This document shows, piece after piece, positions 1 through 64,000 of a stretch of 64,000 bases of DNA. The stretch lies in NCBI RefSeq assembly GCF_000023845.1, contig NC_013170.1, positions 1,280,501 through 1,344,500 on the forward strand. The letters run 5' to 3'. Below the pieces are notes generated by a model. It worked only from the letters and a program-made list of their open reading frames with translations, was not told the DNA's origin and searched no databases. The stretch's first letter is position 1. The number at the start of each line of letters is the position of its first letter. This DNA comes from Cryptobacterium curtum DSM 15641 (GTDB lineage Bacteria > Actinomycetota > Coriobacteriia > Coriobacteriales > Eggerthellaceae). Made by a program: the position numbers and the translations under genes.

Positions 1-21
1 TGTCTTCTTCATGATGGCCCC

Positions 22-333
22 CTACTTTGCCACACGTTTGATGAGATCCATTGCTTCATCAACAATCTCGTCGTTGCCCGATCGGATCTCTTCAACAACG
101 CAGGTCTCTAAATGATTCTGCAGCACAATACGCTCTATGCTTTGAATAGCACTACGCGTCGCAGACAACTGCACCAGGACATCGCCGCAGTAGCGGTTTT
201 CTTCAATCATCGTTTTGATACCGCCCAACTGCCCGATGGCGCGGTTCAAACGACGTTGTAAGTCTTCTTGTAAGTCTTGACTGCGCGGCGTGTGCTTCTG
301 CCGCGCACAATGCGGACACTCTCGTTCTGCCAT
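22..333 (-). CDS. csoR: CsoR/RcnR-family metal-sensing transcriptional repressor
   Basis: A 103-residue all-helical repressor of the DUF156 (CsoR/RcnR) family. These proteins bind DNA as tetramers and release it on binding a metal, usually Cu(I), to derepress a metal-efflux gene. The copper triad is visible as C49, H74 and C78, with spacing 25 and 4 as in classical CsoR. An extra C6-x2-C9 pair lies in the N-terminal arm. The ATG at 331-333 is preceded by an AAAGGAAG ribosome site. A perfect G/C-tract palindrome lies about 65 bases upstream, so autoregulation is likely. No copper ATPase or chaperone is in the window; it may lie just beyond the left edge. Confidence 0.9.
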   Translation of the reverse strand: MAERECPHCARQKHTPRSQDLQEDLQRRLNRAIGQLGGIKTMIEENRYCGDVLVQLSATRSAIQSIERIVLQNHLETCVVEEIRSGNDEIVDEAMDLIKRVAK

Positions 334-397
334 AGGTATGCGCTTCCTTTAACTGATTTCAGCCAGTTGACTCGTTCTTGTTTTACAGCGGCTATTA

Positions 398-416
398 TAT
401 ACCCCCTAGGGGTATA
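398..416. promoter_or_regulatory. CsoR-type operator palindrome
   Basis: Perfect inverted repeat with arms TATACCCC and GGGGTATA around a CTA spacer. Known CsoR/RcnR-family operators have this A/T-flanked C-tract/G-tract form. It lies upstream of the csoR start, so it is probably the autoregulatory site. A second small palindrome, CTGAACGTTCAG, occurs at 504-515 and is unexplained. Confidence 0.75.
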
Positions 417-603
417 GTCAACTACGAGAGGAAATATGCAAACTGGCACATCAGTAGACCTCTCGCGCCGTATCACGTGACGTCTCAATTACTGCCTACC
501 ACCCTGAACGTTCAGCATCGAAGGTGAGTTGAACACCATTAAACAGCAGAGAAATTGTTAGTGAGCATGCCGATGGAACCGATGTCGCAAACCTGTGACA
601 GCA

Positions 604-1476
604 TCAAACAGCAGAAACTTTTACGAACGATTGAGCCACGCCCAACGGATCGCTAAATACCTTCAGAGAATCGGAATGGGCCGAACAAATAAGCGTTAAA
701 CGATACCGTCTAGCCATGTCAACTGTTAAATCGGTTGGCACTGCCTTAGAGATCAGCGTTGGGATGCCCGCACGAATAGCTTTTACCACCATATCGGTTG
801 GAATACGTCCGCTGGTAAAAATAGTGCAATGCGCGAGGTCAACGCCATCACGCAAGGCGCAACCGACCACCTTATCGAATGCGTTATGGCGTCCTAAATC
901 TTCGCAGCAATAGAGCACTTCTTCTCCGAGCGCCAAATAGCAGCTGTGCGCCCCAAACGTGCGCTTATGCATAGGTGTATCAGCTTCAAAGATATGCGCC
1001 ATCTTAAACACCCAAGGAATGGACCATTTAATTGGCACCACTTCCTTGAGCTCTTCATTCTTTACCCAAGAATCATCGAGGGTACGATTAAAGGTGCAGC
1101 ATGAAGGCACAACATCCACGTGAGACCGATGTGGGCGTGGTGTTTCACGGTCGTGCAAATACACCATGGCACGCGTGGCGTACTCACAGAGATAGACCTC
1201 ATCCACTTCGTCGAGGCTATCGATCATTCCCTCGGTGAATAAGCGTCCAAGAACCAGTTCAATCACATGATCGGCTGAACACATCAGCGTCATGGTAAGC
1301 GTACCATTTACATACACGCGCACCGCGTTTTCCGTCTGCAGATAGTCTTCTTCCACAGATGCCGTACAGGCAGCTTCATCCGTGGCTTGACTAGCAGCAA
1401 GACCGGACGGATTCAGCCGAATGATGTCGTATACCTTCTCTTCCTCTATCGGTTGAGAGGCATCGAATACACGCAT
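604..1476 (-). CDS. fdhD: Formate dehydrogenase accessory sulfurtransferase FdhD
   Basis: FdhD transfers sulfur from a cysteine desulfurase to the molybdenum/bis-MGD cofactor of formate dehydrogenase and is required for its activity. The 290-residue product carries the family blocks EDLGRHNAFDK (about 192-202) and TSGR (221-224) followed by the conserved PTDLTVDMA segment. The ATG at 1474-1476 is chosen because AGAGGAA lies at good spacing; the upstream GTG at 1501-1503 has no suitable site. Oddity: the usual CGxC catalytic motif appears as adjacent cysteines C126-C127 followed by T-F, so only one of the two canonical positions seems kept. It is the last gene of the fdh operon. Confidence 0.93.
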   Translation of the reverse strand: MRVFDASQPIEEEKVYDIIRLNPSGLAASQATDEAACTASVEEDYLQTENAVRVYVNGTLTMTLMCSADHVIELVLGRLFTEGMIDSLDEVDEVYLCEYATRAMVYLHDRETPRPHRSHVDVVPSCCTFNRTLDDSWVKNEELKEVVPIKWSIPWVFKMAHIFEADTPMHKRTFGAHSCYLALGEEVLYCCEDLGRHNAFDKVVGCALRDGVDLAHCTIFTSGRIPTDMVVKAIRAGIPTLISKAVPTDLTVDMARRYRLTLICSAHSDSLKVFSDPLGVAQSFVKVSAV

Positions 1477-1571
1477 GACGTTCCTCTTCTCGAACTCTTT
1501 CACCTACCAGCTTAGCAATCTTTTTTCGAAAGACCAGACGGTGAAAGAAAGATGAAAAGAAAATTTAAGCG

Positions 1572-2489
1572 CTACACGTCATACGTTGGTGCGTTTTGAA
1601 AGCGCGGATCGTGAGCGATTTCATCCAAACGCGCCATGACAACATCTTCTACTTCCATGGCAAAGGGCTGTACTTTCATATCTTCGCGGAACACAACCCG
1701 CTGGTAGCCGCCACAATCGTCACATCGCTGCAGTCGATGTGCAGGATCACCTGCCACATTGAAGTAATGAAGATGACTCGTACTGCGCGTGCCGCAGTTC
1801 CCGCACCGAATACGATCGAAATTCCACTGGGTACCGCACATCGCGCAGTACTGCATGCGGCCGCGTCCGTCGCTTGCGGCCGACTCCCCTACCCACGAAG
1901 CCGTTGCGGGCGATCCGCAGACCGGGCAGTCAACGGATCGCTCGAACGAATGGTGATCGTCAGCATCTTGATAGGCAGCAACAGCCGCTTCAGCAGCGGG
2001 CTGCAAATGGGCACGCAGGGCAAACGCCGGCACCATCATCAGCACGTTAGCGGGCAGATCGGCAGAGACGTCAAAGCTATCGATGTGAGCAAGTGTCTCT
2101 TCGATAAACGAGGCAGGATCTGTGCCTGCGCGCACAAGGTCAACGCGCGCACAAAAAGCGTTCCAGTCAAATGCCTGTAAGGCACGAGTTGCCGCGTCAT
2201 CAAGACCCGCATGATCCGCCATATAGCTGGCAATCTGTTGACACGTTTGTGCGAAGTCTGCAGCATCAAGCGCCACTGGCACCTGCGAGAAAACTCCTTC
2301 TGGTGCACGGTACAGCGCAACAATCTGCGCTGCCTCTGGCGCATGCCAGCCATTTTGAGCGGCTACAAAGTCGGCACGTTCTTGCTGAATATCCAAAAGC
2401 CCTTCAAAAAAGGCCAGCCGCGACGTTTCAGCAGGATCTGCCTCCTCTTGATACGCCGCAACAGCAGCATGCACCAGCTTGGAGTCCAC
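1572..2489 (-). CDS. fdhE: Formate dehydrogenase accessory protein FdhE
   Basis: FdhE is a cytoplasmic maturation factor that interacts with the catalytic subunit of respiratory formate dehydrogenases before Tat export. The 305-residue product has the rubredoxin-like zinc/iron knuckles of the family: CxxC pairs at about 188/191, 215/218, 229/232 and 256/259. A helical N-terminal domain precedes them. The start is GTG at 2487-2489, with GGAG eight bases upstream. It begins only two bases beyond the stop of the cytochrome b gene, so it is translationally coupled within the fdh operon. Confidence 0.92.
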   Translation of the reverse strand: MDSKLVHAAVAAYQEEADPAETSRLAFFEGLLDIQQERADFVAAQNGWHAPEAAQIVALYRAPEGVFSQVPVALDAADFAQTCQQIASYMADHAGLDDAATRALQAFDWNAFCARVDLVRAGTDPASFIEETLAHIDSFDVSADLPANVLMMVPAFALRAHLQPAAEAAVAAYQDADDHHSFERSVDCPVCGSPATASWVGESAASDGRGRMQYCAMCGTQWNFDRIRCGNCGTRSTSHLHYFNVAGDPAHRLQRCDDCGGYQRVVFREDMKVQPFAMEVEDVVMARLDEIAHDPRFQNAPTYDV

Positions 2490-2491
2490 CG

Positions 2492-3202
2492 TTACTTCTC
2501 CACTTCTTCGACGTTGCCTTCTTCAATTTCCTTACGAGCCCAAAAGCCCCAGTGATACAAAGCATTCGATTCGCTTACTTTTCCATCGCCCCACATAAGA
2601 CGAATTGTCCCGCGGTAGGGTTGGAAGATGCCAGCACCCAGATAGATGTGGGCCACACCAAATACGATAAACATGATAAAGCAGATATCATGCACCATAC
2701 GCATGATCATCTCGGCCGTACCGTTGGCATTAAACACACTCGTTCCCAACCACAAAACCAAGCCTGAAGCGGCAATGCAGATGCCCGATAGAATCATGGC
2801 GCCGTCAGCAATACGCTGTCCACTTTTTACTTCGTCTTGGTCGGGCATGTGAACCCGTTTTGGCCCAAGCATGTAAGGGACAAACTTCAGCATGAATTCG
2901 AAGTCTTCACGCGTCCATTTGGTGAAGTACTTTCCTAAGAATTCTTTGAAGCCCTTCGGTGCAAGAAAAGCACTCACAATGGGTGTCAAGATAAAGATGG
3001 CACCCACCACCCGGTGGCTAATACGCATCCCCTGAGCCACAGCAGGAAACGCTGCTGCCAACTGAGGAACGAACACAAACAGGCCAGAAATAACCAGCCA
3101 GATGCAGGAAACTGCCACGATATCGTGCGTAAGACGTGTCTGGAGCGAGTGGCGCGGTATGACGCGCTCAGGATAGTTCTTCTTTTCGGTCTTCTCGGCC
3201 AT
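2492..3202 (-). CDS. Formate dehydrogenase cytochrome b556 (gamma) subunit
   Basis: An integral membrane diheme cytochrome b of the FdnI/FdoI family, 236 residues. It passes electrons from the FeS subunit to menaquinone. Several hydrophobic helices are visible (for example about 25-50, 75-95, 135-160 and 175-195). Histidines H19 (near the N-terminus), H67 and others in the helices are candidate heme ligands. The ATG overlaps the stop of the preceding FeS-subunit gene (TAATG), a sign of tight coupling. The neighbours are the FeS subunit upstream and fdhE downstream. Confidence 0.92.
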   Translation of the reverse strand: MAEKTEKKNYPERVIPRHSLQTRLTHDIVAVSCIWLVISGLFVFVPQLAAAFPAVAQGMRISHRVVGAIFILTPIVSAFLAPKGFKEFLGKYFTKWTREDFEFMLKFVPYMLGPKRVHMPDQDEVKSGQRIADGAMILSGICIAASGLVLWLGTSVFNANGTAEMIMRMVHDICFIMFIVFGVAHIYLGAGIFQPYRGTIRLMWGDGKVSESNALYHWGFWARKEIEEGNVEEVEK

Positions 3203-4101
3203 TATCGCTCACCTGCCTCTTTGTCGATATGCTTGATAACTTCATCGGTATCGACATCGATAACATCATGATCTACTTCATCGTAGTACATTCTGTCGCG
3301 CTTATAGCCCGTGCCCAACAAGAACGACAGGCCCAAGCCACCAACGATACCGGCAGCACCAAGAGCAGCCAGCGGTTTCATGTAACCTAAGGCTTCTGTT
3401 AAGCCATCGGGGGCAGCACCTTCAGGTAAGTTCTGATACATAGACAAGTCGTACTTGAGCACGTTGATGACATGCAGGCCACCACATTCGTCGGCGCCGT
3501 AGACACGCGCATCGCTAAACCCTTTTTCGTGGAGCACTTCAACGCGTTTGCGTGCTTTAGCAATCAATTCGTCGCGCGGACCCCACTCAAGGGCATTCGG
3601 CTGACAGGTAGAAACACACGCTGGTGCTCTGCCGTGACGCACGCGATCGATGCATCCGGTGCACTTATTGATCTTGATACCGCCACCTACAACGCCAATG
3701 CCAGTATGACGCGGGACATCAAAGGGGCATGCACTGCGGCAATACTGACACCCAATGCATTTATCCACATCGTAGATAACAAGCCCCGTACCGTCCGGGT
3801 CGTGATACAAACTGCCACTGGGGCAAACGTTAACGCAGGCTGCATCGGTGCAGTGCATGCACGAACGACGGCCAAAGGCCCAGTCGACACCATACGCGTT
3901 TTCGCGGGCGCGCTCTTCAAAGGTGATAATCAAGCGCGTATCAGGGTTGAGATCAGACGGATTTTGAAACGTACCTTTGAATTCCCCCGCGTTGAAATCA
4001 ATGGGGGAAGGCAGTTCGTTCCACACTTTGCACGCAGCTTGGCACCCACGGCAAGCAGTACACTTCGATGCATCATAATAGATAGCCATTTCCTGTGACA
4101 T
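3202..4101 (-). CDS. Formate dehydrogenase iron-sulfur (beta) subunit
   Basis: A ferredoxin-like subunit (299 residues) of the FdnH type that wires the molybdenum site to the cytochrome b. Four cysteine clusters for [4Fe-4S] centres are visible: CTACRGCQAAC (about 14-24), CMHCTDAACVNVC, CIGCQYCRSAC and CTGC...CVSTC. A single hydrophobic stretch near residues 235-258 is the expected C-terminal membrane anchor. It is followed by an acidic tail. The start ATG at 4099-4101 has a GGGGG-rich site upstream. The gene lies 16 bases after fdhA and overlaps the cytochrome b gene. Confidence 0.95.
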   Translation of the reverse strand: MSQEMAIYYDASKCTACRGCQAACKVWNELPSPIDFNAGEFKGTFQNPSDLNPDTRLIITFEERARENAYGVDWAFGRRSCMHCTDAACVNVCPSGSLYHDPDGTGLVIYDVDKCIGCQYCRSACPFDVPRHTGIGVVGGGIKINKCTGCIDRVRHGRAPACVSTCQPNALEWGPRDELIAKARKRVEVLHEKGFSDARVYGADECGGLHVINVLKYDLSMYQNLPEGAAPDGLTEALGYMKPLAALGAAGIVGGLGLSFLLGTGYKRDRMYYDEVDHDVIDVDTDEVIKHIDKEAGER

Positions 4102-4117
4102 AGTTCAACCCCCTTCC

Positions 4118-7100
4118 TTATGCTTTCTCGAGGCCAACAAGGAAGGCCTTCGATTCTTGAATAAAACTGTTCGGGTCGCCCACATTGGGCACCAAGTCGT
4201 TCGTAATATCGCCCTGAGTGAAGATGTTTGTGTAACCCCAGTCATGCACGATACCGATGGTGTACTGCGTTTTGCCGTGCACCTTCAGCGGCGCCACCCG
4301 TTTGGTGACCATGGCGTGAACCTTGATGGACCCGCGATTATTAAAGATGCGCACCTCATCACCGTTGCTGATACCTTTTTCTTCAGCGAGTTCTGCCGGG
4401 ATCTCGCAGTACTGGTGGGGAACCATTTCGTTGAGCGCGGGAATCGTATGCGTTTCCTGACCCGTAGACCACTGTTCAGTCAATGAATAGGTGGTCGCCA
4501 CGTAGGGGTACTTCTCAACGTTTCCCTTGGTGTCTCTGATAGACGGATCCTCCGCAAACAGAATCGCCGGATTATGGTCAGACCCATTAAGCACATTGGT
4601 CGTGGGAGACTCAAACGGCTCATAATGTTCAGGCAGAGGCATGTCGTTCATCACATTGCTGAACAGGCAGGCGTTCTGTTCCCAACGCATAAAGAAGGCT
4701 TTATTGTTTGGGGCAATCGGTGTGGTAGTGCCATCAGCGTTCGCCTTGCTGGCTGCAAAGTCGCCCACATCAGTCAAAATCCACTTCTCACCGTCCCATT
4801 CCACCGGTGCCTTATCGGCACGCCAGGGCTTACCGTTCATGTCGCACGAAGCACGGTTGTACAAAATACGACGGTTCGCAGGCCAGCTAAACGACCACTT
4901 GGGGAAGATGTGCAGATCGCCAACGTCGGTGTTATCACGACGACCTGTGTTTTGCTGCGACGGATCCAACGGAGCGTCGGCGTTGCCATAGTAGCCGGTA
5001 TAGATCCAGCAAGCACTCGCCGTTGAACCGTCAGCCTTGAGCTTGCTAAATGCATCAAGCAGCTTAGGCGTATTGTTCTTGAAGTCCTCCGTCGCCCCCT
5101 CGGTGCGATAGCCATTAAGCTCCCAGGCAATCTTGCGCATATCGGGCTTGCCGTCTTCGCCAGCATAATCCCACTTAGCATTCAGAATAGGCGTCGGGAA
5201 CGCGCCACCTTCCTTTTCGTAGAGCTCGCGAAGCTTCTGATGAATCAACATGAGTACTTCCATGTCGGGCTTCGAATTGCCGCGTGGCTCAACCGCCTTG
5301 TAACGCCACTGCATGACACGACCTGAATTGAGAACGGTGCCAGGCTTTTCGAACAAGCTCACAATGGGAAGGAAGTAGCATTCGGTTTTAATGTTAGCCG
5401 CATTTTCCCTGATGTCCGGAGCATCCCAGAACGCAGCGGTCTCTGTTATATACATGTCGTCAAAGACCAACCAGTCCAGATTGCCGGTAACGCGCCGCAG
5501 ATAGCTTGCATTTGCCTGCGACTGCAAGGGGTTTTGACCAAAGAACATATAGCCCTTGATAACACCTTGTTCGATCAGGTGGAATGCATTCTGCAGCGAG
5601 CGCTTCGACGCATTATCAAGCTTCGGAAGCCAATTGAAACCGTAATCGTTATCGGCGGTGGCATTGTCGCCGAAGAACGACTTCAGATATGACACAAGGA
5701 ACTTCGGCGTGTTCGACCAATACCCATCGCTCGGCGTTTCGTTGGCACAATACTCACCAATCGTACGACCTCTTGTATCGGTAGGCCACTTGAGATAGCC
5801 CGTCATATCGCCAGGAGAGATGCACATGTCGGTACACCCCTGTACGTTGGGTTCGCCACGCAGTGCGGCAAGCTGACCGCCCGGCACGCCAATGTTGCCC
5901 AGCAGAAGCTGAATAATGGACATACTGCGGGTATTGCCCACGCCGGTACTGTGCTGTGTCTGGCCGAGCGCATACAGAATCGTGCCCGCTTTATCGGTTG
6001 CACCGGTGCTTGTATAGATGTCGTAGACCTGCTCAAGCGCTTCACGATTCATGCCACAGACGCTGCATACCGTATCGAGGTCATAGCGAGAGTAATGATT
6101 GCGCATGATCTGATACACACAGTTGGGGTCCTCAAGCGTGGGGTCCTTCTTCGGCGTCTTTAGGACAGGCGGTGTGAAAGCAGGTACGCCTTCTTCGGTT
6201 GTCCATGCATACGCGCCAGTCGCAGACGTATCCCACTGGGTTTCCGATTCAACCTGATACGACCAGGTAGTCTTGTCGTACGACTTTGTTTCTTCGTTAA
6301 ATCCGCTAAATAAACCTTCTTCCGGATCAAAGGTAAAATCAGGGTTGATCAGGTAAGAAAGGTTCGTGTAATTAAGGCAGTACTCATGCTGCCAGCGATC
6401 ATGTTCAAAGATGTAGTTGATCATGCCGCCATAGAAAGCGATGTCAGTACCAGGGCGAATAGGACAATAGATGTCAGCAAGCGCAGCCGTACGCGTGAAA
6501 CGCGGATCAACAACAATAAATGTTGCGCCGTTTTCGCGAGCGCGATCGACCCATTTCATTGAAGCGGGATGATTTTCGGCATTATTGCAGCCGCACGTAA
6601 GAAGCACGTCAGCGTTGGCAAGATCGCCCCACTGTCCCGTCATTGCACCTCTACCAAACGTTGGTCCCAGACCGGAAACCGTAGAGCTGTGTCAAACGCG
6701 CGCCTGGTTATCGAGGGTGATGGCCCCTAATTCGCGGAAGAGCTTGACGATGAAATACTCTTCTTCGATGGTCATTGAAGACCCGCCTAAACAGGCAATA
6801 GCTGGTGTGCGATTAACCGTCACACCTGCTTCGTTGACTTCTTCAAAGGTTTCATCGCGCGTGTCTTTCATATGACGCGCAATCTCATTGATCGCTTCGT
6901 CCCAGGAAATGTCTTCCCACTCGCTTGCGCCCGGACGACGAACTTTTGGAGTAGTAACACGGCCAGGGTTTTCTTCGAGAGCGCCCGTCTTGGGATTTAC
7001 GATATATTCCGTTTGAAATTCAGCCGCACCCTTGGGGCAAAGGCCACCTTCGTTTACAAAGTGATCCGGGTCACCTTCAACATGGACCAGTTCACCGTCA

Positions 7101-7294
7101 CGCACCGAGGTAACCAAACCACAGCCGCACGCGCAGTAACAGCAGATACTCGTCCGCTCTTCGGTGTCTTCGAGCTTCCATTCCTTTTGATTATCGAATG
7201 CAAACGCCTTCGACTGATTGGATAGCTCCCAGGCCATCGAGCCGGCAAATGCCAGCGCCGTTGCCTTAAAAAGCCCGCGCCGCGTTAAGTCCAT
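4118..7294 (-). CDS. Selenocysteine-containing formate dehydrogenase catalytic (alpha) subunit
   Basis: The molybdenum/bis-MGD subunit of a respiratory, FdnG-like formate dehydrogenase. Two open segments (4118-6691 and 6695-7294) are joined in frame by a single UGA (tca on + at 6692-6694), which sits in the context NQARV-U-HSSTV, the known Sec site of this family. The product is about 1058 residues with Sec201, close to FdnG (1015, Sec196). The N-terminus is a Tat signal (LTRRGLFKA), followed by a [4Fe-4S] motif with CCYCACGC. The ATG at 7292-7294 is preferred over GTG 7301-7303 because AGAGGA lies about ten bases before it. The subunit is probably active outside the membrane. It heads the operon fdhA-fdhB-fdhC-fdhE-fdhD. 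Confidence 0.95.
6649..6694 (-). promoter_or_regulatory. Bacterial SECIS element of fdhA with the UGA Sec codon
   Basis: Directly after the UGA the minus strand folds into a hairpin. The lower stem is CUCUAC (6681-6686) paired with GUAGAG (6649-6654). The upper stem is GGUUUCC with GGGACC, leaving a bulged U and a GGUCU apical loop. The bulged U plus GGUCU loop is the SelB-binding signature of E. coli fdhF/fdnG SECIS elements. This supports reading UGA as selenocysteine, not as a stop. Confidence 0.9.
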
Positions 7295-7720
7295 GCGGAT
7301 CACTTCCTCTTTCTCTCGTCTAATGGGAATTTGTCACAATCCCCTTTTCCACCCAAGCATGCACGGCGTTGCCGCCGGCCTCCACCTTGCTGAGTAGCCT
7401 TCTGTAGTGTCATCGAAACGCGTTTTGCTCAACAAGGGGGAAAACCCGCTATTTCGGCCAAATGCGTAGCATCAAGCGGGTGATTTTTGCGATTTTGTGT
7501 ATTGAGCAAAAGGATGATAAGCGCCATTTATACTCGCACGAAACGTGCTACATGCCTGTGACATGGGAAAATGTATGCTCGGTGTAAAATGGTCTACATC
7601 CCAGCGACGCGCCCACGACACGCAACTACAGCAGCTGAAAGGTCGCAGTATCATAGAAATTCAAGTAGAGTGCAATTGGATAGAGTTCAACAAACAGCCA
7701 AGCAGGGGAAAGGAGGATAG
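7295..7720. other. Divergent intergenic region between fdhA and selD
   Basis: A 426-base gap separating leftward fdhA from rightward selD. It must hold the promoters of both operons, but I cannot assign -35/-10 boxes with confidence. No coding region, tRNA or strong hairpin is evident. A 60-codon antisense frame at 7472-7654 has no family resemblance and was not called. Confidence 0.5.
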
Positions 7721-8776
7721 ATGAGCGAAGAGGAACGCGTGCACTTAACTCGCATGACGTCTAAAGGCGGTTGAGCAGCCAAATGGAGTCCGGGTGACTT
7801 GCAGGAAATAATGAAAAAGATTGCGCCGGCTCAAAGCCCCAATTTACTGTTGGGCTTCGACACCAGTGATGATGCGGCAGTATTTCGTCTCTCTGACGAT
7901 CAAGCTGCGGTGCTGACGCTTGATTTCTTCACGCCGGTTGTTGATGACCCCTACGAGTTTGGAGCCATTGCCGCCGCAAACGCGCTTTCCGATGTATTTG
8001 CCATGGGAGCAACGCCGATAACAGCGCTCAATATCCTCGCTTTCCCCTGCAAACTCGGCAACGATGTCGTGGCTGAAGTTATGCGCGGTGGATCTGACAA
8101 AGTGGCTGAAGCAGGTGCTTTCACCGTAGGTGGGCATTCCATCGACGATGAAGAACCGAAGTATGGCCTTTCCGTCTTTGGCGTCGTGCACCCCGATCAC
8201 ATTATTCGCAATGGCGGCGCCCGTCCTGGCGATGTGCTGTTCTATACCAAGAAAATTGGTACCGGCATTCTCACCTCGGCATTTCGTGCCAAGCTGGAAA
8301 CCGACGAGAGTATGCGGGAAGCCATCAATTCGATGATGGAGCTCAACAAATATGGTGCGGCAGCCATGCGTCGCGTACGTACCCATGCGGCCACCGATGT
8401 GACCGGCTTTGGGTTAGCCGGTCACCTTCACGAAATGCTCGAAGCATCAGGTTGTGCTGCACGCTTGCAGTGGGATGCCCTTCCCCTGTTTGATAAGGTA
8501 TTTGACTATGCTTGCGCCTATTGCCGTCCAGGAAAAACGTTCTCGATTATCCAATGGGCACAACCCTTTGTGCCACAGGGCACGCTCGACGACAACGACT
8601 ACGACAATCGCATGGCGGTGCTCTGCGACCCACAAACATCAGGTGGTTTGCTGGTGGCTGTCGACCCCGCTGATGCTGATGCGTTCGACGCTGCTTTCTT
8701 CGAGCAGACAAAACGCCACGCCTCTCGCATCGGCGAAGTGATCGACGGCCCTGCGGGTAACGTATTCATCGCTTAG
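7721..8776 (+). CDS. selD: Selenide, water dikinase SelD, itself a selenoprotein (Sec18)
   Basis: SelD makes selenophosphate from selenide and ATP for tRNA-Sec charging. A naive reading starts at the TTG at 7799 and loses the catalytic N-terminus. Reading through the UGA at 7772-7774 in the same frame restores TSKGG-U-AAKW, which matches the U/C-x2-K active site of SelD (C17 and K20 in E. coli; here U18 and K21). The true start is ATG 7721, preceded by a strong AAAGGAGG site, giving 351 residues. The glycine-rich GFDTSDDAAVF and later family blocks follow. It stands alone on the plus strand, with a terminator after it. Confidence 0.93.
7772..7800 (+). promoter_or_regulatory. UGA Sec codon and candidate SECIS hairpin of selD
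   Basis: The UGA at 7772-7774 is followed after 16 bases by a 5-nt loop CGGGU (7791-7795) closed by GAGUC (7786-7790) and GACUU (7796-7800). The distance and the G-rich loop suit a bacterial SECIS. The stem is short and lacks the bulged U of the fdhA element, so the exact fold is tentative. Confidence 0.6.
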
Positions 8777-8824
8777 CGGCAATGTGTTCACTGCTTAGCA
8801 GGACAAAACATAAAGCAGACAACG

Positions 8825-8866
8825 AGGCAAGCAATCGCTGTTCATTACAACTATTGCTTGCCTTTT
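8825..8866 (+). terminator. Rho-independent terminator after selD
   Basis: An 11-bp stem, AGGCAAGCAAT (8825-8835) with ATTGCTTGCCT (8853-8863), followed by a short T-run. It lies about 50 bases after the selD stop. Confidence 0.75.
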
Positions 8867-8946
8867 AAACGTTCGAAGTGAATGCCTCTCGATGGCACGT
8901 GCAGACTCGTATCAGTTTTTCAAAACACTCGGAATGAAATAGATAG

Positions 8947-9540
8947 CTATCGCTGATCTTTGCGAAATTCGCGAATCATCTTGGCGAGATTGCCAAAATC
9001 AATATGGACATGCTCTTTGTCGTTATCCACATGGATGCCATCCCATCCAACATGGACCTTTTCGCCCTTCTTTGAGTTGAGAACATGGACACCCTCACCA
9101 AGGCTCACTCTGACATAGTCATTTTCAGAATCGCCTGATTGCTGCCAGGTTGTCTGTTCTTCTTCATCTGAATAGACAGTATCACCTTCGCCTTGAACTG
9201 CGGCGTTTTCGCTTTGCGCTGCGGTGTCTTCACCCTGCTCGGCGGCGTCTTCGGCAGGTTCGCTCTGTGCCGCATTATCCGCAGCTGTTTCAACACCAGC
9301 AGCCTTGGACACGGGCGCTTCACCAATAGCTTTTTCTGGGTCAGCAAAGAGCAATTCGTCCACAGTGATGCCATACAGCAGGGCGAGCGCGATAAGGTTA
9401 TCAGTATCAGGAGATGCTTCGGCGCACTCCCACTTCGACACTGCTTGACGCGACACATCTATCTTTGCGGCAACCTGTTCTTGAGAAAGTCCCGCAGCAC
9501 GTCGATATTCATAAAGCCTTTTTGCTATTTCGATCTTCAT
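8947..9540 (-). CDS. XRE-family transcriptional regulator with long acidic linker
   Basis: A 197-residue protein with an N-terminal Cro/C1-type helix-turn-helix (about residues 5-60, including LSQEQVAAKIDVSRQAVSKWE). An Ala/Glu/Gln-rich low-complexity linker (about 75-135) follows. The C-terminal segment contains VHVGWDGIHVDN and ends in a basic helix. The ATG at 9538-9540 is chosen because GAGAGG lies eight bases before it; the 53 codons upstream show no protein-like pattern. It lies downstream of the selenium operon on the same strand, so it may regulate it, but the effector and target cannot be read. No transmembrane segment is present. Confidence 0.75.
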   Translation of the reverse strand: MKIEIAKRLYEYRRAAGLSQEQVAAKIDVSRQAVSKWECAEASPDTDNLIALALLYGITVDELLFADPEKAIGEAPVSKAAGVETAADNAAQSEPAEDAAEQGEDTAAQSENAAVQGEGDTVYSDEEEQTTWQQSGDSENDYVRVSLGEGVHVLNSKKGEKVHVGWDGIHVDNDKEHVHIDFGNLAKMIREFRKDQR

Positions 9541-9757
9541 AGAAGAAACCTCTCTGGTAATAGTACGTATTCCGCAGCTGCATCTCGCATACTCGTTGGT
9601 CTCAGCAATAAGCGCCACCAATTCTAGCTTGCAATTGATAGCGCAACCAATAGTTGCGAAAAGAAAAGCACCCACTGGCTTCACTGCTTCATCCACCAAC
9701 AGGCAGTTTAACCTGCCATTATCTTGGATTGCGGCTTCGACGCGTTTCTATTACTCG

Positions 9758-10501
9758 CTACGCTGAGAGGGCAGCACCAATCGCACCCGCAAAGCGCGCA
9801 CGCGCCTCCGTTGTAACAGGGCACTTCAAATGAGCAGAGAGGCGCTCAACAATATAGCTATTTTCACACAGCCCACCCGTAAGAAAACAGGGTTCAACCA
9901 ACATCTGACCCACAAGCGTCACTACGCGCCCCACAACTGATTCAATAACCCCATTCGCTATATTTTCAAGCGGTTCGCCCCGTCCTACCAAAGAGATAAC
10001 TTCAGATTCGGCAAATACCGTACACATGCTCGAAATTGTCGTCGGCGAACCCGCACGCGCCAAGTCAGCAAGCTTCTGCTGAGAAACACCCATGCGATCG
10101 GCAATAACTTCAAGGAACTTACCCGTACCTGCTGCACACTTGTCGTTCATGGCGAACTTTTTCACCCGACCACCGGCAAGCTGAATGACCTTTGTGTCTT
10201 GGCCACCAACATCAATAACGGTGCCGTCGGGACCAAAGAGAAAATTTGCACCCCGCGCATGGCAGGTAATTTCGGTGACGGTTTTAGTTGCATAAGGCAC
10301 GGCAACGCGTCCATATCCTGTCGCAATCACCGTCGCTTTATCAAGTGCTATATCGTGCTCAAGCAGCGTCTTTTGCACCCGCTCAGACGCATCAACACTG
10401 GAAAAGCCTGTGGGCATTACATCCGTTAACAGCAGGCTGTCACCATCAAAAACGGCTACCTTCGTTGCCGTGGAGCCAATGTCAATTCCAACCTTAACCA
10501 T
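9758..10501 (-). CDS. BcrAD/HgdC-family ATPase (activase of a 2-hydroxyacyl-CoA dehydratase-type enzyme)
   Basis: A 247-residue ASKHA-fold ATPase that couples ATP hydrolysis to one-electron injection into a partner iron-sulfur enzyme. The nucleotide-binding motif VGIDIGSTATK is at 4-14 and DVGGQDTK at 97-104. The two cysteines that bridge the [4Fe-4S] cluster across the dimer are C122 (DKCAAGTG) and C160 (SSMCTVFAES), matching the HgdC family. ATG 10499-10501 has GGGAGAA upstream; the ATG twelve bases earlier has none. It is the last gene of the six-gene operon whose first gene (13150-14430) is the expected electron acceptor. The pair resembles the DCCR/DCCP couple. Confidence 0.88.
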   Translation of the reverse strand: MVKVGIDIGSTATKVAVFDGDSLLLTDVMPTGFSSVDASERVQKTLLEHDIALDKATVIATGYGRVAVPYATKTVTEITCHARGANFLFGPDGTVIDVGGQDTKVIQLAGGRVKKFAMNDKCAAGTGKFLEVIADRMGVSQQKLADLARAGSPTTISSMCTVFAESEVISLVGRGEPLENIANGVIESVVGRVVTLVGQMLVEPCFLTGGLCENSYIVERLSAHLKCPVTTEARARFAGAIGAALSA

Positions 10502-10536
10502 TACTTCTCCCATTGAATAAAGAAATAAACTGCAAA

Positions 10537-10563
10537 ACTCATATGAACAAAGTTCATATGAGT
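10537..10563. promoter_or_regulatory. Perfect 12+3+12 inverted repeat upstream of the activase gene
   Basis: The arms ACTCATATGAAC and its exact complement flank an AAA spacer. It lies in the 118-base gap between the DUF3343 gene and the activase. Either it is an operator, or on the minus strand it is a weak terminator/attenuator (hairpin followed by TTTTGC). The sequence does not decide between them. Confidence 0.6.
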
Positions 10564-10619
10564 CTCCTTATAGACACGCCGTAATCGCAGGCGTACATTG
10601 CCTCAGCAGTTACATAGGC

Positions 10620-10859
10620 CTAGTAAAGCGGCACCTCATACACACCTTCATAGGCTACCTTTGCCTGCGTAAAGCCCACTTCAACCGTTGCACGATCAGC
10701 TGCGGATGCTGCCCACGACAGCCCACATGAAGCTGCTATCTGGGTTGGCAGCGGAATAATACGACCAGGAATACCTTCGCGACGTGCTGCTTCTTCGGCA
10801 GCCATCGCATCTGACACCGAAGCAAAAGTGAATACCACTTTCAGCGTTTTTTCTCTCAT
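10620..10859 (-). CDS. DUF3343 protein (putative Se/S carrier-like), copy 1
   Basis: A 79-residue protein of the DUF3343 family, which is known from genome surveys to co-occur with selenium-trait genes and is described as putative Se/S carrier-like. The family pattern is clear: an N-terminal beta strand (VVFTFAS), an alpha helix with the Glu/Ala-rich stretch, PGRIIPLPTQI, and a conserved cysteine in the ASCGLSW motif (C45). It overlaps the stop of the class V aminotransferase gene by four bases (ATGA), so the two are co-translated. A second, longer DUF3343 protein is encoded at 12791-13144 in the same operon. Function is not established. Confidence 0.82.
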   Translation of the reverse strand: MREKTLKVVFTFASVSDAMAAEEAARREGIPGRIIPLPTQIAASCGLSWAASAADRATVEVGFTQAKVAYEGVYEVPLY

Positions 10860-12015
10860 CGTCTGCCCTCGTCTGCCAAACTTTGCGCAATCGCAGCAAC
10901 AGCACGAATACCTTCATCTACTTCGTCTGCAGTGTTGAAAGAAGAAAAGCTAAAACGCACTGCTCCTTGATGATCGGTGCCAAGCGCTTCGTGCATAAGC
11001 GGGGCGCAATGTGCTCCGGCACGGGTGCAGATACCAAATTCCACGTTTAAGACATCCGCAACTTCTGCTGAATCGACATCTCCAATGTTGAGCGCCACAA
11101 TGCCACAGCGTCCGATACCACCCTGCCCACCATAGACTGTAACCCTATCAATGGTGCGCACACCTGCCTCGAAGCGATCGGCCAATTGGCCTGTAAAGGC
11201 TCCAATTCCCTCAACACCTGTCTCTTCGATATAGGCAAGACCAGCAGAAAGACCCGCAATACCATGTGCGTTGGGAGTACCTGCTTCCAGGCGTTCTGGT
11301 AGAAATGCTGGATGATTATGCTCGTAACTGTGCGTACCTGATCCGCCAACTGAATAGGGTAGAATACCATAGTCGCGCAGTTGCGCTAGGCCGCCAGTAC
11401 CCTGTGGCCCATAGAGACCCTTATGGCCGGTAAACGCCACAATATCAAGGCCTTGTGCCTGCATATCAATGGTGTGAGACCCAGCCGTTTGCGCAGCGTC
11501 GACAATAATAATCGCATTGTGTTGATGAGCAATACGGGCCATGCGTTCGACATCGTAGATGTCACCGGTAAGATTTGATGCATGGGTAACCGCCACCACG
11601 CGCGTAGCTGGAGTAAACGAGCGTTCAAACGCTTCATAATCAATCGAAGCATCGGGCGCCACCGGCACGATTGAAAGGGCAACACCCCGCTCTTCCTGCG
11701 CTCGATAGAGTGGACGCAACACCGAATTGTGGGAGGCAGCCGTTGTAATGGCGTGGTCTCCTGCATGCAATAGCCCCGTAATTACTATGTTGAGTGCTTC
11801 AGTTACATTGAGGCTAAATGCTACGAGTTTTGCATCGGGCGTGCCAAGCAGATGTGCTATCTGGCTCCGCGCATGAAATACCGTCAGATCGGCCGAAAGG
11901 GATGCATCATGCGCCCGCGACCAACGCCCCCGAATGAACCAATAGCTGCTGCGACCGCCTGCGCTACCGTCGGTGGTTTAATCATGGTGGTCGCCGCATT
12001 ATCGAAATAGATCAT
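10856..12015 (-). pseudogene. Class V aminotransferase / cysteine desulfurase-like protein, frameshifted
   Basis: A PLP enzyme of the NifS/SufS-like class V family; relatives remove S or Se from cysteine or selenocysteine. The intact C-terminal part shows the PLP lysine (FTGHKGLYGPQG) and the mobile-loop cysteine (RAGAHCAP). The natural start is ATG 12013-12015 (MIYFDNAATT). The frame then shifts at the CCC run at 11914-11916 (GGG on the coding strand): one extra G would restore GRGAHDAS and an uninterrupted 386-residue protein. As written, translation from the start ends at a TGA about 45 codons in. It is a disabled gene, a phase-variable site or a sequencing error. It sits between yedF and DUF3343 copy 1 in the operon. 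Confidence 0.82.
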
Positions 12016-12036
12016 TTCGCTTTATCCATACCAGCG

Positions 12037-12648
12037 CTACGGGCGTACAATAACGCCAGCCGTCAGCTGCTTTTCGGCAATAACATACATATTTGTTACC
12101 TCGCCAACGGCAAGTTTATCCGTTATACCGAAATGGTTGAGGCACGTACCACAACTCAGCACTTCGACGCCAGCAGCAGCCAGGGCACGCAAATCATCAA
12201 GCGATTCCGACCCTTCGCAGGTCAAATGCACACCGCCGTTGTAGCACAACACGGTATCAGGTAGAACATCTTGCTGGGTCAAGGCAAAAACAAATGCCTT
12301 CATCAGCGCCGCACCTAATGTATCGTCACCAGTGCCCATGGTGCTGGCGGACAGCACTACAACGCGTGGCCCCACCTTGGCGGTGCCACCAGCTGATTCT
12401 GTGGAAACATCCGAAAGATTCGAAGATCCATCCTTCATGATACGCACCGCAAAATCACCCTCGGGTGTCCTTTCGTGTTCAGAGGCCGCCTTAAGCGACT
12501 TCGCAAGATTGCCGAGGTTTTCGACGGCTGTCTCGTTATCGACCAAAACGGTTACCGTTCCCTCGTCCACCTGTGACAGGGCCTGCTTCGCCTTCACTAC
12601 CGGCAAAGGACACGCATCGCCTCGTGCATCAATTATTAAATCCATCAT
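12037..12648 (-). CDS. yedF: Sulfurtransferase-like selenium metabolism protein YedF
   Basis: A 203-residue two-domain protein. Residues 1-75 form a TusA/SirA-like domain with the CPLPVVKAKQAL motif (C13 as the persulfide/perselenide carrier position). Residues about 95-203 form a DsrE-like domain with a CGTCLNHF motif. This architecture defines the YedF family, which marks genomes using selenophosphate. ATG 12646-12648 is preceded by AAAGGATGA; the neighbouring ATG at 12643-12645 is also possible. The aminotransferase gene starts 21 bases downstream, so the carrier and the desulfurase-like enzyme are co-expressed. Confidence 0.9.
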   Translation of the reverse strand: MMDLIIDARGDACPLPVVKAKQALSQVDEGTVTVLVDNETAVENLGNLAKSLKAASEHERTPEGDFAVRIMKDGSSNLSDVSTESAGGTAKVGPRVVVLSASTMGTGDDTLGAALMKAFVFALTQQDVLPDTVLCYNGGVHLTCEGSESLDDLRALAAAGVEVLSCGTCLNHFGITDKLAVGEVTNMYVIAEKQLTAGVIVRP

Positions 12649-12790
12649 TCATCCTTTCCTTGTTCCTGCAACCGGCGTAAAACAATGGCCTGCAGCAGGT
12701 ACTATGTAGGTTCGCTTAGTGCGAATATCGCTATTAGTAGAACCAATTTACAACTATCGGCTGGTCAATAAAAGCCGACACCGACCCGCG

Positions 12791-13144
12791 TCAACAATAC
12801 CGATCTCGATGGGCATCGATCTGCCGTGGTAGGGGCACTACTCCTTCAAGAACAATGCCAGCCGCAGCAGCAAGTTCTTCCATTGTGCTGGCATCATCGC
12901 ATGAAATCAACAGGGAAACACCGCAGGTCGCACGCGCTGCACGAGGAGTTGGCGACACCCGTACACCAATCTTCTTTTCGCGCGCCAATTCATACAAACT
13001 CATCGCATCAGAATTGCTCGTAAACAAAAGATAGCAATCTACGGGGCAATCCGGGTAGCTTTTCTGCACCTGCTCAATCGCAGCCGCAGTACTCCGCACA
13101 GCCGGTGCGTGTGCCATAGGTTCGCATTCGCCAGATTGCCCCAT
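12791..13144 (-). CDS. DUF3343 protein (putative Se/S carrier-like), copy 2 with N-terminal extension
   Basis: A 117-residue protein. The C-terminal 80 residues match the DUF3343 pattern: CYLLFTSNSDAMSLYELA, then VRVSPTPRAARATCGVSLL with the conserved cysteine. The first 35 residues are an extension absent from copy 1. The start ATG 13142-13144 is preceded by a GGGG-rich site; an internal ATG at 13117 cannot be excluded. It lies five bases after the dehydratase-family gene, so it is in the same operon. Having two divergent DUF3343 proteins in one operon suggests they are not redundant. The function of the family is unproven. Confidence 0.75.
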   Translation of the reverse strand: MGQSGECEPMAHAPAVRSTAAAIEQVQKSYPDCPVDCYLLFTSNSDAMSLYELAREKKIGVRVSPTPRAARATCGVSLLISCDDASTMEELAAAAGIVLEGVVPLPRQIDAHRDRYC

Positions 13145-13149
13145 ACCGT

Positions 13150-14430
13150 CTATTCCCCTAGCATTTCAACAAAAGCCTGTACGCGCGTACGCAGCTGTTC
13201 AACATCGTTATCGGTGTAATCGGTTTCGATGTCGAGCACCGGGATGCCCTGCGCCTCAAGCGCCGACTCAAGCGCGGGCGCTTCCACCTTGAACGTTGTA
13301 CAGAACTTGAGATTCGTGTTGATAACCCCATCCACTTGATAGGCGCGCGCCAGGTCAAGCACTTCTTCAATGCGCGCTGTGTTTGGTGTAAAGCAAGCAC
13401 AGTTGATTTTCATGTAGCGCTCGGCAAGTGCGTGGAACTGACCCGGCAAATCGGAAGCACTTTCATCAACCAAATTGGTAAAGAACTTTGTGCCCGTGCA
13501 ATTTTCTTCACACACAATAGCAGCACCACTTGTTTCAATAATATGATGCAGCTTCCAATTGGGAATGGCCAGCGGCGTACCAGTAAGCAAAATACGCTTT
13601 GTGCCAGCAGGGAATACGCTCACGCCATCCGCCAGTCGTTGTTCGAGTTCGCCAGCAAGATTATTTGCCATTTCCGTACAGCGAATGGGGTCATCAAAGA
13701 ATGCAATTTGCATCATAAGCAGCGCGTCGGTGCCCGAAATGGGAATGATATCGGGATTCTTGCGTGTCTCGTATACCCGAGCCAGGGCACGGCGCCGCGC
13801 GTTAATGGTTGTTATCGCTGTTGCGAGCTTTTCTGCCGTGAGTGTATTGCCGGTAACTTCTTCGACATTCCGAGCGAGCAAGGCAATTTCATCCGCCCAA
13901 CTGTCAATGTCCTTTGGGCGTTTCATCTGGGGTGTTTGCATGACATACGTCGGTGCGTCAGATGCGAGAATTTCATACATCTTCTTTTTGCCGTCGCAGG
14001 TTGTTTCCCCGACAAATTCATCAGCTATACGGAAGAAAGGACAGGTCTTTCCTAAACGCGCGCCCAGCGACGCTTTAATCAGTGGACAAACATCAGCGGG
14101 AAGATACTTCTCGCCTTCGGGCACCCAGAATTGCGATCCGCCGCACAAGCCCGTCACGATACCATTGCAAGCAATAACCACTTCATCGGGCACATACGTG
14201 CAAAAGGTGCCGAATACTTTCTGCCCTTTCTTCTGAGCTTCCACTAGCTCGGCGGGACGAATGCCGTGAATGTCGGCAACTACCATGTCCCAAAATGCCA
14301 TTCCCTCTGGACGGTTTTTCTGCGAAAGAAAGACGTCGCCAAACGCCTGAGGCAAAACGGCACACAACTGATCGTGTGTCGCCAAATCCATGCCCAAATC
14401 CTGCCACATTGCATGACGATCCTCTGCCAT
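13150..14430 (-). CDS. Single-subunit 2-hydroxyacyl-CoA dehydratase-family iron-sulfur protein (double-cubane-cluster-type)
   Basis: A 426-residue protein of the HgdB/FldC (2-hydroxyglutaryl-CoA dehydratase D-component) superfamily. Cysteines scattered through both halves can ligate Fe-S clusters: FGTFCTYV, TGLCGG, DVCPL, TCPFF, IVCEENC, NCACF and KFCTTF. True dehydratases use two different subunits plus an activase. Here one subunit is paired with one activase (9758-10501), as in the double-cubane cluster protein DCCP and its reductase. A CoA-dehydratase role is thus less likely than ATP-driven reduction of a small substrate. It is the first gene of the operon, with an unusual structured leader. 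The substrate is unknown; the selenium context is suggestive only. Confidence 0.8.
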   Translation of the reverse strand: MAEDRHAMWQDLGMDLATHDQLCAVLPQAFGDVFLSQKNRPEGMAFWDMVVADIHGIRPAELVEAQKKGQKVFGTFCTYVPDEVVIACNGIVTGLCGGSQFWVPEGEKYLPADVCPLIKASLGARLGKTCPFFRIADEFVGETTCDGKKKMYEILASDAPTYVMQTPQMKRPKDIDSWADEIALLARNVEEVTGNTLTAEKLATAITTINARRRALARVYETRKNPDIIPISGTDALLMMQIAFFDDPIRCTEMANNLAGELEQRLADGVSVFPAGTKRILLTGTPLAIPNWKLHHIIETSGAAIVCEENCTGTKFFTNLVDESASDLPGQFHALAERYMKINCACFTPNTARIEEVLDLARAYQVDGVINTNLKFCTTFKVEAPALESALEAQGIPVLDIETDYTDNDVEQLRTRVQAFVEMLGE

Positions 14431-14756
14431 TATCCCTACCTCCTTGGGACCTGCGTGGGTCGCGCGTGCCGCTTAACCCTACGCACCTCCAGCATCGCCA
14501 TCCGACAGTGCTGCTTCTCTTACCTGTCGGGTGTACTGACGCTGGAGCGCTCTTTTGATAATGCAGAAATCAATAGTTTTCGCTGCGGACGCATGCGAAA
14601 AAGATACCCTGATACTCAGGGATGAAATGGGGATTGCGTGCAAGCAGAATAGCAAAATCCCATATCAGAAGAGGCTTTTGCAGAAGCGCACCCATGCAGA
14701 AAAAACGTGCGCCAAAGCCGATACTTCTATTGAAGTTGATAATAACACGTTGACGA
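14431..14756. other. Intergenic region with a structured leader before the dehydratase-family operon
   Basis: A 326-base gap between the operon start (14430, leftward) and the 3' end of the glycosyltransferase gene. On the minus strand, two nested stems are visible: an outer one, CTCCAGC (14487-14493) with GCTGGAG (14540-14546), and an inner one, CCGACAG (14502-14508) with CTGTCGG (14524-14530). Both are perfect 7-bp pairings separated by asymmetric internal loops. No known riboswitch consensus is recognised. The rest (about 14550-14750) shows nothing clear. Confidence 0.55.
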
Positions 14757-16199
14757 TTAGCGCGTAACCGAAGCAAGCAGACGCTGCACAAGACCATCCC
14801 ATGAAAGGGCAGATGTGTCTATTTGTGTGGGCGGCATCTTCAGCGCTTCTGCAAGTGCTTTGGCAAGGCGGCGTTCGAATGCCGGAAGGTCTTCAGGCAA
14901 CGCAGAATCGGTGTCCGCGAGGCGTGGCGGTTTCACATAGATAATGGGTGCATCCGGCAGATTTCCCTCAATCCATTCGCGAATGCCTGGCAGATCGGTG
15001 GCAACCACCGTACATCCACACGCAAGCGCTTCAATAATCACAAGCGGTAACCCTTCAAAAAACGAAGGGAGCACGAAGACGTGCGCACGACGATAGAGAC
15101 GCGCCACATTTTGCTGCGAAAGCCTTCCTTCAAAATGAACATCAACCGCACAATCACGTGCTTGCTTAACAATGCTGTCGTATTCGGTGCGGTCACTATA
15201 CCCACCCGCAAGGTTCAGATGAATATGCGCTGGATCCTCCGACAACATCTCTGGCAACAAATCGACCGCCCGCAGAAGACTTCGGACGCCCTTTTTCTCC
15301 CAAATCTTGCCCGCATAGGCGATTGTCATGCCCCGCTCTGCTTCGTTTATGGCAGATACGCGATTGGTAACGCGGGAAAACGGAATGATATTCGACGGCG
15401 TACTGTTCGCTAGTTCACCGTTGGTAGGCTCACTGCTAGTAGACTCACCACTACTAGGCTCACTGCTCGTAAGCTCCCTGTTGATAGACAAGGCTTTTCT
15501 TGGCGATGCATTGCTTATCGGTTCACTGCTGGCAAGCACACTATTGGTAGAAGGAGTCCGTCTTGTTGTCTCTCGCAGGAATTTTCCTGCCCGACGGTTA
15601 AAGATCGCAGCATTGTAACCAGTGCCTATCACCGCAATGCGCTCACGCGGCACCCCATATACCGAAACGATTTCATCAGCCTGTGCGCCGTGTAAGGCAA
15701 ATATCACATCAAGACGCTGCACACCGGCCCGAATAAAATCTCGTTCTAAGGGGATCTGTTTCATCTGGCGAATATCCGTACTATGGCTTATTGCGGTTAT
15801 CGGCGCTTGCCATGGATGCTGTGCCACAACGGCGCACACAAGATATAAATGATGGCAAATCACCAAGTCAGGCTTAAATTGAGAGAGCACGTCATCAAAG
15901 GCACGATCGAATGCTGTTTTAAATTGCGCAACCATAGATGCTGTCATATCGCGGTATCGTGTTGCCCGATATGGCATTTCATCAGACATTCCCACCACCG
16001 GGAACGGAACTTCAGAACTCTCGAATATCACCGGACGGAATAACACACCAGCGGGAAGGTGAACCTCATCAGTCGGCGCAATACCAGCAATAACTGCTTG
16101 ATCAACCCCAAGACGAGCGAAGGCGGCCACTGTTTCAGCCAGATAGACACCACTGCCAGTACTATCAGGTTTTTGTGCTGTCACATGAAGAATCTTCAT
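14757..16199 (-). CDS. GT4-type (GT-B) glycosyltransferase with a low-complexity insertion
   Basis: A 480-residue retaining glycosyltransferase, family 4-like. The N-terminal acceptor domain starts MKILHVTAQ with a GSGVYLAET loop. The C-terminal nucleotide-sugar domain has GKIWEKKG and an E-x7-E motif in FFEGLPLVIIEALACG. Between the domains (about 205-265) lies a Ser/Glu/Thr/Pro-rich insertion containing repeated SSEP units, coded by a 30-base DNA repeat at 15425-15467. The start ATG 16197-16199 has GGAGAGGGA before it. It diverges from selA. A link to selenium (for example a seleno-sugar) is only a guess from position; cell-surface glycosylation is the default alternative. Confidence 0.8.
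   Translation of the reverse strand: MKILHVTAQKPDSTGSGVYLAETVAAFARLGVDQAVIAGIAPTDEVHLPAGVLFRPVIFESSEVPFPVVGMSDEMPYRATRYRDMTASMVAQFKTAFDRAFDDVLSQFKPDLVICHHLYLVCAVVAQHPWQAPITAISHSTDIRQMKQIPLERDFIRAGVQRLDVIFALHGAQADEIVSVYGVPRERIAVIGTGYNAAIFNRRAGKFLRETTRRTPSTNSVLASSEPISNASPRKALSINRELTSSEPSSGESTSSEPTNGELANSTPSNIIPFSRVTNRVSAINEAERGMTIAYAGKIWEKKGVRSLLRAVDLLPEMLSEDPAHIHLNLAGGYSDRTEYDSIVKQARDCAVDVHFEGRLSQQNVARLYRRAHVFVLPSFFEGLPLVIIEALACGCTVVATDLPGIREWIEGNLPDAPIIYVKPPRLADTDSALPEDLPAFERRLAKALAEALKMPPTQIDTSALSWDGLVQRLLASVTR
15425..15540. repeat. Degenerate 30-base tandem repeat inside the glycosyltransferase gene
   Basis: TAGGCTCACTGCT occurs at 15425-15437 and again at 15455-15467. A diverged copy (GGTTCACTGCTGGCAAG) lies near 15520-15536, and related CTCAC/GTAG units lie between them. 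It is translated on the minus strand as SSEP-type repeats. In-frame slippage would change the linker length. Confidence 0.65.
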
Positions 16200-16311
16200 T
16201 CCCTCTCCTTCATTTCGTCTTGTCTGCTTGGCAAATGTGCTGATAATGATACGGTATCAACGGACGCCCTGAAACAAGGTTGGGCGGAATGCACGCTGAT
16301 TGGATGGATTA

Positions 16312-17838
16312 ATGAATAGTAAGCCGGCAGATGGTCGTATCGAGCTTCTTAAGAACCTTCCGCAAATCGAAGAGGTTCTTAATCATCCGGCGCTCCAAAA
16401 GCTCGCCGAACGCATACCCCATCATGCGCTTGCTGATATCGCACGCGCAGAAGTGGATGCCTGGCGAAAACGGCTCTTAGACGGATCAGCAAACACCGTC
16501 GATTCGGATCGCATTGCTCAGGGAGCTGTTTTGCGGGCGCATGCACTCACGCAACCTTCCCTGCGGCGCGTTATTAATGCAACCGGTGTCATCGTTCACA
16601 CTAACCTTGGGCGCAGCCCGCTGGCTCCTGAAGCAGTAGCTGCAGTCAATGAAGTCATCGGCGGATATTCCACCCTTGAATATGACACGACCGCCATGAC
16701 ACGCGGCAGCCGTCATGCTCATTGTGAGGCGCTTATCTGCGCCTTAACAGGCGCTGAAGCTGCTCTCGCTGTGAACAACAATGCCGCTGCCGTTATGATG
16801 GTACTCTCTGAATTCGCTGCAGAACATGAAGCCATAGTCAGCAGAGGAGAACTTATCGAAATTGGCGGAAGCTTCCGCATCCCCGACATCATGAACCTCT
16901 CGCATGCGCGCATGGTTGAAGTTGGCACAACCAACAAGACACATCCGGCCGATTACGAACGGGCGCTCACCCCCAATACCGCCATGCTGCTGAAGGTACA
17001 TCCATCAAACTATCGCCTGATTGGTTTCACCGAACAGGTCGATGTTGCTCGCTTGCGAACGATCGCTGATGCCGAAAATAAACGGCGAAAAGCCAAGCAA
17101 GGCACCGACACACCTAACGCGATGGATCCCTTATCGAGTACGGCTCAGCTATCCTCCGACGCGACCAGCTCAAACACCCAGGTGCTCGTTTACGAAGACC
17201 AGGGATCAGGTGCCTTCTCGTACCTTGCTGCATTTGGATCCTATGCGGAACCCACGGTAGCAAAGTCTATCGAAAACGGCGCTGACCTCGTTTCATTCTC
17301 AGGCGACAAGCTGCTCGGCGGGCCCCAAGCAGGCATTATTGTAGGCAATAAACAGCTTATCGATCGTCTAAAGAAGAACCCGCTTGCCCGTGCGCTGCGC
17401 CTCGATAAAATGACGCTAGCCGCTCTTGAGGCTACCTTGCGTCTTTACCTACAACCAGATGAAGCTCCCGCGAAGATCCCTACTCTGCGCATGCTCACCG
17501 AAACGGCCGATGACGTACGTCCGCGTGCGGAAGCGTTACATAAGACACTCGAAGCAGCCCTTGATAAAGAGTGTGCCCGTATCACTGTTGTCTCTGAGAT
17601 CTCCCGTGCCGGCGGAGGCGCGCTGCCTATGTGCGATATTCCCACCACTGCTGTTGAGGTGAACTTTTTGAAGGGCAATGCTCAAGATTGTCAGGAACAC
17701 CTCGTTAAGAACTGCCCAACGCCCATCATTACGCGCATCAGTAAAGAAGCAGTGCTCTGTGATGCTCGCACTATTCTTACTAACGATGAAATCAGTGAAA
17801 TTGCACAGGGCTTTACGTCGTATTTCAAGCAGCTCTAG
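16312..17838 (+). CDS. selA: L-seryl-tRNA(Sec) selenium transferase SelA
   Basis: SelA converts Ser-tRNA(Sec) to Sec-tRNA(Sec) using selenophosphate and PLP. The 508-residue product contains INATGVIVHTNLGR (88-101), GRS/YSTLEYD elements and the PLP lysine K333 in SFSGDKLLGGPQ, as in the family (E. coli, 463 residues). Extra length comes from a hydrophilic insertion at about 256-290, rich in Ser, Thr and Asp, before VLVYEDQGSG. ATG 16312 is used; the TTG twelve bases earlier has no better site. selB follows after nine bases, then selC. Confidence 0.96.
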   Translation: MNSKPADGRIELLKNLPQIEEVLNHPALQKLAERIPHHALADIARAEVDAWRKRLLDGSANTVDSDRIAQGAVLRAHALTQPSLRRVINATGVIVHTNLGRSPLAPEAVAAVNEVIGGYSTLEYDTTAMTRGSRHAHCEALICALTGAEAALAVNNNAAAVMMVLSEFAAEHEAIVSRGELIEIGGSFRIPDIMNLSHARMVEVGTTNKTHPADYERALTPNTAMLLKVHPSNYRLIGFTEQVDVARLRTIADAENKRRKAKQGTDTPNAMDPLSSTAQLSSDATSSNTQVLVYEDQGSGAFSYLAAFGSYAEPTVAKSIENGADLVSFSGDKLLGGPQAGIIVGNKQLIDRLKKNPLARALRLDKMTLAALEATLRLYLQPDEAPAKIPTLRMLTETADDVRPRAEALHKTLEAALDKECARITVVSEISRAGGGALPMCDIPTTAVEVNFLKGNAQDCQEHLVKNCPTPIITRISKEAVLCDARTILTNDEISEIAQGFTSYFKQL

Positions 17839-17847
17839 GAGCACACT

Positions 17848-19890
17848 ATGTCTCACACCACCTCCGATACCTCGAACACCGACTCTCATACTAAAGCCTC
17901 TGGTTCTTATGATCTTGTGCTGGGGACGGCAGGGCACATCGACCATGGTAAGTCATCGCTGATCAAGGCCCTTACCGGCACCGACCCCGACCGCCTCAGC
18001 GAAGAAAAGCGCCGCGGCATCACGATTACGCTGGGGTTTGCCCGTATCGATTTGCCTGACGGCCGATCGATGGGTGTGGTTGACGTGCCTGGTCACGAGC
18101 GCTTTGTCAAGCAGATGATTGCTGGTGCATCCGGAATCGATGTGGCACTCCTTGTTATTGCCGCCGATGATGGCATCATGCCGCAAACCATTGAACATGT
18201 CGCCGTACTTCAAACGCTTGGTGTGCGGACCTGCATAGTTGCGTTAACTAAAATCGATATGGTTGATGCCGAATGGGTCACTTTCATGAAAGGTGAAGTC
18301 GAATCCTGGCTGGCAAGTACTTCGTATGCCGGATGCCCTATCGTACCCGTGTCAAGCAAGACCGGTGAAGGACTCGACGAGCTCCGTGCAGCTCTTCAGA
18401 AGGCAGCTGAAAAAACCCAACGGGTGCACCAAGGGAGTACCACACGACTGCCTGTCGATCGTGTGTTTACCATCAAAGGTGCCGGCACCGTTATTACCGG
18501 TACGCTCTGGGATGGAACGGTATCTCCTGAAGACACGTTAGAGATACTTCCTTCAGGAAAGCTTGCACGTGTGCGATCGGTGCAGGTACATGGACAAACC
18601 TGCGACGAAGCTTCGGCCGGTATGCGCCTGGCCTTAAACCTCAGCAATATAAAAAAAGATGAAATCAATCTGGGCGACTTTCTTGCTGCACCGGGCTGCC
18701 TGCATATGACCGATCGCTTCGATGCGCGCATCACCTACCTTGACGTTGCAAAAACGGGAAAACCGCTCAAAACGGGGACGCGCATGCATCTAGCCCATGG
18801 CACCCGTGAAGTTTTGGCCCGTGTTCTTCTGTGTAACGATATCGAACAGATTGCCAGTGGGCAAAGCGCACTTGCACAAATACGCCTTGAAGAAGATCTC
18901 CCTATTAGTTGGGGTGATCGCTTCATACTGCGTACGTATTCCCCCGTTTCCGTTGCTGGTGGTGGCCAGGTACTTCTGGCTCATCCGCATAGGCGCAGTA
19001 CGCTTGATGCCGAGGAAATGAAACTGATCGAGGCATCAGAGACTGGTGATATACGCCAAATGGTTGAGCGCGTATGTTCTCTTGCTGCCGGCCCACTCCA
19101 TACCAGCGAAGTCGCACGCCTTATTGGTATTTCCCCCGCACAGGCTGCTGAATATCTTGCTGATTTGACACAGGCAGGAGCCCTTACTTCTTCGCATAGT
19201 GGATCAGCAGCTTCGCAATCATCAGCGCCGACCAAGTCACCAACTTCTTCTGTACCGCTTCCGGCCGATGACGCCCTCTTTATTGCAAAGAATAAAAAGC
19301 AGCAGGCAATAGCGGCTATCGAGCGTGAACTCATCGCCTTTTGTGCCGACCATCCACACGAGCGCGGCATCACAAAAGAAGCTCTTCATGCACAGATAGC
19401 ACCTCATATTTCAGACGAAGGGTTTGAGGCACTTCTGAACTGGGCGGTCAAAGCAAAAAGCGCCGTTATTACTGGCAATGTCGTAGGACATCCGTCCTCA
19501 CAACAAGGTGCAGCCGCTGCTGAAGAGAGGGCGGCTGAACAGATTCATCAAGCACTCATCGCTGAAGGAATGACTCCCCGTCCTATTGAACGCATTCTTG
19601 AAAGCTGCGATCTTGATGCTTCCCTTGCCCATCGGGCCTTGGCACATCTTGAATCAAACGGCAAGGCGATACGCATCGCACGCGATCTCTACTTTGATGC
19701 CGCAACCCTCGACGAGCGGATTGCGTTGGTACAGCAATGGATTTCTCAACACGGAGCAGGAACGGTAGCCGAATTAAAAGAACCGTTGGGAACAAGCCGC
19801 AAATATGCGGTTCCCTTGCTTGAACATCTTGACGCACAAGGTATCACAGTGCGTGAAGGCGATAAGCGCTCATTGCGCCCTCGCCGGTGA
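17848..19890 (+). CDS. selB: Selenocysteine-specific elongation factor SelB
   Basis: SelB is the GTPase that brings Sec-tRNA(Sec) to the ribosome and binds the mRNA SECIS hairpin. In the 680-residue product the G1 motif GHIDHGKS is at about 29-36, followed by [12 protein letters not shown]3 DVPGHE and G4 TKID. EF-Tu-like domains 2-3 come next, then winged-helix domains in the C-terminal third that bind the SECIS. A Ser/Ala/Thr/Pro-rich linker (about 448-472) separates the wing domains. The N-terminal 20 residues (Ser/Thr/Asp-rich) are an extension. The 61-base gap after it leads to selC, so the gene set needed to read the two UGA codons in this window is local. Confidence 0.96.
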
Positions 19891-19951
19891 AGTGGTACTT
19901 TTGACGGGTTGTCATCACGGCTGCTTTTGCAGCGTGATGATACTGACATAC

Positions 19952-20049
19952 GGAGACGGATGGAGTCCTGGTGGATCCCGCGGCCTTCAAAGCCGTTGCG
20001 AGGTACGCAGAATGCCTTGGGTGTGTTCGATTCGCACACGTCTCCGCCA
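19952..20049 (+). tRNA. selC: tRNA-Sec (anticodon UCA)
   Basis: A 98-nt tRNA with encoded CCA. The acceptor is GGAGACG(G) with CGTCTCC and discriminator G. The long D-arm has stem GGAGTC/GGATCC. The anticodon stem GCGGC/GCCGT carries the loop CTTCAAA, so the anticodon is UCA. A 7-bp variable arm (CGAGGTA with TGCCTTG) and the T-arm GTGTG-TTCGATT-CGCAC complete it. The extended acceptor/T stack, large variable arm and UCA anticodon identify tRNA-Sec. It lies 61 bases after selB. Confidence 0.95.
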
Positions 20050-20069
20050 ATTGTCTTTTGAATGAGTGG

Positions 20070-20160
20070 GCAGTTTTACCCGACGCGCAGTTTTACCCGA
20101 TATTCGTCTGACGCAAATTCGGCGTAAACTTTCGTACAGGTTTTAGAACAGTTTTGCCCG
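20070..20160. repeat. Short direct repeats downstream of tRNA-Sec
   Basis: GCAGTTTTACCCGA occurs at 20070-20083 and 20087-20100, 17 bases apart. A diverged copy (CAGTTTTGCCCG) is at 20149-20160. The origin is unknown; a decayed insertion or attachment scar beside the tRNA gene is one possibility. Confidence 0.5.
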
Positions 20161-20210
20161 GTAGGTAATTTCATCCGATATACATCCGAAGTATTTGCAT
20201 ATCAATACGA

Positions 20211-20720
20211 TTATGCCGGCAGATGGTCGTGCGTGTAAGCTGCTGCATAAACAACATCCGTTTCATCGGGATGCTTCTGACTTTCCACCAGCCGAGCAAC
20301 ACCCCAATCATTAAGATAATGCGGATCGTCGACTGGCAACTGTCGCCGCTTTTCCACGTTTTCCATAGAAACCTTGCCCTGACACAGAAACACGCCGAGG
20401 CATTCATTTTCCTGCTCTATAGCAGCTGTGACATTGCGACGCACTTTGTCGCCGTAATTACTCTGCGGATACCCGCCGAACGTACCAATAGCAAGAATGC
20501 GTTTGCCCTGACAAGACGCAAGTCGTTTCAAGCTCAATGGATCAAAGGTGCTTTTGAAGCACCAGAAACACATAATCACGACCTCGTCAGCCGGATCTTC
20601 ACCTTTTGCAATTTCATGGATGCCCCAGCCCATCGCTTCAGCTTGCGCGCGTACCCCTTCGGCTACTTTGCGCGTATTGCCCGTACGCGACGACACAGAA
20701 AAAGACAGGTACCTGTTCAT
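20211..20720 (-). CDS. Flavodoxin-family protein
   Basis: A 169-residue flavodoxin-like protein that would carry FMN as an electron shuttle. The phosphate-binding loop SSRTGNTRKVAEG near the N-terminus is the flavodoxin signature (T/S-x-T-G-N-T). The central strand with CFWCFKSTFDP and the GTFGGYPQSNYG loop fit a flavodoxin-like fold of the family often found next to anaerobic reductases. ATG 20718-20720 is taken because GGAAGGA lies eight bases before it; the longer frame (to 20753) is less well supported. The partner enzyme is not evident. It ends convergent to the selABC locus. Confidence 0.8.
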   Translation of the reverse strand: MNRYLSFSVSSRTGNTRKVAEGVRAQAEAMGWGIHEIAKGEDPADEVVIMCFWCFKSTFDPLSLKRLASCQGKRILAIGTFGGYPQSNYGDKVRRNVTAAIEQENECLGVFLCQGKVSMENVEKRRQLPVDDPHYLNDWGVARLVESQKHPDETDVVYAAAYTHDHLPA

Positions 20721-20933
20721 GCCATTAATCCTTCCAAGATTATTCCCTCTCACCTTGCTTTGATAAACAAAACGCTCCTACCCTATCTGATGACGTTACG
20801 TCGCCGTCAAGAAATTAACTACGCCTCGATCTATTCGCGGGGCAACAACTGTCTTAAAAGATTACCGAAGCACATACAGTGCCCTCTACTCTATAGACTT
20901 TTCCATAGGATTTACTGCTAATCATTAATGGAT

Positions 20934-20954
20934 ACCCCAATTATAAATTGGGGT
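20934..20954. promoter_or_regulatory. AbiEi operator palindrome overlapping the abiE promoter
   Basis: Perfect 9+3+9 inverted repeat: ACCCCAATT, ATA, AATTGGGGT. It abuts a TATGAT -10-like box at about 20956-20961 and lies 20-40 bases before the abiEi ATG. AbiEi antitoxins are known to repress their own operon by binding inverted repeats here, so this is the expected operator. Confidence 0.8.
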
Positions 20955-20974
20955 TTTATGATATTATTAGCAGT

Positions 20975-21739
20975 ATGAAATTCTCTGACTACATAGATAG
21001 CCACCATGTGTTCACCACTGCCACCCTTCTTGAGGCTATGGATTCTAAGACCGCGGCTGAAGAACAGCTGCGTCTTGCCGTAAAATCCAAAACGGTAGAA
21101 CGTGTACGCCGCGGACTCCTTGTCTCCAACCATGGACGATTCAAGGATGCTCCTATAGACCAATTCGAGGTAGTCACAGCGCTCGATGCTGGCGCAGTTA
21201 TTTCGTATCATTCCGCTCTCGAAGCACATGGCATTGCGCATAACGAGGGCTTCGTATGTCACTTTCGTTCGAACACGGTAAAGACCCCATTCGACTTCCG
21301 TGGTATCGCCTACCGCCCCTGTGGTCCTGTGGGAAATGCAAGATCAAAAATCATACGGTCATCTGCGAGCACATATCTTGCCACAACCAAGCAGCAGACA
21401 GTTATTGACTGTCTGGAAAAACCTATCTTGGCAGGAGGAGTCGAGGAAGCAGTACGCAGCTTGACTACCTTTGTATACCTCGATGTAGAAAAACTAATTG
21501 ACCTTGCTGTCAGTGCAGGCGTATCAGCAATCTCCCGAGTTGGATGGCTACTGTCAGAAAAGAAAAATGAATGGCACGTAAGTGAAAATAGTCTCGCTCA
21601 ACTTGAAAGCAAGCTTGGGTCGGGACCTTATCGTCTGGGGCCTATGACTAAGAGGTCGTCAACAGGATGGGTCACTCGATGGAAGCTCATATTGCCTGAA
21701 GATAAAGAGGAGGTTGAATCATGGATAACGCACTTGTAG
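20975..21739 (+). CDS. abiEi: AbiEi-type antitoxin / transcriptional regulator
   Basis: The antitoxin of the type IV AbiE toxin-antitoxin system, 254 residues from ATG 20975. It has an N-terminal winged-helix region (about 1-75: FSDYIDSHHVFTTATLLEAM, VERVRRGLLVSN) and a C-terminal domain typical of AbiEi (VISYHSALEAHGIAH, TTKQQTVIDCLEKPILAGG). AbiEi represses transcription and blocks the toxin indirectly. There is no clear Shine-Dalgarno site and the -10 box is close, so the mRNA may be leaderless. The 3' end overlaps the toxin start by 19 bases, typical of the pair. Confidence 0.85.
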   Translation: MKFSDYIDSHHVFTTATLLEAMDSKTAAEEQLRLAVKSKTVERVRRGLLVSNHGRFKDAPIDQFEVVTALDAGAVISYHSALEAHGIAHNEGFVCHFRSNTVKTPFDFRGIAYRPCGPVGNARSKIIRSSASTYLATTKQQTVIDCLEKPILAGGVEEAVRSLTTFVYLDVEKLIDLAVSAGVSAISRVGWLLSEKKNEWHVSENSLAQLESKLGSGPYRLGPMTKRSSTGWVTRWKLILPEDKEEVESWITHL

Positions 21740-22659
21740 GGAAGTTCCCACCACGCACGCTCGATAAAGTCGAGCGACTTCTTGATCTCCTTGCCGAAAT
21801 TGACGAACACTCGATGCTCAAAGATAAACTTGCGCTCCACGGCGGAACTGCCATCAACTTATTCATGCTCAACATTCCTCGACTTTCCGTCGACATTGAT
21901 CTCTCATATATCGGTTCGGTAGAAAAAGATGTAATGCTCGCTGACAGACCGACTATTGAACAATCCATCAACGAAGTTGCCAGATCACAGGGCTACACCG
22001 TTTCCGGTGCGAAAGGCGGCCATGCTGGCAGGACATTCATACTTAACTACAGGTCCCAATGGGGCGCAGATCATATCAAGATCGACTGCATCTATATGAA
22101 CAGATCCCCTTTGACTCCAATCGAGCATAAGGTTTCTCAAATCAGACCGGAACTTACTGTGCCTGTCTTCTCTGATAATGAATTAATCGGTGGGAAGGTC
22201 AAAGCATTCTTCGACCGTGTGAAAGTACGAGATCTCTATGATATCGCTAACCTTAAGCACGTACTTGACGAACGCAGTAAGAAAGAACGTGTCATCGCAC
22301 ATAAAATCATTCTGTTCTACGCATCGATGTCTGCAACATTCCCATACGGATTCGGCAATCGAACAGATCGTTTTGCCGATAAGTATATCGAGCTTAAAGG
22401 GCAGCTTTATCCCATGCTTAGACGCGATGGAGTGGTGCCTACCCTTGAGGAATTAGTCACCGTAGCACGTGAGTTCATAACCGCTTACGTACTGCCAAAA
22501 AACGATAGTGAAGTCGAATATCTCACGTATTTTGCACACGGCCAGTTTGATCCATCCTTGCTCTTCAGTAAGACATCAATGGCTCACGCTGCGCTCGTAA
22601 ATCCCGAAGCTCAGTGGAAATTGCAAAACATTCAAAAGATGCAGCAAAATGACGAGTGA
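21721..22659 (+). CDS. abiEii: AbiEii-type nucleotidyltransferase toxin
   Basis: A 312-residue DNA polymerase beta-like nucleotidyltransferase. All four AbiEii signatures are present: HGGTAIN (about 40-46, GSx-like motif), VDIDLSY (metal-binding D58 and D60), a lysine/aspartate motif (KIDCIY), and RVKVRDLYDIANL near residue 165. In known systems the toxin transfers nucleotides to tRNA, halts growth and gives phage abortive infection. The toxin overlaps the antitoxin gene. The pair is more AT-rich than its neighbours, which suggests acquisition. Confidence 0.9.
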   Translation: MDNALVGKFPPRTLDKVERLLDLLAEIDEHSMLKDKLALHGGTAINLFMLNIPRLSVDIDLSYIGSVEKDVMLADRPTIEQSINEVARSQGYTVSGAKGGHAGRTFILNYRSQWGADHIKIDCIYMNRSPLTPIEHKVSQIRPELTVPVFSDNELIGGKVKAFFDRVKVRDLYDIANLKHVLDERSKKERVIAHKIILFYASMSATFPYGFGNRTDRFADKYIELKGQLYPMLRRDGVVPTLEELVTVAREFITAYVLPKNDSEVEYLTYFAHGQFDPSLLFSKTSMAHAALVNPEAQWKLQNIQKMQQNDE

Positions 22660-22947
22660 GCGATAATTCCGCACTGAATGCAGCCTGTATTGATACATGC
22701 TGGAAGTGTCAACTCAGGCCGCAGCTTTATAGCCAGCTGCAGTTGAAGTTTGAGAGTCAGCTGAGGGTGGAACTTGAGGGTCAGACCGTTCCTTTGAAGG
22801 TTTCTCAAAACACCAATTCCCCGACTGCATTGGCAAGGAGTGCTCGGGTATAATCGCTGTCGGTTTCCAAGGGCATCCTAAAAGTAAGAAGAGCCCTTAC
22901 TGTTCGCGGCGCGGTGTTGCACCGTTTTGAAGGAGGTCGCGCGCTTC
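22660..22947. other. Gap between abiEii and the DUF1846 gene with a promoter-like box
   Basis: A 288-base gap. It holds AG/CAGCT-rich degenerate direct repeats near 22715-22790 and a TATAAT box at 22849-22854, about 70 bases before the ribosome site of the DUF1846 gene. The -35 is unclear. No further ORF is supported. Confidence 0.45.
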
Positions 22948-24426
22948 ATGCGTATCGGATTCGACAACGAGAAGTACATTGCCCTGCAAGCTTCGCATAT
23001 CCGCGAGCGTATCGATCAGTTCGGCGGCAAATTGTATCTCGAGTTCGGCGGCAAATTGTTCGACGACTATCATGCCAGTCGTGTCCTCCCGGGGTTTGCG
23101 CCCGACAGCAAGATACGCATGCTCCAAAGCTTGAAGGACGATGTTGAAATCATCCTTGCGATCAACGCAAACGATATTCAGAAGGGCAAAATCCGCAGCG
23201 ATCTGGGCATCACATACGATGAAGATCTGCTACGCCTGATGGACATCTTTCGGGGCATGGGATTTCTCGTGTCGGGCGCGGTTATCACCCGTTTTACTGG
23301 CCAACCTGACGCAACGATCTTCCATGAGCGCCTCAAAGAGCTCGGTATTCCGTCGTATTTGCACTACCCAATTGCCGGATACCCCTTTGATATCGAACAT
23401 ATTGCTTCCGAAGACGGCTTTGGCAAAAACGACTACATCGAAACCACTCGCCCCCTTGTAGTAGTAACTGCTCCAGGACCCGGCAGCGGCAAGATGGCTA
23501 CCTGTCTTTCGCAGCTCTATCAAGACAACATGCGCGGTATTAAGGCCGGCTACGCTAAATACGAGACGTTCCCGGTGTGGAATTTGCCACTGCGCCATCC
23601 GGTTAATATTGCTTACGAGGCTGCCACTGTTGACCTTGACGATGCAAATGCCATCGACCCATTCCATTTGGAAGCACATGGCGAAACCACAGTGAATTAC
23701 AACCGTGATATCGAAGTATTCCCCGTGCTTAAAGCCATGCTCGACAAGATTCTTGGCGAAAGCCCGTACGCCAGCCCCACCGACATGGGCGTCAATATGG
23801 CTGGCAAGGCGATTATCGATGATGAAGCGTGCCAGGAAGCCGCCAAACAGGAGATCATCCGTCGTTACTTCCGTACAGCAGTGGAAGTAAAGAAAACGGG
23901 TGTTGGAAAAGAACAGATTGCCAAGCTGGAACTGCTTATGAACCAGGTGGGGGTCACGCAGTCGCAATCCCCGTGTCGCAGTGCTGCCCTGCTTAAGGAA
24001 GAAACAACGGGTGCGCCGGCTGCTGCTATTGAAATGCCTGACGGTACTGTTATTACCGGCAAGACTTCTACCCTGCTTGGCTGCGCTTCATCACTTTTAA
24101 TGAACGCCTTAAAGTATGCAGCGGGTATTCCGGATATTAACGTGATTAATGACGATGTCATCACACCCATCTGTCATCTAAAAGTCGATTCGCTCCACAG
24201 CCGCAATCCGCGCTTGCATTCCGATGAAACGCTACTTGCTCTTTCGGTAACAAGCGCAAGCGATCCAACGGCCGCCGAGCTTATTAAGCATATTCCCGAC
24301 CTGCAAGGATGCGATGCGTTCTTTAGCGTGATCATTTCTGACACCGATGCGCGCCTGTATCAGAAACTCGGCATTAACGCGTGTTGCGAACCAAAATACG
24401 AACAGCGCCGCTACTATCACAAGTAA
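22948..24426 (+). CDS. DUF1846 domain-containing protein
   Basis: A 492-residue cytoplasmic protein of the widely conserved DUF1846 family. Structures of the family resemble nucleotide-binding enzymes with an ATPase-like part. Recognisable blocks are an N-terminal GFDNEKYIALQASHI (residues 3-17), LGITYDEDLLRLMDIFR, PLVVVTAPGPGSGKMATCLSQLY (a glycine-rich phosphate-binding-like loop) and YPFDIEHIASEDGFG. ATG 22948-22950 has GGAGG 11 bases before it; the TTG at 22927 is inside the ribosome site. It is monocistronic and followed by a hairpin at 24432-24453. The substrate is unknown. Confidence 0.85.
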   Translation: MRIGFDNEKYIALQASHIRERIDQFGGKLYLEFGGKLFDDYHASRVLPGFAPDSKIRMLQSLKDDVEIILAINANDIQKGKIRSDLGITYDEDLLRLMDIFRGMGFLVSGAVITRFTGQPDATIFHERLKELGIPSYLHYPIAGYPFDIEHIASEDGFGKNDYIETTRPLVVVTAPGPGSGKMATCLSQLYQDNMRGIKAGYAKYETFPVWNLPLRHPVNIAYEAATVDLDDANAIDPFHLEAHGETTVNYNRDIEVFPVLKAMLDKILGESPYASPTDMGVNMAGKAIIDDEACQEAAKQEIIRRYFRTAVEVKKTGVGKEQIAKLELLMNQVGVTQSQSPCRSAALLKEETTGAPAAAIEMPDGTVITGKTSTLLGCASSLLMNALKYAAGIPDINVINDDVITPICHLKVDSLHSRNPRLHSDETLLALSVTSASDPTAAELIKHIPDLQGCDAFFSVIISDTDARLYQKLGINACCEPKYEQRRYYHK

Positions 24427-24431
24427 ACCGC

Positions 24432-24494
24432 GCAGAGGCGCTTACACCTCTGCCTTATAGAAGGTGCCCCTTATAACGGCTATTCTCTATAAGG
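24432..24494 (+). terminator. Hairpins after the DUF1846 gene (possible terminator)
   Basis: GCAGAGG (24432-24438) pairs with CCTCTGC (24447-24453). A second pair, CCTTATAG (24453-24460) and CTATAAGG (24487-24494), follows. There is no clear T-run, so terminator function is tentative. Confidence 0.4.
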
Positions 24495-24565
24495 ATTCAT
24501 CAGACTCATAGACAACCAATAAACAGGTGGCACTTTGATCAACGTTGCTTGGCACGTAAACGTCT

Positions 24566-25363
24566 CTACCAGGCGTGATAGATACCATCTTCAGTACGTA
24601 ACACCTGCAAAGGAACGTCAAAGAGCGTTTGAAGTGATTCTTGGGTAATCATGTCAACCTTCGCACCATCGCCGACAAGTCGCCCATCCTTCACCAACAG
24701 GACACGATTCATTTCGGGCTGTATATCTTCCACCAAATGCGTCACCAGCATGATGCTACGTCCCGCACGTGCCATGGCTGCAAGCGATTGACGCACGTGC
24801 CAGGCGCCTTCGGGGTCGAGACCCGACGAAGGCTCATCGAGAACCATAATCGATGGATCACCCACCAATGCGCGGGCAATTAAAACGCGGCGCGCCTGCC
24901 CCGTCGATAGGGTGAGAATATCGTGCTGTTCGAGCTGTTCAATGCCTAGTTCGCACAAACACTCGTGCGCCTTTGCACGTTGACCTTCCGTTGGCTTAAA
25001 CCGCGCAGGAATCCCCAAACTGCCAAATAGACCGCCGAGCACAATCTCGATAACCGGCAAATGCACCGTTATCTGGCTCTGCGCTGTCATAGACACCACG
25101 CCAACCAGGCGACGAATATCGGCTGTCACCGGCCGCGGATTCCCACAAAACCGCACGGGTGGCTTTTCACGAAAAAGCGGATGTATCTCGTGCGTTAACA
25201 ATTTGACGAGCGTTGACTTGCCGGCGCCATTCGGACCGAGCACCACGACCTGTTCACCACGCTCAATCGTCAACTTTTCAATTGAAAGGATGTCACGCCC
25301 GCTGCGCCGCACCGTGGCATTTTCAAGCTCGAGAAGGGGTGCGTTCCGTTGAATTTGTGCCAT
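24566..25363 (-). CDS. Stand-alone ABC-type ATPase
   Basis: A 265-residue ABC ATPase without membrane partners. Walker A GPNGAGKST is at about 43-51, the signature LSTGQARRVLIARAL is later, and Walker B MVLDEPSSGLDPEG follows, with an H-loop in MLVTHLVEDI. The substrate is unassigned. The family resembles YlmA-type single-domain ABC ATPases, whose role is not settled. ATG 25361-25363 is preferred; the longer upstream frame runs through an overlapping plus-strand region and lacks family sequence. The next leftward neighbour is the convergent DUF1846 gene. Confidence 0.82.
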   Translation of the reverse strand: MAQIQRNAPLLELENATVRRSGRDILSIEKLTIERGEQVVVLGPNGAGKSTLVKLLTHEIHPLFREKPPVRFCGNPRPVTADIRRLVGVVSMTAQSQITVHLPVIEIVLGGLFGSLGIPARFKPTEGQRAKAHECLCELGIEQLEQHDILTLSTGQARRVLIARALVGDPSIMVLDEPSSGLDPEGAWHVRQSLAAMARAGRSIMLVTHLVEDIQPEMNRVLLVKDGRLVGDGAKVDMITQESLQTLFDVPLQVLRTEDGIYHAW

Positions 25364-25452
25364 GCCACCGCCCAATCCGTATCTGTTTCGTACAATGCAG
25401 TGTACGACATGCCATCGCACAGCAGCTCGAAAAGAAATTGGATGCACTCCGG

Positions 25453-25974
25453 ATGCCCAAAACGCCGACCTACCATATACACCTGAAAGAGCGGGATTTG
25501 CCCTGTATGCGGGAAAAGCTGCTCGCAGGTGTGTATGCGCTGCTGCTTGTTGCGTACAGTGCAGCGCTTATCGCTCAGCCGTCATTCATGCAGCAACTCG
25601 GTATTGGTATCGAGGTCGCTGGGCTTATTTTTATTCTTGCTTGCTTTGCTGCCTCGCTTCTGTTTTTGCTTCATAATGCCCGCTGGCAACTCGATGTTGA
25701 CGACGGCGAAGTGTATCGAACCGGAATCTCTGGTCGAGCACGCCATCTCTGCAGCCTTTCAGACGCCACCTACCTCAAAATCTTTCGCCGTACTGATATT
25801 TCGGTATACAGCGATGAACGCAAGCTTTTTGAATTTTCGCTTGATATGGCCGGCGATGTCGAAGCACTACATCAGGCTGTGCTCAACCAGATCGAACAGA
25901 ACGCTAATACTCACCCAGATCTTCGTCGCGAATCTTCCCAGCAAACGTGCGATACACCACCACATGATACATAA
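25453..25974 (+). CDS. Small membrane protein with a PH-like cytoplasmic domain
   Basis: About 173 residues, start uncertain (ATG 25453 or 25510). Two hydrophobic helices (AGVYALLLVAYSAALIAQ and GLIFILACFAASLLFLLH) are followed by a hydrophilic domain with beta-strand character (ARWQLDVDDGEVYRTG... DISVYSDERKLFEFS), reminiscent of bacterial PH-like domains. I do not recognise a family. The 3' end overlaps the convergent cydB 3' end by 71 bases (25904-25974). Confidence 0.55.
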   Translation: MPKTPTYHIHLKERDLPCMREKLLAGVYALLLVAYSAALIAQPSFMQQLGIGIEVAGLIFILACFAASLLFLLHNARWQLDVDDGEVYRTGISGRARHLCSLSDATYLKIFRRTDISVYSDERKLFEFSLDMAGDVEALHQAVLNQIEQNANTHPDLRRESSQQTCDTPPHDT

Positions 25975-26929
25975 GCACCAAGGGTAGACCGATACAGGTA
26001 ATAATCGTCATGGCTGCAAGCGAATACTCACTTGAAGCCGCTGCTGCAACCGAAATAGACAGCGCTGGATCGCTAGCTGCCACAATATTGGGGAATAACC
26101 CTGTTGCAGCAAGCCCCACCAGTCCAAGGCAAACACAACTAACCGCTAAAAACGAGGGAAGATCTCCCTCTTCTTCCTTCTTGCCAAAAAGGAAGGAAGC
26201 TACCAGACCCGCTACCACGACAAACGCAAACACGGCTCGCACGACAAAGGGAATAGTGCTCTGATCCGTAGGAGCAACCAAGACAAAATACAGAACGCTC
26301 GCCAAAACAAAGAGTACCGCCACGATACGTTGCAGCCATCCACGAAATACAACGGCGCGATCATGTAATTCACCAGGAAGCGCCTTGACCGCCGTCCAGC
26401 TGGCTCCTTGAAGCATACACTGGGCCAAACCCAACAAGCCAAACACCAGCGCAAACGGGTTCAACAGTGCGAAAAAGCCCCCAATATAATCTCCATGAGT
26501 ATTAAGCTGGATGCCTTCAAGCACATTGCCAACCGCGACACCAAACAGAAGCGCCGGAAGAATACTGCCAACAAAAAATACCTTGTCCCATACCTCAGCA
26601 TATTCAGGGTCGTGTGCATGCATTTCCAGCGATACGGCACGCAGAATTAGGCCAAATAAAACAAGCATGATGGCAAGGTAGAACCCTGAAAAGGTTGTGG
26701 CGTACGCCGGAGCGAAGGCGGCAAATAAGGCACCACCAGCCGTCAGCAGCCACACTTCGTTGCCGTCCCATACTGGTCCGACAGCGCGACGCAAGACTGC
26801 CCGCTCCTTGTTATTTTTTGCAAGCACTGGGTATAAGCTGCCCACGCCCAAGTCGAACCCATCAAGCACGAAATAGCCAGCGATTAGCACGAAGATAAGA
26901 ATGAACCAAAGAATTTGCAGGAATGTCAT
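25904..26929 (-). CDS. cydB: Cytochrome bd ubiquinol/menaquinol oxidase subunit II
   Basis: A polytopic membrane protein of 341 residues, the CydB subunit of a high-oxygen-affinity bd oxidase. The start FLQILWFILIFVLIAGYFVLDGFDLGVG and the GPVWDGNEVWLLTAGGALF segment are family signatures. About eight to nine hydrophobic helices are visible. It begins two bases after cydA ends. In a strict anaerobe this enzyme removes traces of oxygen and conserves energy. The C-terminus ends on the hydrophilic KIRDEDLGEY. Confidence 0.95.
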   Translation of the reverse strand: MTFLQILWFILIFVLIAGYFVLDGFDLGVGSLYPVLAKNNKERAVLRRAVGPVWDGNEVWLLTAGGALFAAFAPAYATTFSGFYLAIMLVLFGLILRAVSLEMHAHDPEYAEVWDKVFFVGSILPALLFGVAVGNVLEGIQLNTHGDYIGGFFALLNPFALVFGLLGLAQCMLQGASWTAVKALPGELHDRAVVFRGWLQRIVAVLFVLASVLYFVLVAPTDQSTIPFVVRAVFAFVVVAGLVASFLFGKKEEEGDLPSFLAVSCVCLGLVGLAATGLFPNIVAASDPALSISVAAAASSEYSLAAMTIITCIGLPLVLMYHVVVYRTFAGKIRDEDLGEY

Positions 26930-26931
26930 GG

Positions 26932-28332
26932 CTATTTCGCCTCCCCTATCTTCGCATGTTCTGTCGTTTGTTCCGCCGCGTGCCCTGCCGCTTGATCCTC
27001 TGTTTGATCTACTGCAGGTCCTTGCTTTATCAAGCGCAAGGCAATGCGCAAATACATAACCAGAATGAACGCATATACCAAGACAAACAGCGCAATAGTA
27101 ATTAGCAGCTGTACGGCATCAACCGATTGCGAAATAGCATCAGCCGTACGCAGTTCTTCCCAGACAATCCAGGGCTGACGACCGACCTCAGTAACAATCC
27201 AACCTGCTTGAATAGCAATTAACGGGAAAATGGGACCCCACATAAGAGCCTTTGTTAAGCCCCGACCTGCGGGCCGTCCAGCTCGCAAGCGCCGTGTAAC
27301 AATAACTGAAAAGACAATCCACAGTGCAATAGCACCAAACATAGCCACCATCAGGTGATAGGACTGAAACACTATTTGAACAGGTGCGGTTTGTCCGTAT
27401 TTCTGCTGAACTTCATGTAGACCAATATAGGGCGTGGACGTATCGCCCGACGCCAACAGCGATGTTGCACCTTTAATCGGCACCTGAATGCCAACAACAG
27501 TCTGGTTGGCTTCATCAACATAGCCGAACACCCACATATCAGCAGCGCCTGTTTCGTACTGGCCTTCCATAGCGGCCAGCTTTTCGGGCTGATGTTCAGC
27601 CACCACCACGGCTTGTTGATGCATAGCAGGAATCATGAGAACACACGCGACAATAGCCACCACCGTTGCCGTAGCAATCGTCTTTTTACCGAAATCTTTA
27701 TTTTTGTTGCGCACGTGATACGCACCAATGGCAATAGCCACAAACGCACCCATAATAACGAGCGCAATAACGGTGTGGGTATATCGAGCTGCAATAGAGG
27801 GATTGAGTGCGGCAGCCCAGAAATCGGTCAGTAGAGCCTTTGACCCATCAGAAGCTATCTCATAGCCAGCAGGCGTCTGCATCCAAGAATTGGCGATAAG
27901 AATCCAGAGCGCGCTTAAGCACGAGCCACCCCATACCAACCACGAGGCTATCATGTAAAAACGAGGCGAAACCTTCTTACGCGCAAACAACAGCACGCCC
28001 AAAAATGAGCTTTCCAAGAAGAAGGCAAACAGCGCTTCGGCTGCTAAAGGAGCGCCAAAAATATCGCCTACAAAGCGCGAATAATCAGCCCAGTTGGTAC
28101 CAAAGGCGAATTCCATCGTGATGCCTGTTGCGACACCTACCGCAAATGTAACGGTGAAAACTTTCACCCAAAAGTGTGCTGCAGCCTCATCTTCGGGCGA
28201 CTTCGACCGCCAGGCGCGCGTCTGCGCAAGCGCCATAATAAGGCCGAGGCCGATCGACAGAGGCACAAACAAGAAGTGATATGCCACGGTAAATGCAAAC
28301 TGAAACCGTGACAACACTGCCACATCGAGCAT
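26932..28332 (-). CDS. cydA: Cytochrome bd oxidase subunit I
   Basis: The heme-bearing subunit, 466 residues. The heme b595 ligand H19 is in AFTVAYHFLF. The axial positions for b558 and the GRQPW motif in VTEVGRQPWIVWEELR are kept. The periplasmic Q-loop region is short and not the long E. coli form. ATG 28330-28332 has GGGAGAA upstream; the ATG at 28344 has no site of its own. The C-terminal tail is hydrophilic and Gln/Glu/His-rich. Separate cydC/cydD genes are not in the window. Confidence 0.95.
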   Translation of the reverse strand: MLDVAVLSRFQFAFTVAYHFLFVPLSIGLGLIMALAQTRAWRSKSPEDEAAAHFWVKVFTVTFAVGVATGITMEFAFGTNWADYSRFVGDIFGAPLAAEALFAFFLESSFLGVLLFARKKVSPRFYMIASWLVWGGSCLSALWILIANSWMQTPAGYEIASDGSKALLTDFWAAALNPSIAARYTHTVIALVIMGAFVAIAIGAYHVRNKNKDFGKKTIATATVVAIVACVLMIPAMHQQAVVVAEHQPEKLAAMEGQYETGAADMWVFGYVDEANQTVVGIQVPIKGATSLLASGDTSTPYIGLHEVQQKYGQTAPVQIVFQSYHLMVAMFGAIALWIVFSVIVTRRLRAGRPAGRGLTKALMWGPIFPLIAIQAGWIVTEVGRQPWIVWEELRTADAISQSVDAVQLLITIALFVLVYAFILVMYLRIALRLIKQGPAVDQTEDQAAGHAAEQTTEHAKIGEAK

Positions 28333-28802
28333 GCCTTCTCCCATCTCTTTGTATTGATATCCCTATTGCATTAAAGGTGCGCCCCTTGAGCCATCCTTCT
28401 CGTGGTCACCCCTGCGCCCTTTAATTGATACTAGCAATGTAGCAATTAGAGTTCAGTGCGTCAACAAAAAATCGGGCTGTTGAACAACCCGATCTATGAT
28501 ATCTATATTTTATGCGTAATATCTCAGATAAATGTAACCTACACGCATAGGTATAAATCTTTATTGCAAGAGGAAATATATCGTGCAATAGCAGAAGGAG
28601 GCCGACGCCAGTTAGATTTAAGCTAAACCGCAGATGTTCAACGAGTTGGTTGTGAATGCAGGCAGTACGCGCCAGATTGAATACTTCAACGATCGGTCAC
28701 GATTGGTGAATCATGATTAGCGAACCGCCAACACATAACCTACTTACGGCCGGCGTAGACATACTCCGCTCAAGCAAATTGGTAAATACTCATCTGCAGA
28801 CA
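28333..28802. other. Intergenic region between the radical SAM gene and cydA
   Basis: A 470-base gap with the cydAB promoter somewhere before 28332, a minus-strand terminator at 28465-28493 and an AT-rich stretch around 28495-28560 (small inverted repeat ACCTA/TAGGT). Between 28570 and 28800 nothing codes convincingly. Confidence 0.5.
28465..28493 (-). terminator. Rho-independent terminator (minus strand) upstream of cydA
   Basis: Stem ATCGGG with CCCGAT (28471-28476 and 28488-28493), extended by the GTTGAAC palindrome in the loop. On the minus strand it is followed by TTTTTT (28465-28471). It would stop transcripts from the radical SAM gene before cydA. Confidence 0.8.
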
Positions 28803-30110
28803 CTATTTACGACCTGCGTAGACACCACCCTCGCCAAAGAGCAGTTCGTGCTCTTCACCAACCAGTGCCGCACGTGCTTGGTCACGCAGGTTATTCACCC
28901 CAATAAAGAATTGACGCATCATGGCAACCATGAGATAGCGCCCTTTCGGAGTAAGAGTAAGCTCGTCGCTATTGTTTGTTGCAAAAGCGCCCGCAGCGAT
29001 CATAAACGCCATCTCACCCGGCAAGCCACGCTCAACCGAGCATCCAAAATCACGCTTGAACTGTTGCTTATCGAGCCGCAAACCAAATAACTGCATCATG
29101 AAGCGATAACGCATACGCTGGTGAAAATCAAAATGGGTTGCCGCGCTCATAGACATACGACCCGACGCGATGCGTTCGTTATATTCCTTAACCGAAAAGG
29201 TATTCACATACAGCGTGTGCCCCAAATAGGTAATGCCACCCGACCCGATAGCAGGGTATTCCTCGTAATCCACCACGTATTCATCGATCATGCCACTTGC
29301 TGATTTATCAAACGTCCAGGCACTCGAAAGGGTGAATCCGTTATCAAGCAATGTACGCCAGATGATGTCATAAAAATGGGCCTCGCGCGCGTAGTCAACC
29401 TTCCCCACCGTCGCAGCCAGCGAGCATTCCACCGCTGGTGAAGCCATCAGCGGGTAAAACGTTGTCTGAGTTGCCCCGCTTTCAAGCACCCAAGCAAGAT
29501 CGTTAATCAGTATGTCTTCAGTCTGAGCAGGGAAATTGAAGATCATGTCCACATTCATCGACAAAAAATGGGGCGAAGCTGTACGAATGCGTTCGAAGAT
29601 TGTTTCCGCATCGCCGTATTTTTGCAGGCGGCCCATCTGGTCAAGCAAGCCATTATCGAAGCTCTGCACACCAACCGATAGGCGCTGCACTCGACCATCA
29701 AGCTGTTCCAAATACGGTTCGATGAGGTGGTTCGGATTCGTTTCGCTCGAAACCTCTTTAATAGAAAATGTCTTACGCGCCAAATCGATGGTACGAACCA
29801 ACTCGTCAATCATAATCGTCGGCGTACCACCGCCAATATAGAGGCTATCGAAGTCGTATCCGAGTTCGGCAAGCATGAGCATTTCGCGACGCAAGCTATC
29901 GAAGTACGGACGAGCACGATCTTCAGAAAACGGAAAGCGATTAAACGAACAGTAGGGGCACAGACGCTCGCAAAACGGAACATGCATATACAGCATGTAA
30001 TGTTTACCCGGCTCAGGCGGCGGCATAAGCTGGTCGTTACAGGTTTCAAGTTTGAGATAACTGTCGGTGCAGGCCCCAACGACCCGTGACAGTAAACGTT
30101 CGGAAAACAT
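28803..30110 (-). CDS. HemN/HemW-like radical SAM protein
   Basis: A 435-residue radical SAM enzyme of the coproporphyrinogen dehydrogenase-like family. The [4Fe-4S] motif is CERLCPYC after HVPF, and a SAM-binding YIGGGTPT motif follows, with the later SVGVQSFDNGLL motif. Family members include HemW (heme chaperone), HemN (oxygen-independent coproporphyrinogen oxidase) and heme-degrading HutW-like proteins. I cannot separate these by sight. A heme-related role fits the cytochrome bd genes directly downstream, but a terminator separates the two units. Confidence 0.8.
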   Translation of the reverse strand: MFSERLLSRVVGACTDSYLKLETCNDQLMPPPEPGKHYMLYMHVPFCERLCPYCSFNRFPFSEDRARPYFDSLRREMLMLAELGYDFDSLYIGGGTPTIMIDELVRTIDLARKTFSIKEVSSETNPNHLIEPYLEQLDGRVQRLSVGVQSFDNGLLDQMGRLQKYGDAETIFERIRTASPHFLSMNVDMIFNFPAQTEDILINDLAWVLESGATQTTFYPLMASPAVECSLAATVGKVDYAREAHFYDIIWRTLLDNGFTLSSAWTFDKSASGMIDEYVVDYEEYPAIGSGGITYLGHTLYVNTFSVKEYNERIASGRMSMSAATHFDFHQRMRYRFMMQLFGLRLDKQQFKRDFGCSVERGLPGEMAFMIAAGAFATNNSDELTLTPKGRYLMVAMMRQFFIGVNNLRDQARAALVGEEHELLFGEGGVYAGRK

Positions 30111-30135
30111 AAGTTAGTTGCTTCTTTTCTGATTG

Positions 30136-31428
30136 CTACTTGTATTGCATGCAATCGGCGGTCAGTTGAGCCCCGATATCAGTGCGATATTGTTTGCCCT
30201 CAAAATTGATAAGCTCACAGGCTTCATAGGCACGAGCACGAGCTTCCTCAAGGGTATCGCCTAAGGCCACCACGTCGAGTACGCGACCGCCTGCCGTCAA
30301 TAATTCCCCATCGGTATTACGCTTGGTGCCAGCATGAAATACGCGAACGCCCTCAAGCGCTTCAGCGTCGTCGACACCAAGAATAACCTTGCCCGTTTCA
30401 TACGAGCCAGGATAACCTTCGCTTGCCAGAACCACGCACACGGCCGGCTGATTCGACCAGGTAAGATCAATCGCGTGGGGGTTACCCTTCGCCACCGCTT
30501 CCATGATGTCTACAAGATCGGTTTCAAGCCGCGGCAAGATAACCTGCGTTTCAGGATCACCAAAGCGCGCATTAAACTCAAGCATTCGTGGACCGGCAGC
30601 AGTCAGCATAAATCCGCCATACAGCACGCCACGATAATCCAGAGGAAACGGTGGACGCGCACACGCTGCCGCAGCCAACTCCATCGACTGGCGCATTGCG
30701 GCCATGTCGTCGGCTGTCACAAATGGCACGGGAGAATACACACCCATACCACCCGTATTAGGACCCATATCGCCATCGAAGGCGCGCTTATGATCTTGCG
30801 CGGTGACCATGCAATGCGCCTGTCCACCACAGACAAACGCAAGCAGCGAACATTCAGGGCCAGATAAGCACTCTTCAATAACCACCCGCTGGCCGGCTTC
30901 GCCAAAAGCCCCCGCGAAACATTCTTCCACCGCATCTTCGGCAGTCTTGATATCGTCAGCCACGATAACGCCCTTGCCAGCAGCGAGACCGTCGGCTTTT
31001 ACCACGATGGGAGCGCCCATTTCGCGTACGTACGCAAGCGCTTCGTTCTTGTTATCAAACGATCGATAAGCCGCTGTTGGAATGTTGTTGTCTTCCATAA
31101 AGCGTTTGCTAAAAGCTTTGCTGCCTTCGAGCTGGGCACCATAGGCGTCGGGTCCAAACACCAACACGCCCGCATCGCGCAAAACATCAGCGACACCCGC
31201 AACAAGTGGCGCCTCTGGACCAATAACAACTAGATCAATGGCATGGTCACGGCAAAACCCAACCAATGCGGTCGCATCGCAAATATCAAGACCAGAAACA
31301 TTTTCTGCGACGTCTTCACTTCCCCCATTGCCGGGGATGGCATACAACGAATTGCACCGGGCAGAAGCAGCAAGTGCCCAAACTATGGCGTGCTCGCGAC
31401 CTCCTGAACCCAATACGGCAATATTCAT
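30136..31428 (-). CDS. purD: Phosphoribosylamine-glycine ligase
   Basis: PurD (GAR synthetase) joins glycine to phosphoribosylamine with ATP in purine synthesis. The 430-residue product begins MNIAVLGSGGREHAI. It contains the ATP-grasp blocks (VVKADGLAAGKGV, GPNTGGMGVYSPVPF, LEFNARFGDPETQ). Length is normal for the family. The ATG 31426-31428 has GGAAG upstream. purA lies 48 bases upstream in the same direction, so the two probably form an operon; the GGTGG-type start of purA is separate. Confidence 0.95.
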   Translation of the reverse strand: MNIAVLGSGGREHAIVWALAASARCNSLYAIPGNGGSEDVAENVSGLDICDATALVGFCRDHAIDLVVIGPEAPLVAGVADVLRDAGVLVFGPDAYGAQLEGSKAFSKRFMEDNNIPTAAYRSFDNKNEALAYVREMGAPIVVKADGLAAGKGVIVADDIKTAEDAVEECFAGAFGEAGQRVVIEECLSGPECSLLAFVCGGQAHCMVTAQDHKRAFDGDMGPNTGGMGVYSPVPFVTADDMAAMRQSMELAAAACARPPFPLDYRGVLYGGFMLTAAGPRMLEFNARFGDPETQVILPRLETDLVDIMEAVAKGNPHAIDLTWSNQPAVCVVLASEGYPGSYETGKVILGVDDAEALEGVRVFHAGTKRNTDGELLTAGGRVLDVVALGDTLEEARARAYEACELINFEGKQYRTDIGAQLTADCMQYK

Positions 31429-31476
31429 GCTTCCTGCTTTCTTACCACGTCTGACTTCTTCGGCTTACTCTTCTCG

Positions 31477-32781
31477 TTACTGCGCCGTAGGCGATTCCCA
31501 TCCGCGAAAAATCGTCTGATCGCGATCGGGACCAACTGCAATGATGCTCATCGCAACGCCACAAAGTTCTTCCAGGTAGGTAACATAACGCTGCGCGTTT
31601 GCTGGAAGCTCTTCAAACGAACGACAACCAGTAATATCGCGCCCTTGCCAACCAGGCAGTTCTTCGTAAATAGGCTCAACATGCTTAGGATAGAGCGCGC
31701 TTTGCTGCATCGGGAAATACTCATAGACTTTCCCGTCAGCGCGATAACCTACGCACACTTTAATACGCTCGAAAGAGGACAGCACGTCAAGCTTGGTTAA
31801 TGCCATGTCGGTAAGGCTATTGCAATCGGTTGCATAGCGCGCGATAACAGCATCAAACCAACCACAGCGGCGACGGCGTCCAGTGGTCACGCCAAACTCT
31901 CCGCCGATTTCGCAGAGTTTGTCACCATCTTCATCGAATAGCTCGGTGGGAAACGGTCCTGATCCCACGCGCGTTATATACGCTTTCGAGATGCCAATGA
32001 CCTTATCGATTGCCTTCGGCCCCACACCTGTACCAATGCACGCACCACCAGCGCAGCACGACGAACTGGTAACGAAGGGATACGTACCATGGTCGATGTC
32101 GAGAAGCGTGGCCTGTGCCCCTTCGAACAGAATGTTCCTTCCCGCACGCAAAGCAGTGTTTAGCACATTGGCCGTTTCATCCATATGAGGACGAATGATG
32201 TCGGCGTAAGGCAGATATTCCTCGCAAATCTGGTCGACCGTATAGGGCGCAAGGCCATATACCTTTTCGAGGATCTGATTTTTTGTTTCGAGTGCCGTTT
32301 GAAGCTTCTGGCGGAAAATATGCTCGTCGAGCAAATCCTGAATACGAATGCCGATACGTGCCGCTTTATCCTGATAGGCTGGCCCGATACCACGCCGAGT
32401 CGTTCCAATTTCATTACTACCCAAGCGGCGTTCGCTCGCCCCATCCAAATCGATGTGATAGGGCATAATCACATGCGCATCGCAGCTGATGACCAGTCGC
32501 TCACACGAGATACCCTGCGCTTCAAGCTTGGCCATTTCATCAACAAGCACCCGTGGATCGACCACGACACCGTTTCCGATAACAGGAGTGATGGTTTCGT
32601 ACATCACGCCCGAGGGAATTAAATGAAGCGCGAGCTTCTTATCTCCATGAATAACAGTGTGACCTGCATTGTTACCACCTTGATAGCGCACAACGTAATC
32701 GTAGTCACGCGCAATCAGATCGGTAATTTTTCCTTTGCCTTCATCGCCCCATTGGGCACCGACAAGCACAGTGCTTGGCAT
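31477..32781 (-). CDS. purA: Adenylosuccinate synthetase
   Basis: Makes adenylosuccinate from IMP and aspartate with GTP. The 434-residue product starts [18 protein letters not shown], with the GDEGKGK P-loop near the N-terminus. Further hallmarks are [16 protein letters not shown] and the late [12 protein letters not shown]. The ATG 32779-32781 is favoured because GGAAGG lies six bases before it; a longer frame starting at 32829 lacks conservation. Co-directional with dnaB upstream (173-base gap) and purD downstream. Confidence 0.96.
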
Positions 32782-32954
32782 GCGCTGCCTTCCTTTCGAA
32801 TGCATCTGGCGGCTACCATTACAGCCCAAAGGCCTGCAGCGCGCCCGTGAACAACCAATTATATTACAGTGCCCCGCTGCCTATGCAGCTGAACATATCC
32901 TGCATAAGAAAGAGAATCGAAATGACTTCCTTATGACCCACTTGTCGGTATCAG

Positions 32955-34376
32955 TTAAAAAGCGCCGGCATAGCGGGAATCATCAAAGTAATCCCCGAAG
33001 GTCGTATTTTCAGGTGTCCACGACAGCGTAATGTCACGTGTCGCGCCATTACGGTGTTTCGCAACAATAAGATTGGCGGTACCCAAGTCGGGACGTTCGT
33101 CGCTTTCAGCCTCAAGTTCATCCATGCTGCGATCAATAAACATGACAATGTCAGCGTCTTGCTCGATAGACCCAGACTCACGCAGGTCAGAAAGCATCGG
33201 GCGCTTGCTTTTGCCGCGCTGCTCAATCGCACGAGACAACTGCGATAGGGCGATAACCGGCATGCCCATTTCTTTGGCGAGCACCTTCAATCCACGGGAT
33301 ATTTCGCCAACTTCTACCGCACGATTACCGTCTCGGCGTGTTTGTGCCGGCTGCATAAGCTGTAAATAGTCAACGATGATCAGGCCGTTTTCTCTACCAC
33401 GCAATTCACGACGTGCTTTAGCGCGCGCCTCAAGAATGGAAAGCGACGGCGTATCATCGATAAAAAGTTCGGTATTGGCCAAGTTGGTAATAGCATCTGC
33501 CAAAGCCTGCCAATCTGCTTCACCCAAAAAGCCGCCACGCACCTTTTCAAGGCTAATGCGCGCTTCGGAGCAAAGGATACGTTGCACCAGTTGCAGCGAA
33601 CTCATTTCCAGTGAGAAAAAGGTTGTGGGATACCCCGCCTTCGCTGCATTTACGGCTAAGTTCAAAGCGAACGATGTCTTACCGACACCAGGACGTGCGG
33701 CAAGAATTACCAAGTCACCTGGACGCAGACCATGGAATAAGTTATCGACATCAGCAAAACCAGTGGGCACACCCGCCATGTGATTCTTTTGCTCTGCCAG
33801 CTTTGTGATTTCGTCAAATGCATTAGTTAATAGATCAGTAATGGAGGTAAACGATGCAGAGACACGCTGTTCAGTTACTCTAAACAGGGTTTTTTCGGCA
33901 GTCTCCACCACTTCAGCTAAGCTATCGGGCGCATCGTACGCCAAGGCAGTAATCTGCGCTGAAGCATAAATAAGATCGCGCAGAATAGAGGTGCGCTTGA
34001 CAATATCGGCATGAGTTATCCAGTTGGTCAGGGCAAAGGTATTGTCGGCAAGTTCTACCAAATAAGATTTGTCGCCAATAGCTTCAAGCTGTCCAACTGC
34101 TCGCAGATTTTCAGCCAACGAAATCTGATCGATAGGCAAACTGCGTGCATGCAAATCGAGCATGCTCCTAAAAATAATCTGATGTGCCGGACGAAAGAAG
34201 TTCTCAGGAACCAGCTTCGCTGCTACTTCGTCAATGGCATCCTGATTAAGCATACAGGCAGCAAGAACTGACCGCTCTGCCTCGATGTTATGAGGTATCT
34301 GTTTGTTCGACGCTTGAGCAGACGTCTTCGGGTCGCGCAGCGTATTCCCGTTTTCCCCTGTGTTGAACTGCGGCAT
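32955..34376 (-). CDS. dnaB: Replicative DNA helicase DnaB
   Basis: A hexameric 5'-3' helicase, 473 residues. The N-terminal domain begins near residue 25 (PHNIEAERSVLAACM). The RecA-like ATPase domain carries Walker A ARPGVGKTSFALN and Walker B LIIVDYLQLM, followed by LSRAIEQRGKSKRPMLSDLRESG. No intein is visible. The gene follows the ribosomal block rpsF-ssb-rpsR-rplI as in many Gram-positive genomes. A 9-bp hairpin at 34402-34432 separates it from rplI. Confidence 0.96.
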   Translation of the reverse strand: MPQFNTGENGNTLRDPKTSAQASNKQIPHNIEAERSVLAACMLNQDAIDEVAAKLVPENFFRPAHQIIFRSMLDLHARSLPIDQISLAENLRAVGQLEAIGDKSYLVELADNTFALTNWITHADIVKRTSILRDLIYASAQITALAYDAPDSLAEVVETAEKTLFRVTEQRVSASFTSITDLLTNAFDEITKLAEQKNHMAGVPTGFADVDNLFHGLRPGDLVILAARPGVGKTSFALNLAVNAAKAGYPTTFFSLEMSSLQLVQRILCSEARISLEKVRGGFLGEADWQALADAITNLANTELFIDDTPSLSILEARAKARRELRGRENGLIIVDYLQLMQPAQTRRDGNRAVEVGEISRGLKVLAKEMGMPVIALSQLSRAIEQRGKSKRPMLSDLRESGSIEQDADIVMFIDRSMDELEAESDERPDLGTANLIVAKHRNGATRDITLSWTPENTTFGDYFDDSRYAGAF

Positions 34377-34401
34377 TATCAGAACTCCCTTGGGACGAAA
34401 T

Positions 34402-34432
34402 CAGCCTCCGCAGCATACCGCTACGGAGGCTG
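34402..34432 (-). terminator. Hairpin between rplI and dnaB (possible attenuator)
   Basis: CAGCCTCCG (34402-34410) pairs with CGGAGGCTG (34424-34432). No T-run follows, so it may damp read-through or protect an mRNA end. Confidence 0.5.
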
Positions 34433-34475
34433 TTCTGCGCAGACAAACCTGCGCTCATAATTTTAGCAGTGTTCG

Positions 34476-35051
34476 CTACTCAGCAGACTCATTGTCGTCA
34501 GCAGAATCTTCGCCTGAGACCTCAGCCTCGGTAGATTCTTCTGCAACTTCAGTTGCACCCTGCGGTTCTGCAGCAGCTTCTTCAGCAGTCTCTTCTACGA
34601 CAGCTTCAGCATCGCCAACCAGCAAAACCAAATCGGCCTTGGCATCGCCATGGAGCGATACAACAGCATGATGCTCGCCCACGGTCTTAATAGCCTTGTG
34701 CACCTCAACGAGGCGACGGTCAACCTCGATGCCAGCCTGCTCACGCAGGGCATCAACAATCATCTGAGAAGTAACCGAGCCGAACAGCTGACCACCTTCG
34801 CCAACACGAGCGTCGATAGTAAGCCGCAAGCCATCAAGCTTGCTCTTCATCTCAGCTGCAGCAGCCGTACGATCAGCTTCGCGCTTTTCGATAATATGAC
34901 GACGCTGCTCGAGCTGCTTGAGGTTGCCCGCTGTGGCCTTAACGGCCATCTTCTGAGGAAGCAGATAATTGTTAGCGAATCCATCAGCTACGTCGATAAC
35001 GTCGCCTTCAACGCCCTTCCCCTTCACTTCTTGAAGCAAAATAATCTTCAT
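34476..35051 (-). CDS. rplI: 50S ribosomal protein L9 with acidic C-terminal extension
   Basis: L9 binds 23S rRNA. The first 148 residues have the normal two-domain layout: MKIILLQEVKGKGVEGDVI with GFANNYLLP, a long helix, and the C-terminal domain. The protein continues for about 43 residues of Glu/Ala/Ser/Thr (for example EETAEEAAAEPQG), giving 191 in all. Such acidic tails on L9 are unusual. ATG 35049-35051 has AAAGGA upstream; rpsR ends 17 bases before it. Confidence 0.95.
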   Translation of the reverse strand: MKIILLQEVKGKGVEGDVIDVADGFANNYLLPQKMAVKATAGNLKQLEQRRHIIEKREADRTAAAAEMKSKLDGLRLTIDARVGEGGQLFGSVTSQMIVDALREQAGIEVDRRLVEVHKAIKTVGEHHAVVSLHGDAKADLVLLVGDAEAVVEETAEEAAAEPQGATEVAEESTEAEVSGEDSADDNESAE

Positions 35052-35067
35052 GTGGCAATCCTTTCAA

Positions 35068-35331
35068 CTAACCGCGATTGCGGCGGTCGCCACGGCCGCT
35101 GATAGACGGCACGGAGTACGGCATAAGAGCCATCTCGCGGGCACGTTTTACGGCGTTGGCAATATCGCGCTGGTGCTGAGTACACGCACCGGTTACGCGA
35201 CGAGGCTTGATTTTGCCTCGATCGGTTACATACTTGCGCAGCATCTGAGTGTCTTTGTAGTCGATGTACTCGGTGCCTTCTTTGCAGAATTGGCAGTACT
35301 TACGACGAGGCTGCTTTACGTATTCAGACAT
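35068..35331 (-). CDS. rpsR: 30S ribosomal protein S18
   Basis: S18, 87 residues, from ATG 35329-35331 (AGAGGTTTTC before it). Contains [35 protein letters not shown] and a C-x2-C pair as in zinc-type S18. The longer frame to 35385 merely runs through the ssb gap. Between ssb and rplI, the standard order. Confidence 0.95.
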
Positions 35332-35350
35332 GAAAACCTCTTTCAAATCC

Positions 35351-35794
35351 CTAGAATGGGATGTCTTCGTCATAGACCGAGGCATTCACCGCTGGGGCAG
35401 GCTGCGACTGAGCCGCCTGCATTTGCGGAGCCGAATTGTAACCGCCGTTACCAGTGGCACCGCCATCGCGTGGAGACAGGAACTCTATCTCGTCAACGAT
35501 GACCTCGATCTTGCTGCGCTTCTGTCCGTCACGTTCCCACTGGCTCCAGCGAAGTTTACCCTCAATGGCCACTTTGCTGCCCTTGTGCAGAAAATTTGCC
35601 ACGCTCTGAGCGCGAGCGCCGAACATGGTGCAGTCGATGAAGTTAGGATAATCCTCCCATTCACCTGTCTGCTGATTGCGGCGACGGTCGTTAACCGCCA
35701 CGCCGAATCCCAGCACGGGCAGGCCGCCCGCAGTCTGACGCAGTTCAGGTTCGCGTGTGAGGTTACCGGTAATAACAACTCGGTTAATGCTCAT
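35351..35794 (-). CDS. ssb: Single-stranded DNA-binding protein
   Basis: A 147-residue SSB with an N-terminal OB fold ([21 protein letters not shown], then [24 protein letters not shown]) and a Gln/Pro/Ala/Asn-rich linker. The C-terminus, YDEDIPF, is the acidic partner-binding tip. ATG 35792-35794 with GGAAGAG upstream is preferred to the longer frame. Operon: rpsF-ssb-rpsR-rplI. Confidence 0.95.
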
Positions 35795-35856
35795 GGTCTC
35801 TTCCTTGTCTTCCGTATCGGGCATCTTACATAAAGCACCCGATTCCCAGCAATCGT

Positions 35857-36150
35857 TTAGTCGCGGTCGGTGCGACGAACGATCATATGACGCTTGACCG
35901 CGTCAGTAATACGCAGAACGCGATCGAGCTCAGCGATGGAATTGGGATCAGCATGGAAGTCGACGAGCGTGTAATCGCCTTCGTTCAGGCCTTCGATCTC
36001 GTACGCCAGCTTGCGCTTACCCCATTGCTCAACATTATCGACAACACCTTTGTCATCAGTAATAACCGTGTTGATGCGTGTGGAGACAGCGGTACGGGTT
36101 TCCTCGTCGATCGACGGAGCGACGAAATACAGCAACTCATAAGCCTTCAT
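35857..36150 (-). CDS. rpsF: 30S ribosomal protein S6
   Basis: S6, 97 residues, from ATG 36148-36150 with a strong AGGAGGTGACTTG site. Typical MKAYELLYFVAPSIDEETR and VEQWGKRKLAYEIEGLNEG blocks. The N-terminal 33 residues of the longer frame are not part of it. First gene of the block; the promoter probably lies in 36151-36399, where I see no clear boxes. Confidence 0.95.
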   Translation of the reverse strand: MKAYELLYFVAPSIDEETRTAVSTRINTVITDDKGVVDNVEQWGKRKLAYEIEGLNEGDYTLVDFHADPNSIAELDRVLRITDAVKRHMIVRRTDRD

Positions 36151-36399
36151 CAAGTCACCTCCTTTGGACTGACGGCTTCGGGAGATGAAAGCGAATCCCG
36201 AAGCAGGAATAGCGTGAGCTAGCTTAGCAAACGCACGCCTTGGCAACAAGACAACCTGCCCTGTTCCATAAAACGCGCAAGCTGCGCCCTAGTTGCTGTT
36301 CCCATCCATTCTCTTGTCCATTATGGATATCACAGCTGGCGCAAAACAACTAAAAAGTTGGTCTCAATCTGGCGAAAAGATGACTATTTGCCGACCAAA

Positions 36400-36933
36400 C
36401 TATTCCCTACTCGATTCAACTTCATCATCGAAGTCGTCAAAGGTATCTGGGTCATCTTCACCCGTGTCATCCTCATTGCTATCGACTAAAAATGCCATGA
36501 AATTCGGCGCCGGCCCGATATAGATGGGTTCGTCGTTAACCACGGGAATACCCGCTTCGTCTTCGGGCATCTGATAGAAGAAACCGATAGCAACACCTTC
36601 GTCTTCCCCAGACAAACCGCCTTCAGCGATAAGTACATCTTCGGTACCCTCGTCGGTTTCGACATAGCCGTCGTAGCAAAACGCATAGGCATCAGCACCG
36701 CGCACATGCTGCACGGTATGACGGGCAGCGGCATAGTATTCTTCTGAACTATCACCTGGGTGCGTTTCTAAAAACAGATTATCTTTCACAGCCAATGCCG
36801 TAAAAGGAACAACTTCCTCACCCGCTTCAAGTTTTTGCTTCGCTTCTTTTAGCGCGGTCAGAAGCACCGCTTGCAGGCGTTCATCGATATCAGGAATGTC
36901 GTTCAGATCGCCTTCAACAACACGATCAACCAT
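36400..36933 (-). CDS. Acidic hypothetical protein
   Basis: A 177-residue protein not assigned to a family. Starts MVDRVVEGDLNDIPDIDERLQ from ATG 36931-36933 (AAAGGAAC upstream). A helix-rich front (LQAVLLTALKEAKQKLEAGEE) is followed by a mixed region with YCYDGYVETDEGTEDVLIAEGG-like strands and a Glu/Asp-rich end (EDDTGEDDPDTFDDFDDEVESS). No signal peptide or transmembrane segment. Soluble, probably cytoplasmic. The arrangement looks real by codon use and ribosome site. Function unknown. Confidence 0.7.
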   Translation of the reverse strand: MVDRVVEGDLNDIPDIDERLQAVLLTALKEAKQKLEAGEEVVPFTALAVKDNLFLETHPGDSSEEYYAAARHTVQHVRGADAYAFCYDGYVETDEGTEDVLIAEGGLSGEDEGVAIGFFYQMPEDEAGIPVVNDEPIYIGPAPNFMAFLVDSNEDDTGEDDPDTFDDFDDEVESSRE

Positions 36934-37020
36934 AGTGGTTCCTTTCATTCATCCGGAGCTTCGTCCGGCAATATCCTTCAAAAAGAGTATACTGCCTATG
37001 TTTTATGACAATGACGGGGT

Positions 37021-37240
37021 ATGTCTTCGAGTCGTAAGATTCGCGTTCTGCTTCGCAGAACTCCCGCTCGCATTGCTCGCGACGAACAAGCCGTGTGGCT
37101 TGTTCGTCCTTCTCAGGGTTCGAATCCGTTTCGCTTCTCGAACTCTCATTAATTCGGGTGTCCAATTTGTGTCCAAATTCATATAAAAATATATCAAGAC
37201 ATATAGAGATGTTAGACACCACGTCTAATAGATAAAATCA
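37021..37240. other. Structured, non-coding region next to tRNA-Ser; possible integration scar
   Basis: Contains a perfect 12-bp stem with a 4-base loop at 37081-37108 (arms GACGAACAAGCC and its complement) and a smaller 7-bp one at 37045-37061 (GTTCTGC/GCAGAAC). The sequence TCAGGGTTCGAATCC at about 37112-37126 resembles the T-arm end of a tRNA. No full tRNA is present, and the small frames across it look spurious. A prophage or element attachment scar beside the tRNA-Ser gene is a reasonable guess. Confidence 0.4.
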
Positions 37241-37287
37241 ATACAAGCCGTTGACCTGCAAAAACAGATTAACGGCTTGTTACTATC

Positions 37288-37380
37288 TGGCGGAGGAGGA
37301 GGGATTCGAACCCTCGTTACCCGGATTACGGGCAAAACGGTTTTCGAGACCGCCGCATTCAACCACTCTGCCACCCCTCC
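37288..37380 (-). tRNA. tRNA-Ser (anticodon CGA)
   Basis: Class II tRNA. The acceptor GGAGGGG pairs with CTCCTCC, the anticodon loop is CTCGAAA (CGA), and there is a long variable arm and T-loop GGTTCGAATCC. CCA is encoded (tgg on + at 37288-37290). The serine identity follows from the anticodon and the class II shape. Confidence 0.93.
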
Positions 37381-37483
37381 GTGGGTGGGCGACCACCCAT
37401 CGGTAGTCGCATTGCCGGATTACTGGCTTCTATAACGCAAAACCAAAGCTTTGCTTTTGAACCGCACGCAAGCGGAAAAGATC

Positions 37484-37575
37484 TGGCGGAGAGATGGGGA
37501 TTCGAACCCCAGATACCCTTTTGGGGCATACACGATTTCCAATCGTGCTCCTTCGACCAGCTCGGACATCTCTCC
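37484..37575 (-). tRNA. tRNA-Ser (anticodon GGA)
   Basis: Class II tRNA with acceptor GGAGAGA, anticodon loop in ATTGGAAAT (GGA), long variable arm and T-loop GGTTCGAATCC. CCA is encoded. It is about 100 bases from the first tRNA-Ser, on the same strand. Confidence 0.93.
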
Positions 37576-37810
37576 ATCAAGCCAAATGCTGCGCAGAAGC
37601 GTGGCAGCGAAACGGCAGTATACTCCATTCGCCGCCACGCACGCAACTTACCTTACGGGAAGCACACCTTGGGTTTCCAACCTAAAAGCCCTCGTACGTT
37701 TCAGCCTCAGTCAACCTCTGACCGCCACGGAACGAATACGCCTAAGCTACCCGTTATCCGGGTTTGATCAGAAGTCCTCAACGGGAGCAACGACAAGGCA
37801 GCACCTGGAC

Positions 37811-37837
37811 AAAAATCCTCTAACGAAGATTCGTTAG
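37811..37837 (-). terminator. Terminator after the PrsA-like gene
   Basis: The palindrome CTAACGAAGATTCGTTAG (37820-37837) is followed on the minus strand by AGGATTTTT. It lies directly after the stop codon of the upstream gene. Confidence 0.65.
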
Positions 37838-37839
37838 TG

Positions 37840-39054
37840 CTAGTTAGTGCTAGACGTACTCGCATCCGCAGATGAAGATGAACTGCTCGAAGCTTCACCC
37901 TGTGTACCCGTTGTATCGTCAGTAGAAGAAGCGCCATCGGTTGATTGGCTCGACGACTGATCACCAGAGCTGGAAGTTCCATTGCCTGGCATCAACGTGG
38001 TGCTATCAGAAGCGGGATACTTGGACATATCTACATCGTACGGCAGACCGCTCGGCATGTCTGTCTTTTCGATAGTGGCCTTTTCTTTATAATCTGCCAT
38101 CCACTGCTTATACGCCTGAGTCTCGTTGTTCGACTCAACCATCTTACGAATATAATCAATCAATTCAACGGGAACCTGATCGATTTCGGTGACCTCGTCA
38201 GGCGCCTCATATACATCGGTGCACTTGATAATGTGAATGCCATAATCGCTCATTACTAAGCCGCTTACCTGGCCCTTATCAAGATTGGTAAGCGCATCGG
38301 TATACGGCTGAACAAAGCGATTCAGCAAATCCCAACCCACGTTACCGCCATCTTGAGCAGAGACAGTATCGATTGAATATTCTTTAGCGGCATCCTCGAA
38401 GGAAATCTGTCCCGAGTTAATCTGGTCGAGTACCTTCTGGGCAGTATCAGAGTCGTCACTTGCGAATAAGATGTGCGAAGATTTCTTCGCCCCGCTAAAC
38501 GAGCGCGCATACTGCTGCGCATACGTAAGCAATTCTTCATCGCTTGCACCAGCTGTGCTTTCCGCAGTTACCTTTTCTTTCAGAGCATTCTCAAGCATCG
38601 CATTGTGCACGCTATCACGATAACCTTCTTCGGTTGTGCCCGCCTGTTTGAGAGCGCTTTGCCAGGCATCATCGTCGGAATAGTTTGCCTTCATAGAAGC
38701 AACTTGGGCATCGACGTCTTCATCGCTCACCGACACGCCGTTTTCTTCGGCAGCCTGACGAGTTAGGTCGATGCCAACAAAATAATCAATAATCTGATCG
38801 CGCACCTGAGAGGGGGTCATTGACGATTTTGCCATCCATTTACCCCAAGTATCTTCATCGGTGAGACCCTGTGTTTCACGGAAATTCTGAACAAAATCGG
38901 TAACGGTCTGTTCGGATATTTCCGTCCCATTGACGGTAGCAGCCACTCCAGAAGAAGCAGTGGACGAAGAAGATGAGCAAGCCACTATGCCAAGCATGCA
39001 TGCTGCCGAAAGAGCGCCCGTTACCACTAGACGCATAATGCGATGAGATCTCAT
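37840..39054 (-). CDS. PrsA/SurA-like peptidyl-prolyl isomerase lipoprotein
   Basis: A 404-residue extracytoplasmic foldase. The signal peptide ends at a lipobox (GIVAC), so the mature protein is a membrane-anchored lipoprotein. The N-terminal SurA-like helical part (AATVNGTEISEQ, VSDEDVDAQVASM) is followed by a parvulin-type PPIase domain (SSHILFASDDSDTAQKVLDQI, GGNVGWDLL, SDYGIHIIKC). The C-terminal 40 residues are Ser/Thr/Asp/Gly-rich and may be disordered. The ATG 39052-39054 is supported by AAGGATGG; an ATG at 39061-39063 lies inside the site. It helps secreted proteins to fold. No parvulin partner lies nearby. Confidence 0.88.
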   Translation of the reverse strand: MRSHRIMRLVVTGALSAACMLGIVACSSSSSTASSGVAATVNGTEISEQTVTDFVQNFRETQGLTDEDTWGKWMAKSSMTPSQVRDQIIDYFVGIDLTRQAAEENGVSVSDEDVDAQVASMKANYSDDDAWQSALKQAGTTEEGYRDSVHNAMLENALKEKVTAESTAGASDEELLTYAQQYARSFSGAKKSSHILFASDDSDTAQKVLDQINSGQISFEDAAKEYSIDTVSAQDGGNVGWDLLNRFVQPYTDALTNLDKGQVSGLVMSDYGIHIIKCTDVYEAPDEVTEIDQVPVELIDYIRKMVESNNETQAYKQWMADYKEKATIEKTDMPSGLPYDVDMSKYPASDSTTLMPGNGTSSSGDQSSSQSTDGASSTDDTTGTQGEASSSSSSSADASTSSTN

Positions 39055-39370
39055 GTAAACCATCCTTCGTTTTAATCGAATAGCGGTATTTTCCCATAAC
39101 CCTACACAGGCGATTTGCATTGCACAAGATGTTCATGTGTGACACATATCAACAGCGACAAATACTATGAGAAAGCTGCCTGTGTATTAGATATCCCAAA
39201 ATCTTCCCGCTTTGTGGCTAAGGACGCCAAATAAGTATCCAAATGCCAAGGAAGTCTCCATACACGTGTCGTAATGCTAAACGGCTCTAAACCTGATTCT
39301 AGTTCCCAGAGAAAATCCTGCGCGCATGCTCTAACGCCCCACCGCCCGTTAATTCCTCTACAATGGGTGT

Positions 39371-39895
39371 ATGAGTAACCAGAATCACAATCCGTACGCC
39401 TACTCACGTGCGCTGATGACGCGTGAGTTGGATGATCATCTGTCGGGAAGCCTCGAATCGCTCTTTCTGGTAGTGAGTACCCAAGAAATTTCTGCTATCG
39501 CGCATGATGCATTACAGAAAACAGCCGATGCGCTTGGCTATGGAAACAATGGTGCTACATTCCTTACGCTTCCTGCCTCACCAAATGAAGAAACGCCCAG
39601 TCAAACCAATCAAACTGACCATCAAAACGTACAGCGAATTATTGAAGGCCTTGATCCACTCTGTCTTATAGCGACAGATGTACGAGCCGCTAACAGTATC
39701 GGTGCAGCATACGACACGAATGTTTCTTCACAGACGAAAGCCATCAGTTACAGCGGACGAATTGCAGGACGCGAGACACGGGTATTCGACGATTTCAATA
39801 CCCTGGTGACAACCGAAGCAGGTAAGCAGCACGCCTGGGCGCTCTTGAAAACACTGCCAACATTCTCTGGGATTGAAAACTCGGCAAAACGATAA
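39371..39895 (+). CDS. Hypothetical protein upstream of a gene remnant
   Basis: A 174-residue protein from ATG 39371, with no family assignment. Starts MSNQNHNPYAYSRALMTRELDDHLSG; a Pro/Asn/Gln/Thr-rich stretch lies near the middle and a CLIATDVRAANSIGAAYD segment follows. No signal peptide or transmembrane segment is seen, and the ribosome site is weak. The plus strand is against the prevailing minus orientation. It is immediately followed by the decayed PPDK-regulator fragment. Confidence is limited by the missing family match. Confidence 0.55.
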   Translation: MSNQNHNPYAYSRALMTRELDDHLSGSLESLFLVVSTQEISAIAHDALQKTADALGYGNNGATFLTLPASPNEETPSQTNQTDHQNVQRIIEGLDPLCLIATDVRAANSIGAAYDTNVSSQTKAISYSGRIAGRETRVFDDFNTLVTTEAGKQHAWALLKTLPTFSGIENSAKR

Positions 39896-39896
39896 G

Positions 39897-39995
39897 AACT
39901 TTAAGATCGAGTACACGATTGCTCACGATGACGGCCGCAACCCGCAAGATCTTCCCCTTGCCGACATCGTGCTACATCGCGAAGGAGTGATATAG
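39897..39995 (+). pseudogene. Remnant of a pyruvate phosphate dikinase regulatory protein gene (C-terminal region)
   Basis: In this frame the bases encode FKIEYTIAHDDGRNPQDLP followed by LADIVL and then a TAG at 39993-39995. The pattern (K/A)IEYT(V)AHDDGR...ADIVL is the start of the ADP-dependent kinase/phosphorylase domain of the YqfL/PpsR (PPDK regulatory) family, which normally continues GVSRTSKTPLSMYLA. Here the continuation is lost. It is a short fragment without start or active site, so it is treated as a decayed relic. Confidence 0.6.
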
Positions 39996-40272
39996 ATCGC
40001 AAGAACTCTCAAATCGGGATAAAACGGGTTGTGGTTTAAGGATTTCAGGCTTAGTCATAAAGCCTTTAAGACCGCTCTATTACAGAAATGCGGATGCCAC
40101 CGTTGGAGGAGGGTGACATCCGCGTCAGACGAGGAAAGCATAAAGCTTTCGGAAGAGTGACTTCACTATAAGAGTTATATTATTCTTAGTAAAGAATAAT
40201 ATAACAATACTGAGATTTCTTTCTTCCTACCTCGCCTTATAAGCGTTTGAACTGCAGAAATACCCTGCTTTT
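39996..40272. other. Non-coding region with a 14-bp perfect palindrome and other hairpins
   Basis: The hairpin at 40174-40205 has 14-bp arms (GTTATATTATTCTT and its complement) around AGTA. A second hairpin near 40092-40125 pairs CGGATG with CATCCG and continues with CACC/GGTG. A third is GAAAGC/GCTTTC at about 40135-40150. No ORF is supported. These may be a regulatory RNA or decayed repeat material from the relic gene. Confidence 0.5.
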
Positions 40273-40542
40273 TTAAATGGAGAACATGTAGTCGAATACA
40301 TCCTGACGCTGCAAGGTTAATTGAACACCAAGCGTTTCGGCTACCTCGGCAAGCTTTTCTTGCACTTCGTTGAAATCAGCGCAATCAGTGTCGAGCGTTA
40401 CTAACATCGTCATGCTGAATACGCCTTCAAGAATCGTCTGAGAGATATCGTCAATATTAGCTTGGCATTCGGCGAGCGCCACAGCAACTGCCGCTACAAT
40501 GCCGCTGCGGTCTTTACCAAGAACGGAGATTACGCACTTCAT
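40273..40542 (-). CDS. ACT domain protein (UPF0237 family)
   Basis: An 89-residue stand-alone ACT domain. MKCVISVLGKDRSGIVAAVAVALAECQANIDDISQTILEG is the classical ACT fold start with the GxxD-R-SG loop. ACT domains bind small ligands, usually amino acids, and regulate enzymes. No partner enzyme lies in the same operon here. The whole protein is one domain, so its target is elsewhere. The ATG 40540-40542 has AAGGATC upstream. Confidence 0.9.
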   Translation of the reverse strand: MKCVISVLGKDRSGIVAAVAVALAECQANIDDISQTILEGVFSMTMLVTLDTDCADFNEVQEKLAEVAETLGVQLTLQRQDVFDYMFSI

Positions 40543-40792
40543 ATTTGATCCTTTCCTTACTGCCCCACCATTGTACCGATACGATGTGAGAAGCTGTACA
40601 ACTAAGACAACAGTACGACTAACCGCACAACTAAAAGCAACGGTATAGCCCAGATAAATCCAGAGAGCTCATGTACCTGTCACTCAACGCACTACCCCCG
40701 CCTGCTCAGCATTCGCTCAGTGTCATCCAATAGCTGATCTCTCACCGATTTCTCTGTGTGAAGTACCGCGCCAATTTTTCTGTACGAAGTAA

Positions 40793-41389
40793 CTAGCGCT
40801 GAAAGATAAGTGAAAGTGCCTCGGCACGTGTCGCAGGATTGCGTCTGAACAAACCCCGTACGGCACTTGTTGTCGTTTTGCTGCCCGGCTTTTTTACTCC
40901 GCGCATGCTCATGCACAAGTGTTCTGCTTCCATCACCACAATAACCCCTTGCGGATGCAGCTGTTCAACCAGCGTATCGGCTATCTGACTTGTTAGGCGC
41001 TCTTGCACCTGCGGGCGCCGTGCAAACGCATCCACCAGCCGTGCCAGCTTGGATATACCACAAATACGCCCATCTTCAGCCGGCACATACGCCACATGAG
41101 CGCGACCAAAAAAGGGTGCCAGATGATGTTCGCACATCGAATAAAACGGGATATCACGCACAAGAACCATTTCTTCGTGGTTCTCATCGAAGGTCGTTTC
41201 GAAATACGATGCTGGATCTGCATACAAACCCGCAAAGCATTCCGCATACATCTTCGCGACACGCTCAGGTGTCTTGCGCAAGCCTTCGCGGTTAGGGTCT
41301 TCCCCTACCCCTTCTAAGATAAGGCGAACGCCTTGTGCCACCTTGTCCAAGTCCATTCGAGTGCCCGTGATATCCAAATCGTTGCTCAT
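40793..41389 (-). CDS. folE: GTP cyclohydrolase I
   Basis: FolE, 198 residues, catalyses the first step of folate (and pterin) synthesis: GTP to dihydroneopterin triphosphate. Zinc and active-site residues appear in [20 protein letters not shown] and later in the [10 protein letters not shown] motif with the second cysteine. The start ATG 41387-41389 lies 18 bases from the stop of the exonuclease III gene. A 30-base degenerate direct repeat lies in the 3' flank (about 40740-40795). Confidence 0.95.
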
Positions 41390-41407
41390 ACGATGATCTC
41401 TTTTCCT

Positions 41408-42196
41408 TTATAGGTCGATATCAAGCGACACCGGACAGTGGTCGCTTCCAAATAAATCGGCGTGTATACGCGCTGCACGCACGCGGTCGGCGAGACTCTT
41501 GCTGACAAGAAAATAGTCAATGCGCCACCCAGCGTTATTTGCCCGCGCATTGAAACGATAACTCCACCAGGAATAAGCACCCACTTCAGTAGGGTTTAAT
41601 AGGCGAAAGGTATCAACAAAGCCCGCATCAAGAAGCTTGGTGAACTTTTCGCGCTCTTCGTCGGAAAAACCTGCATTACCACGATTCGACTTCGGATTCT
41701 TCAAATCGATTTCTTCATGGGCAACATTAAAATCGCCGCACATGATAACTGGCTTCGGCTGCGCGGTATCAGGCCCTAAGGGCGTTGTGCCCTTTTCAAG
41801 CCCCTTGCAGAAATCGCGGAACGCATCATCCCATTCCATGCGATGGTCGATACGCGCGAGTTCGTTTTGCGCGTTGGGCGTATACACATCGACGAACCAA
41901 AATTCAGGAAATTCCAGTGCACAAATACGGCCTTCGGTATCAAGATGCGGTACGCCCAGACCATGAAGAACCTGTAGTGGCTTTTGTCGTGCGTAGACTG
42001 CCGTACCCGAATAGCCTTTGCGCTCCGCGTAGCTCCAGTGACTTTCATAATCGGGAAACTCTAGGTCAATCTGACCTTCTTGCAATTTTGTTTCCTGCAG
42101 AGCAAACACATCGGCCTTAAGCGAAGTGAATATATCAGAGAAGCCTTTTTTCTCGGCAGCACGAAGCCCATTGACATTCCACGAGACCAAACGCAT
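41408..42196 (-). CDS. xth: Exodeoxyribonuclease III
   Basis: An AP endonuclease/3'-5' exonuclease for base-excision repair, 262 residues from ATG 42194-42196 (AAAGGA upstream). The EEP fold is clear: MRLVSWNVNGLRAAEKKGF, LQETKLQEGQIDLEF, YSGTAVYAR, CGDFNVAHEEIDL, and SDHCPVSLDIDL at the end, with metal residues in QETK, GDFN and SDH. It lies upstream of folE. The longer frame (to 42361) has no family sequence. Confidence 0.95.
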   Translation of the reverse strand: MRLVSWNVNGLRAAEKKGFSDIFTSLKADVFALQETKLQEGQIDLEFPDYESHWSYAERKGYSGTAVYARQKPLQVLHGLGVPHLDTEGRICALEFPEFWFVDVYTPNAQNELARIDHRMEWDDAFRDFCKGLEKGTTPLGPDTAQPKPVIMCGDFNVAHEEIDLKNPKSNRGNAGFSDEEREKFTKLLDAGFVDTFRLLNPTEVGAYSWWSYRFNARANNAGWRIDYFLVSKSLADRVRAARIHADLFGSDHCPVSLDIDL

Positions 42197-42293
42197 GAAT
42201 ATCCTTTCTGTACTGGTTGCCAACTGATGCCTTAAACCAGTGCTGATGTCTGATGTACGATATCTGATATCAGTGTATACGAGTAGGATACAA

Positions 42294-42329
42294 AAGGACG
42301 CCCCCGCGCGACTGCACGAGGACGTCCTT
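42294..42329 (-). terminator. Terminator after the FAD reductase gene
   Basis: AAGGACG (42294-42300) pairs with CGTCCTT (42323-42329) around a GC-rich loop. On the minus strand it ends in a short T-run (TTTTG). It lies between the reductase stop and exonuclease III. Confidence 0.65.
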
Positions 42330-42396
42330 ACGAAAACGGCGGAAACAGATAGCTGTCGCAACCGTTAAACGTGATAGATACCTACTTGATAACTAT

Positions 42397-43911
42397 CTAC
42401 TTAATAGCAGCTGCAACAACTTCGCCCACATTGCGTCCGAACGTCGTGATGTCGCACACGGCATTGCCACCAATACGGTTGTTGCCGTGGATGCCACCCG
42501 TTACTTCACCAGCAGCATACAGACCAGGAATCTTTGAGCCATCTGCCTTGAGAGCTTCGTTATTGTCGTTGATCTTAATGCCACCCATTTCATGATGAAT
42601 GCCTGGCGTAACCTTGATGGCATAGTAGTTACCATCAACAAAAGCAATGCAGCTCTTCGTGCGACCGAATTCGTCGGTAGCCCCACTGGTGGTAATCGCG
42701 TTGTATGCATCGACCGTTGCCTGCAACGTTGCAGCATCGACACCGATCTTGCTTGCCAGATCATCCAAGCTGGACCCGGTGACGACCAAGCCCTTCTTTT
42801 CATAGCTGTTCTTGATTGCCTTGTTGGCATCGTACACGGTCTGGTCGAATACCTCCCAGGCGTACTTACCGGGTTGTTCAAGTTCGGCTGCCGACACCTT
42901 ATCGCGCGTACTCATTTCATCAAAGAAGCGCTTGCCATCTTGGTTAACCAGAATGGCGCCGCTACCACGAACAGCCTCTGCGATCAGGGGAGCGGGCTGA
43001 CCCGAATTGCCACCCTCGACCACGCCAACTGTCGGATGGATCTGGATTTGATCCATCTGCACTAGTTCAGCACCAACTGCTTCGGCCATGGTATAGCCAT
43101 CGCCAGTTGCACTTGGCTGGTTTGTCGAGCTGTAATCGGCAAGGTCAGGACGATACTTCGAAATAAGTTCTTTATTGGAACCCAAGCCACCCGACGCCAT
43201 AATGACGGCCTTAGCTTTATAGGTGGTTTCACGGCCCTTGCTATCCTGAGCCTTCACGCCGACCACTGCGCCTGAATCATCAAGCACCAATTCGGTTGCA
43301 GTCATGCTCTTTTCAACTTCGATGCGGCGATTGTTTACCTGTGATTCCAGACCCGGCACCAACGTGGCACCAACGGCCGATCCATCGGTCGGACGATGGC
43401 AGCGCTTTACTGACATGCCACCCGTTGACGTGATGTTGTCAAGCACGATACCCAGTTCATCAAGCCAGTCGATCGTAGCGGCTGAATGATCGCACATGAA
43501 ATGCACCAGCACCGGATCACCGGTGTTGTGACCACCATCAAGTGTTTCCTGAGCAAACAGTTCGTTGCTGTCTTCAATACCCTGTTCTTTTTGGAACTTT
43601 GTTTCAGAAGCATTCATACCGCTTGAGCTGAAGCTGGTATTTCCACCAACTGCTTCGGCCTTTTCAAGCAGAATAACATCTTGCACACCTGCATCGTACG
43701 CAGCAATAGCTGCAGACATACCTGCGCCACCAGCACCAATAATAATGATATCGTGAGACTGTTCCTTACCTTCAGAAGAAGACGAACCGCTTCCTTTCGG
43801 CTGAGAGCAGCCTGCCACTCCGAGAGCGCCGAGTGCAGCAGCGCCTGCAGCACCTGCAAGGAATACACGGCGTGATACACCTGTGCCTGATACGATTTGT
43901 TGGTTACTCAT
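42397..43911 (-). CDS. Tat-exported FAD-dependent fumarate-reductase-like flavoprotein
   Basis: A 504-residue flavoprotein of the fumarate/urocanate/other-reductase family (FAD-binding_2). The twin-arginine RRVFLAGAAG near residue 11 and a lipobox GVAGC give a Tat/lipoprotein signal. FAD binding: IIIIGAGGAGMSAAIAA and GGNTSFSSSGMNA; active-site block near the end, GGIHGNNRIGGNAVCDITTFGR; and RFFDEMSTRD. There is no N-terminal cytochrome or FMN-binding domain, so an electron donor must be separate. ATG 43909-43911 with GAGG upstream is the start. Such reductases are numerous in Eggerthellaceae; the substrate cannot be named. Confidence 0.85.
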   Translation of the reverse strand: MSNQQIVSGTGVSRRVFLAGAAGAAALGALGVAGCSQPKGSGSSSSEGKEQSHDIIIIGAGGAGMSAAIAAYDAGVQDVILLEKAEAVGGNTSFSSSGMNASETKFQKEQGIEDSNELFAQETLDGGHNTGDPVLVHFMCDHSAATIDWLDELGIVLDNITSTGGMSVKRCHRPTDGSAVGATLVPGLESQVNNRRIEVEKSMTATELVLDDSGAVVGVKAQDSKGRETTYKAKAVIMASGGLGSNKELISKYRPDLADYSSTNQPSATGDGYTMAEAVGAELVQMDQIQIHPTVGVVEGGNSGQPAPLIAEAVRGSGAILVNQDGKRFFDEMSTRDKVSAAELEQPGKYAWEVFDQTVYDANKAIKNSYEKKGLVVTGSSLDDLASKIGVDAATLQATVDAYNAITTSGATDEFGRTKSCIAFVDGNYYAIKVTPGIHHEMGGIKINDNNEALKADGSKIPGLYAAGEVTGGIHGNNRIGGNAVCDITTFGRNVGEVVAAAIK

Positions 43912-44093
43912 CTTTCCCCTCTCTGTCATTATCCGCACACAGAAGTGAAAGCACACTTTCAAGCAACTGCCCTTTGGATAACCGACACCAACATCTTATA
44001 CTTTACCACTGTTTAGGCTGATTAAAGCTCTTTTTATTATTTTGTTAGCGGAATAATAGCAATTACCATGAGAAGAAACAAATATGCAAACTA

Positions 44094-44825
44094 TTAATGC
44101 TTGCGAGTAGAAGAAGCCGCCATGGTGTCACTTGTGTTAGCTCCGGCAGAAGCTTTTGTAGACGTGTCAGTACCAGATACCCCAGCAGCCGCAGACTTCC
44201 CTTTGCTGAACAGGTGTGTAAAAAAGTTCCCGTGCGCCTGAGCCTGCGCCTTTGCATCACGCTTGGCTGCTTCGGCCTCACCCAATTTACGAGCTTCAGC
44301 AGCTTCCTTCTGGGCAGCAGCCTTTTCAGCCTTGCGCGCACGCGTTGCTGCCTTTGAACGTCCGGCCATCATCCGGTCGGCATAAGCACGACGAATTTTG
44401 CGCACCTTGCCCATATCAACCCAGATAGCGAAGATCAGTAGAGCATAGCCGACACCCAAAAGCACATAGCTTGCTACCGCAGAATCAGGAATGGCTATCT
44501 GCACCACAAAGGACAGCGCCGTTAAAGAAAGTGCAAGTACAATCGAAACCCACCAATAACGCCGCCACCGATGATATTCAGGCGTATCAGGGTTGTAATA
44601 CCGCGCCCGCGCTTCGCGTTCCTGTTGCTTTTTTGAAGCAGCTGCATTACCACCACCAGAAAGGCGCGATAAGAACCCTCGTGAAGCAGCTTGTTTCTTG
44701 CCGCTTGCCACACGCACACTGGCACCCGCCTTTGACACCGGCTTAGCCGATGCGGCGCTTTTTCTTGTTTTGCCAGTGCGATCGTCGCTTTGATAGCGTT
44801 CGTTCATAGGATTGCGTTGGGTCAT
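44094..44825 (-). CDS. DUF3043-like membrane protein
   Basis: A 243-residue protein with a basic N-terminal tail (Lys/Ser/Ala/Arg-rich), the block YYNPDTPEYHRWRRYWW near residue 75, two transmembrane helices (VSIVLALSLTALSFVVQIAI and ASYVLLGVGYALLIFAIWV), and an Ala/Lys-rich coiled tail with RKAEKAAAQKEAAEARKL. This pattern is like the DUF3043 family of actinobacterial membrane proteins. Function is unknown. The ATG 44823-44825 has GGAGC 12 bases upstream. purC lies downstream. Confidence 0.7.
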   Translation of the reverse strand: MTQRNPMNERYQSDDRTGKTRKSAASAKPVSKAGASVRVASGKKQAASRGFLSRLSGGGNAAASKKQQEREARARYYNPDTPEYHRWRRYWWVSIVLALSLTALSFVVQIAIPDSAVASYVLLGVGYALLIFAIWVDMGKVRKIRRAYADRMMAGRSKAATRARKAEKAAAQKEAAEARKLGEAEAAKRDAKAQAQAHGNFFTHLFSKGKSAAAGVSGTDTSTKASAGANTSDTMAASSTRKH

Positions 44826-44927
44826 AAGGCGGTTTGCTCCTCAATGATGAATACGTATTGGATAGATACGTATTGTTGTTTGCTCTTAGTTGTTGGTGTA
44901 GTAGCTGTTACCTCTTACTTGGTACTG

Positions 44928-45800
44928 CTACTTTTGAAACGATGTGCCCGTAATAAGCTCGTATGCCTGAATGTATTTCTCGCTTGTCTTTTGAACAACG
45001 TCTTCAGGCAAATGCGGTGGATTACCACTGCGATCCCAATTAGCATTGAGCCAATTGCGCACAAACTGCTTATCAAAGCTCGGCTGTACCTCGCCTTCAC
45101 GATAGGTGGCAGCTGCCCAGAAGCGGCTGCTATCAGGTGTGAGCACTTCATCGGCCAGAATAACCTTACCGTCAACAACACCAAACTCAAATTTGGTATC
45201 GGCAATGATAATACCTTGTTGAGCTGCATGATCAGCCGCTTTCTCATACACCGCAAGCGTCAAGTCACGCAAGGTAGTCGCAGCTTGTTCCCCCACAAGA
45301 TCAACAGTCGTATCGAAGCTGATGTTTTCGTCGTGCCCACCAATTTCAGCCTTGGTAGATGGAGTAAAGAGCGCGGTGGGAAGCTTGGATGATTCAGTCA
45401 GCCCCTCGGGCAGCTGAATGCCGCACACTGTGCCATTCTTACGATACGACGCAAGACCACTTCCGGTAAGGTACCCACGCACAATACACTCCACTGGATA
45501 CATCTGGGCCTTGCGCACCAACATGAACCGCCCATCGAGATATTCTTCATACGGCTTGAATTCATCTGGAAGATCAGCAACATCCGTGCTGATTACATGG
45601 TTGTCAACAATATCTGCCAGCAGGTCAAACCAAAAGCGAGAAAGCTGCGTGAGAACTTTGCCTTTATAGGGAATCTCATCTTCAAGAACGTAATCGAATG
45701 CTGATATGCGATCGGTAGCCACCAGCAACAGCTTATCGCCCAAATCATAGAGATCGCGCACTTTACCCTGAGCGTCGGGTTTCAGTTCTATACCAGACAT
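44928..45800 (-). CDS. purC: SAICAR synthase
   Basis: Phosphoribosylaminoimidazole-succinocarboxamide synthase, 290 residues. Family blocks: [41 protein letters not shown]-like [11 protein letters not shown], and later ADTKFEFG. The ATG 45798-45800 fits the GGAAGGGG site best (nine bases); an ATG at 45807 lies too close. Catalyses the ATP-dependent joining of aspartate in purine synthesis. A purine gene like purA/purD but in a separate operon; it is upstream of the DUF3043-like gene. Confidence 0.95.
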
Positions 45801-45994
45801 TGTGTTCATCCCCTTCCGGCTGCCCGAGAGCACTTCTACCCCAGCAACCAATATACACACAGACATTAATGCCGCGCAGCCATACTATCAAGCAAGCACT
45901 TTCTAAACGCTGTAACTATCACTCGTAGCACACGGTAAAGTTACTCGCATCAACCCTTCAGTGGGCCACGCGCATCAATCCGTACAATAAAGCG

Positions 45995-47485
45995 CTATTC
46001 GCCAGCCGTTTCATTATGGGACATACGGGCACGCTTTGCCCGCTCCTTCGCCAATTTGACGCGCTCTTCACTGAATAGCGGGATGTAAATAGTAAAAACA
46101 GCACCCTCGCCCTTCTTACCTTCAACGCGCACCCAGCCTTCGTGTTGATCGACAATCTCTTTGACTAAAGAAAGACCCACACCAAGACCGCCCTGTTCAC
46201 GCGTGCGGCCCGAATCGGCTCGCCAGAAACGAGAAAACACCATCTTGGCTTCTTCGGGAGAAAGACCGATGCCCGTATCAGCCACCGAAATCTGAGCCAT
46301 CTCTTCCCCACCGCGCACGGTAACCGTAATGCTGCCGCCTTCAAGGGTGTAGCGCACCGCATTAGAAATAAGATTGGCCGTCGCCTGCCGAATCATGTCG
46401 GCATCGCCATAAACGTACACATCGTCTTCAGCACGATAGTGCAATTCAAGCCCCGAATCATGCACCAGTGCCTCATGCGTTGCAATGATGCCTGAAATCA
46501 AGTCGCCCACATTAAGCACCCGCATATCTAAGGGTGTCGAGCGGTTTTCTAGGCGCGATAGTTTCAGAATGGCATCCACCAACCGGCTGAGGCGCCGCAC
46601 TTCAGAATTGACCGTCTCAAGACGCACCGCATCAGCTTCGAATACGCCATCGACCATCGCTTCAACCGTCGACTGAATAGCCATCAGCGGAGTACGCAAT
46701 TCATGCGCCACGTCGGTGGTCAGCCGCCGTTCAAGGCGACGATCTTTTTCCACCGATTCGGCCATCGAATCGAATGTCTTACCTAAACGAGCTATTTCGT
46801 CGTCGCCCACCATATTGGTGCGCACCGACAGGTCGCCTTCACCAATCTGCTTGGCCGCCCGTGAAATGCGATTAATAGGCTCCACCAAAGCGCGCGCAAA
46901 CACAAAACCAATAATCAAGGCAAGCACAACCGCTAAGGTAGTGGAAAACACCATAGCCTGATAGCTTTTATTACGGAATGCCTGGTCGGCTTGTGTAAGC
47001 AGCGTGCTTGATCCATAGACCCACACCCGCACGGTACCAATATTTTCACCATTGGAATAAATAGGCGCACTCGCAAGGGATTCCCTGTTTGTTGGGGCTA
47101 GGGATATTTGTGCGCTGCTCGCAGTAGTCAGTGAATTGTCGAACAGTGTATTACCATCGGCATCAATCACCTGCACGCCCACACCATCAGATATATCGCT
47201 TGCCGACTGAGCAGGCGATAAAGCGCCACTATGCCATTCACCACTTTGAGCATACTTCGATCCGATTGCTCCAGCTGTCGTCTGCGCAATACGCTGCATG
47301 TTCTCGCGTGTATACGTTTGAAAGTGCTGTTCCCATACGAACGACAGCACCCCGAATGCCACGAGTGCTGTCATGCCAGCAATCAACACGAAGGCACCAG
47401 ACACCTTGGTGGTATAGGACCAGTTGTGTCCCCGCTTCTTATCGCCTTGCTTCTGGCGCTGCTTTTGAGATGCACCGTTGCGCAC
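45995..47485 (-). CDS. Membrane sensor histidine kinase
   Basis: A 496-residue kinase with a TM helix (about 28-52), an extracytoplasmic sensor domain, a second TM helix near 175-200 and a HAMP domain (RALVEPINRISRAAKQIGEGDLSVR). The H-box (DVAHELRTPLMAIQS) carries the phosphorylated histidine. The HATPase part has NLISNAVRYT and GIGLSPEEA, GGLGVGLSLVK. The start is GTG 47483-47485 (GGGGG upstream). It follows the response regulator by 80 bases, with a possible attenuator hairpin at 47524-47547 between them. The stimulus is unknown. Confidence 0.92.
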   Translation of the reverse strand: MRNGASQKQRQKQGDKKRGHNWSYTTKVSGAFVLIAGMTALVAFGVLSFVWEQHFQTYTRENMQRIAQTTAGAIGSKYAQSGEWHSGALSPAQSASDISDGVGVQVIDADGNTLFDNSLTTASSAQISLAPTNRESLASAPIYSNGENIGTVRVWVYGSSTLLTQADQAFRNKSYQAMVFSTTLAVVLALIIGFVFARALVEPINRISRAAKQIGEGDLSVRTNMVGDDEIARLGKTFDSMAESVEKDRRLERRLTTDVAHELRTPLMAIQSTVEAMVDGVFEADAVRLETVNSEVRRLSRLVDAILKLSRLENRSTPLDMRVLNVGDLISGIIATHEALVHDSGLELHYRAEDDVYVYGDADMIRQATANLISNAVRYTLEGGSITVTVRGGEEMAQISVADTGIGLSPEEAKMVFSRFWRADSGRTREQGGLGVGLSLVKEIVDQHEGWVRVEGKKGEGAVFTIYIPLFSEERVKLAKERAKRARMSHNETAGE

Positions 47486-47565
47486 CCGTTTGCCCCCTTG
47501 CCGTATGCGTTACACCAAAGCAAAGCGCGGCCGCTCCCACGACCGCGCCTTCACGTTTCTGTGCG

Positions 47566-48276
47566 TTACTGACCTTGCTTCGTTGGGTCCTCAAATCGAT
47601 AGCCCACACCATGAACTGTGTGCAGCCACGTGGGATTACGCGGATTGTCGCCAATCTTTGCGCGCAGGTTCTTCACATGACTATCTATTGTGCGCTCATA
47701 GCCTTCAAAGTCGTAGCCGAGTACCTTTTCCACCAGTTCCATACGGGAATACACACGTCCCGGATACCGTGAAAGGGTGGTCAGAAGTTTGAATTCACTA
47801 GCCGTTAGGTCAACTTCTTTACCAGAAACAAGCACCTTATGTCCACTTACGTCAATGGTGAGCTCGCCAAATTCAAGTACTTCGCGCTGCGGCTCAACGT
47901 CGGAATGCACGCGGCGCAGCAGAGCACGCACGCGCGCCACCAGCTCGCGCGGACTAAACGGCTTAACCAAATAATCGTCAGCACCCAGCTCTAAGCCAAT
48001 AATGCGGTCTTCAACCTCACCCTTGGCTGTTAGCATAATAATGGGCACATCGGAGTTGTCACGGATAGCGCGGCATACCCGCTCACCCGGAACACGTGGC
48101 AGCATCAAATCGAGAATAACCAGGTCAAAATGATGCTTACTGAACTCTTCTAGTGCTTCCTGGCCATCACCAACAGCTGTTACCCAGTAGTTCTCGCGTT
48201 CGAGGTACGCAGCAACTGCGTCGCGAATGGCCTTTTCGTCTTCGACGAGAAGAATTCGCCGTGTTTCATTATTCAT
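47566..48276 (-). CDS. OmpR/PhoB-family response regulator
   Basis: A 236-residue regulator. The receiver has the acidic pocket and the phospho-acceptor Asp in LVILDLMLPRVPGE, plus MLTAKGEVEDRI and VKPFSPRELVARV. The winged-helix DNA-binding domain follows (LTASEFKLLTTLSRYPGRVYSRMELVEKVLGYDFEGYERTIDSHV). ATG 48274-48276 with AAGGAG upstream. It is upstream of the histidine kinase. Autoregulation is usual, but no operator can be pointed to. Confidence 0.94.
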   Translation of the reverse strand: MNNETRRILLVEDEKAIRDAVAAYLERENYWVTAVGDGQEALEEFSKHHFDLVILDLMLPRVPGERVCRAIRDNSDVPIIMLTAKGEVEDRIIGLELGADDYLVKPFSPRELVARVRALLRRVHSDVEPQREVLEFGELTIDVSGHKVLVSGKEVDLTASEFKLLTTLSRYPGRVYSRMELVEKVLGYDFEGYERTIDSHVKNLRAKIGDNPRNPTWLHTVHGVGYRFEDPTKQGQ

Positions 48277-48470
48277 ACGATGACGTCTCCTTCGATCCAA
48301 TCCATAGGATACTAATGAGCGCCCTTCATGTTGTAATCACACGATGTGAGAAACGTCTTTTCAGGGCGTCTGCAATTATTGTATCAATTAAGCTGAAGTC
48401 GACCTGAAATTGCAGCCAGGATGACAAAATATTTTTCTGTCCGTCACAAATCCCATTTGAAAGAAGTCTT

Positions 48471-49871
48471 TTGTCGGCATCACCACAACAACCGTTTCGC
48501 AGTCAAGCGTCCCCACGGCGCACGAATGCTAGTGGGCGCCCTTCAGTGGCGTCCCAGCGGCAGCGGTCTGCGGGATTTCAGTCGGCGGGAAACACCGGAT
48601 CGGGCAGATTAGAAAAGAATGGATTAGAAAATCGCGTGACAGCCCGGCCGATCACGCGGCGGCGCTTTTTGATCGGCGCCGGCATTACGGCTGCAACAGC
48701 CGCAGTTGTCGGCGGGAGCGTTGTCGCCTTAGAACAGCGACGCAACACTTCTTCTATCAGTACGCTGTCGGTGCCTACTTCATCGGTCTTCACGCTGGAT
48801 GATTGCACGCAAGTAGACTCATCTGAAGCATTTGAGCAAGTGGGCAATTTCACCCTTCCCTTTGGATCGCTTATCTGGGTAAACGATACCAATGTAGCAG
48901 GCTGTTTAATCCCTACCGAATCGGCAAGTCCACTTGTACAAGGCGCCCTTCTTAATCTTTCGAGTGGCAATCACACCGTTGTCTTAAAGGCCGCTCAAAG
49001 TGCTCAAGAAGGGTTTGAAGTATACGATCTGCGTGCAACGGAATCCGGCGTTGTCTGGATTGAAGAAAACATATTTGATGGGCAGTGGCGCTTGTACTGC
49101 GCCCCTCTTTCAAGTGGGTTTTCCCTGGGGACTGCTCGTCTTGTTGACGAAGGAACAAACGCAACCGATATTCCCTCTCTGGCAGCTGTCGGGTCGTCGG
49201 CATTTTGGCAAGTAGCACCAGCTGTCACGACCAAAGAAAAATCAAGCCGTACAGGAAAAACCCAAATCAAACGCGCTGCATTTTCTGCGGGTGATGCTGA
49301 AGTTATCCACGAATCAAATGGACAGCCCGCGTGCGAAATCTATGCTTCCGACAAGGGAATAGCTGCTGCACCGCACCATCCCGATTCATCGCGGTACTAT
49401 CAGATTGTTTGCTTCGACGAACAAGGAGCACGAACAGATGACGCACTAACACTTCCTGCTGGCATGAAACCGACTGAAGTTGGTTGGGGTCCTTCGGGTA
49501 TGTCCTTCTGCTTTGAAAGTATCTACAACTTTGGCGATGGTATCGCCAACCTGGGCACCTATGTACCTGCTCGTACCAGTAGCGATTACAACCAGGTGCC
49601 ATGGTTCCGCTTCGGACGCACGCCGCTTGCCGCACCCGCCTGGTGCACCGATAGCTGGCTGGCCGTAAAGTCCACGCAATCGGTCTGCGCGGTAAACGTA
49701 GCGGAAAAGACATACTGCGCCTTCGATGTTCCTTCTGGAGCAGCGAGCTGGGGAGATTATTTGGTGAGCAGTGGCCAACATGGAACAATTGTTACCGCAG
49801 CTCAGGTAAGCCCTTCTACTTCTGACACATCGCAACGCACGTGCAAAGTACGCGTATGGAAGCCAGTTTAA
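48471..49871 (+). CDS. Tat-signal exported protein, unknown function
   Basis: About 466 residues, unrecognised family. An Arg/Ser/Gln-rich N-terminus (about 1-55) is followed by the twin-arginine motif ITRRRFLIGAG and a hydrophobic stretch, so it is likely Tat-exported. The remainder is rich in beta-strand-like pieces with aromatic and Ser/Thr residues (VVWIEENIFDGQWRLY, SSAFWQVAPAV, WGPSGMSF) that suggest a beta-propeller-like fold; this is inferred by eye. The start TTG 48471 is uncertain; GTG near 48636 would begin at the Tat motif. It diverges from the two-component system, so that system could control it. Confidence 0.6.
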   Translation: MSASPQQPFRSQASPRRTNASGRPSVASQRQRSAGFQSAGNTGSGRLEKNGLENRVTARPITRRRFLIGAGITAATAAVVGGSVVALEQRRNTSSISTLSVPTSSVFTLDDCTQVDSSEAFEQVGNFTLPFGSLIWVNDTNVAGCLIPTESASPLVQGALLNLSSGNHTVVLKAAQSAQEGFEVYDLRATESGVVWIEENIFDGQWRLYCAPLSSGFSLGTARLVDEGTNATDIPSLAAVGSSAFWQVAPAVTTKEKSSRTGKTQIKRAAFSAGDAEVIHESNGQPACEIYASDKGIAAAPHHPDSSRYYQIVCFDEQGARTDDALTLPAGMKPTEVGWGPSGMSFCFESIYNFGDGIANLGTYVPARTSSDYNQVPWFRFGRTPLAAPAWCTDSWLAVKSTQSVCAVNVAEKTYCAFDVPSGAASWGDYLVSSGQHGTIVTAAQVSPSTSDTSQRTCKVRVWKPV

Positions 49872-50017
49872 TCGTTTAAGCGGCCCTGTACTTCGTGTGC
49901 CTATTATGCGTGTACCTACTCTGTGCGTACTTTCGTACTCATGCAGTCTGCGCTGCACTATGAGACACGCCTGCTCCCGAGATGTGCGATACGTACTATG
50001 AATGTGTGCTGGTAGCG

Positions 50018-50848
50018 TTAATCGTAGAATCGCGCAGATGGATAGGGCGGCTCAAGCGCTCGTTTGAAGGCAAAGCGCTGCGCCCGCTCAATAATCTGAC
50101 GCACTTCTGAGACATTTTTCGATCCAGAAAGTCCCTCAGAGACGATGCGCTCTACTTCCCATCCCCATTCGAAATAACGGATAAGAATGGCATCGAGTGT
50201 TGCGTAATCAATGCCCAAACTTGATTCATCCTCTTGACCCGGTGCTAGTTCGGCACTGGGCGGCTTTACCAGCACGCGCGTAGGAATAGGTTCTGGCAGA
50301 CCGGCTGCTCGTGCGCGTTCGTTGCGCGCCCGAGATAGGGTATAGACATCAGTCTTATACAGGCCACCAATGGGCGCAAACGCCCCAGCAGTATCACCAT
50401 AAAGCGTCGAATAGCCCATCATAGCTTCACTTTTATTGCCCGTGTTGACGAGCATCCACCCATGAGCATTCGAAAGAGCCATCAGACAGACCATCCGGCA
50501 GCGAGCTTGCGTATTCTGACTGGGTAGGTTATCCCATGCTTTCCCACACGGCTCAGCAAGCAGTTCGGCAAATGCCTGATACGGCTCGACAATAGAAAGT
50601 ACTTGATAGTCGATGCCAAGCGTACGCGCTTCGTCTTCGGCATCCTCAACCGAATGGGCACTCGAATACGGGCCAGGCAACAACACGCCATGAACTGATG
50701 AAGCACCAAACGCATCAACGCACAGCACAGCGCAGAGTGCAGAATCAATGCCCCCTGAAAGGCCAATGACGCATTCCGTGAATCCCGCCTGATGAGCAAA
50801 CGTGCGAAGAGCCGCAACGCACGTATCATATTTCTCGAATGCGTCCAT
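50018..50848 (-). CDS. nadE: NAD+ synthetase, ammonia-dependent
   Basis: A 276-residue synthetase without a glutaminase domain, so ammonia is the nitrogen donor. The ATP-pyrophosphatase P-loop SGGIDSA is at about 31-37; NTGNKSEAMMGYSTLYGD and GGLYKTDVYTLSR follow. It makes NAD from deamido-NAD. The ATG 50846-50848 lies 39 bases downstream of hypB's stop. The C-terminal half has the short family ending with RPPSAEL-like sequence. Confidence 0.93.
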   Translation of the reverse strand: MDAFEKYDTCVAALRTFAHQAGFTECVIGLSGGIDSALCAVLCVDAFGASSVHGVLLPGPYSSAHSVEDAEDEARTLGIDYQVLSIVEPYQAFAELLAEPCGKAWDNLPSQNTQARCRMVCLMALSNAHGWMLVNTGNKSEAMMGYSTLYGDTAGAFAPIGGLYKTDVYTLSRARNERARAAGLPEPIPTRVLVKPPSAELAPGQEDESSLGIDYATLDAILIRYFEWGWEVERIVSEGLSGSKNVSEVRQIIERAQRFAFKRALEPPYPSARFYD

Positions 50849-50887
50849 AAGAAACCTCTGGCTTCTTGTTAAACAGTAGGAGCTCGG

Positions 50888-51541
50888 CTACCGCAGTGCG
50901 CGAACACGCTCGGCAAGCCACGAAGCCCACGCCTCAACACCTGCGCCATTCGTCGCCGACAGGGGGAAAATGGGGGCTGTTGGATTGAGCTGCTTCACAT
51001 GCTCGGTAAAGGCATCTTGGTCAAAGTCGAACACGGGCATCGTGTCGATTTTATTCAGCACAATAGCCTGTGCAACTTGGAAAATACCAGGGTACTTCAG
51101 TGGCTTGTCATCGCCCTCAGGCACCGACAAGATCATAACCTTAGCGTTTTCCCCTAAATCAAAATCAGTGGGACACACTAGGTTACCCACGTTTTCCAGC
51201 AGAATCAAATCGAGGTTATCCAAATCGAGCACGCTTATGGCCCGCTTGATCATATCGCTTTCAAGATGGCAGGCACCGCCCGTATTGATCTGCACTGCCG
51301 CAATACCCTGCGCCTTAATTTTTTCGGAATCGACACTTGAAGCAATGTCGCCTTCAATAACGGCAATATTGAATTCATCACGAAGCGCTTCAATAGTTGC
51401 TAGGATAGTTGATGTCTTCCCTGATCCAGGACTTGCGAGAATATTGAGAACGAACACTTTCTTTTCGGCAAACAGCGCTCGGTTCTCTGCGGCAAGACGG
51501 TCGTTTTTATCGAGAATCGGCTGCTTCATATCAATCTGCAT
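50888..51541 (-). CDS. hypB: Hydrogenase nickel incorporation GTPase HypB
   Basis: HypB, 217 residues, is a GTPase that delivers nickel to NiFe-hydrogenase precursors. The P-loop is ASPGSGKTSTI near the N-terminus; a metal-binding C-x-H pair follows (ACHLESDM) and GDIASSVDSEKIK precedes it. It lacks the N-terminal CxxCGC nickel-storage motif and any His-rich tail. ATG 51539-51541 is preferred over GTG 51548 because GGAG lies eight bases away. The hypA gene is immediately upstream, 6 bases away. No hydrogenase structural gene is in the window. Confidence 0.92.
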   Translation of the reverse strand: MQIDMKQPILDKNDRLAAENRALFAEKKVFVLNILASPGSGKTSTILATIEALRDEFNIAVIEGDIASSVDSEKIKAQGIAAVQINTGGACHLESDMIKRAISVLDLDNLDLILLENVGNLVCPTDFDLGENAKVMILSVPEGDDKPLKYPGIFQVAQAIVLNKIDTMPVFDFDQDAFTEHVKQLNPTAPIFPLSATNGAGVEAWASWLAERVRALR

Positions 51542-51546
51542 CAAAA

Positions 51547-51912
51547 TCACTCCTCTTTGCCGTCGGGAATATCAACCTCGATAGACTCAATTGCAAGATC
51601 GCGCCCGGCAATAAGCTCAGTCGCAAAACTGTCACAGTTGGGGCATGTCATATGAAAACGATCGTGATCGAATTCATGCCCGCATTCAAGACAGCGACTG
51701 CGCGGCGACACCATATTGATGGTTAGTTTCGAGCCTTTGAAAAGCTCGTTGTCTTCGGTGAGTGCCTCGTAGGCAAACACCAGGCAATCTTCGATAGCCT
51801 CAGTCATTTCACCGACCGAAAGAGTAACCTGTAACACCTTGTCTGCACCGGCATCATGCGCTGCACGCGTCACCGCGTCCATTACACTTGTCATCATGCC
51901 TAGTTCGTGCAT
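51547..51912 (-). CDS. hypA: Hydrogenase/urease nickel incorporation protein HypA
   Basis: HypA, 121 residues, binds Ni at its N-terminus (MHELGMM, His2) and zinc through two CxxC pairs (CLECGHEF and CPNC). It works with HypB in nickel insertion. Here the pair is isolated from hypCDEF. It lies four bases after the tatC stop. Confidence 0.95.
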   Translation of the reverse strand: MHELGMMTSVMDAVTRAAHDAGADKVLQVTLSVGEMTEAIEDCLVFAYEALTEDNELFKGSKLTINMVSPRSRCLECGHEFDHDRFHMTCPNCDSFATELIAGRDLAIESIEVDIPDGKEE

Positions 51913-51915
51913 GGA

Positions 51916-52767
51916 TTATTCCTTCGATTCCTTTTCCAGCTTGCGCCGCTCTTGGCGCTCGGCCCATTCCGCTTCCCATTCTGCATCTTCTGCAGCTTGA
52001 CGGGCGGCTTCTTCTTTCTGCTTTTTGATCTTACCACCCAGCACCATGCGTGCGGCAAACATACTGATCTCGTAAAGCGAAATCATCGCCGCAAACATGA
52101 GCACCATTGTTACCGGCGAGGCGTCGGGTGTGATAAACGCCGAAATTACCAAGAGACCAATGTAGACTTCACGCCACAGTCCGCGCAGGCGAGCATACGG
52201 CACAATTTCAAATACGGTGAGGTAAAACACAATCAAGGGCAGCTCAAAGGCAAAACCGAAACCGATTTCGAATTTGATAATAATGTCGATCCACTTCTGC
52301 GCTTCAGGCATAACCACCGCAAAACCGCTGGCCTGATCGGTAAGCCATTGAAATGCCGGGTCGAGAATGATGTTGTAGCAGAACACCGTGCCGAAGATAA
52401 ACAACACACACGCCACAGCAAACGTAGGCAGAAACCATTTGCGCTCGTTGGGCTTGAGAGCCGGCAAAAAGAACGCAAGCACTTGCCAGATGATAACGGG
52501 CATACAGGCCACAATGGACGCCCAGAATGAAATCATAAAACGCACGGCAAAGGCATCAAATGCACCAAAGACGTTAAGCACCACGTTGCCATTAGCATCC
52601 ACCGGCATATATTCAGCAACTGGATGCAGCAAAAATTGTGCGAGGGTCGGCGTGGCCATGTAGAAGACACAGACAGCAATAAGCAGGCATACGACGATGC
52701 GAACAAGGCGCATACGCAGTTCGCCCAAATGGTCAAAAAGGGGCATACGAGCAGGACCGATAGGCAT
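51916..52767 (-). CDS. tatC: Sec-independent protein translocase TatC
   Basis: The TatBC receptor core, 283 residues, with six transmembrane segments. Starts MPIGPARMPLFDHLGELRMRL. The TatC motifs FWASIVACMPVIIWQ and ALKPNERKWF are clear, with FEIGFGFAFELPLIVFYL. The C-terminal 40 residues are Lys/Glu/Ala/Arg-rich. Upstream tatA is one base away. It supports the many Tat substrates here (formate dehydrogenase, FAD reductase, others). Confidence 0.94.
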   Translation of the reverse strand: MPIGPARMPLFDHLGELRMRLVRIVVCLLIAVCVFYMATPTLAQFLLHPVAEYMPVDANGNVVLNVFGAFDAFAVRFMISFWASIVACMPVIIWQVLAFFLPALKPNERKWFLPTFAVACVLFIFGTVFCYNIILDPAFQWLTDQASGFAVVMPEAQKWIDIIIKFEIGFGFAFELPLIVFYLTVFEIVPYARLRGLWREVYIGLLVISAFITPDASPVTMVLMFAAMISLYEISMFAARMVLGGKIKKQKEEAARQAAEDAEWEAEWAERQERRKLEKESKE

Positions 52768-52768
52768 C

Positions 52769-53728
52769 TTAAGCTCCCTTCTCTTCTGAAGGGACATCGG
52801 TGTCGGCAGCCTCAGTTACCCGAGGGGCAGCTGGCTTGGATGCTGCTTTCGATGAAGCCGACTTGGACGCCGTTGGTTTAGGAGATGCCGCAGACTTGGA
52901 CGCCGTTGGTTTTGATGCCGCTGGCTTGGAAACTGTCGTCTTAGATGTTGCAGACTGAGACGCTGTCGATTTGGCTGTAGCAGTTTTGCGACTATTAGCT
53001 GGCTTCGATACGGCTGATTTTGATGTGGCTGATTTACTGCTGCTTGTCGGCTTGCGCGTGGGCGTTTTTGCCGTTGGCTTTGCGCCGTACAGCTCGTCGA
53101 CAGAAAGCGTGCTGCGATCAGGTTTGGCGCCACCAGCATGTGCATGCGGTGTTGTGCGCTCAGATGAAACTGGTTTCTCTTGAGTAGCCTGGCTTGATGC
53201 TGCTTTTGCAGGCGACTTCGCGGACTTGGCAGTTGAATCAGATGATACCGACGCTGCAGCCGCATCTTCTTGAGTATCAGATGCTGCTTTGGCTGTAGTG
53301 CTCTTTTCAGCAGCTGTTGCGCCTACCGCCGCAGTTGCCGAAGCGGCTGCGGTAGCAGCCCCAGAATCCTTTGCTTCAGAAACTTTCTTCTTCGCTTCAG
53401 CTTCAGCCTTGCGCGCTTCAGCTGCCTTACGAGCAGCCCGTTGCTTGTCGTAGCGCGCTTTACGCTCGGTAAAACTTTCGCCCTTATCTTCCTGCTTGGC
53501 ATCGTTTTCTAGTCGAGACAATGCATCAAGCGGGTTCTTGAAGGGGTCCTCCGCATCAGGGTCGTACACTTCATTTTTGATAACATTGGACATCTCGCTT
53601 TGTGCAGCGCGAAACTTAGCAATCGCTCGTCCAATGGTTTTCGCCATAGCTGGCAGCTTGTCAGGCCCAAATATCAAGAAGCCAAACAGCAGTATGAGTA
53701 TGAGCTCATTTGCTCCAATACCAAACAA
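52769..53728 (-). CDS. tatA: TatA/TatB-like translocase with a 230-residue low-complexity tail
   Basis: The first 55 residues form the TatA/B unit: MFGIGANELILILLFGFLIFGPDKLPAMAKTIGRAI, with one TM helix and an amphipathic helix. After a coiled region with KQRAARKAAEARK, the remaining 200 residues are built of Ala, Ser, Lys, Thr and Pro (SKPTASK/KSAxSK-type repeats), giving 319 in all (TatA usually about 90). The tail resembles histone-H1-like Ala/Lys repeats. It probably extends into the cytoplasm. The function of the tail is unknown. It is one base before tatC in the operon. Confidence 0.88.
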   Translation of the reverse strand: MFGIGANELILILLFGFLIFGPDKLPAMAKTIGRAIAKFRAAQSEMSNVIKNEVYDPDAEDPFKNPLDALSRLENDAKQEDKGESFTERKARYDKQRAARKAAEARKAEAEAKKKVSEAKDSGAATAAASATAAVGATAAEKSTTAKAASDTQEDAAAASVSSDSTAKSAKSPAKAASSQATQEKPVSSERTTPHAHAGGAKPDRSTLSVDELYGAKPTAKTPTRKPTSSSKSATSKSAVSKPANSRKTATAKSTASQSATSKTTVSKPAASKPTASKSAASPKPTASKSASSKAASKPAAPRVTEAADTDVPSEEKGA

Positions 53729-53858
53729 GATAGCCTTCCTTCACTGATGTGTTCTGCTGGAACGCATTGTAAACGCAGATTTTACCGCATCATGCACACC
53801 TGTGATGCGCTTCGCGCCAAGGACATGAAGGAAACGTTTTAGCAGAATGGAATAAGAC

Positions 53859-54062
53859 CTATGCTCCCGCAGTAAGGAAGCTCAGTGCAACGGTCGGTAC
53901 CCCGAGGGCAAGAACAAGAATGATGCAAACAACGATAATACCGATACGCTTCAGACGCTCGGAGCGTTCCTTCTTTTCACGTGCACGACGCTCGCGTTCT
54001 TCGGCCGCTGCTAACCGTGCCTCACGCTGCTTTGCTGACATTTTTTTCTGCTTGTTAGCCAT
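53859..54062 (-). CDS. Small single-pass membrane protein, hypothetical
   Basis: A 67-residue protein from ATG 54060-54062 (GGAAG four bases upstream), with a Lys/Arg/Glu/Ala-rich cytoplasmic helix and one C-terminal TM helix (IGIIVVCIILVLALGVPTVALSFL). A tail-anchored-like arrangement. No family recognised. It lies just downstream (in transcription order) of the amidohydrolase gene, 40 bases away. Confidence 0.6.
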   Translation of the reverse strand: MANKQKKMSAKQREARLAAAEERERRAREKKERSERLKRIGIIVVCIILVLALGVPTVALSFLTAGA

Positions 54063-54101
54063 GCTTCTTCCTTTGGATGAGGTATGCATGCGTCGTAGTT
54101 C

Positions 54102-55451
54102 TTAATGACGCAACTTCCCCCGTACTTTCATAACCTGAGCGATGCTTTTTGCGAACTCCACATCGATGTTCCATTTCCCCTGTTCGTAAAGAATAGTACC
54201 ACCGACCATGGTCATAACCACATCGGAATTACCCGCCGTATTGACCACCGCCGACATTGGGTTGTCGGTGGGTGTCTGATGAGATCCAGAAAGATCAACC
54301 GCGGTAATATCGGCCAGTTTGCCCACCTCAAGCGACCCGAGTTTATCATCAAGGCGCAAAGCGCGCGCCCCGCCAATGGTTGCCATTTCGAGCATAGTAT
54401 GAGCGGGCAAGAAATCCTGAGTGCTCACGGCACGCTGCACCATCAAGCCAATGCGCATTTCACTAAACATATCGGTTGAATCAGTCGCTGCGGGGCTATC
54501 GGTTCCCAAACCTACACGCAATCCAGCGCGCAAATATTCTCCAATAGGTGCCACACCCATGCCCAGCTGAGAATTACATCGGGGACAAAAAGCCACTGCA
54601 ACATCTCTATCACGCAGTTTGAGAATATCATCATCGTCAACATGTACACAATGAATAGCAAGCACGTTACCCGCCTCAAAGGCACCCCAGTTAAGCGCGT
54701 AATTGACTGGCGTGACGCCTGTCGGAAGCCAGGGCGGGAACTCGATACAACCATGCCGCTCCATTTTAGCAAGCGAAAAGGCGCTGCTGCCGCTTTTAAC
54801 AAAATCGTATTCTTCACGGCTGCCGGCCAGATGCATCGCTACCGGCACAGAATCACCTGCATAGTCAGAAATCAGGCGGAATATGGACGGATGACATTCG
54901 TGTAAGGCAGACGGCGCAATGCCAATAGTAATGCGATCGCCATCAACAAGGCTGCGCCACCGTTCTATATCTTCTATAGCAGCATCCATGGCGCTGGCAA
55001 TCTGGTGCTTATCCATCGCACCCGTTTCGCGATATACAACGCCGCGCAAGCCCAATTCATGTAGGGCGCGTGCCGCCGCATCGGTCGTACTGGTATCGCC
55101 AAGCAGCGTAATACCCGATGATATTGCCTCAAGGCCCCCAATAATGGCCGAATAATATAAATCAAGTTCCGTCAGAGACTCTTCTATATCGGACACGGCC
55201 GCAAGCCATGTTGCATATGGTTCGTCGGGAGCCATACCACGCATCACCGAATATTCCATATGGGTGTGCACGTTGATTAAGCCTGGCATAAGCGCTGCTT
55301 GAGCAAAATCGCGCACTTCTTCATCTTCGTAGCGGCTACGCAATTGGGCCGCCGGACCAAGATCGCAAATCTTGCCATCGCGCACCAATACGGCACCCTT
55401 TTCAATAGGGTCTGACGTAATGGGTAAAACGTATTCGGCACACAACAGCAT
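54102..55451 (-). CDS. Amidohydrolase (methylthioadenosine/SAH/aminofutalosine deaminase-like)
   Basis: A 449-residue metal-dependent deaminase of the MtaD/SsnA superfamily. The metal motif is NVHTHMEY (HxH), with further ligands in MHLAGSREE, HCVHVDD and GTDSPA. In the futalosine route to menaquinone, such proteins deaminate aminodeoxyfutalosine (MqnX). The next gene upstream is menG, so that substrate is suggested but not proven; MTA or SAH deaminase is equally possible by sequence. Start ATG 55449-55451 has AGGAGG upstream. Confidence 0.85.
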   Translation of the reverse strand: MLLCAEYVLPITSDPIEKGAVLVRDGKICDLGPAAQLRSRYEDEEVRDFAQAALMPGLINVHTHMEYSVMRGMAPDEPYATWLAAVSDIEESLTELDLYYSAIIGGLEAISSGITLLGDTSTTDAAARALHELGLRGVVYRETGAMDKHQIASAMDAAIEDIERWRSLVDGDRITIGIAPSALHECHPSIFRLISDYAGDSVPVAMHLAGSREEYDFVKSGSSAFSLAKMERHGCIEFPPWLPTGVTPVNYALNWGAFEAGNVLAIHCVHVDDDDILKLRDRDVAVAFCPRCNSQLGMGVAPIGEYLRAGLRVGLGTDSPAATDSTDMFSEMRIGLMVQRAVSTQDFLPAHTMLEMATIGGARALRLDDKLGSLEVGKLADITAVDLSGSHQTPTDNPMSAVVNTAGNSDVVMTMVGGTILYEQGKWNIDVEFAKSIAQVMKVRGKLRH

Positions 55452-55656
55452 GGCATCCTCCTGAATATGCGTGGCGCAATCATAGCATTACCTAGAAATG
55501 CATCGAGGGAACGGATGAGGCCTTCCCTAAAAAGATACTCGGAGAATTACAGGACCGTAGACGTAAAAACTTCTTGAAGGTTAAAAGTCACTTGAACGTC
55601 TGAAGACGAGAAAGGCCCCTCGCAGGTCTTGAAAGCAAACGGGCTTCGCGCGGGTT
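55452..55656. other. Gap between menG and the amidohydrolase gene
   Basis: 205 bases without a supported gene; it presumably holds the promoter of the amidohydrolase and the end of the menG transcript. No clear terminator found. Confidence 0.4.
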
Positions 55657-56445
55657 TTACTTTACCGCCGTATGAAGCGCCGCGGCACCGAAGGCAACGC
55701 GTTCGTACGTTACCTGGGAAAACCCAGCACCGTGCAGCATGTCAGCGAACGTTTCGCAATCGGGAAACGCCTTGATAGACTGTGCAAGATAGACGAAATC
55801 ATCTCGTTTACCGGTGAAATGCTGCCCCCAAGCGGGAATGCCCCACTTAAGATACGCCCGGTAAAACGCCCGCTCTATCGGTCGTGTAGGCTGACTGAAC
55901 TCCAAGATAACTACGGTACCACCTGGTACCAGCACCCGATGAATTTCACGCAGTGCACGCAGGCGATCAGGCATATTGCGAATACCGTACGCCATAGTAA
56001 CCACATCGAACGACGCATCCGCAAAGGGCATATCCTGGGCATCAACCACCTGACACGATACGTCGACACTCCGTGCATCACCAGCTGTAATGCGCTTTTT
56101 TGCCACTTCTAACATGCCGGGCGTGTAGTCTGTTAAAAGAATTGAAGCCGGATGGTAACGCCGACACAGCGTAAACGTTACCTCGCCCGTGCCACCCGCC
56201 ACATCGAGAACGCGCGAGGTTGAATTAATAGGTGCCAAATCGGCCAAGCGTTCAAGCCATTTGCGATCTTGTCCAAAGCTTGAAGCATGATTGAACTGTT
56301 CGTATTGATCGGCGATTTCACTAAAGATGGAAAGCACTCGCTCTTCCGAAAGAGCAGCAGGTGCCGCCTTGCCCGTAGCTGTATCAATAGTTGCTTTTTG
56401 TTCAGTAAGCGCACTCTGCTGCGGATGCTCTTCTTCCAACGTCAT
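55657..56445 (-). CDS. menG: Demethylmenaquinone methyltransferase
   Basis: MenG/UbiE family, 262 residues from ATG 56443-56445. It methylates demethylmenaquinone in the last step of menaquinone synthesis. SAM motif LDVAGGTGEVTF, MAYGIRNMPDRLRALREIHRVLVPGG and the LEFSQPTRP region. It starts one base after the tsaB-rimI-tsaD stop, so it is translationally coupled to the t6A gene. The N-terminal 30 residues are Ala/Thr/Gln/Glu-rich and probably variable. Confidence 0.92.
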   Translation of the reverse strand: MTLEEEHPQQSALTEQKATIDTATGKAAPAALSEERVLSIFSEIADQYEQFNHASSFGQDRKWLERLADLAPINSTSRVLDVAGGTGEVTFTLCRRYHPASILLTDYTPGMLEVAKKRITAGDARSVDVSCQVVDAQDMPFADASFDVVTMAYGIRNMPDRLRALREIHRVLVPGGTVVILEFSQPTRPIERAFYRAYLKWGIPAWGQHFTGKRDDFVYLAQSIKAFPDCETFADMLHGAGFSQVTYERVAFGAAALHTAVK

Positions 56446-56446
56446 T

Positions 56447-59029
56447 TTAGTATGGCTCCTCAAGATTGCTATGGGCTGCAGCATCGGTATCAAGACCGCT
56501 TGTCTTGCCCGCCTGGTACCGGTCGAGTGCCACAAGCGCTATCATCGCCGCATTGTCCGTGCAGGCACGTGCTGGCGGCATGGTCAGGCGCACACCACGC
56601 TGCGCACAAGCGCTCTCATACGCCGCACGCAAAGCCGGATTGGCAGCTACACCCCCACCAAGGCAGAATTCCTTCGCTCCCGTTTCGTCAAGAGCTGCTG
56701 TAGCCTTTGCGACCTGCACATCGATAACCGCCGCTTGAAAGCTTGCCGCAATGTCAGGCACATTCAGATCGGCCTTTTGCTGCTGTTGGTTGTGAATGTA
56801 GGTAACAACAGCAGTCTTTAACCCCGAAAGCGAGAAACGCAAATCACCTGAATGCATCATGGCACGGGGAAAGTGAATAGCAGCTGGATTGCCCTGCTGC
56901 GCTAATCGCGAGATCACCGGACCACCCGGATACCCAAGGCCGAGTGCCTTAGCTACCTTATCGAATGCTTCGCCCACCGCATCGTCAATGGTTGATCCCA
57001 TAACGCAATAGTCACCCCAGTCGCGCACGTGAACAAGCATGGTATGCCCACCCGAAACAAGCGATACCACCAGCGGCGGTTTGATGTCACTGCGCGCCAG
57101 TTTGTTCGCGTATAGATGACCTTCTAGATGATTCACTTTTATAAAGGGAATGCCGGCCGCCCAGGCGGCAGCCTTGGCGTACGCCACACCCACAACGAGT
57201 GCGCCCACCAAACCGGGTGCGTACGTAACAGCCACAGCATCAAGGCTGTTCCATGAAAGGTTTGCCGTGCCAAGATGTTCCGCTGCTTCATCAAGGCATG
57301 CTTGCACAACGCCACAGATTGCCTCAACATGCTTGCGACTCGCAATTTCAGGAACCACGCCGCCAAATCGCGCGTGAAAGTCGATCTGGCTTGCTACCAC
57401 ATCGGCGATAATGCGCCCGTGCCCATCGACAATAGCCGCCGCCGTTTCGTCACATGACGACTCGATCGCCAAGATAAGTGGATGGGAACTGTCCGCAGGT
57501 GACACCTGACCGATAAGCAAATCCATTCCTGCCACATCATGCACAGACAGTGGCAGTGGCCCCGTCATGATAAGCGCATCTTCACGATCGCGATAATAGT
57601 GAACCCGTCGCCCCACTTCAGCAAGCCCTACCGTCTGATAAAACGACTGAGCAACCTCGTTTGAAGCGCGTACCTCAAGCGTGCACTCGCAAGCCCCCAA
57701 ATCGCGCGCATCACTTGCGAGATGCGCCAAAAGTTCACGCGCAATACCTCGGCGCCGATATGCTGGTTCACACGCTATCTTCAGTATCTGTAGTTGCCCT
57801 TCGACTACCCAGCCACCCGCATAGGCAACTAAGGCATTGCTCGTCTCATCGCACGCCACCCACCAGGTACGATCGCGACGCGCTACATCGTCACGTATTG
57901 ATGATTCGCTCCATGTATCATCCGGCATCAACTGACTATCAAGTTCAGCAAGAGTCGGCACGTCCGCTATAGTTGCTGGACGAAAAGACACACTCTGTAC
58001 GCCTTTATCTATGTCCCTGTCTTCGCCCACCGCTGCATGCGATGGAACAGATGCCGACTGAACGCCCGTGTGCAAGTTGCGCGGAATCTGTGCCTTGGCG
58101 ACATCGCGCATACGCTCGTTTTCTTCAGCGTCGGAAAGTCTTGTATACACCGGAAGCAAAAATGCCGGATCATGACGACGGACATCAAACGGATTGGCAT
58201 CGCCACGGCGCCAAGCTGCCTGAAGTGCTGCGAGTAAGCCAGAACCTGCGCACGTCCATACCTCTTCGGGGGCAAAGGTCCCACACGGGGCAAATAAATC
58301 GGCGTATTTAGAAAGCGCATCACCAGCAATAATTAACTGAGCACCCCGTGCAGAGGAATCTGTTGGGCTTGCTGGTGATACGACCTCTTCAGCAGATGAA
58401 TCGGACACGGTTGCTGACAGTGTTGCCGCCTCGACGGAAGCACTAAACAGATCCGCCGAACGTACTGACGATGCTGCCGCTTCAGCGGATAAGTCCGCTG
58501 AGTCCACCAGTAATACAGCCGCTTCAGCAAGCCGTCGCGCTTCCTCTTGGGCCTTCACGACCGTATCCAGTTCCAAACGATGCACACCAGCATCGTCAAG
58601 AGTAAACCGAACCGGATAGACTTCTTTGCGCATGGCATCGGCCAACACCAGCGCCTGACCGCGGATACCTGCCTCGTGCATCTGCCATGCAATCGCATCA
58701 AGCGTCGATACACCAATAAGCGGCACCCCAAGCGCCTGAGCTATGCCTTTCGCCGTAGCAATACAGATGCGCACTCCAGTAAACGATCCTGGTCCGCGTC
58801 CACAACAAACCGTCGCAATATCGGCACGTTCCATCTTTTCTGCTGTAAGCAGCGCATCGATTTCAGGAAGCAAACGAGTATTTGATGACCGATGCGCAGG
58901 AATACGTTTCGAAGCCACGCAGCGCACCGTCTGTGTTGTGTCGTCCAAAACACCTAAGCCAAGAGCAATTACTTCATTGGCTGTATCAAAAGCAAGAACA
59001 GCCCGTGGCCGTTCAGCAGAAAAATCCAT
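56447..59029 (-). CDS. Fused TsaB-RimI-TsaD (tRNA t6A threonylcarbamoylation and ribosomal S18 acetylation)
   Basis: An 860-residue, three-domain protein. The N-terminal TsaB part (AFDTANEVIALGLG, CCGRGPGSFTGVR) is interrupted by an Ala/Ser/Glu-rich low-complexity insertion (about 175-235). The middle GNAT domain is RimI-like (PAYRRRGIARELLAHLA). The C-terminal TsaD part (about 515-855) has ILAIESSCDETAAAIV, metal ligands in HLEGHLYAN and the LVSGGHTML and LGGGVAANPALR motifs. TsaD with TsaB and TsaE makes t6A in tRNA reading ANN codons. The fusion fixes stoichiometry. tsaE is upstream. All expected residues are present. Confidence 0.93.
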   Translation of the reverse strand: MDFSAERPRAVLAFDTANEVIALGLGVLDDTTQTVRCVASKRIPAHRSSNTRLLPEIDALLTAEKMERADIATVCCGRGPGSFTGVRICIATAKGIAQALGVPLIGVSTLDAIAWQMHEAGIRGQALVLADAMRKEVYPVRFTLDDAGVHRLELDTVVKAQEEARRLAEAAVLLVDSADLSAEAAASSVRSADLFSASVEAATLSATVSDSSAEEVVSPASPTDSSARGAQLIIAGDALSKYADLFAPCGTFAPEEVWTCAGSGLLAALQAAWRRGDANPFDVRRHDPAFLLPVYTRLSDAEENERMRDVAKAQIPRNLHTGVQSASVPSHAAVGEDRDIDKGVQSVSFRPATIADVPTLAELDSQLMPDDTWSESSIRDDVARRDRTWWVACDETSNALVAYAGGWVVEGQLQILKIACEPAYRRRGIARELLAHLASDARDLGACECTLEVRASNEVAQSFYQTVGLAEVGRRVHYYRDREDALIMTGPLPLSVHDVAGMDLLIGQVSPADSSHPLILAIESSCDETAAAIVDGHGRIIADVVASQIDFHARFGGVVPEIASRKHVEAICGVVQACLDEAAEHLGTANLSWNSLDAVAVTYAPGLVGALVVGVAYAKAAAWAAGIPFIKVNHLEGHLYANKLARSDIKPPLVVSLVSGGHTMLVHVRDWGDYCVMGSTIDDAVGEAFDKVAKALGLGYPGGPVISRLAQQGNPAAIHFPRAMMHSGDLRFSLSGLKTAVVTYIHNQQQQKADLNVPDIAASFQAAVIDVQVAKATAALDETGAKEFCLGGGVAANPALRAAYESACAQRGVRLTMPPARACTDNAAMIALVALDRYQAGKTSGLDTDAAAHSNLEEPY

Positions 59030-59090
59030 GAAACCGCTTCCTTATTGTATTGCGCGCCTATTGTACGGCATACCGCAAACACCTCTGCGA

Positions 59091-59582
59091 TCAGGTGAGC
59101 GCATTCGACCAATCTTCAAGCAGCGTCGTCGAACGCATGCCCACCGCACGAGTTGTTATGCGACGCGAGACGTTATCGACTACAGCGATGTCAAGCGCAA
59201 GATAGTCATCGGGCAGGTCATCAGGAAATTTGCAAGCCCATTCCACAAAGCTAGCACCCTCACCTTCAAGCGCTTCCCAATACCCCACATCGTCCAGATT
59301 GGCCGGATCTTCCAGCCGATACAGATCGAAATGGTGAAGAGGAAGACGACCATCGTCATAAATCGACTGGATGTTAAAGGTAGGGCTCGTTACTGGCTGA
59401 GACACACCAAGTGCCCGCGCAATCGCCTGCACAAAACGTGTTTTACCTGCGCCTAAGCCCCCATCGAGCAGCACGACATCCCCAGGTTGCAGCAAGGGTG
59501 CCAACGCAGCTGCTAAATGCTCAGTTTGTGCTTCGTCTGACGCCATGAAAATATGTTCGGTGCTCGTGTTCATGTAGGGCAT
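59091..59582 (-). CDS. tsaE: tRNA threonylcarbamoyladenosine ATPase TsaE
   Basis: The ATPase of the t6A complex, 163 residues. P-loop DGGLGAGKTRFVQAIA, TSPTFNIQSIYDDGRLPLHHFDLYRLEDP and FVEWACKFPDDLP motifs. Start uncertain: ATG 59580-59582 or 59571-59573; neither has a strong site. Upstream neighbour is the Nudix gene, 44 bases away. Downstream is the TsaB-RimI-TsaD gene; together they form the t6A operon. Confidence 0.9.
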   Translation of the reverse strand: MPYMNTSTEHIFMASDEAQTEHLAAALAPLLQPGDVVLLDGGLGAGKTRFVQAIARALGVSQPVTSPTFNIQSIYDDGRLPLHHFDLYRLEDPANLDDVGYWEALEGEGASFVEWACKFPDDLPDDYLALDIAVVDNVSRRITTRAVGMRSTTLLEDWSNALT

Positions 59583-59625
59583 TGTACCGCGCCGATCTAC
59601 CGTCTTACTACGTAGACCCGCTATC

Positions 59626-60021
59626 TTATCGTGCGATCCCCTGGCGACGAATCTCTTCAATCACCTGGATATCAGCAGGAAGCCATTCGACTGAGAAAAG
59701 CTCCCGCGCCCCCAACCAGCGGGATGCCTCATGCTCAAGCAAGGTAAATGAACCATCCTTTAAGTGACATAGATAGCAATGCATATGCAGACAGAAGTCA
59801 TCATATGGGTAATCGATCACGCAAACAGAGCGCTCAACATCGATAGTTGCATCCAGCTCTTCGCGAATTTCCCGCACAAGAGCTTCAATGGGTAATTCTC
59901 CCGGTTCAAGCTTTCCACCAGGGAATTCCCATCCATCCTTAAAAGTACCATAGCCACGCTGAGTTGCGAGTATCTTTCCATCGCACTCGATAATGGCTGC
60001 CGCTACTTCCACCATCTTCAT
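59626..60021 (-). CDS. Nudix hydrolase, MutT-like (8-oxo-dGTP diphosphatase family)
   Basis: A 131-residue Nudix protein. Nudix box GGKLEPGELPIEALVREIREEL is intact after WEFP. Typical MutT length and start MKMVEVAAAIIECDG. The GGAG site eight bases before ATG 60019-60021 favours this start over GTG 60030. Probably removes oxidised dGTP from the pool; other substrates cannot be excluded. Upstream of tsaE. Confidence 0.85.
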   Translation of the reverse strand: MKMVEVAAAIIECDGKILATQRGYGTFKDGWEFPGGKLEPGELPIEALVREIREELDATIDVERSVCVIDYPYDDFCLHMHCYLCHLKDGSFTLLEHEASRWLGARELFSVEWLPADIQVIEEIRRQGIAR

Positions 60022-60120
60022 ACTCAGCACTCCGAAGGTTTATACGCTGGTTGTAGCAACACGATATCTATCGAAGCGGTTGCTTCATATGGTGCAGAAA
60101 CAACCACTTCGCCCTGCACC

Positions 60121-62598
60121 CTATCCACGTACTTCAGCTCCGGTAGCGTTACCAACTTTCTTCACCAGACGACTATGAGCCTTCTCGACTTCTTCGCTTG
60201 TAAGTGTATGGTCAAGCGATTGATACTCAAGTGCATAGGCCATCGACTTTTTACCGGCGCCGATGCGTTCTTCATCGCGATACACATCAAACAGACGAAT
60301 ATTGCTCAGAAGCTTGCCACCAGCGCTACGCATGCACTGCTCAAGACGTTCGTTCGTTACGTCTTCATCAACAACAAACGCTACGTCCAGCGAAACCGGC
60401 GGAAATTCCGGTACCTCGTATGTTTCACGCTCGATGCGCGCCGACTTTACCAATGCATCAACATCGAGTTCAAACGCCACAATGGGGGCCTGCGTTTCAA
60501 ACGCCTGTGCAGCCAGTGGATGAATTTCTCCTACCCAGCCAATAACAGTGCCAGCTGAAAGCATTTCGGCTGCCCGACCTGTCTGCAAAAAGGAAGCTGC
60601 CTGCTCGTCAAGAGCGCGAAAACGAATCTTCGGGATTGCCAACTCACGTGCAATATTTTCAAGCACACCTTTACCATCAAAGAAATTAAGCTCAACCGCA
60701 TGGCGATTCCAGCCGGTCTCGTGAAGCGACCCTGCTAAAACGCCCGCCAACTTTACACGCTGCCGTGGCAACTTACGCCCTTCGTGTGCTGCGAATACAT
60801 TGCCAATCTCGTAGAGCTGAATATTTGCCACCCCGTGATTCTGGTTGTATGCAACGCTGTGCAGCAAGCCCGGAACAATACTCTGACGCATCACCGACTG
60901 GTCGGCGTTAATTGGGTTGATAAGCTCGACTGGTTCGCCATCAATAACCGTATTCATACGCAGTCGTGCAAGATCATCGGGGCTTGCAAACGAATAGGTC
61001 ATGGTTTCGTTGAGTCCACTCGCTGACAGGGTGTGATGCAGGGTTGCAACCACCTGCTCTGACCACGACCGCTTGCCCACACGCCCACGACCGCCCGGCA
61101 AGGTGGGCGGCACGTTTTCCATACCATGGAGACGCAAAACTTCTTCATAGAGGTCAATCTCGCGTTCCAAATCGGGGCGGAATGTGGGGGCAACCACCGA
61201 CAGTGTGCCCTCTTCCCCAGAAGTTTCCGTCTCAGCAGCTTCAACCGTGCAACCAAGACGCCGCAAAATATCTGAGACCTCTTCGATGGACACTTCAACG
61301 CCCATCATTGAACAGAAGCGCTTCGTGCGAAACGTTAGCTGCACCGGCTCGGTCTTTTCGAGCCACACATCTACCAATCCCCGGCAGACCGTACCTCCGG
61401 TAAGCTCTGCAATAAGAGATGCCGCAAAATCAGCGCGTTTATCGATATCGACGTCGTCAACACGCCGCTCATAGCGCATGCTGCTTTCGCTGATAAGCCC
61501 CAGATTGCGGCTCGTGCGGCTTGTATGGGCAGGGCTAAAGGTAGCTGCCTCAAGCAGAATATCGCAGGTAGTATCAACTACTTCGGTATCAAGGCCGCCC
61601 ATTACCCCAGCTAATGCCACTGCACGATCAGGCGTTGCTATTACCGTCATATCACTGGTCAGAGTACGCTCTTCGCCGTCAAGCGTCGTGAGCTTTTCGC
61701 CCTCCGCTGCCGCGCGCACCCGAATGTGCGCCTTGCCGCTGGCATCCGCAACCTTATTGAAGTCAAATGCATGGAGCGGCTGACCCAGCAAAAACAGCAC
61801 ATAGTTGGTTGCGTCAACCACATTATTGATAGGTCGAGCGCCTGCCGCAGCAATACGTTCAGCAAGCCATTGCGGACTTGGACCCACCTTTACATTGCGT
61901 ATCACCCGTGCGGTATAGCGCGGACAAAGCGACGCTTCATCAATGGATACCTCAACCATATCGGCAGTGGCTTGACCGCCTTCTTTGAGCGTGCGTCCTT
62001 CGCGGACATCGGTAACGGGAATACGATACATAGCGCCCACTTCACGCGCCATACCTTCCATCGAAAGGCAATCAGGTCGATTGGGAGTAATTTCCAAATC
62101 GAGAATACGATCGGACAAGCCAAGATACTGAGCGAGATCCAAGCCAAGCGGGGTGTTCTCCGGAAGAATATACAGCCCGTCGACATCTTCGCCCAAGCCA
62201 AGTTCACGCGCCGAGCAATTCATACCCATGCTGACTTGGCCACGCAACTTACTTTTTTTGATGGTAATATCACCTGGTAACTTTGCACCTACCAGGGCAA
62301 CGGGAATCTTATCGCCCTTGTAGAAGTTCTGCGCACCACACACAATCTGAAGCGGTTCGGGGTTGCCATCGGCATCCACATTACGCAGACCCACGTTGAC
62401 CTGGGTGATAAACATATGATCCGAATTGGGATGGGGAATCTTTTCAACTACCTGACCGGTATAAACGCCTGAAAATGCGGCGCCTGTTTCGTCAACCCCT
62501 TCTACACCCGTGCCGGTTAAATCCAAACGATCGCAAAACTCTTTCGTGTTATCGGGTACTGCGACATAGGTAGAAAGCCATTTCAGAGAAACCTTCAT
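60121..62598 (-). CDS. pheT: Phenylalanine-tRNA ligase beta subunit
   Basis: PheT, 825 residues, the structural and editing subunit of the (alpha-beta)2 enzyme. MKVSLKWLSTYV start, EMAP-like tRNA-binding domain (GQVVEKIPHPNSDHMFITQV, CGAQNF), B3/B4 editing region (GARPINNVVDATNYVLF), B5 (ISEDI-like VSIEEVSDILRRLGC), and the FDX-ACB C-terminus (PEFPPVSLDVAFVVDEDV). It lies 33 bases downstream of pheS. Regulated from the T-box leader upstream of pheS. Confidence 0.96.
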   Translation of the reverse strand: MKVSLKWLSTYVAVPDNTKEFCDRLDLTGTGVEGVDETGAAFSGVYTGQVVEKIPHPNSDHMFITQVNVGLRNVDADGNPEPLQIVCGAQNFYKGDKIPVALVGAKLPGDITIKKSKLRGQVSMGMNCSARELGLGEDVDGLYILPENTPLGLDLAQYLGLSDRILDLEITPNRPDCLSMEGMAREVGAMYRIPVTDVREGRTLKEGGQATADMVEVSIDEASLCPRYTARVIRNVKVGPSPQWLAERIAAAGARPINNVVDATNYVLFLLGQPLHAFDFNKVADASGKAHIRVRAAAEGEKLTTLDGEERTLTSDMTVIATPDRAVALAGVMGGLDTEVVDTTCDILLEAATFSPAHTSRTSRNLGLISESSMRYERRVDDVDIDKRADFAASLIAELTGGTVCRGLVDVWLEKTEPVQLTFRTKRFCSMMGVEVSIEEVSDILRRLGCTVEAAETETSGEEGTLSVVAPTFRPDLEREIDLYEEVLRLHGMENVPPTLPGGRGRVGKRSWSEQVVATLHHTLSASGLNETMTYSFASPDDLARLRMNTVIDGEPVELINPINADQSVMRQSIVPGLLHSVAYNQNHGVANIQLYEIGNVFAAHEGRKLPRQRVKLAGVLAGSLHETGWNRHAVELNFFDGKGVLENIARELAIPKIRFRALDEQAASFLQTGRAAEMLSAGTVIGWVGEIHPLAAQAFETQAPIVAFELDVDALVKSARIERETYEVPEFPPVSLDVAFVVDEDVTNERLEQCMRSAGGKLLSNIRLFDVYRDEERIGAGKKSMAYALEYQSLDHTLTSEEVEKAHSRLVKKVGNATGAEVRG

Positions 62599-62631
62599 GT
62601 CATTCTTCTTTCTGTGATGATCCGCCGAATA

Positions 62632-63693
62632 CTAGAACTGGCGCAAGAAGCGCATATCACCCTCAAGGAGCATGCGCAAATCAGGCACGTTGTACTTCAG
62701 AGCAGCAATACGCTCGACGCCCATACCGAACGCAAATCCTGAATACTCTTCGGGATCAATACCGGCGTAACCAAACACATTCGGGTCGACCATGCCGCAG
62801 CCAAGCACCTCTACCCAACCTGTTCCTTTGCAGAAACGGCATCCTTTACCACCGCAAATACCGCAGCTCACATCCGCTTCAGCAGATGGTTCGGTAAAGG
62901 GGAAATAATGTGGCCTGAGACGTGTTTTGCGATCGTCGCCAAATATCTGCTTGCAGAAATAATCAATCGTACCTTTCAAATCACCAAAAGTAATACCACG
63001 ATCGACAACCAGACCTTCTATCTGATTGAATTGGGGTAAATGGCTTGGATCAGCCACATCACGGCGATACACCGTTCCGGGCGCAATAATATAGATAGGC
63101 GGTTCTGATTCTTCCATCACGTGCGCTTGCACCCCTGAAGTCTGCGTGCGTAACAGCACGTCGGATTCACCACGTACGGCTGCCGTATCGCCTGAACGAT
63201 CAACTACATAGAACGTATCCTGCATACCACGCGCCGGATGATCGGGTGGTGTATTCAGAGCCTCAAAGTTGTAGTAGTCGTTTTCGATTTCATTTCCACT
63301 TGCTACTGAATAGCCCAGACCAAGGAAGACTTCGGTTATTTCATCGGTAATGCGGCTGATTAAATGACGGGTACCTATCTGCTGAGCTCGTCCAGGCAAG
63401 GTAATATCAACCGCGCCTGCTGCCATCTTCGCGGCCAATTCAGCTTGACCAAGCTCTTCTTTGCGATTGGTCAGCGCTTCTTCGATTACGGTACGCACCG
63501 TATTGGCAGCCTTGCCCACCTGTGCACGCTCGGAAGAGGGAATTTGCCCCATCGAACGCAGGTAACCAGTTAACGTACCGGAACGCCCCAGCACCCCCAC
63601 ACGTACCTGCTCAAGCGCTGCTGTATCGCTTGCTGTCGCAATTTCTGCCAGCGTCTTATCCTGCAAAGTAGCAAGCTCATCAACGATCGCCAT
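62632..63693 (-). CDS. pheS: Phenylalanine-tRNA ligase alpha subunit
   Basis: PheS, 353 residues, the catalytic subunit. The class II synthetase core has motif 2-like RTQTSGVQAHVME, the Phe-binding FTEPSAEADVSC and GCGMVDPNVF, then GFAFGMGVERIAALKY (motif 3). An N-terminal coiled coil precedes it. The ATG 63691-63693 has GAGAAAAGG upstream. It heads the pheST operon. Confidence 0.97.
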   Translation of the reverse strand: MAIVDELATLQDKTLAEIATASDTAALEQVRVGVLGRSGTLTGYLRSMGQIPSSERAQVGKAANTVRTVIEEALTNRKEELGQAELAAKMAAGAVDITLPGRAQQIGTRHLISRITDEITEVFLGLGYSVASGNEIENDYYNFEALNTPPDHPARGMQDTFYVVDRSGDTAAVRGESDVLLRTQTSGVQAHVMEESEPPIYIIAPGTVYRRDVADPSHLPQFNQIEGLVVDRGITFGDLKGTIDYFCKQIFGDDRKTRLRPHYFPFTEPSAEADVSCGICGGKGCRFCKGTGWVEVLGCGMVDPNVFGYAGIDPEEYSGFAFGMGVERIAALKYNVPDLRMLLEGDMRFLRQF

Positions 63694-63705
63694 GCCTTTT
63701 CTCCC

Positions 63706-64000
63706 TTCAAATATAAAGAGTCCCTCTCATCCTTTTCCAAGGACGAGAGGGACTCTCGCGGTACCACCCTGGTTGACAGAAACAACTGCTATCAGCGGAA
63801 TCTGCCCACTTATCTGCTCTGTAACGGGAGCACCCGATGCGGACTACTAAGTTTGTTGTGCTGCCACAACGTTGTCGTATCACATACGACGCCATTCCCC
63901 CGCATAGCTCTGAAGTGAATCGCCGCGCATGTTTCCGAACCCTTACAGCCACGAGGTTCTTCTCTGGTTTCACATGGGACCGCGACGCTGTCTTCGTCAT
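63706..64000 (-). promoter_or_regulatory. T-box leader of pheST with terminator/antiterminator
   Basis: On the minus strand the 14-base T-box core AGGGTGGTACCGCG (63757-63770) is followed by AGAGTCCCTCTCGTCC, which pairs with GGATGAGAGGGACTCT (about 63715-63756) to form the terminator, ending in a short U-rich tail. Uncharged tRNA-Phe pairing with the T-box would favour the antiterminator. The specifier (UUC expected) is not confidently placed; UUCA occurs twice near 63908-63922. The 5' end may reach past the window edge. Confidence 0.9.

Follow-up and report, generated by a model that had tools for sequence, protein, structure and literature searches.

Selenophosphate synthetases that are themselves selenoproteins (Sec-type SelD/SPS2) have been known for decades, for instance from Haemophilus influenzae, Aquifex aeolicus and Clostridioides difficile, and the recoding hairpin of Escherichia coli fdhF displays a GGUC loop. 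Selenocysteine (Sec) was found at the catalytic position in ~19% of the SelD genes in a survey of 223 prokaryote genomes (PMC4561486). SelD was counted among the selenoproteins of many bacteria by Zhang et al. 2006, and FdhA or SelD was proposed there to maintain the Sec trait (PMC1794560). A 2026 review includes SelD (UxxK) in its list of experimentally verified selenoproteins and ranks it second among the most expansive families (PMC13188914). The selenium locus of Slackia heliotrinireducens comprises SelD, SelA, SelB, YedF, DUF3343, a protein of the Sec lyase family and a CoA-enzyme activase (PMC5322559). No publication treating Cryptobacterium curtum and selenoproteins together was found in the literature searched.

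The locus studied here lies in a stretch of 64,000 nucleotides of the C. curtum DSM 15641 genome (contig NC_013170.1, positions 1,280,501 to 1,344,500 of the forward strand), referred to as the window, whose numbering is used throughout. The features relevant to selD are the following:

4118..7303, minus strand: fdhA (formate dehydrogenase alpha), the other Sec gene, oriented divergently to selD, with its UGA at 6692-6694 (TIGR01553, 1064 bits, UGA read through)
7709..7716, plus strand: ribosome-binding site AAAGGAGG, 4 nt before ATG 7721 (sequence)
7721..8776, plus strand: selD, ATG to TAG, 351 aa, predicted Sec-type selenophosphate synthetase (TIGR00476, 378.6 bits; 3u0o, E=3.5e-66)
7769..7771, plus strand: GGU codon 17, directly 5' of the UGA, with the strongest synonymous constraint of selD (codon test)
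7772..7774, plus strand: UGA codon 18, predicted to be read as Sec at the position of the catalytic Cys17 of E. coli SelD, the Lys being codon 21 (alignment; 42/42 readable same-family loci)
7786..7800, plus strand: candidate bacterial SECIS hairpin, GAGUC (7786-7790), loop CGGGU (7791-7795), GACUU (7796-7800) (comparative)
16300..17838, plus strand: selA, L-seryl-tRNA(Sec) selenium transferase (TIGR00474, 546.9 bits)
17848..19890, plus strand: selB, selenocysteine-specific elongation factor (TIGR00475, 362.3 bits)
19952..20049, plus strand: tRNA-Sec, anticodon UCA (Rfam RF01852, 67.1 bits; ARAGORN)

Gene calling with translation table 11 opens the SelD ORF at TTG 7799 and yields 325 aa devoid of U18 and K21, confirming the original prediction that an ordinary call drops the active site. 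The frame from ATG 7721-7723 to the TAG stop codon at 8774-8776 is interrupted by a single in-frame UGA (7772-7774) and, when this is read through, codes a polypeptide of 351 aa with a computed mass of ~37.7 kDa. The ribosome site proposed for this ATG is indeed strong and suitably spaced, and an in-frame TAG (7718-7720) directly upstream of the ATG excludes a start further upstream.

The read-through product matches the selD profile TIGR00476 with 378.6 bits (cut-off 125), its residues 9-318 covering positions 2-310 of the 311 in the profile. Its alignment to E. coli SelD (3u0o) begins at residue 4, so that the 17 codons preceding the UGA do align with SelD. U18 pairs with Cys17 and K21 with Lys20 of the E. 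coli enzyme; the Cys/Sec-Lys spacing of three and the Gly-rich N-terminal loop are preserved, which favours the proposed reading of the UGA as Sec. The GGUAAK motif is invariant in nine aligned relatives and the Aquifex enzyme (2yye) closely resembles that of C. curtum around the site (GCAAKVGPGDLQEIL against GUAAKWSPGDLQEIM in C. curtum). The C. curtum genome is a single contig of 1,617,804 bp, 99.95% complete, in which no second SelD was detected, the sole other match being weak and partial (E=6e-4). A Cys-type SelD standing in for the Sec form is ruled out because this genome has no such gene.

SelD is present in 204 of 296 Coriobacteriia genomes, a collection from which the records of C. 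curtum's own genome were left out, and most SelD among the matches listed have exactly one internal TGA. The site could be read in 89 Coriobacteriia loci, of which 67 have UGA and 22 a Cys codon; the N-terminal peptide 5' of the UGA is conserved across the loci read. Within the family (Eggerthellaceae) UGA is found at the same place in all 42 readable loci. One genome of this family (G270) has a SelD match much weaker than the rest (E=5.5e-79) and possibly acquired its gene from elsewhere. Synonymous codon choice was assessed over 321 codon columns of 29 full genes, taking each gene's own codon usage as background. The three most constrained columns are codons 17, 23 and 24, which flank the UGA: Gly17 is GGU in 28 of 29 genes (3.1 expected), Gly23 is GGU in 22/22 (2.1 expected) and Pro24 is CCG in 29/29 (9.9 expected). 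Leu27 (CUC), Glu28 (GAA) and Ile30 (AUA) are also highly constrained. The genes are related and the probabilities of this test therefore overstate significance, the remaining columns serving as control. Such a constraint around the UGA is, as expected, what a recoding signal would predict. Taken together, the presence of UGA in the 42 family loci, the conserved N-terminus and the concentration of synonymous constraint at this place argue that the UGA is not there by chance.

Codon 17 is GGT in 64 of the 67 Sec-type selD loci of Coriobacteriia as against 3 of the 22 Cys-type loci. A locus of the Coriobacteriales genome Pc512_bin90 (L154, position 1546) has a Cys TGT codon in a SelD N-terminus that otherwise resembles the Sec clade. 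Its codons 17, 23, 24 and 27 are GGA, GTG, CCG and TTG, three of the four marks being gone, and it likely represents a Sec-to-Cys conversion.

In Eggerthellaceae and their neighbours a short stem, mostly GGGGUC/GACCUC, contains the constrained codons and is closed by a CGGGN loop, the loop starting after a spacer of 16 nt 3' of the UGA. Pairing is kept at four pairs of the hairpin in 98-100% of 52 distinct sequences, including a pair that has flipped from G-C to C-G in loci L022 and L023. At the pair next to these four, C. curtum has changed from G-C to A-U with pairing kept, and four of the 52 sequences have a mismatch (A x C). The hairpin core is not formed in Cys-type selD genes. Sec-type selD of Coriobacteriales have different hairpins, where one wobble-wobble pair shows GC, AU, UA and CG, all of them paired. 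Folded alone, the C. curtum hairpin is no better than shuffled sequence (z +0.9 to +1.0), and this single-sequence fold was rejected as proof of a SECIS; with folding energies this poor for the C. curtum sequence, the element is deduced from comparison. On this comparative basis a short hairpin 3' of the selD UGA probably helps recoding. An apical GGUC loop like that of fdhA was also considered for selD and rejected: AGUC, GCUC and GGGC are found at this place and the flanking pairs are missing. The fdhA genes of Eggerthellaceae have a GCC-GGUCU-GGC element in most cases.

The read-through scan of the window for genes split by UGA gave only two convincing cases, fdhA and selD. Among the 23 Eggerthellaceae genomes with an fdhA match at E=0, 22 have a copy of the gene with one TGA. 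The two genes are divergent (fdhA on the minus and selD on the plus strand), separated by a gap of 417 bases, an arrangement also seen, by coordinates, in the relatives G052, G072, G155, G212, G223, G231 and G257. GrdA is absent in C. curtum, in a search that works, as it found GrdA in five other Coriobacteriia genomes; GrdB gave no match in C. curtum in a search run without a positive control. A frameshift in a G-rich stretch near 11917 interrupts the cysteine desulfurase/SclA-like gene of the selenium cluster (10856-12015, minus strand), its first ~35 codons (MIYFDNAATT...GGVGRG) and the remainder lying in different frames. This gene is intact in many relatives; in C. curtum it could be a genuine pseudogene, or the Sanger/454 assembly of 2009 could be in error. 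It is flanked (9758-14430, minus strand) by genes for an acyl-CoA dehydratase activase, YedF and a double-cubane reductase, as well as by a short ORF at the position of DUF3343.

The base directly 5' of the Sec UGA is biased in Coriobacteriia. It is U in 64 of the 67 Sec-type selD genes, and in fdhA (UGA 6692-6694 on the minus strand in the window; loci L192-L256) it is U in 32 and A in 7 of 39 loci. The codons concerned in these 39 Sec-type fdhA loci, one gene of which is counted twice, are GUU (27) for Val and AUU (5) or AUA (7) for Ile; elsewhere in the same genes GUU accounts for 175 of 1261 Val codons (14%). The codon before the UGA of grdA is GUU in 5/5 Coriobacteriia genes. Outside Coriobacteriia most Sec-type SelD genes read have GGC, GGA or GGG before the UGA, and not U. 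These counts are not independent because the genes share descent. We tentatively suggest, as a possibility still on the doubtful side, that Coriobacteriia use an extended recoding signal made of a selected U (or A) before the Sec UGA, to which a short hairpin with a CGGGN loop would be added in selD. The observation of U before the Sec UGA in Coriobacteriia may be new. If the suggestion is true, the action of SelB or the competition with release factor is sensitive in this class to the base preceding the UGA, and this lineage-specific U could provide a small handle on what sets the efficiency of UGA recoding.

The reading that we consider nearly certain from these sequence data is that of an ordinary Sec-type SelD, started at ATG 7721, with UGA 18 read as Sec, probably with the help of the hairpin, and a Sec/Lys pair handling selenide. 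The presence of selA, selB and tRNA-Sec in the window, together with a second Sec gene, fdhA, indicates that the standard Sec pathway applies. Translation of selD would begin at ATG 7721, and SelB with Sec-tRNA(Sec) would read UGA 7772-7774 as Sec, aided by the short downstream hairpin. The Sec/Lys pair, carried by a flexible N-terminal loop, would then handle selenide for its transfer to the phosphate derived from ATP. The selenophosphate produced would be used by SelA to form Sec-tRNA(Sec), needed in turn to make both FdhA and SelD. That Sec is actually inserted, that the enzyme is active and that SelD relies on the selenophosphate it makes are predictions of this scheme. In such a loop more selenophosphate would give more Sec-SelD, amplifying rather than buffering the signal, and the self-dependence of SelD would probably be self-reinforcing and not obviously a homeostat.

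The original prediction suggested that SelD could act as a feedback device. In such a scheme the selD UGA would be a regulatory switch by which selenium level sets SelD level; this would add to the Sec-type reading and is no alternative to it. Selenium feedback is an old idea for Sec-type selD/SPS2, proposed in the 1990s. It would be a logical consequence of a Sec-containing SelD, and the divergent placement of selD next to fdhA recurs in several relatives; however, a self-reinforcing loop is not stabilising unless a further element is added, and many Coriobacteriales have a Cys-type SelD. Near selD, searches for a sigma-70-type promoter, a terminator and Rfam regulatory elements gave nothing. 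We regard a switch of this kind as unlikely. Considerably less probable still is near-cognate readthrough of UGA 18 by insertion of Trp or Cys, which would give a full-length Se-free SelD, perhaps a bootstrap form used when selenium is scarce. Synthesis of Sec must start from some active SelD, and UGA codons are generally read through at a low level, but the dedicated Sec machinery is encoded nearby and the pattern of constrained codons is that of a recoding signal and not of a simple stop. Translation from TTG 7799, with the UGA a true stop or irrelevant and a SelD-like product lacking the active-site loop, can be practically dismissed: mechanical ORF calling does place its first start 3' of the UGA at TTG 7799, but this codon forms part of the constrained hairpin (3' arm) and lacks a strong ribosome site, its use removes both U18 and K21, and the 17 upstream codons, which align with SelD, are conserved in relatives and preceded by a strong ribosome site.

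The Sec-type reading is retained. Homology, conservation, synonymous constraint and the complete Sec machinery encoded in the window give good support to the central claim of the original prediction, a SelD that is a selenoprotein; the class is a known one and novelty cannot be claimed. Sec-type SelD being already recognised, the main finding alters annotation and not concepts: the sole SelD of C. curtum regains the active site that the ordinary gene call leaves out, and the synonymous-codon test indicates that the selD recoding signal is under selection. As regards gene neighbourhood, the window carries most of the genes of the Slackia locus, with SelA, SelB, YedF, an acyl-CoA dehydratase activase, a double-cubane reductase and a relative of the desulfurases and Sec lyases, and differs from it by the frameshift in the desulfurase gene. 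The selD hairpin of C. curtum is short with a CGGGN loop, unlike the elements with a GGUC loop in E. coli fdhF and in Eggerthellaceae fdhA. Cys-type SelD (E. coli 3u0o and that of many Coriobacteriales) belong to the same protein family and have the same active-site geometry with the Lys three residues on, but feature a Cys codon in place of the UGA and lack the conserved GGU, GGU and CCG codons of the Sec-type genes. With Sec-type SelD/SPS2 the C. curtum gene has in common the in-frame UGA at the Cys17 equivalent, the UxxK motif and the full SelD domain; its protein is no different, and C. curtum SelD is an ordinary member of this well-documented class.
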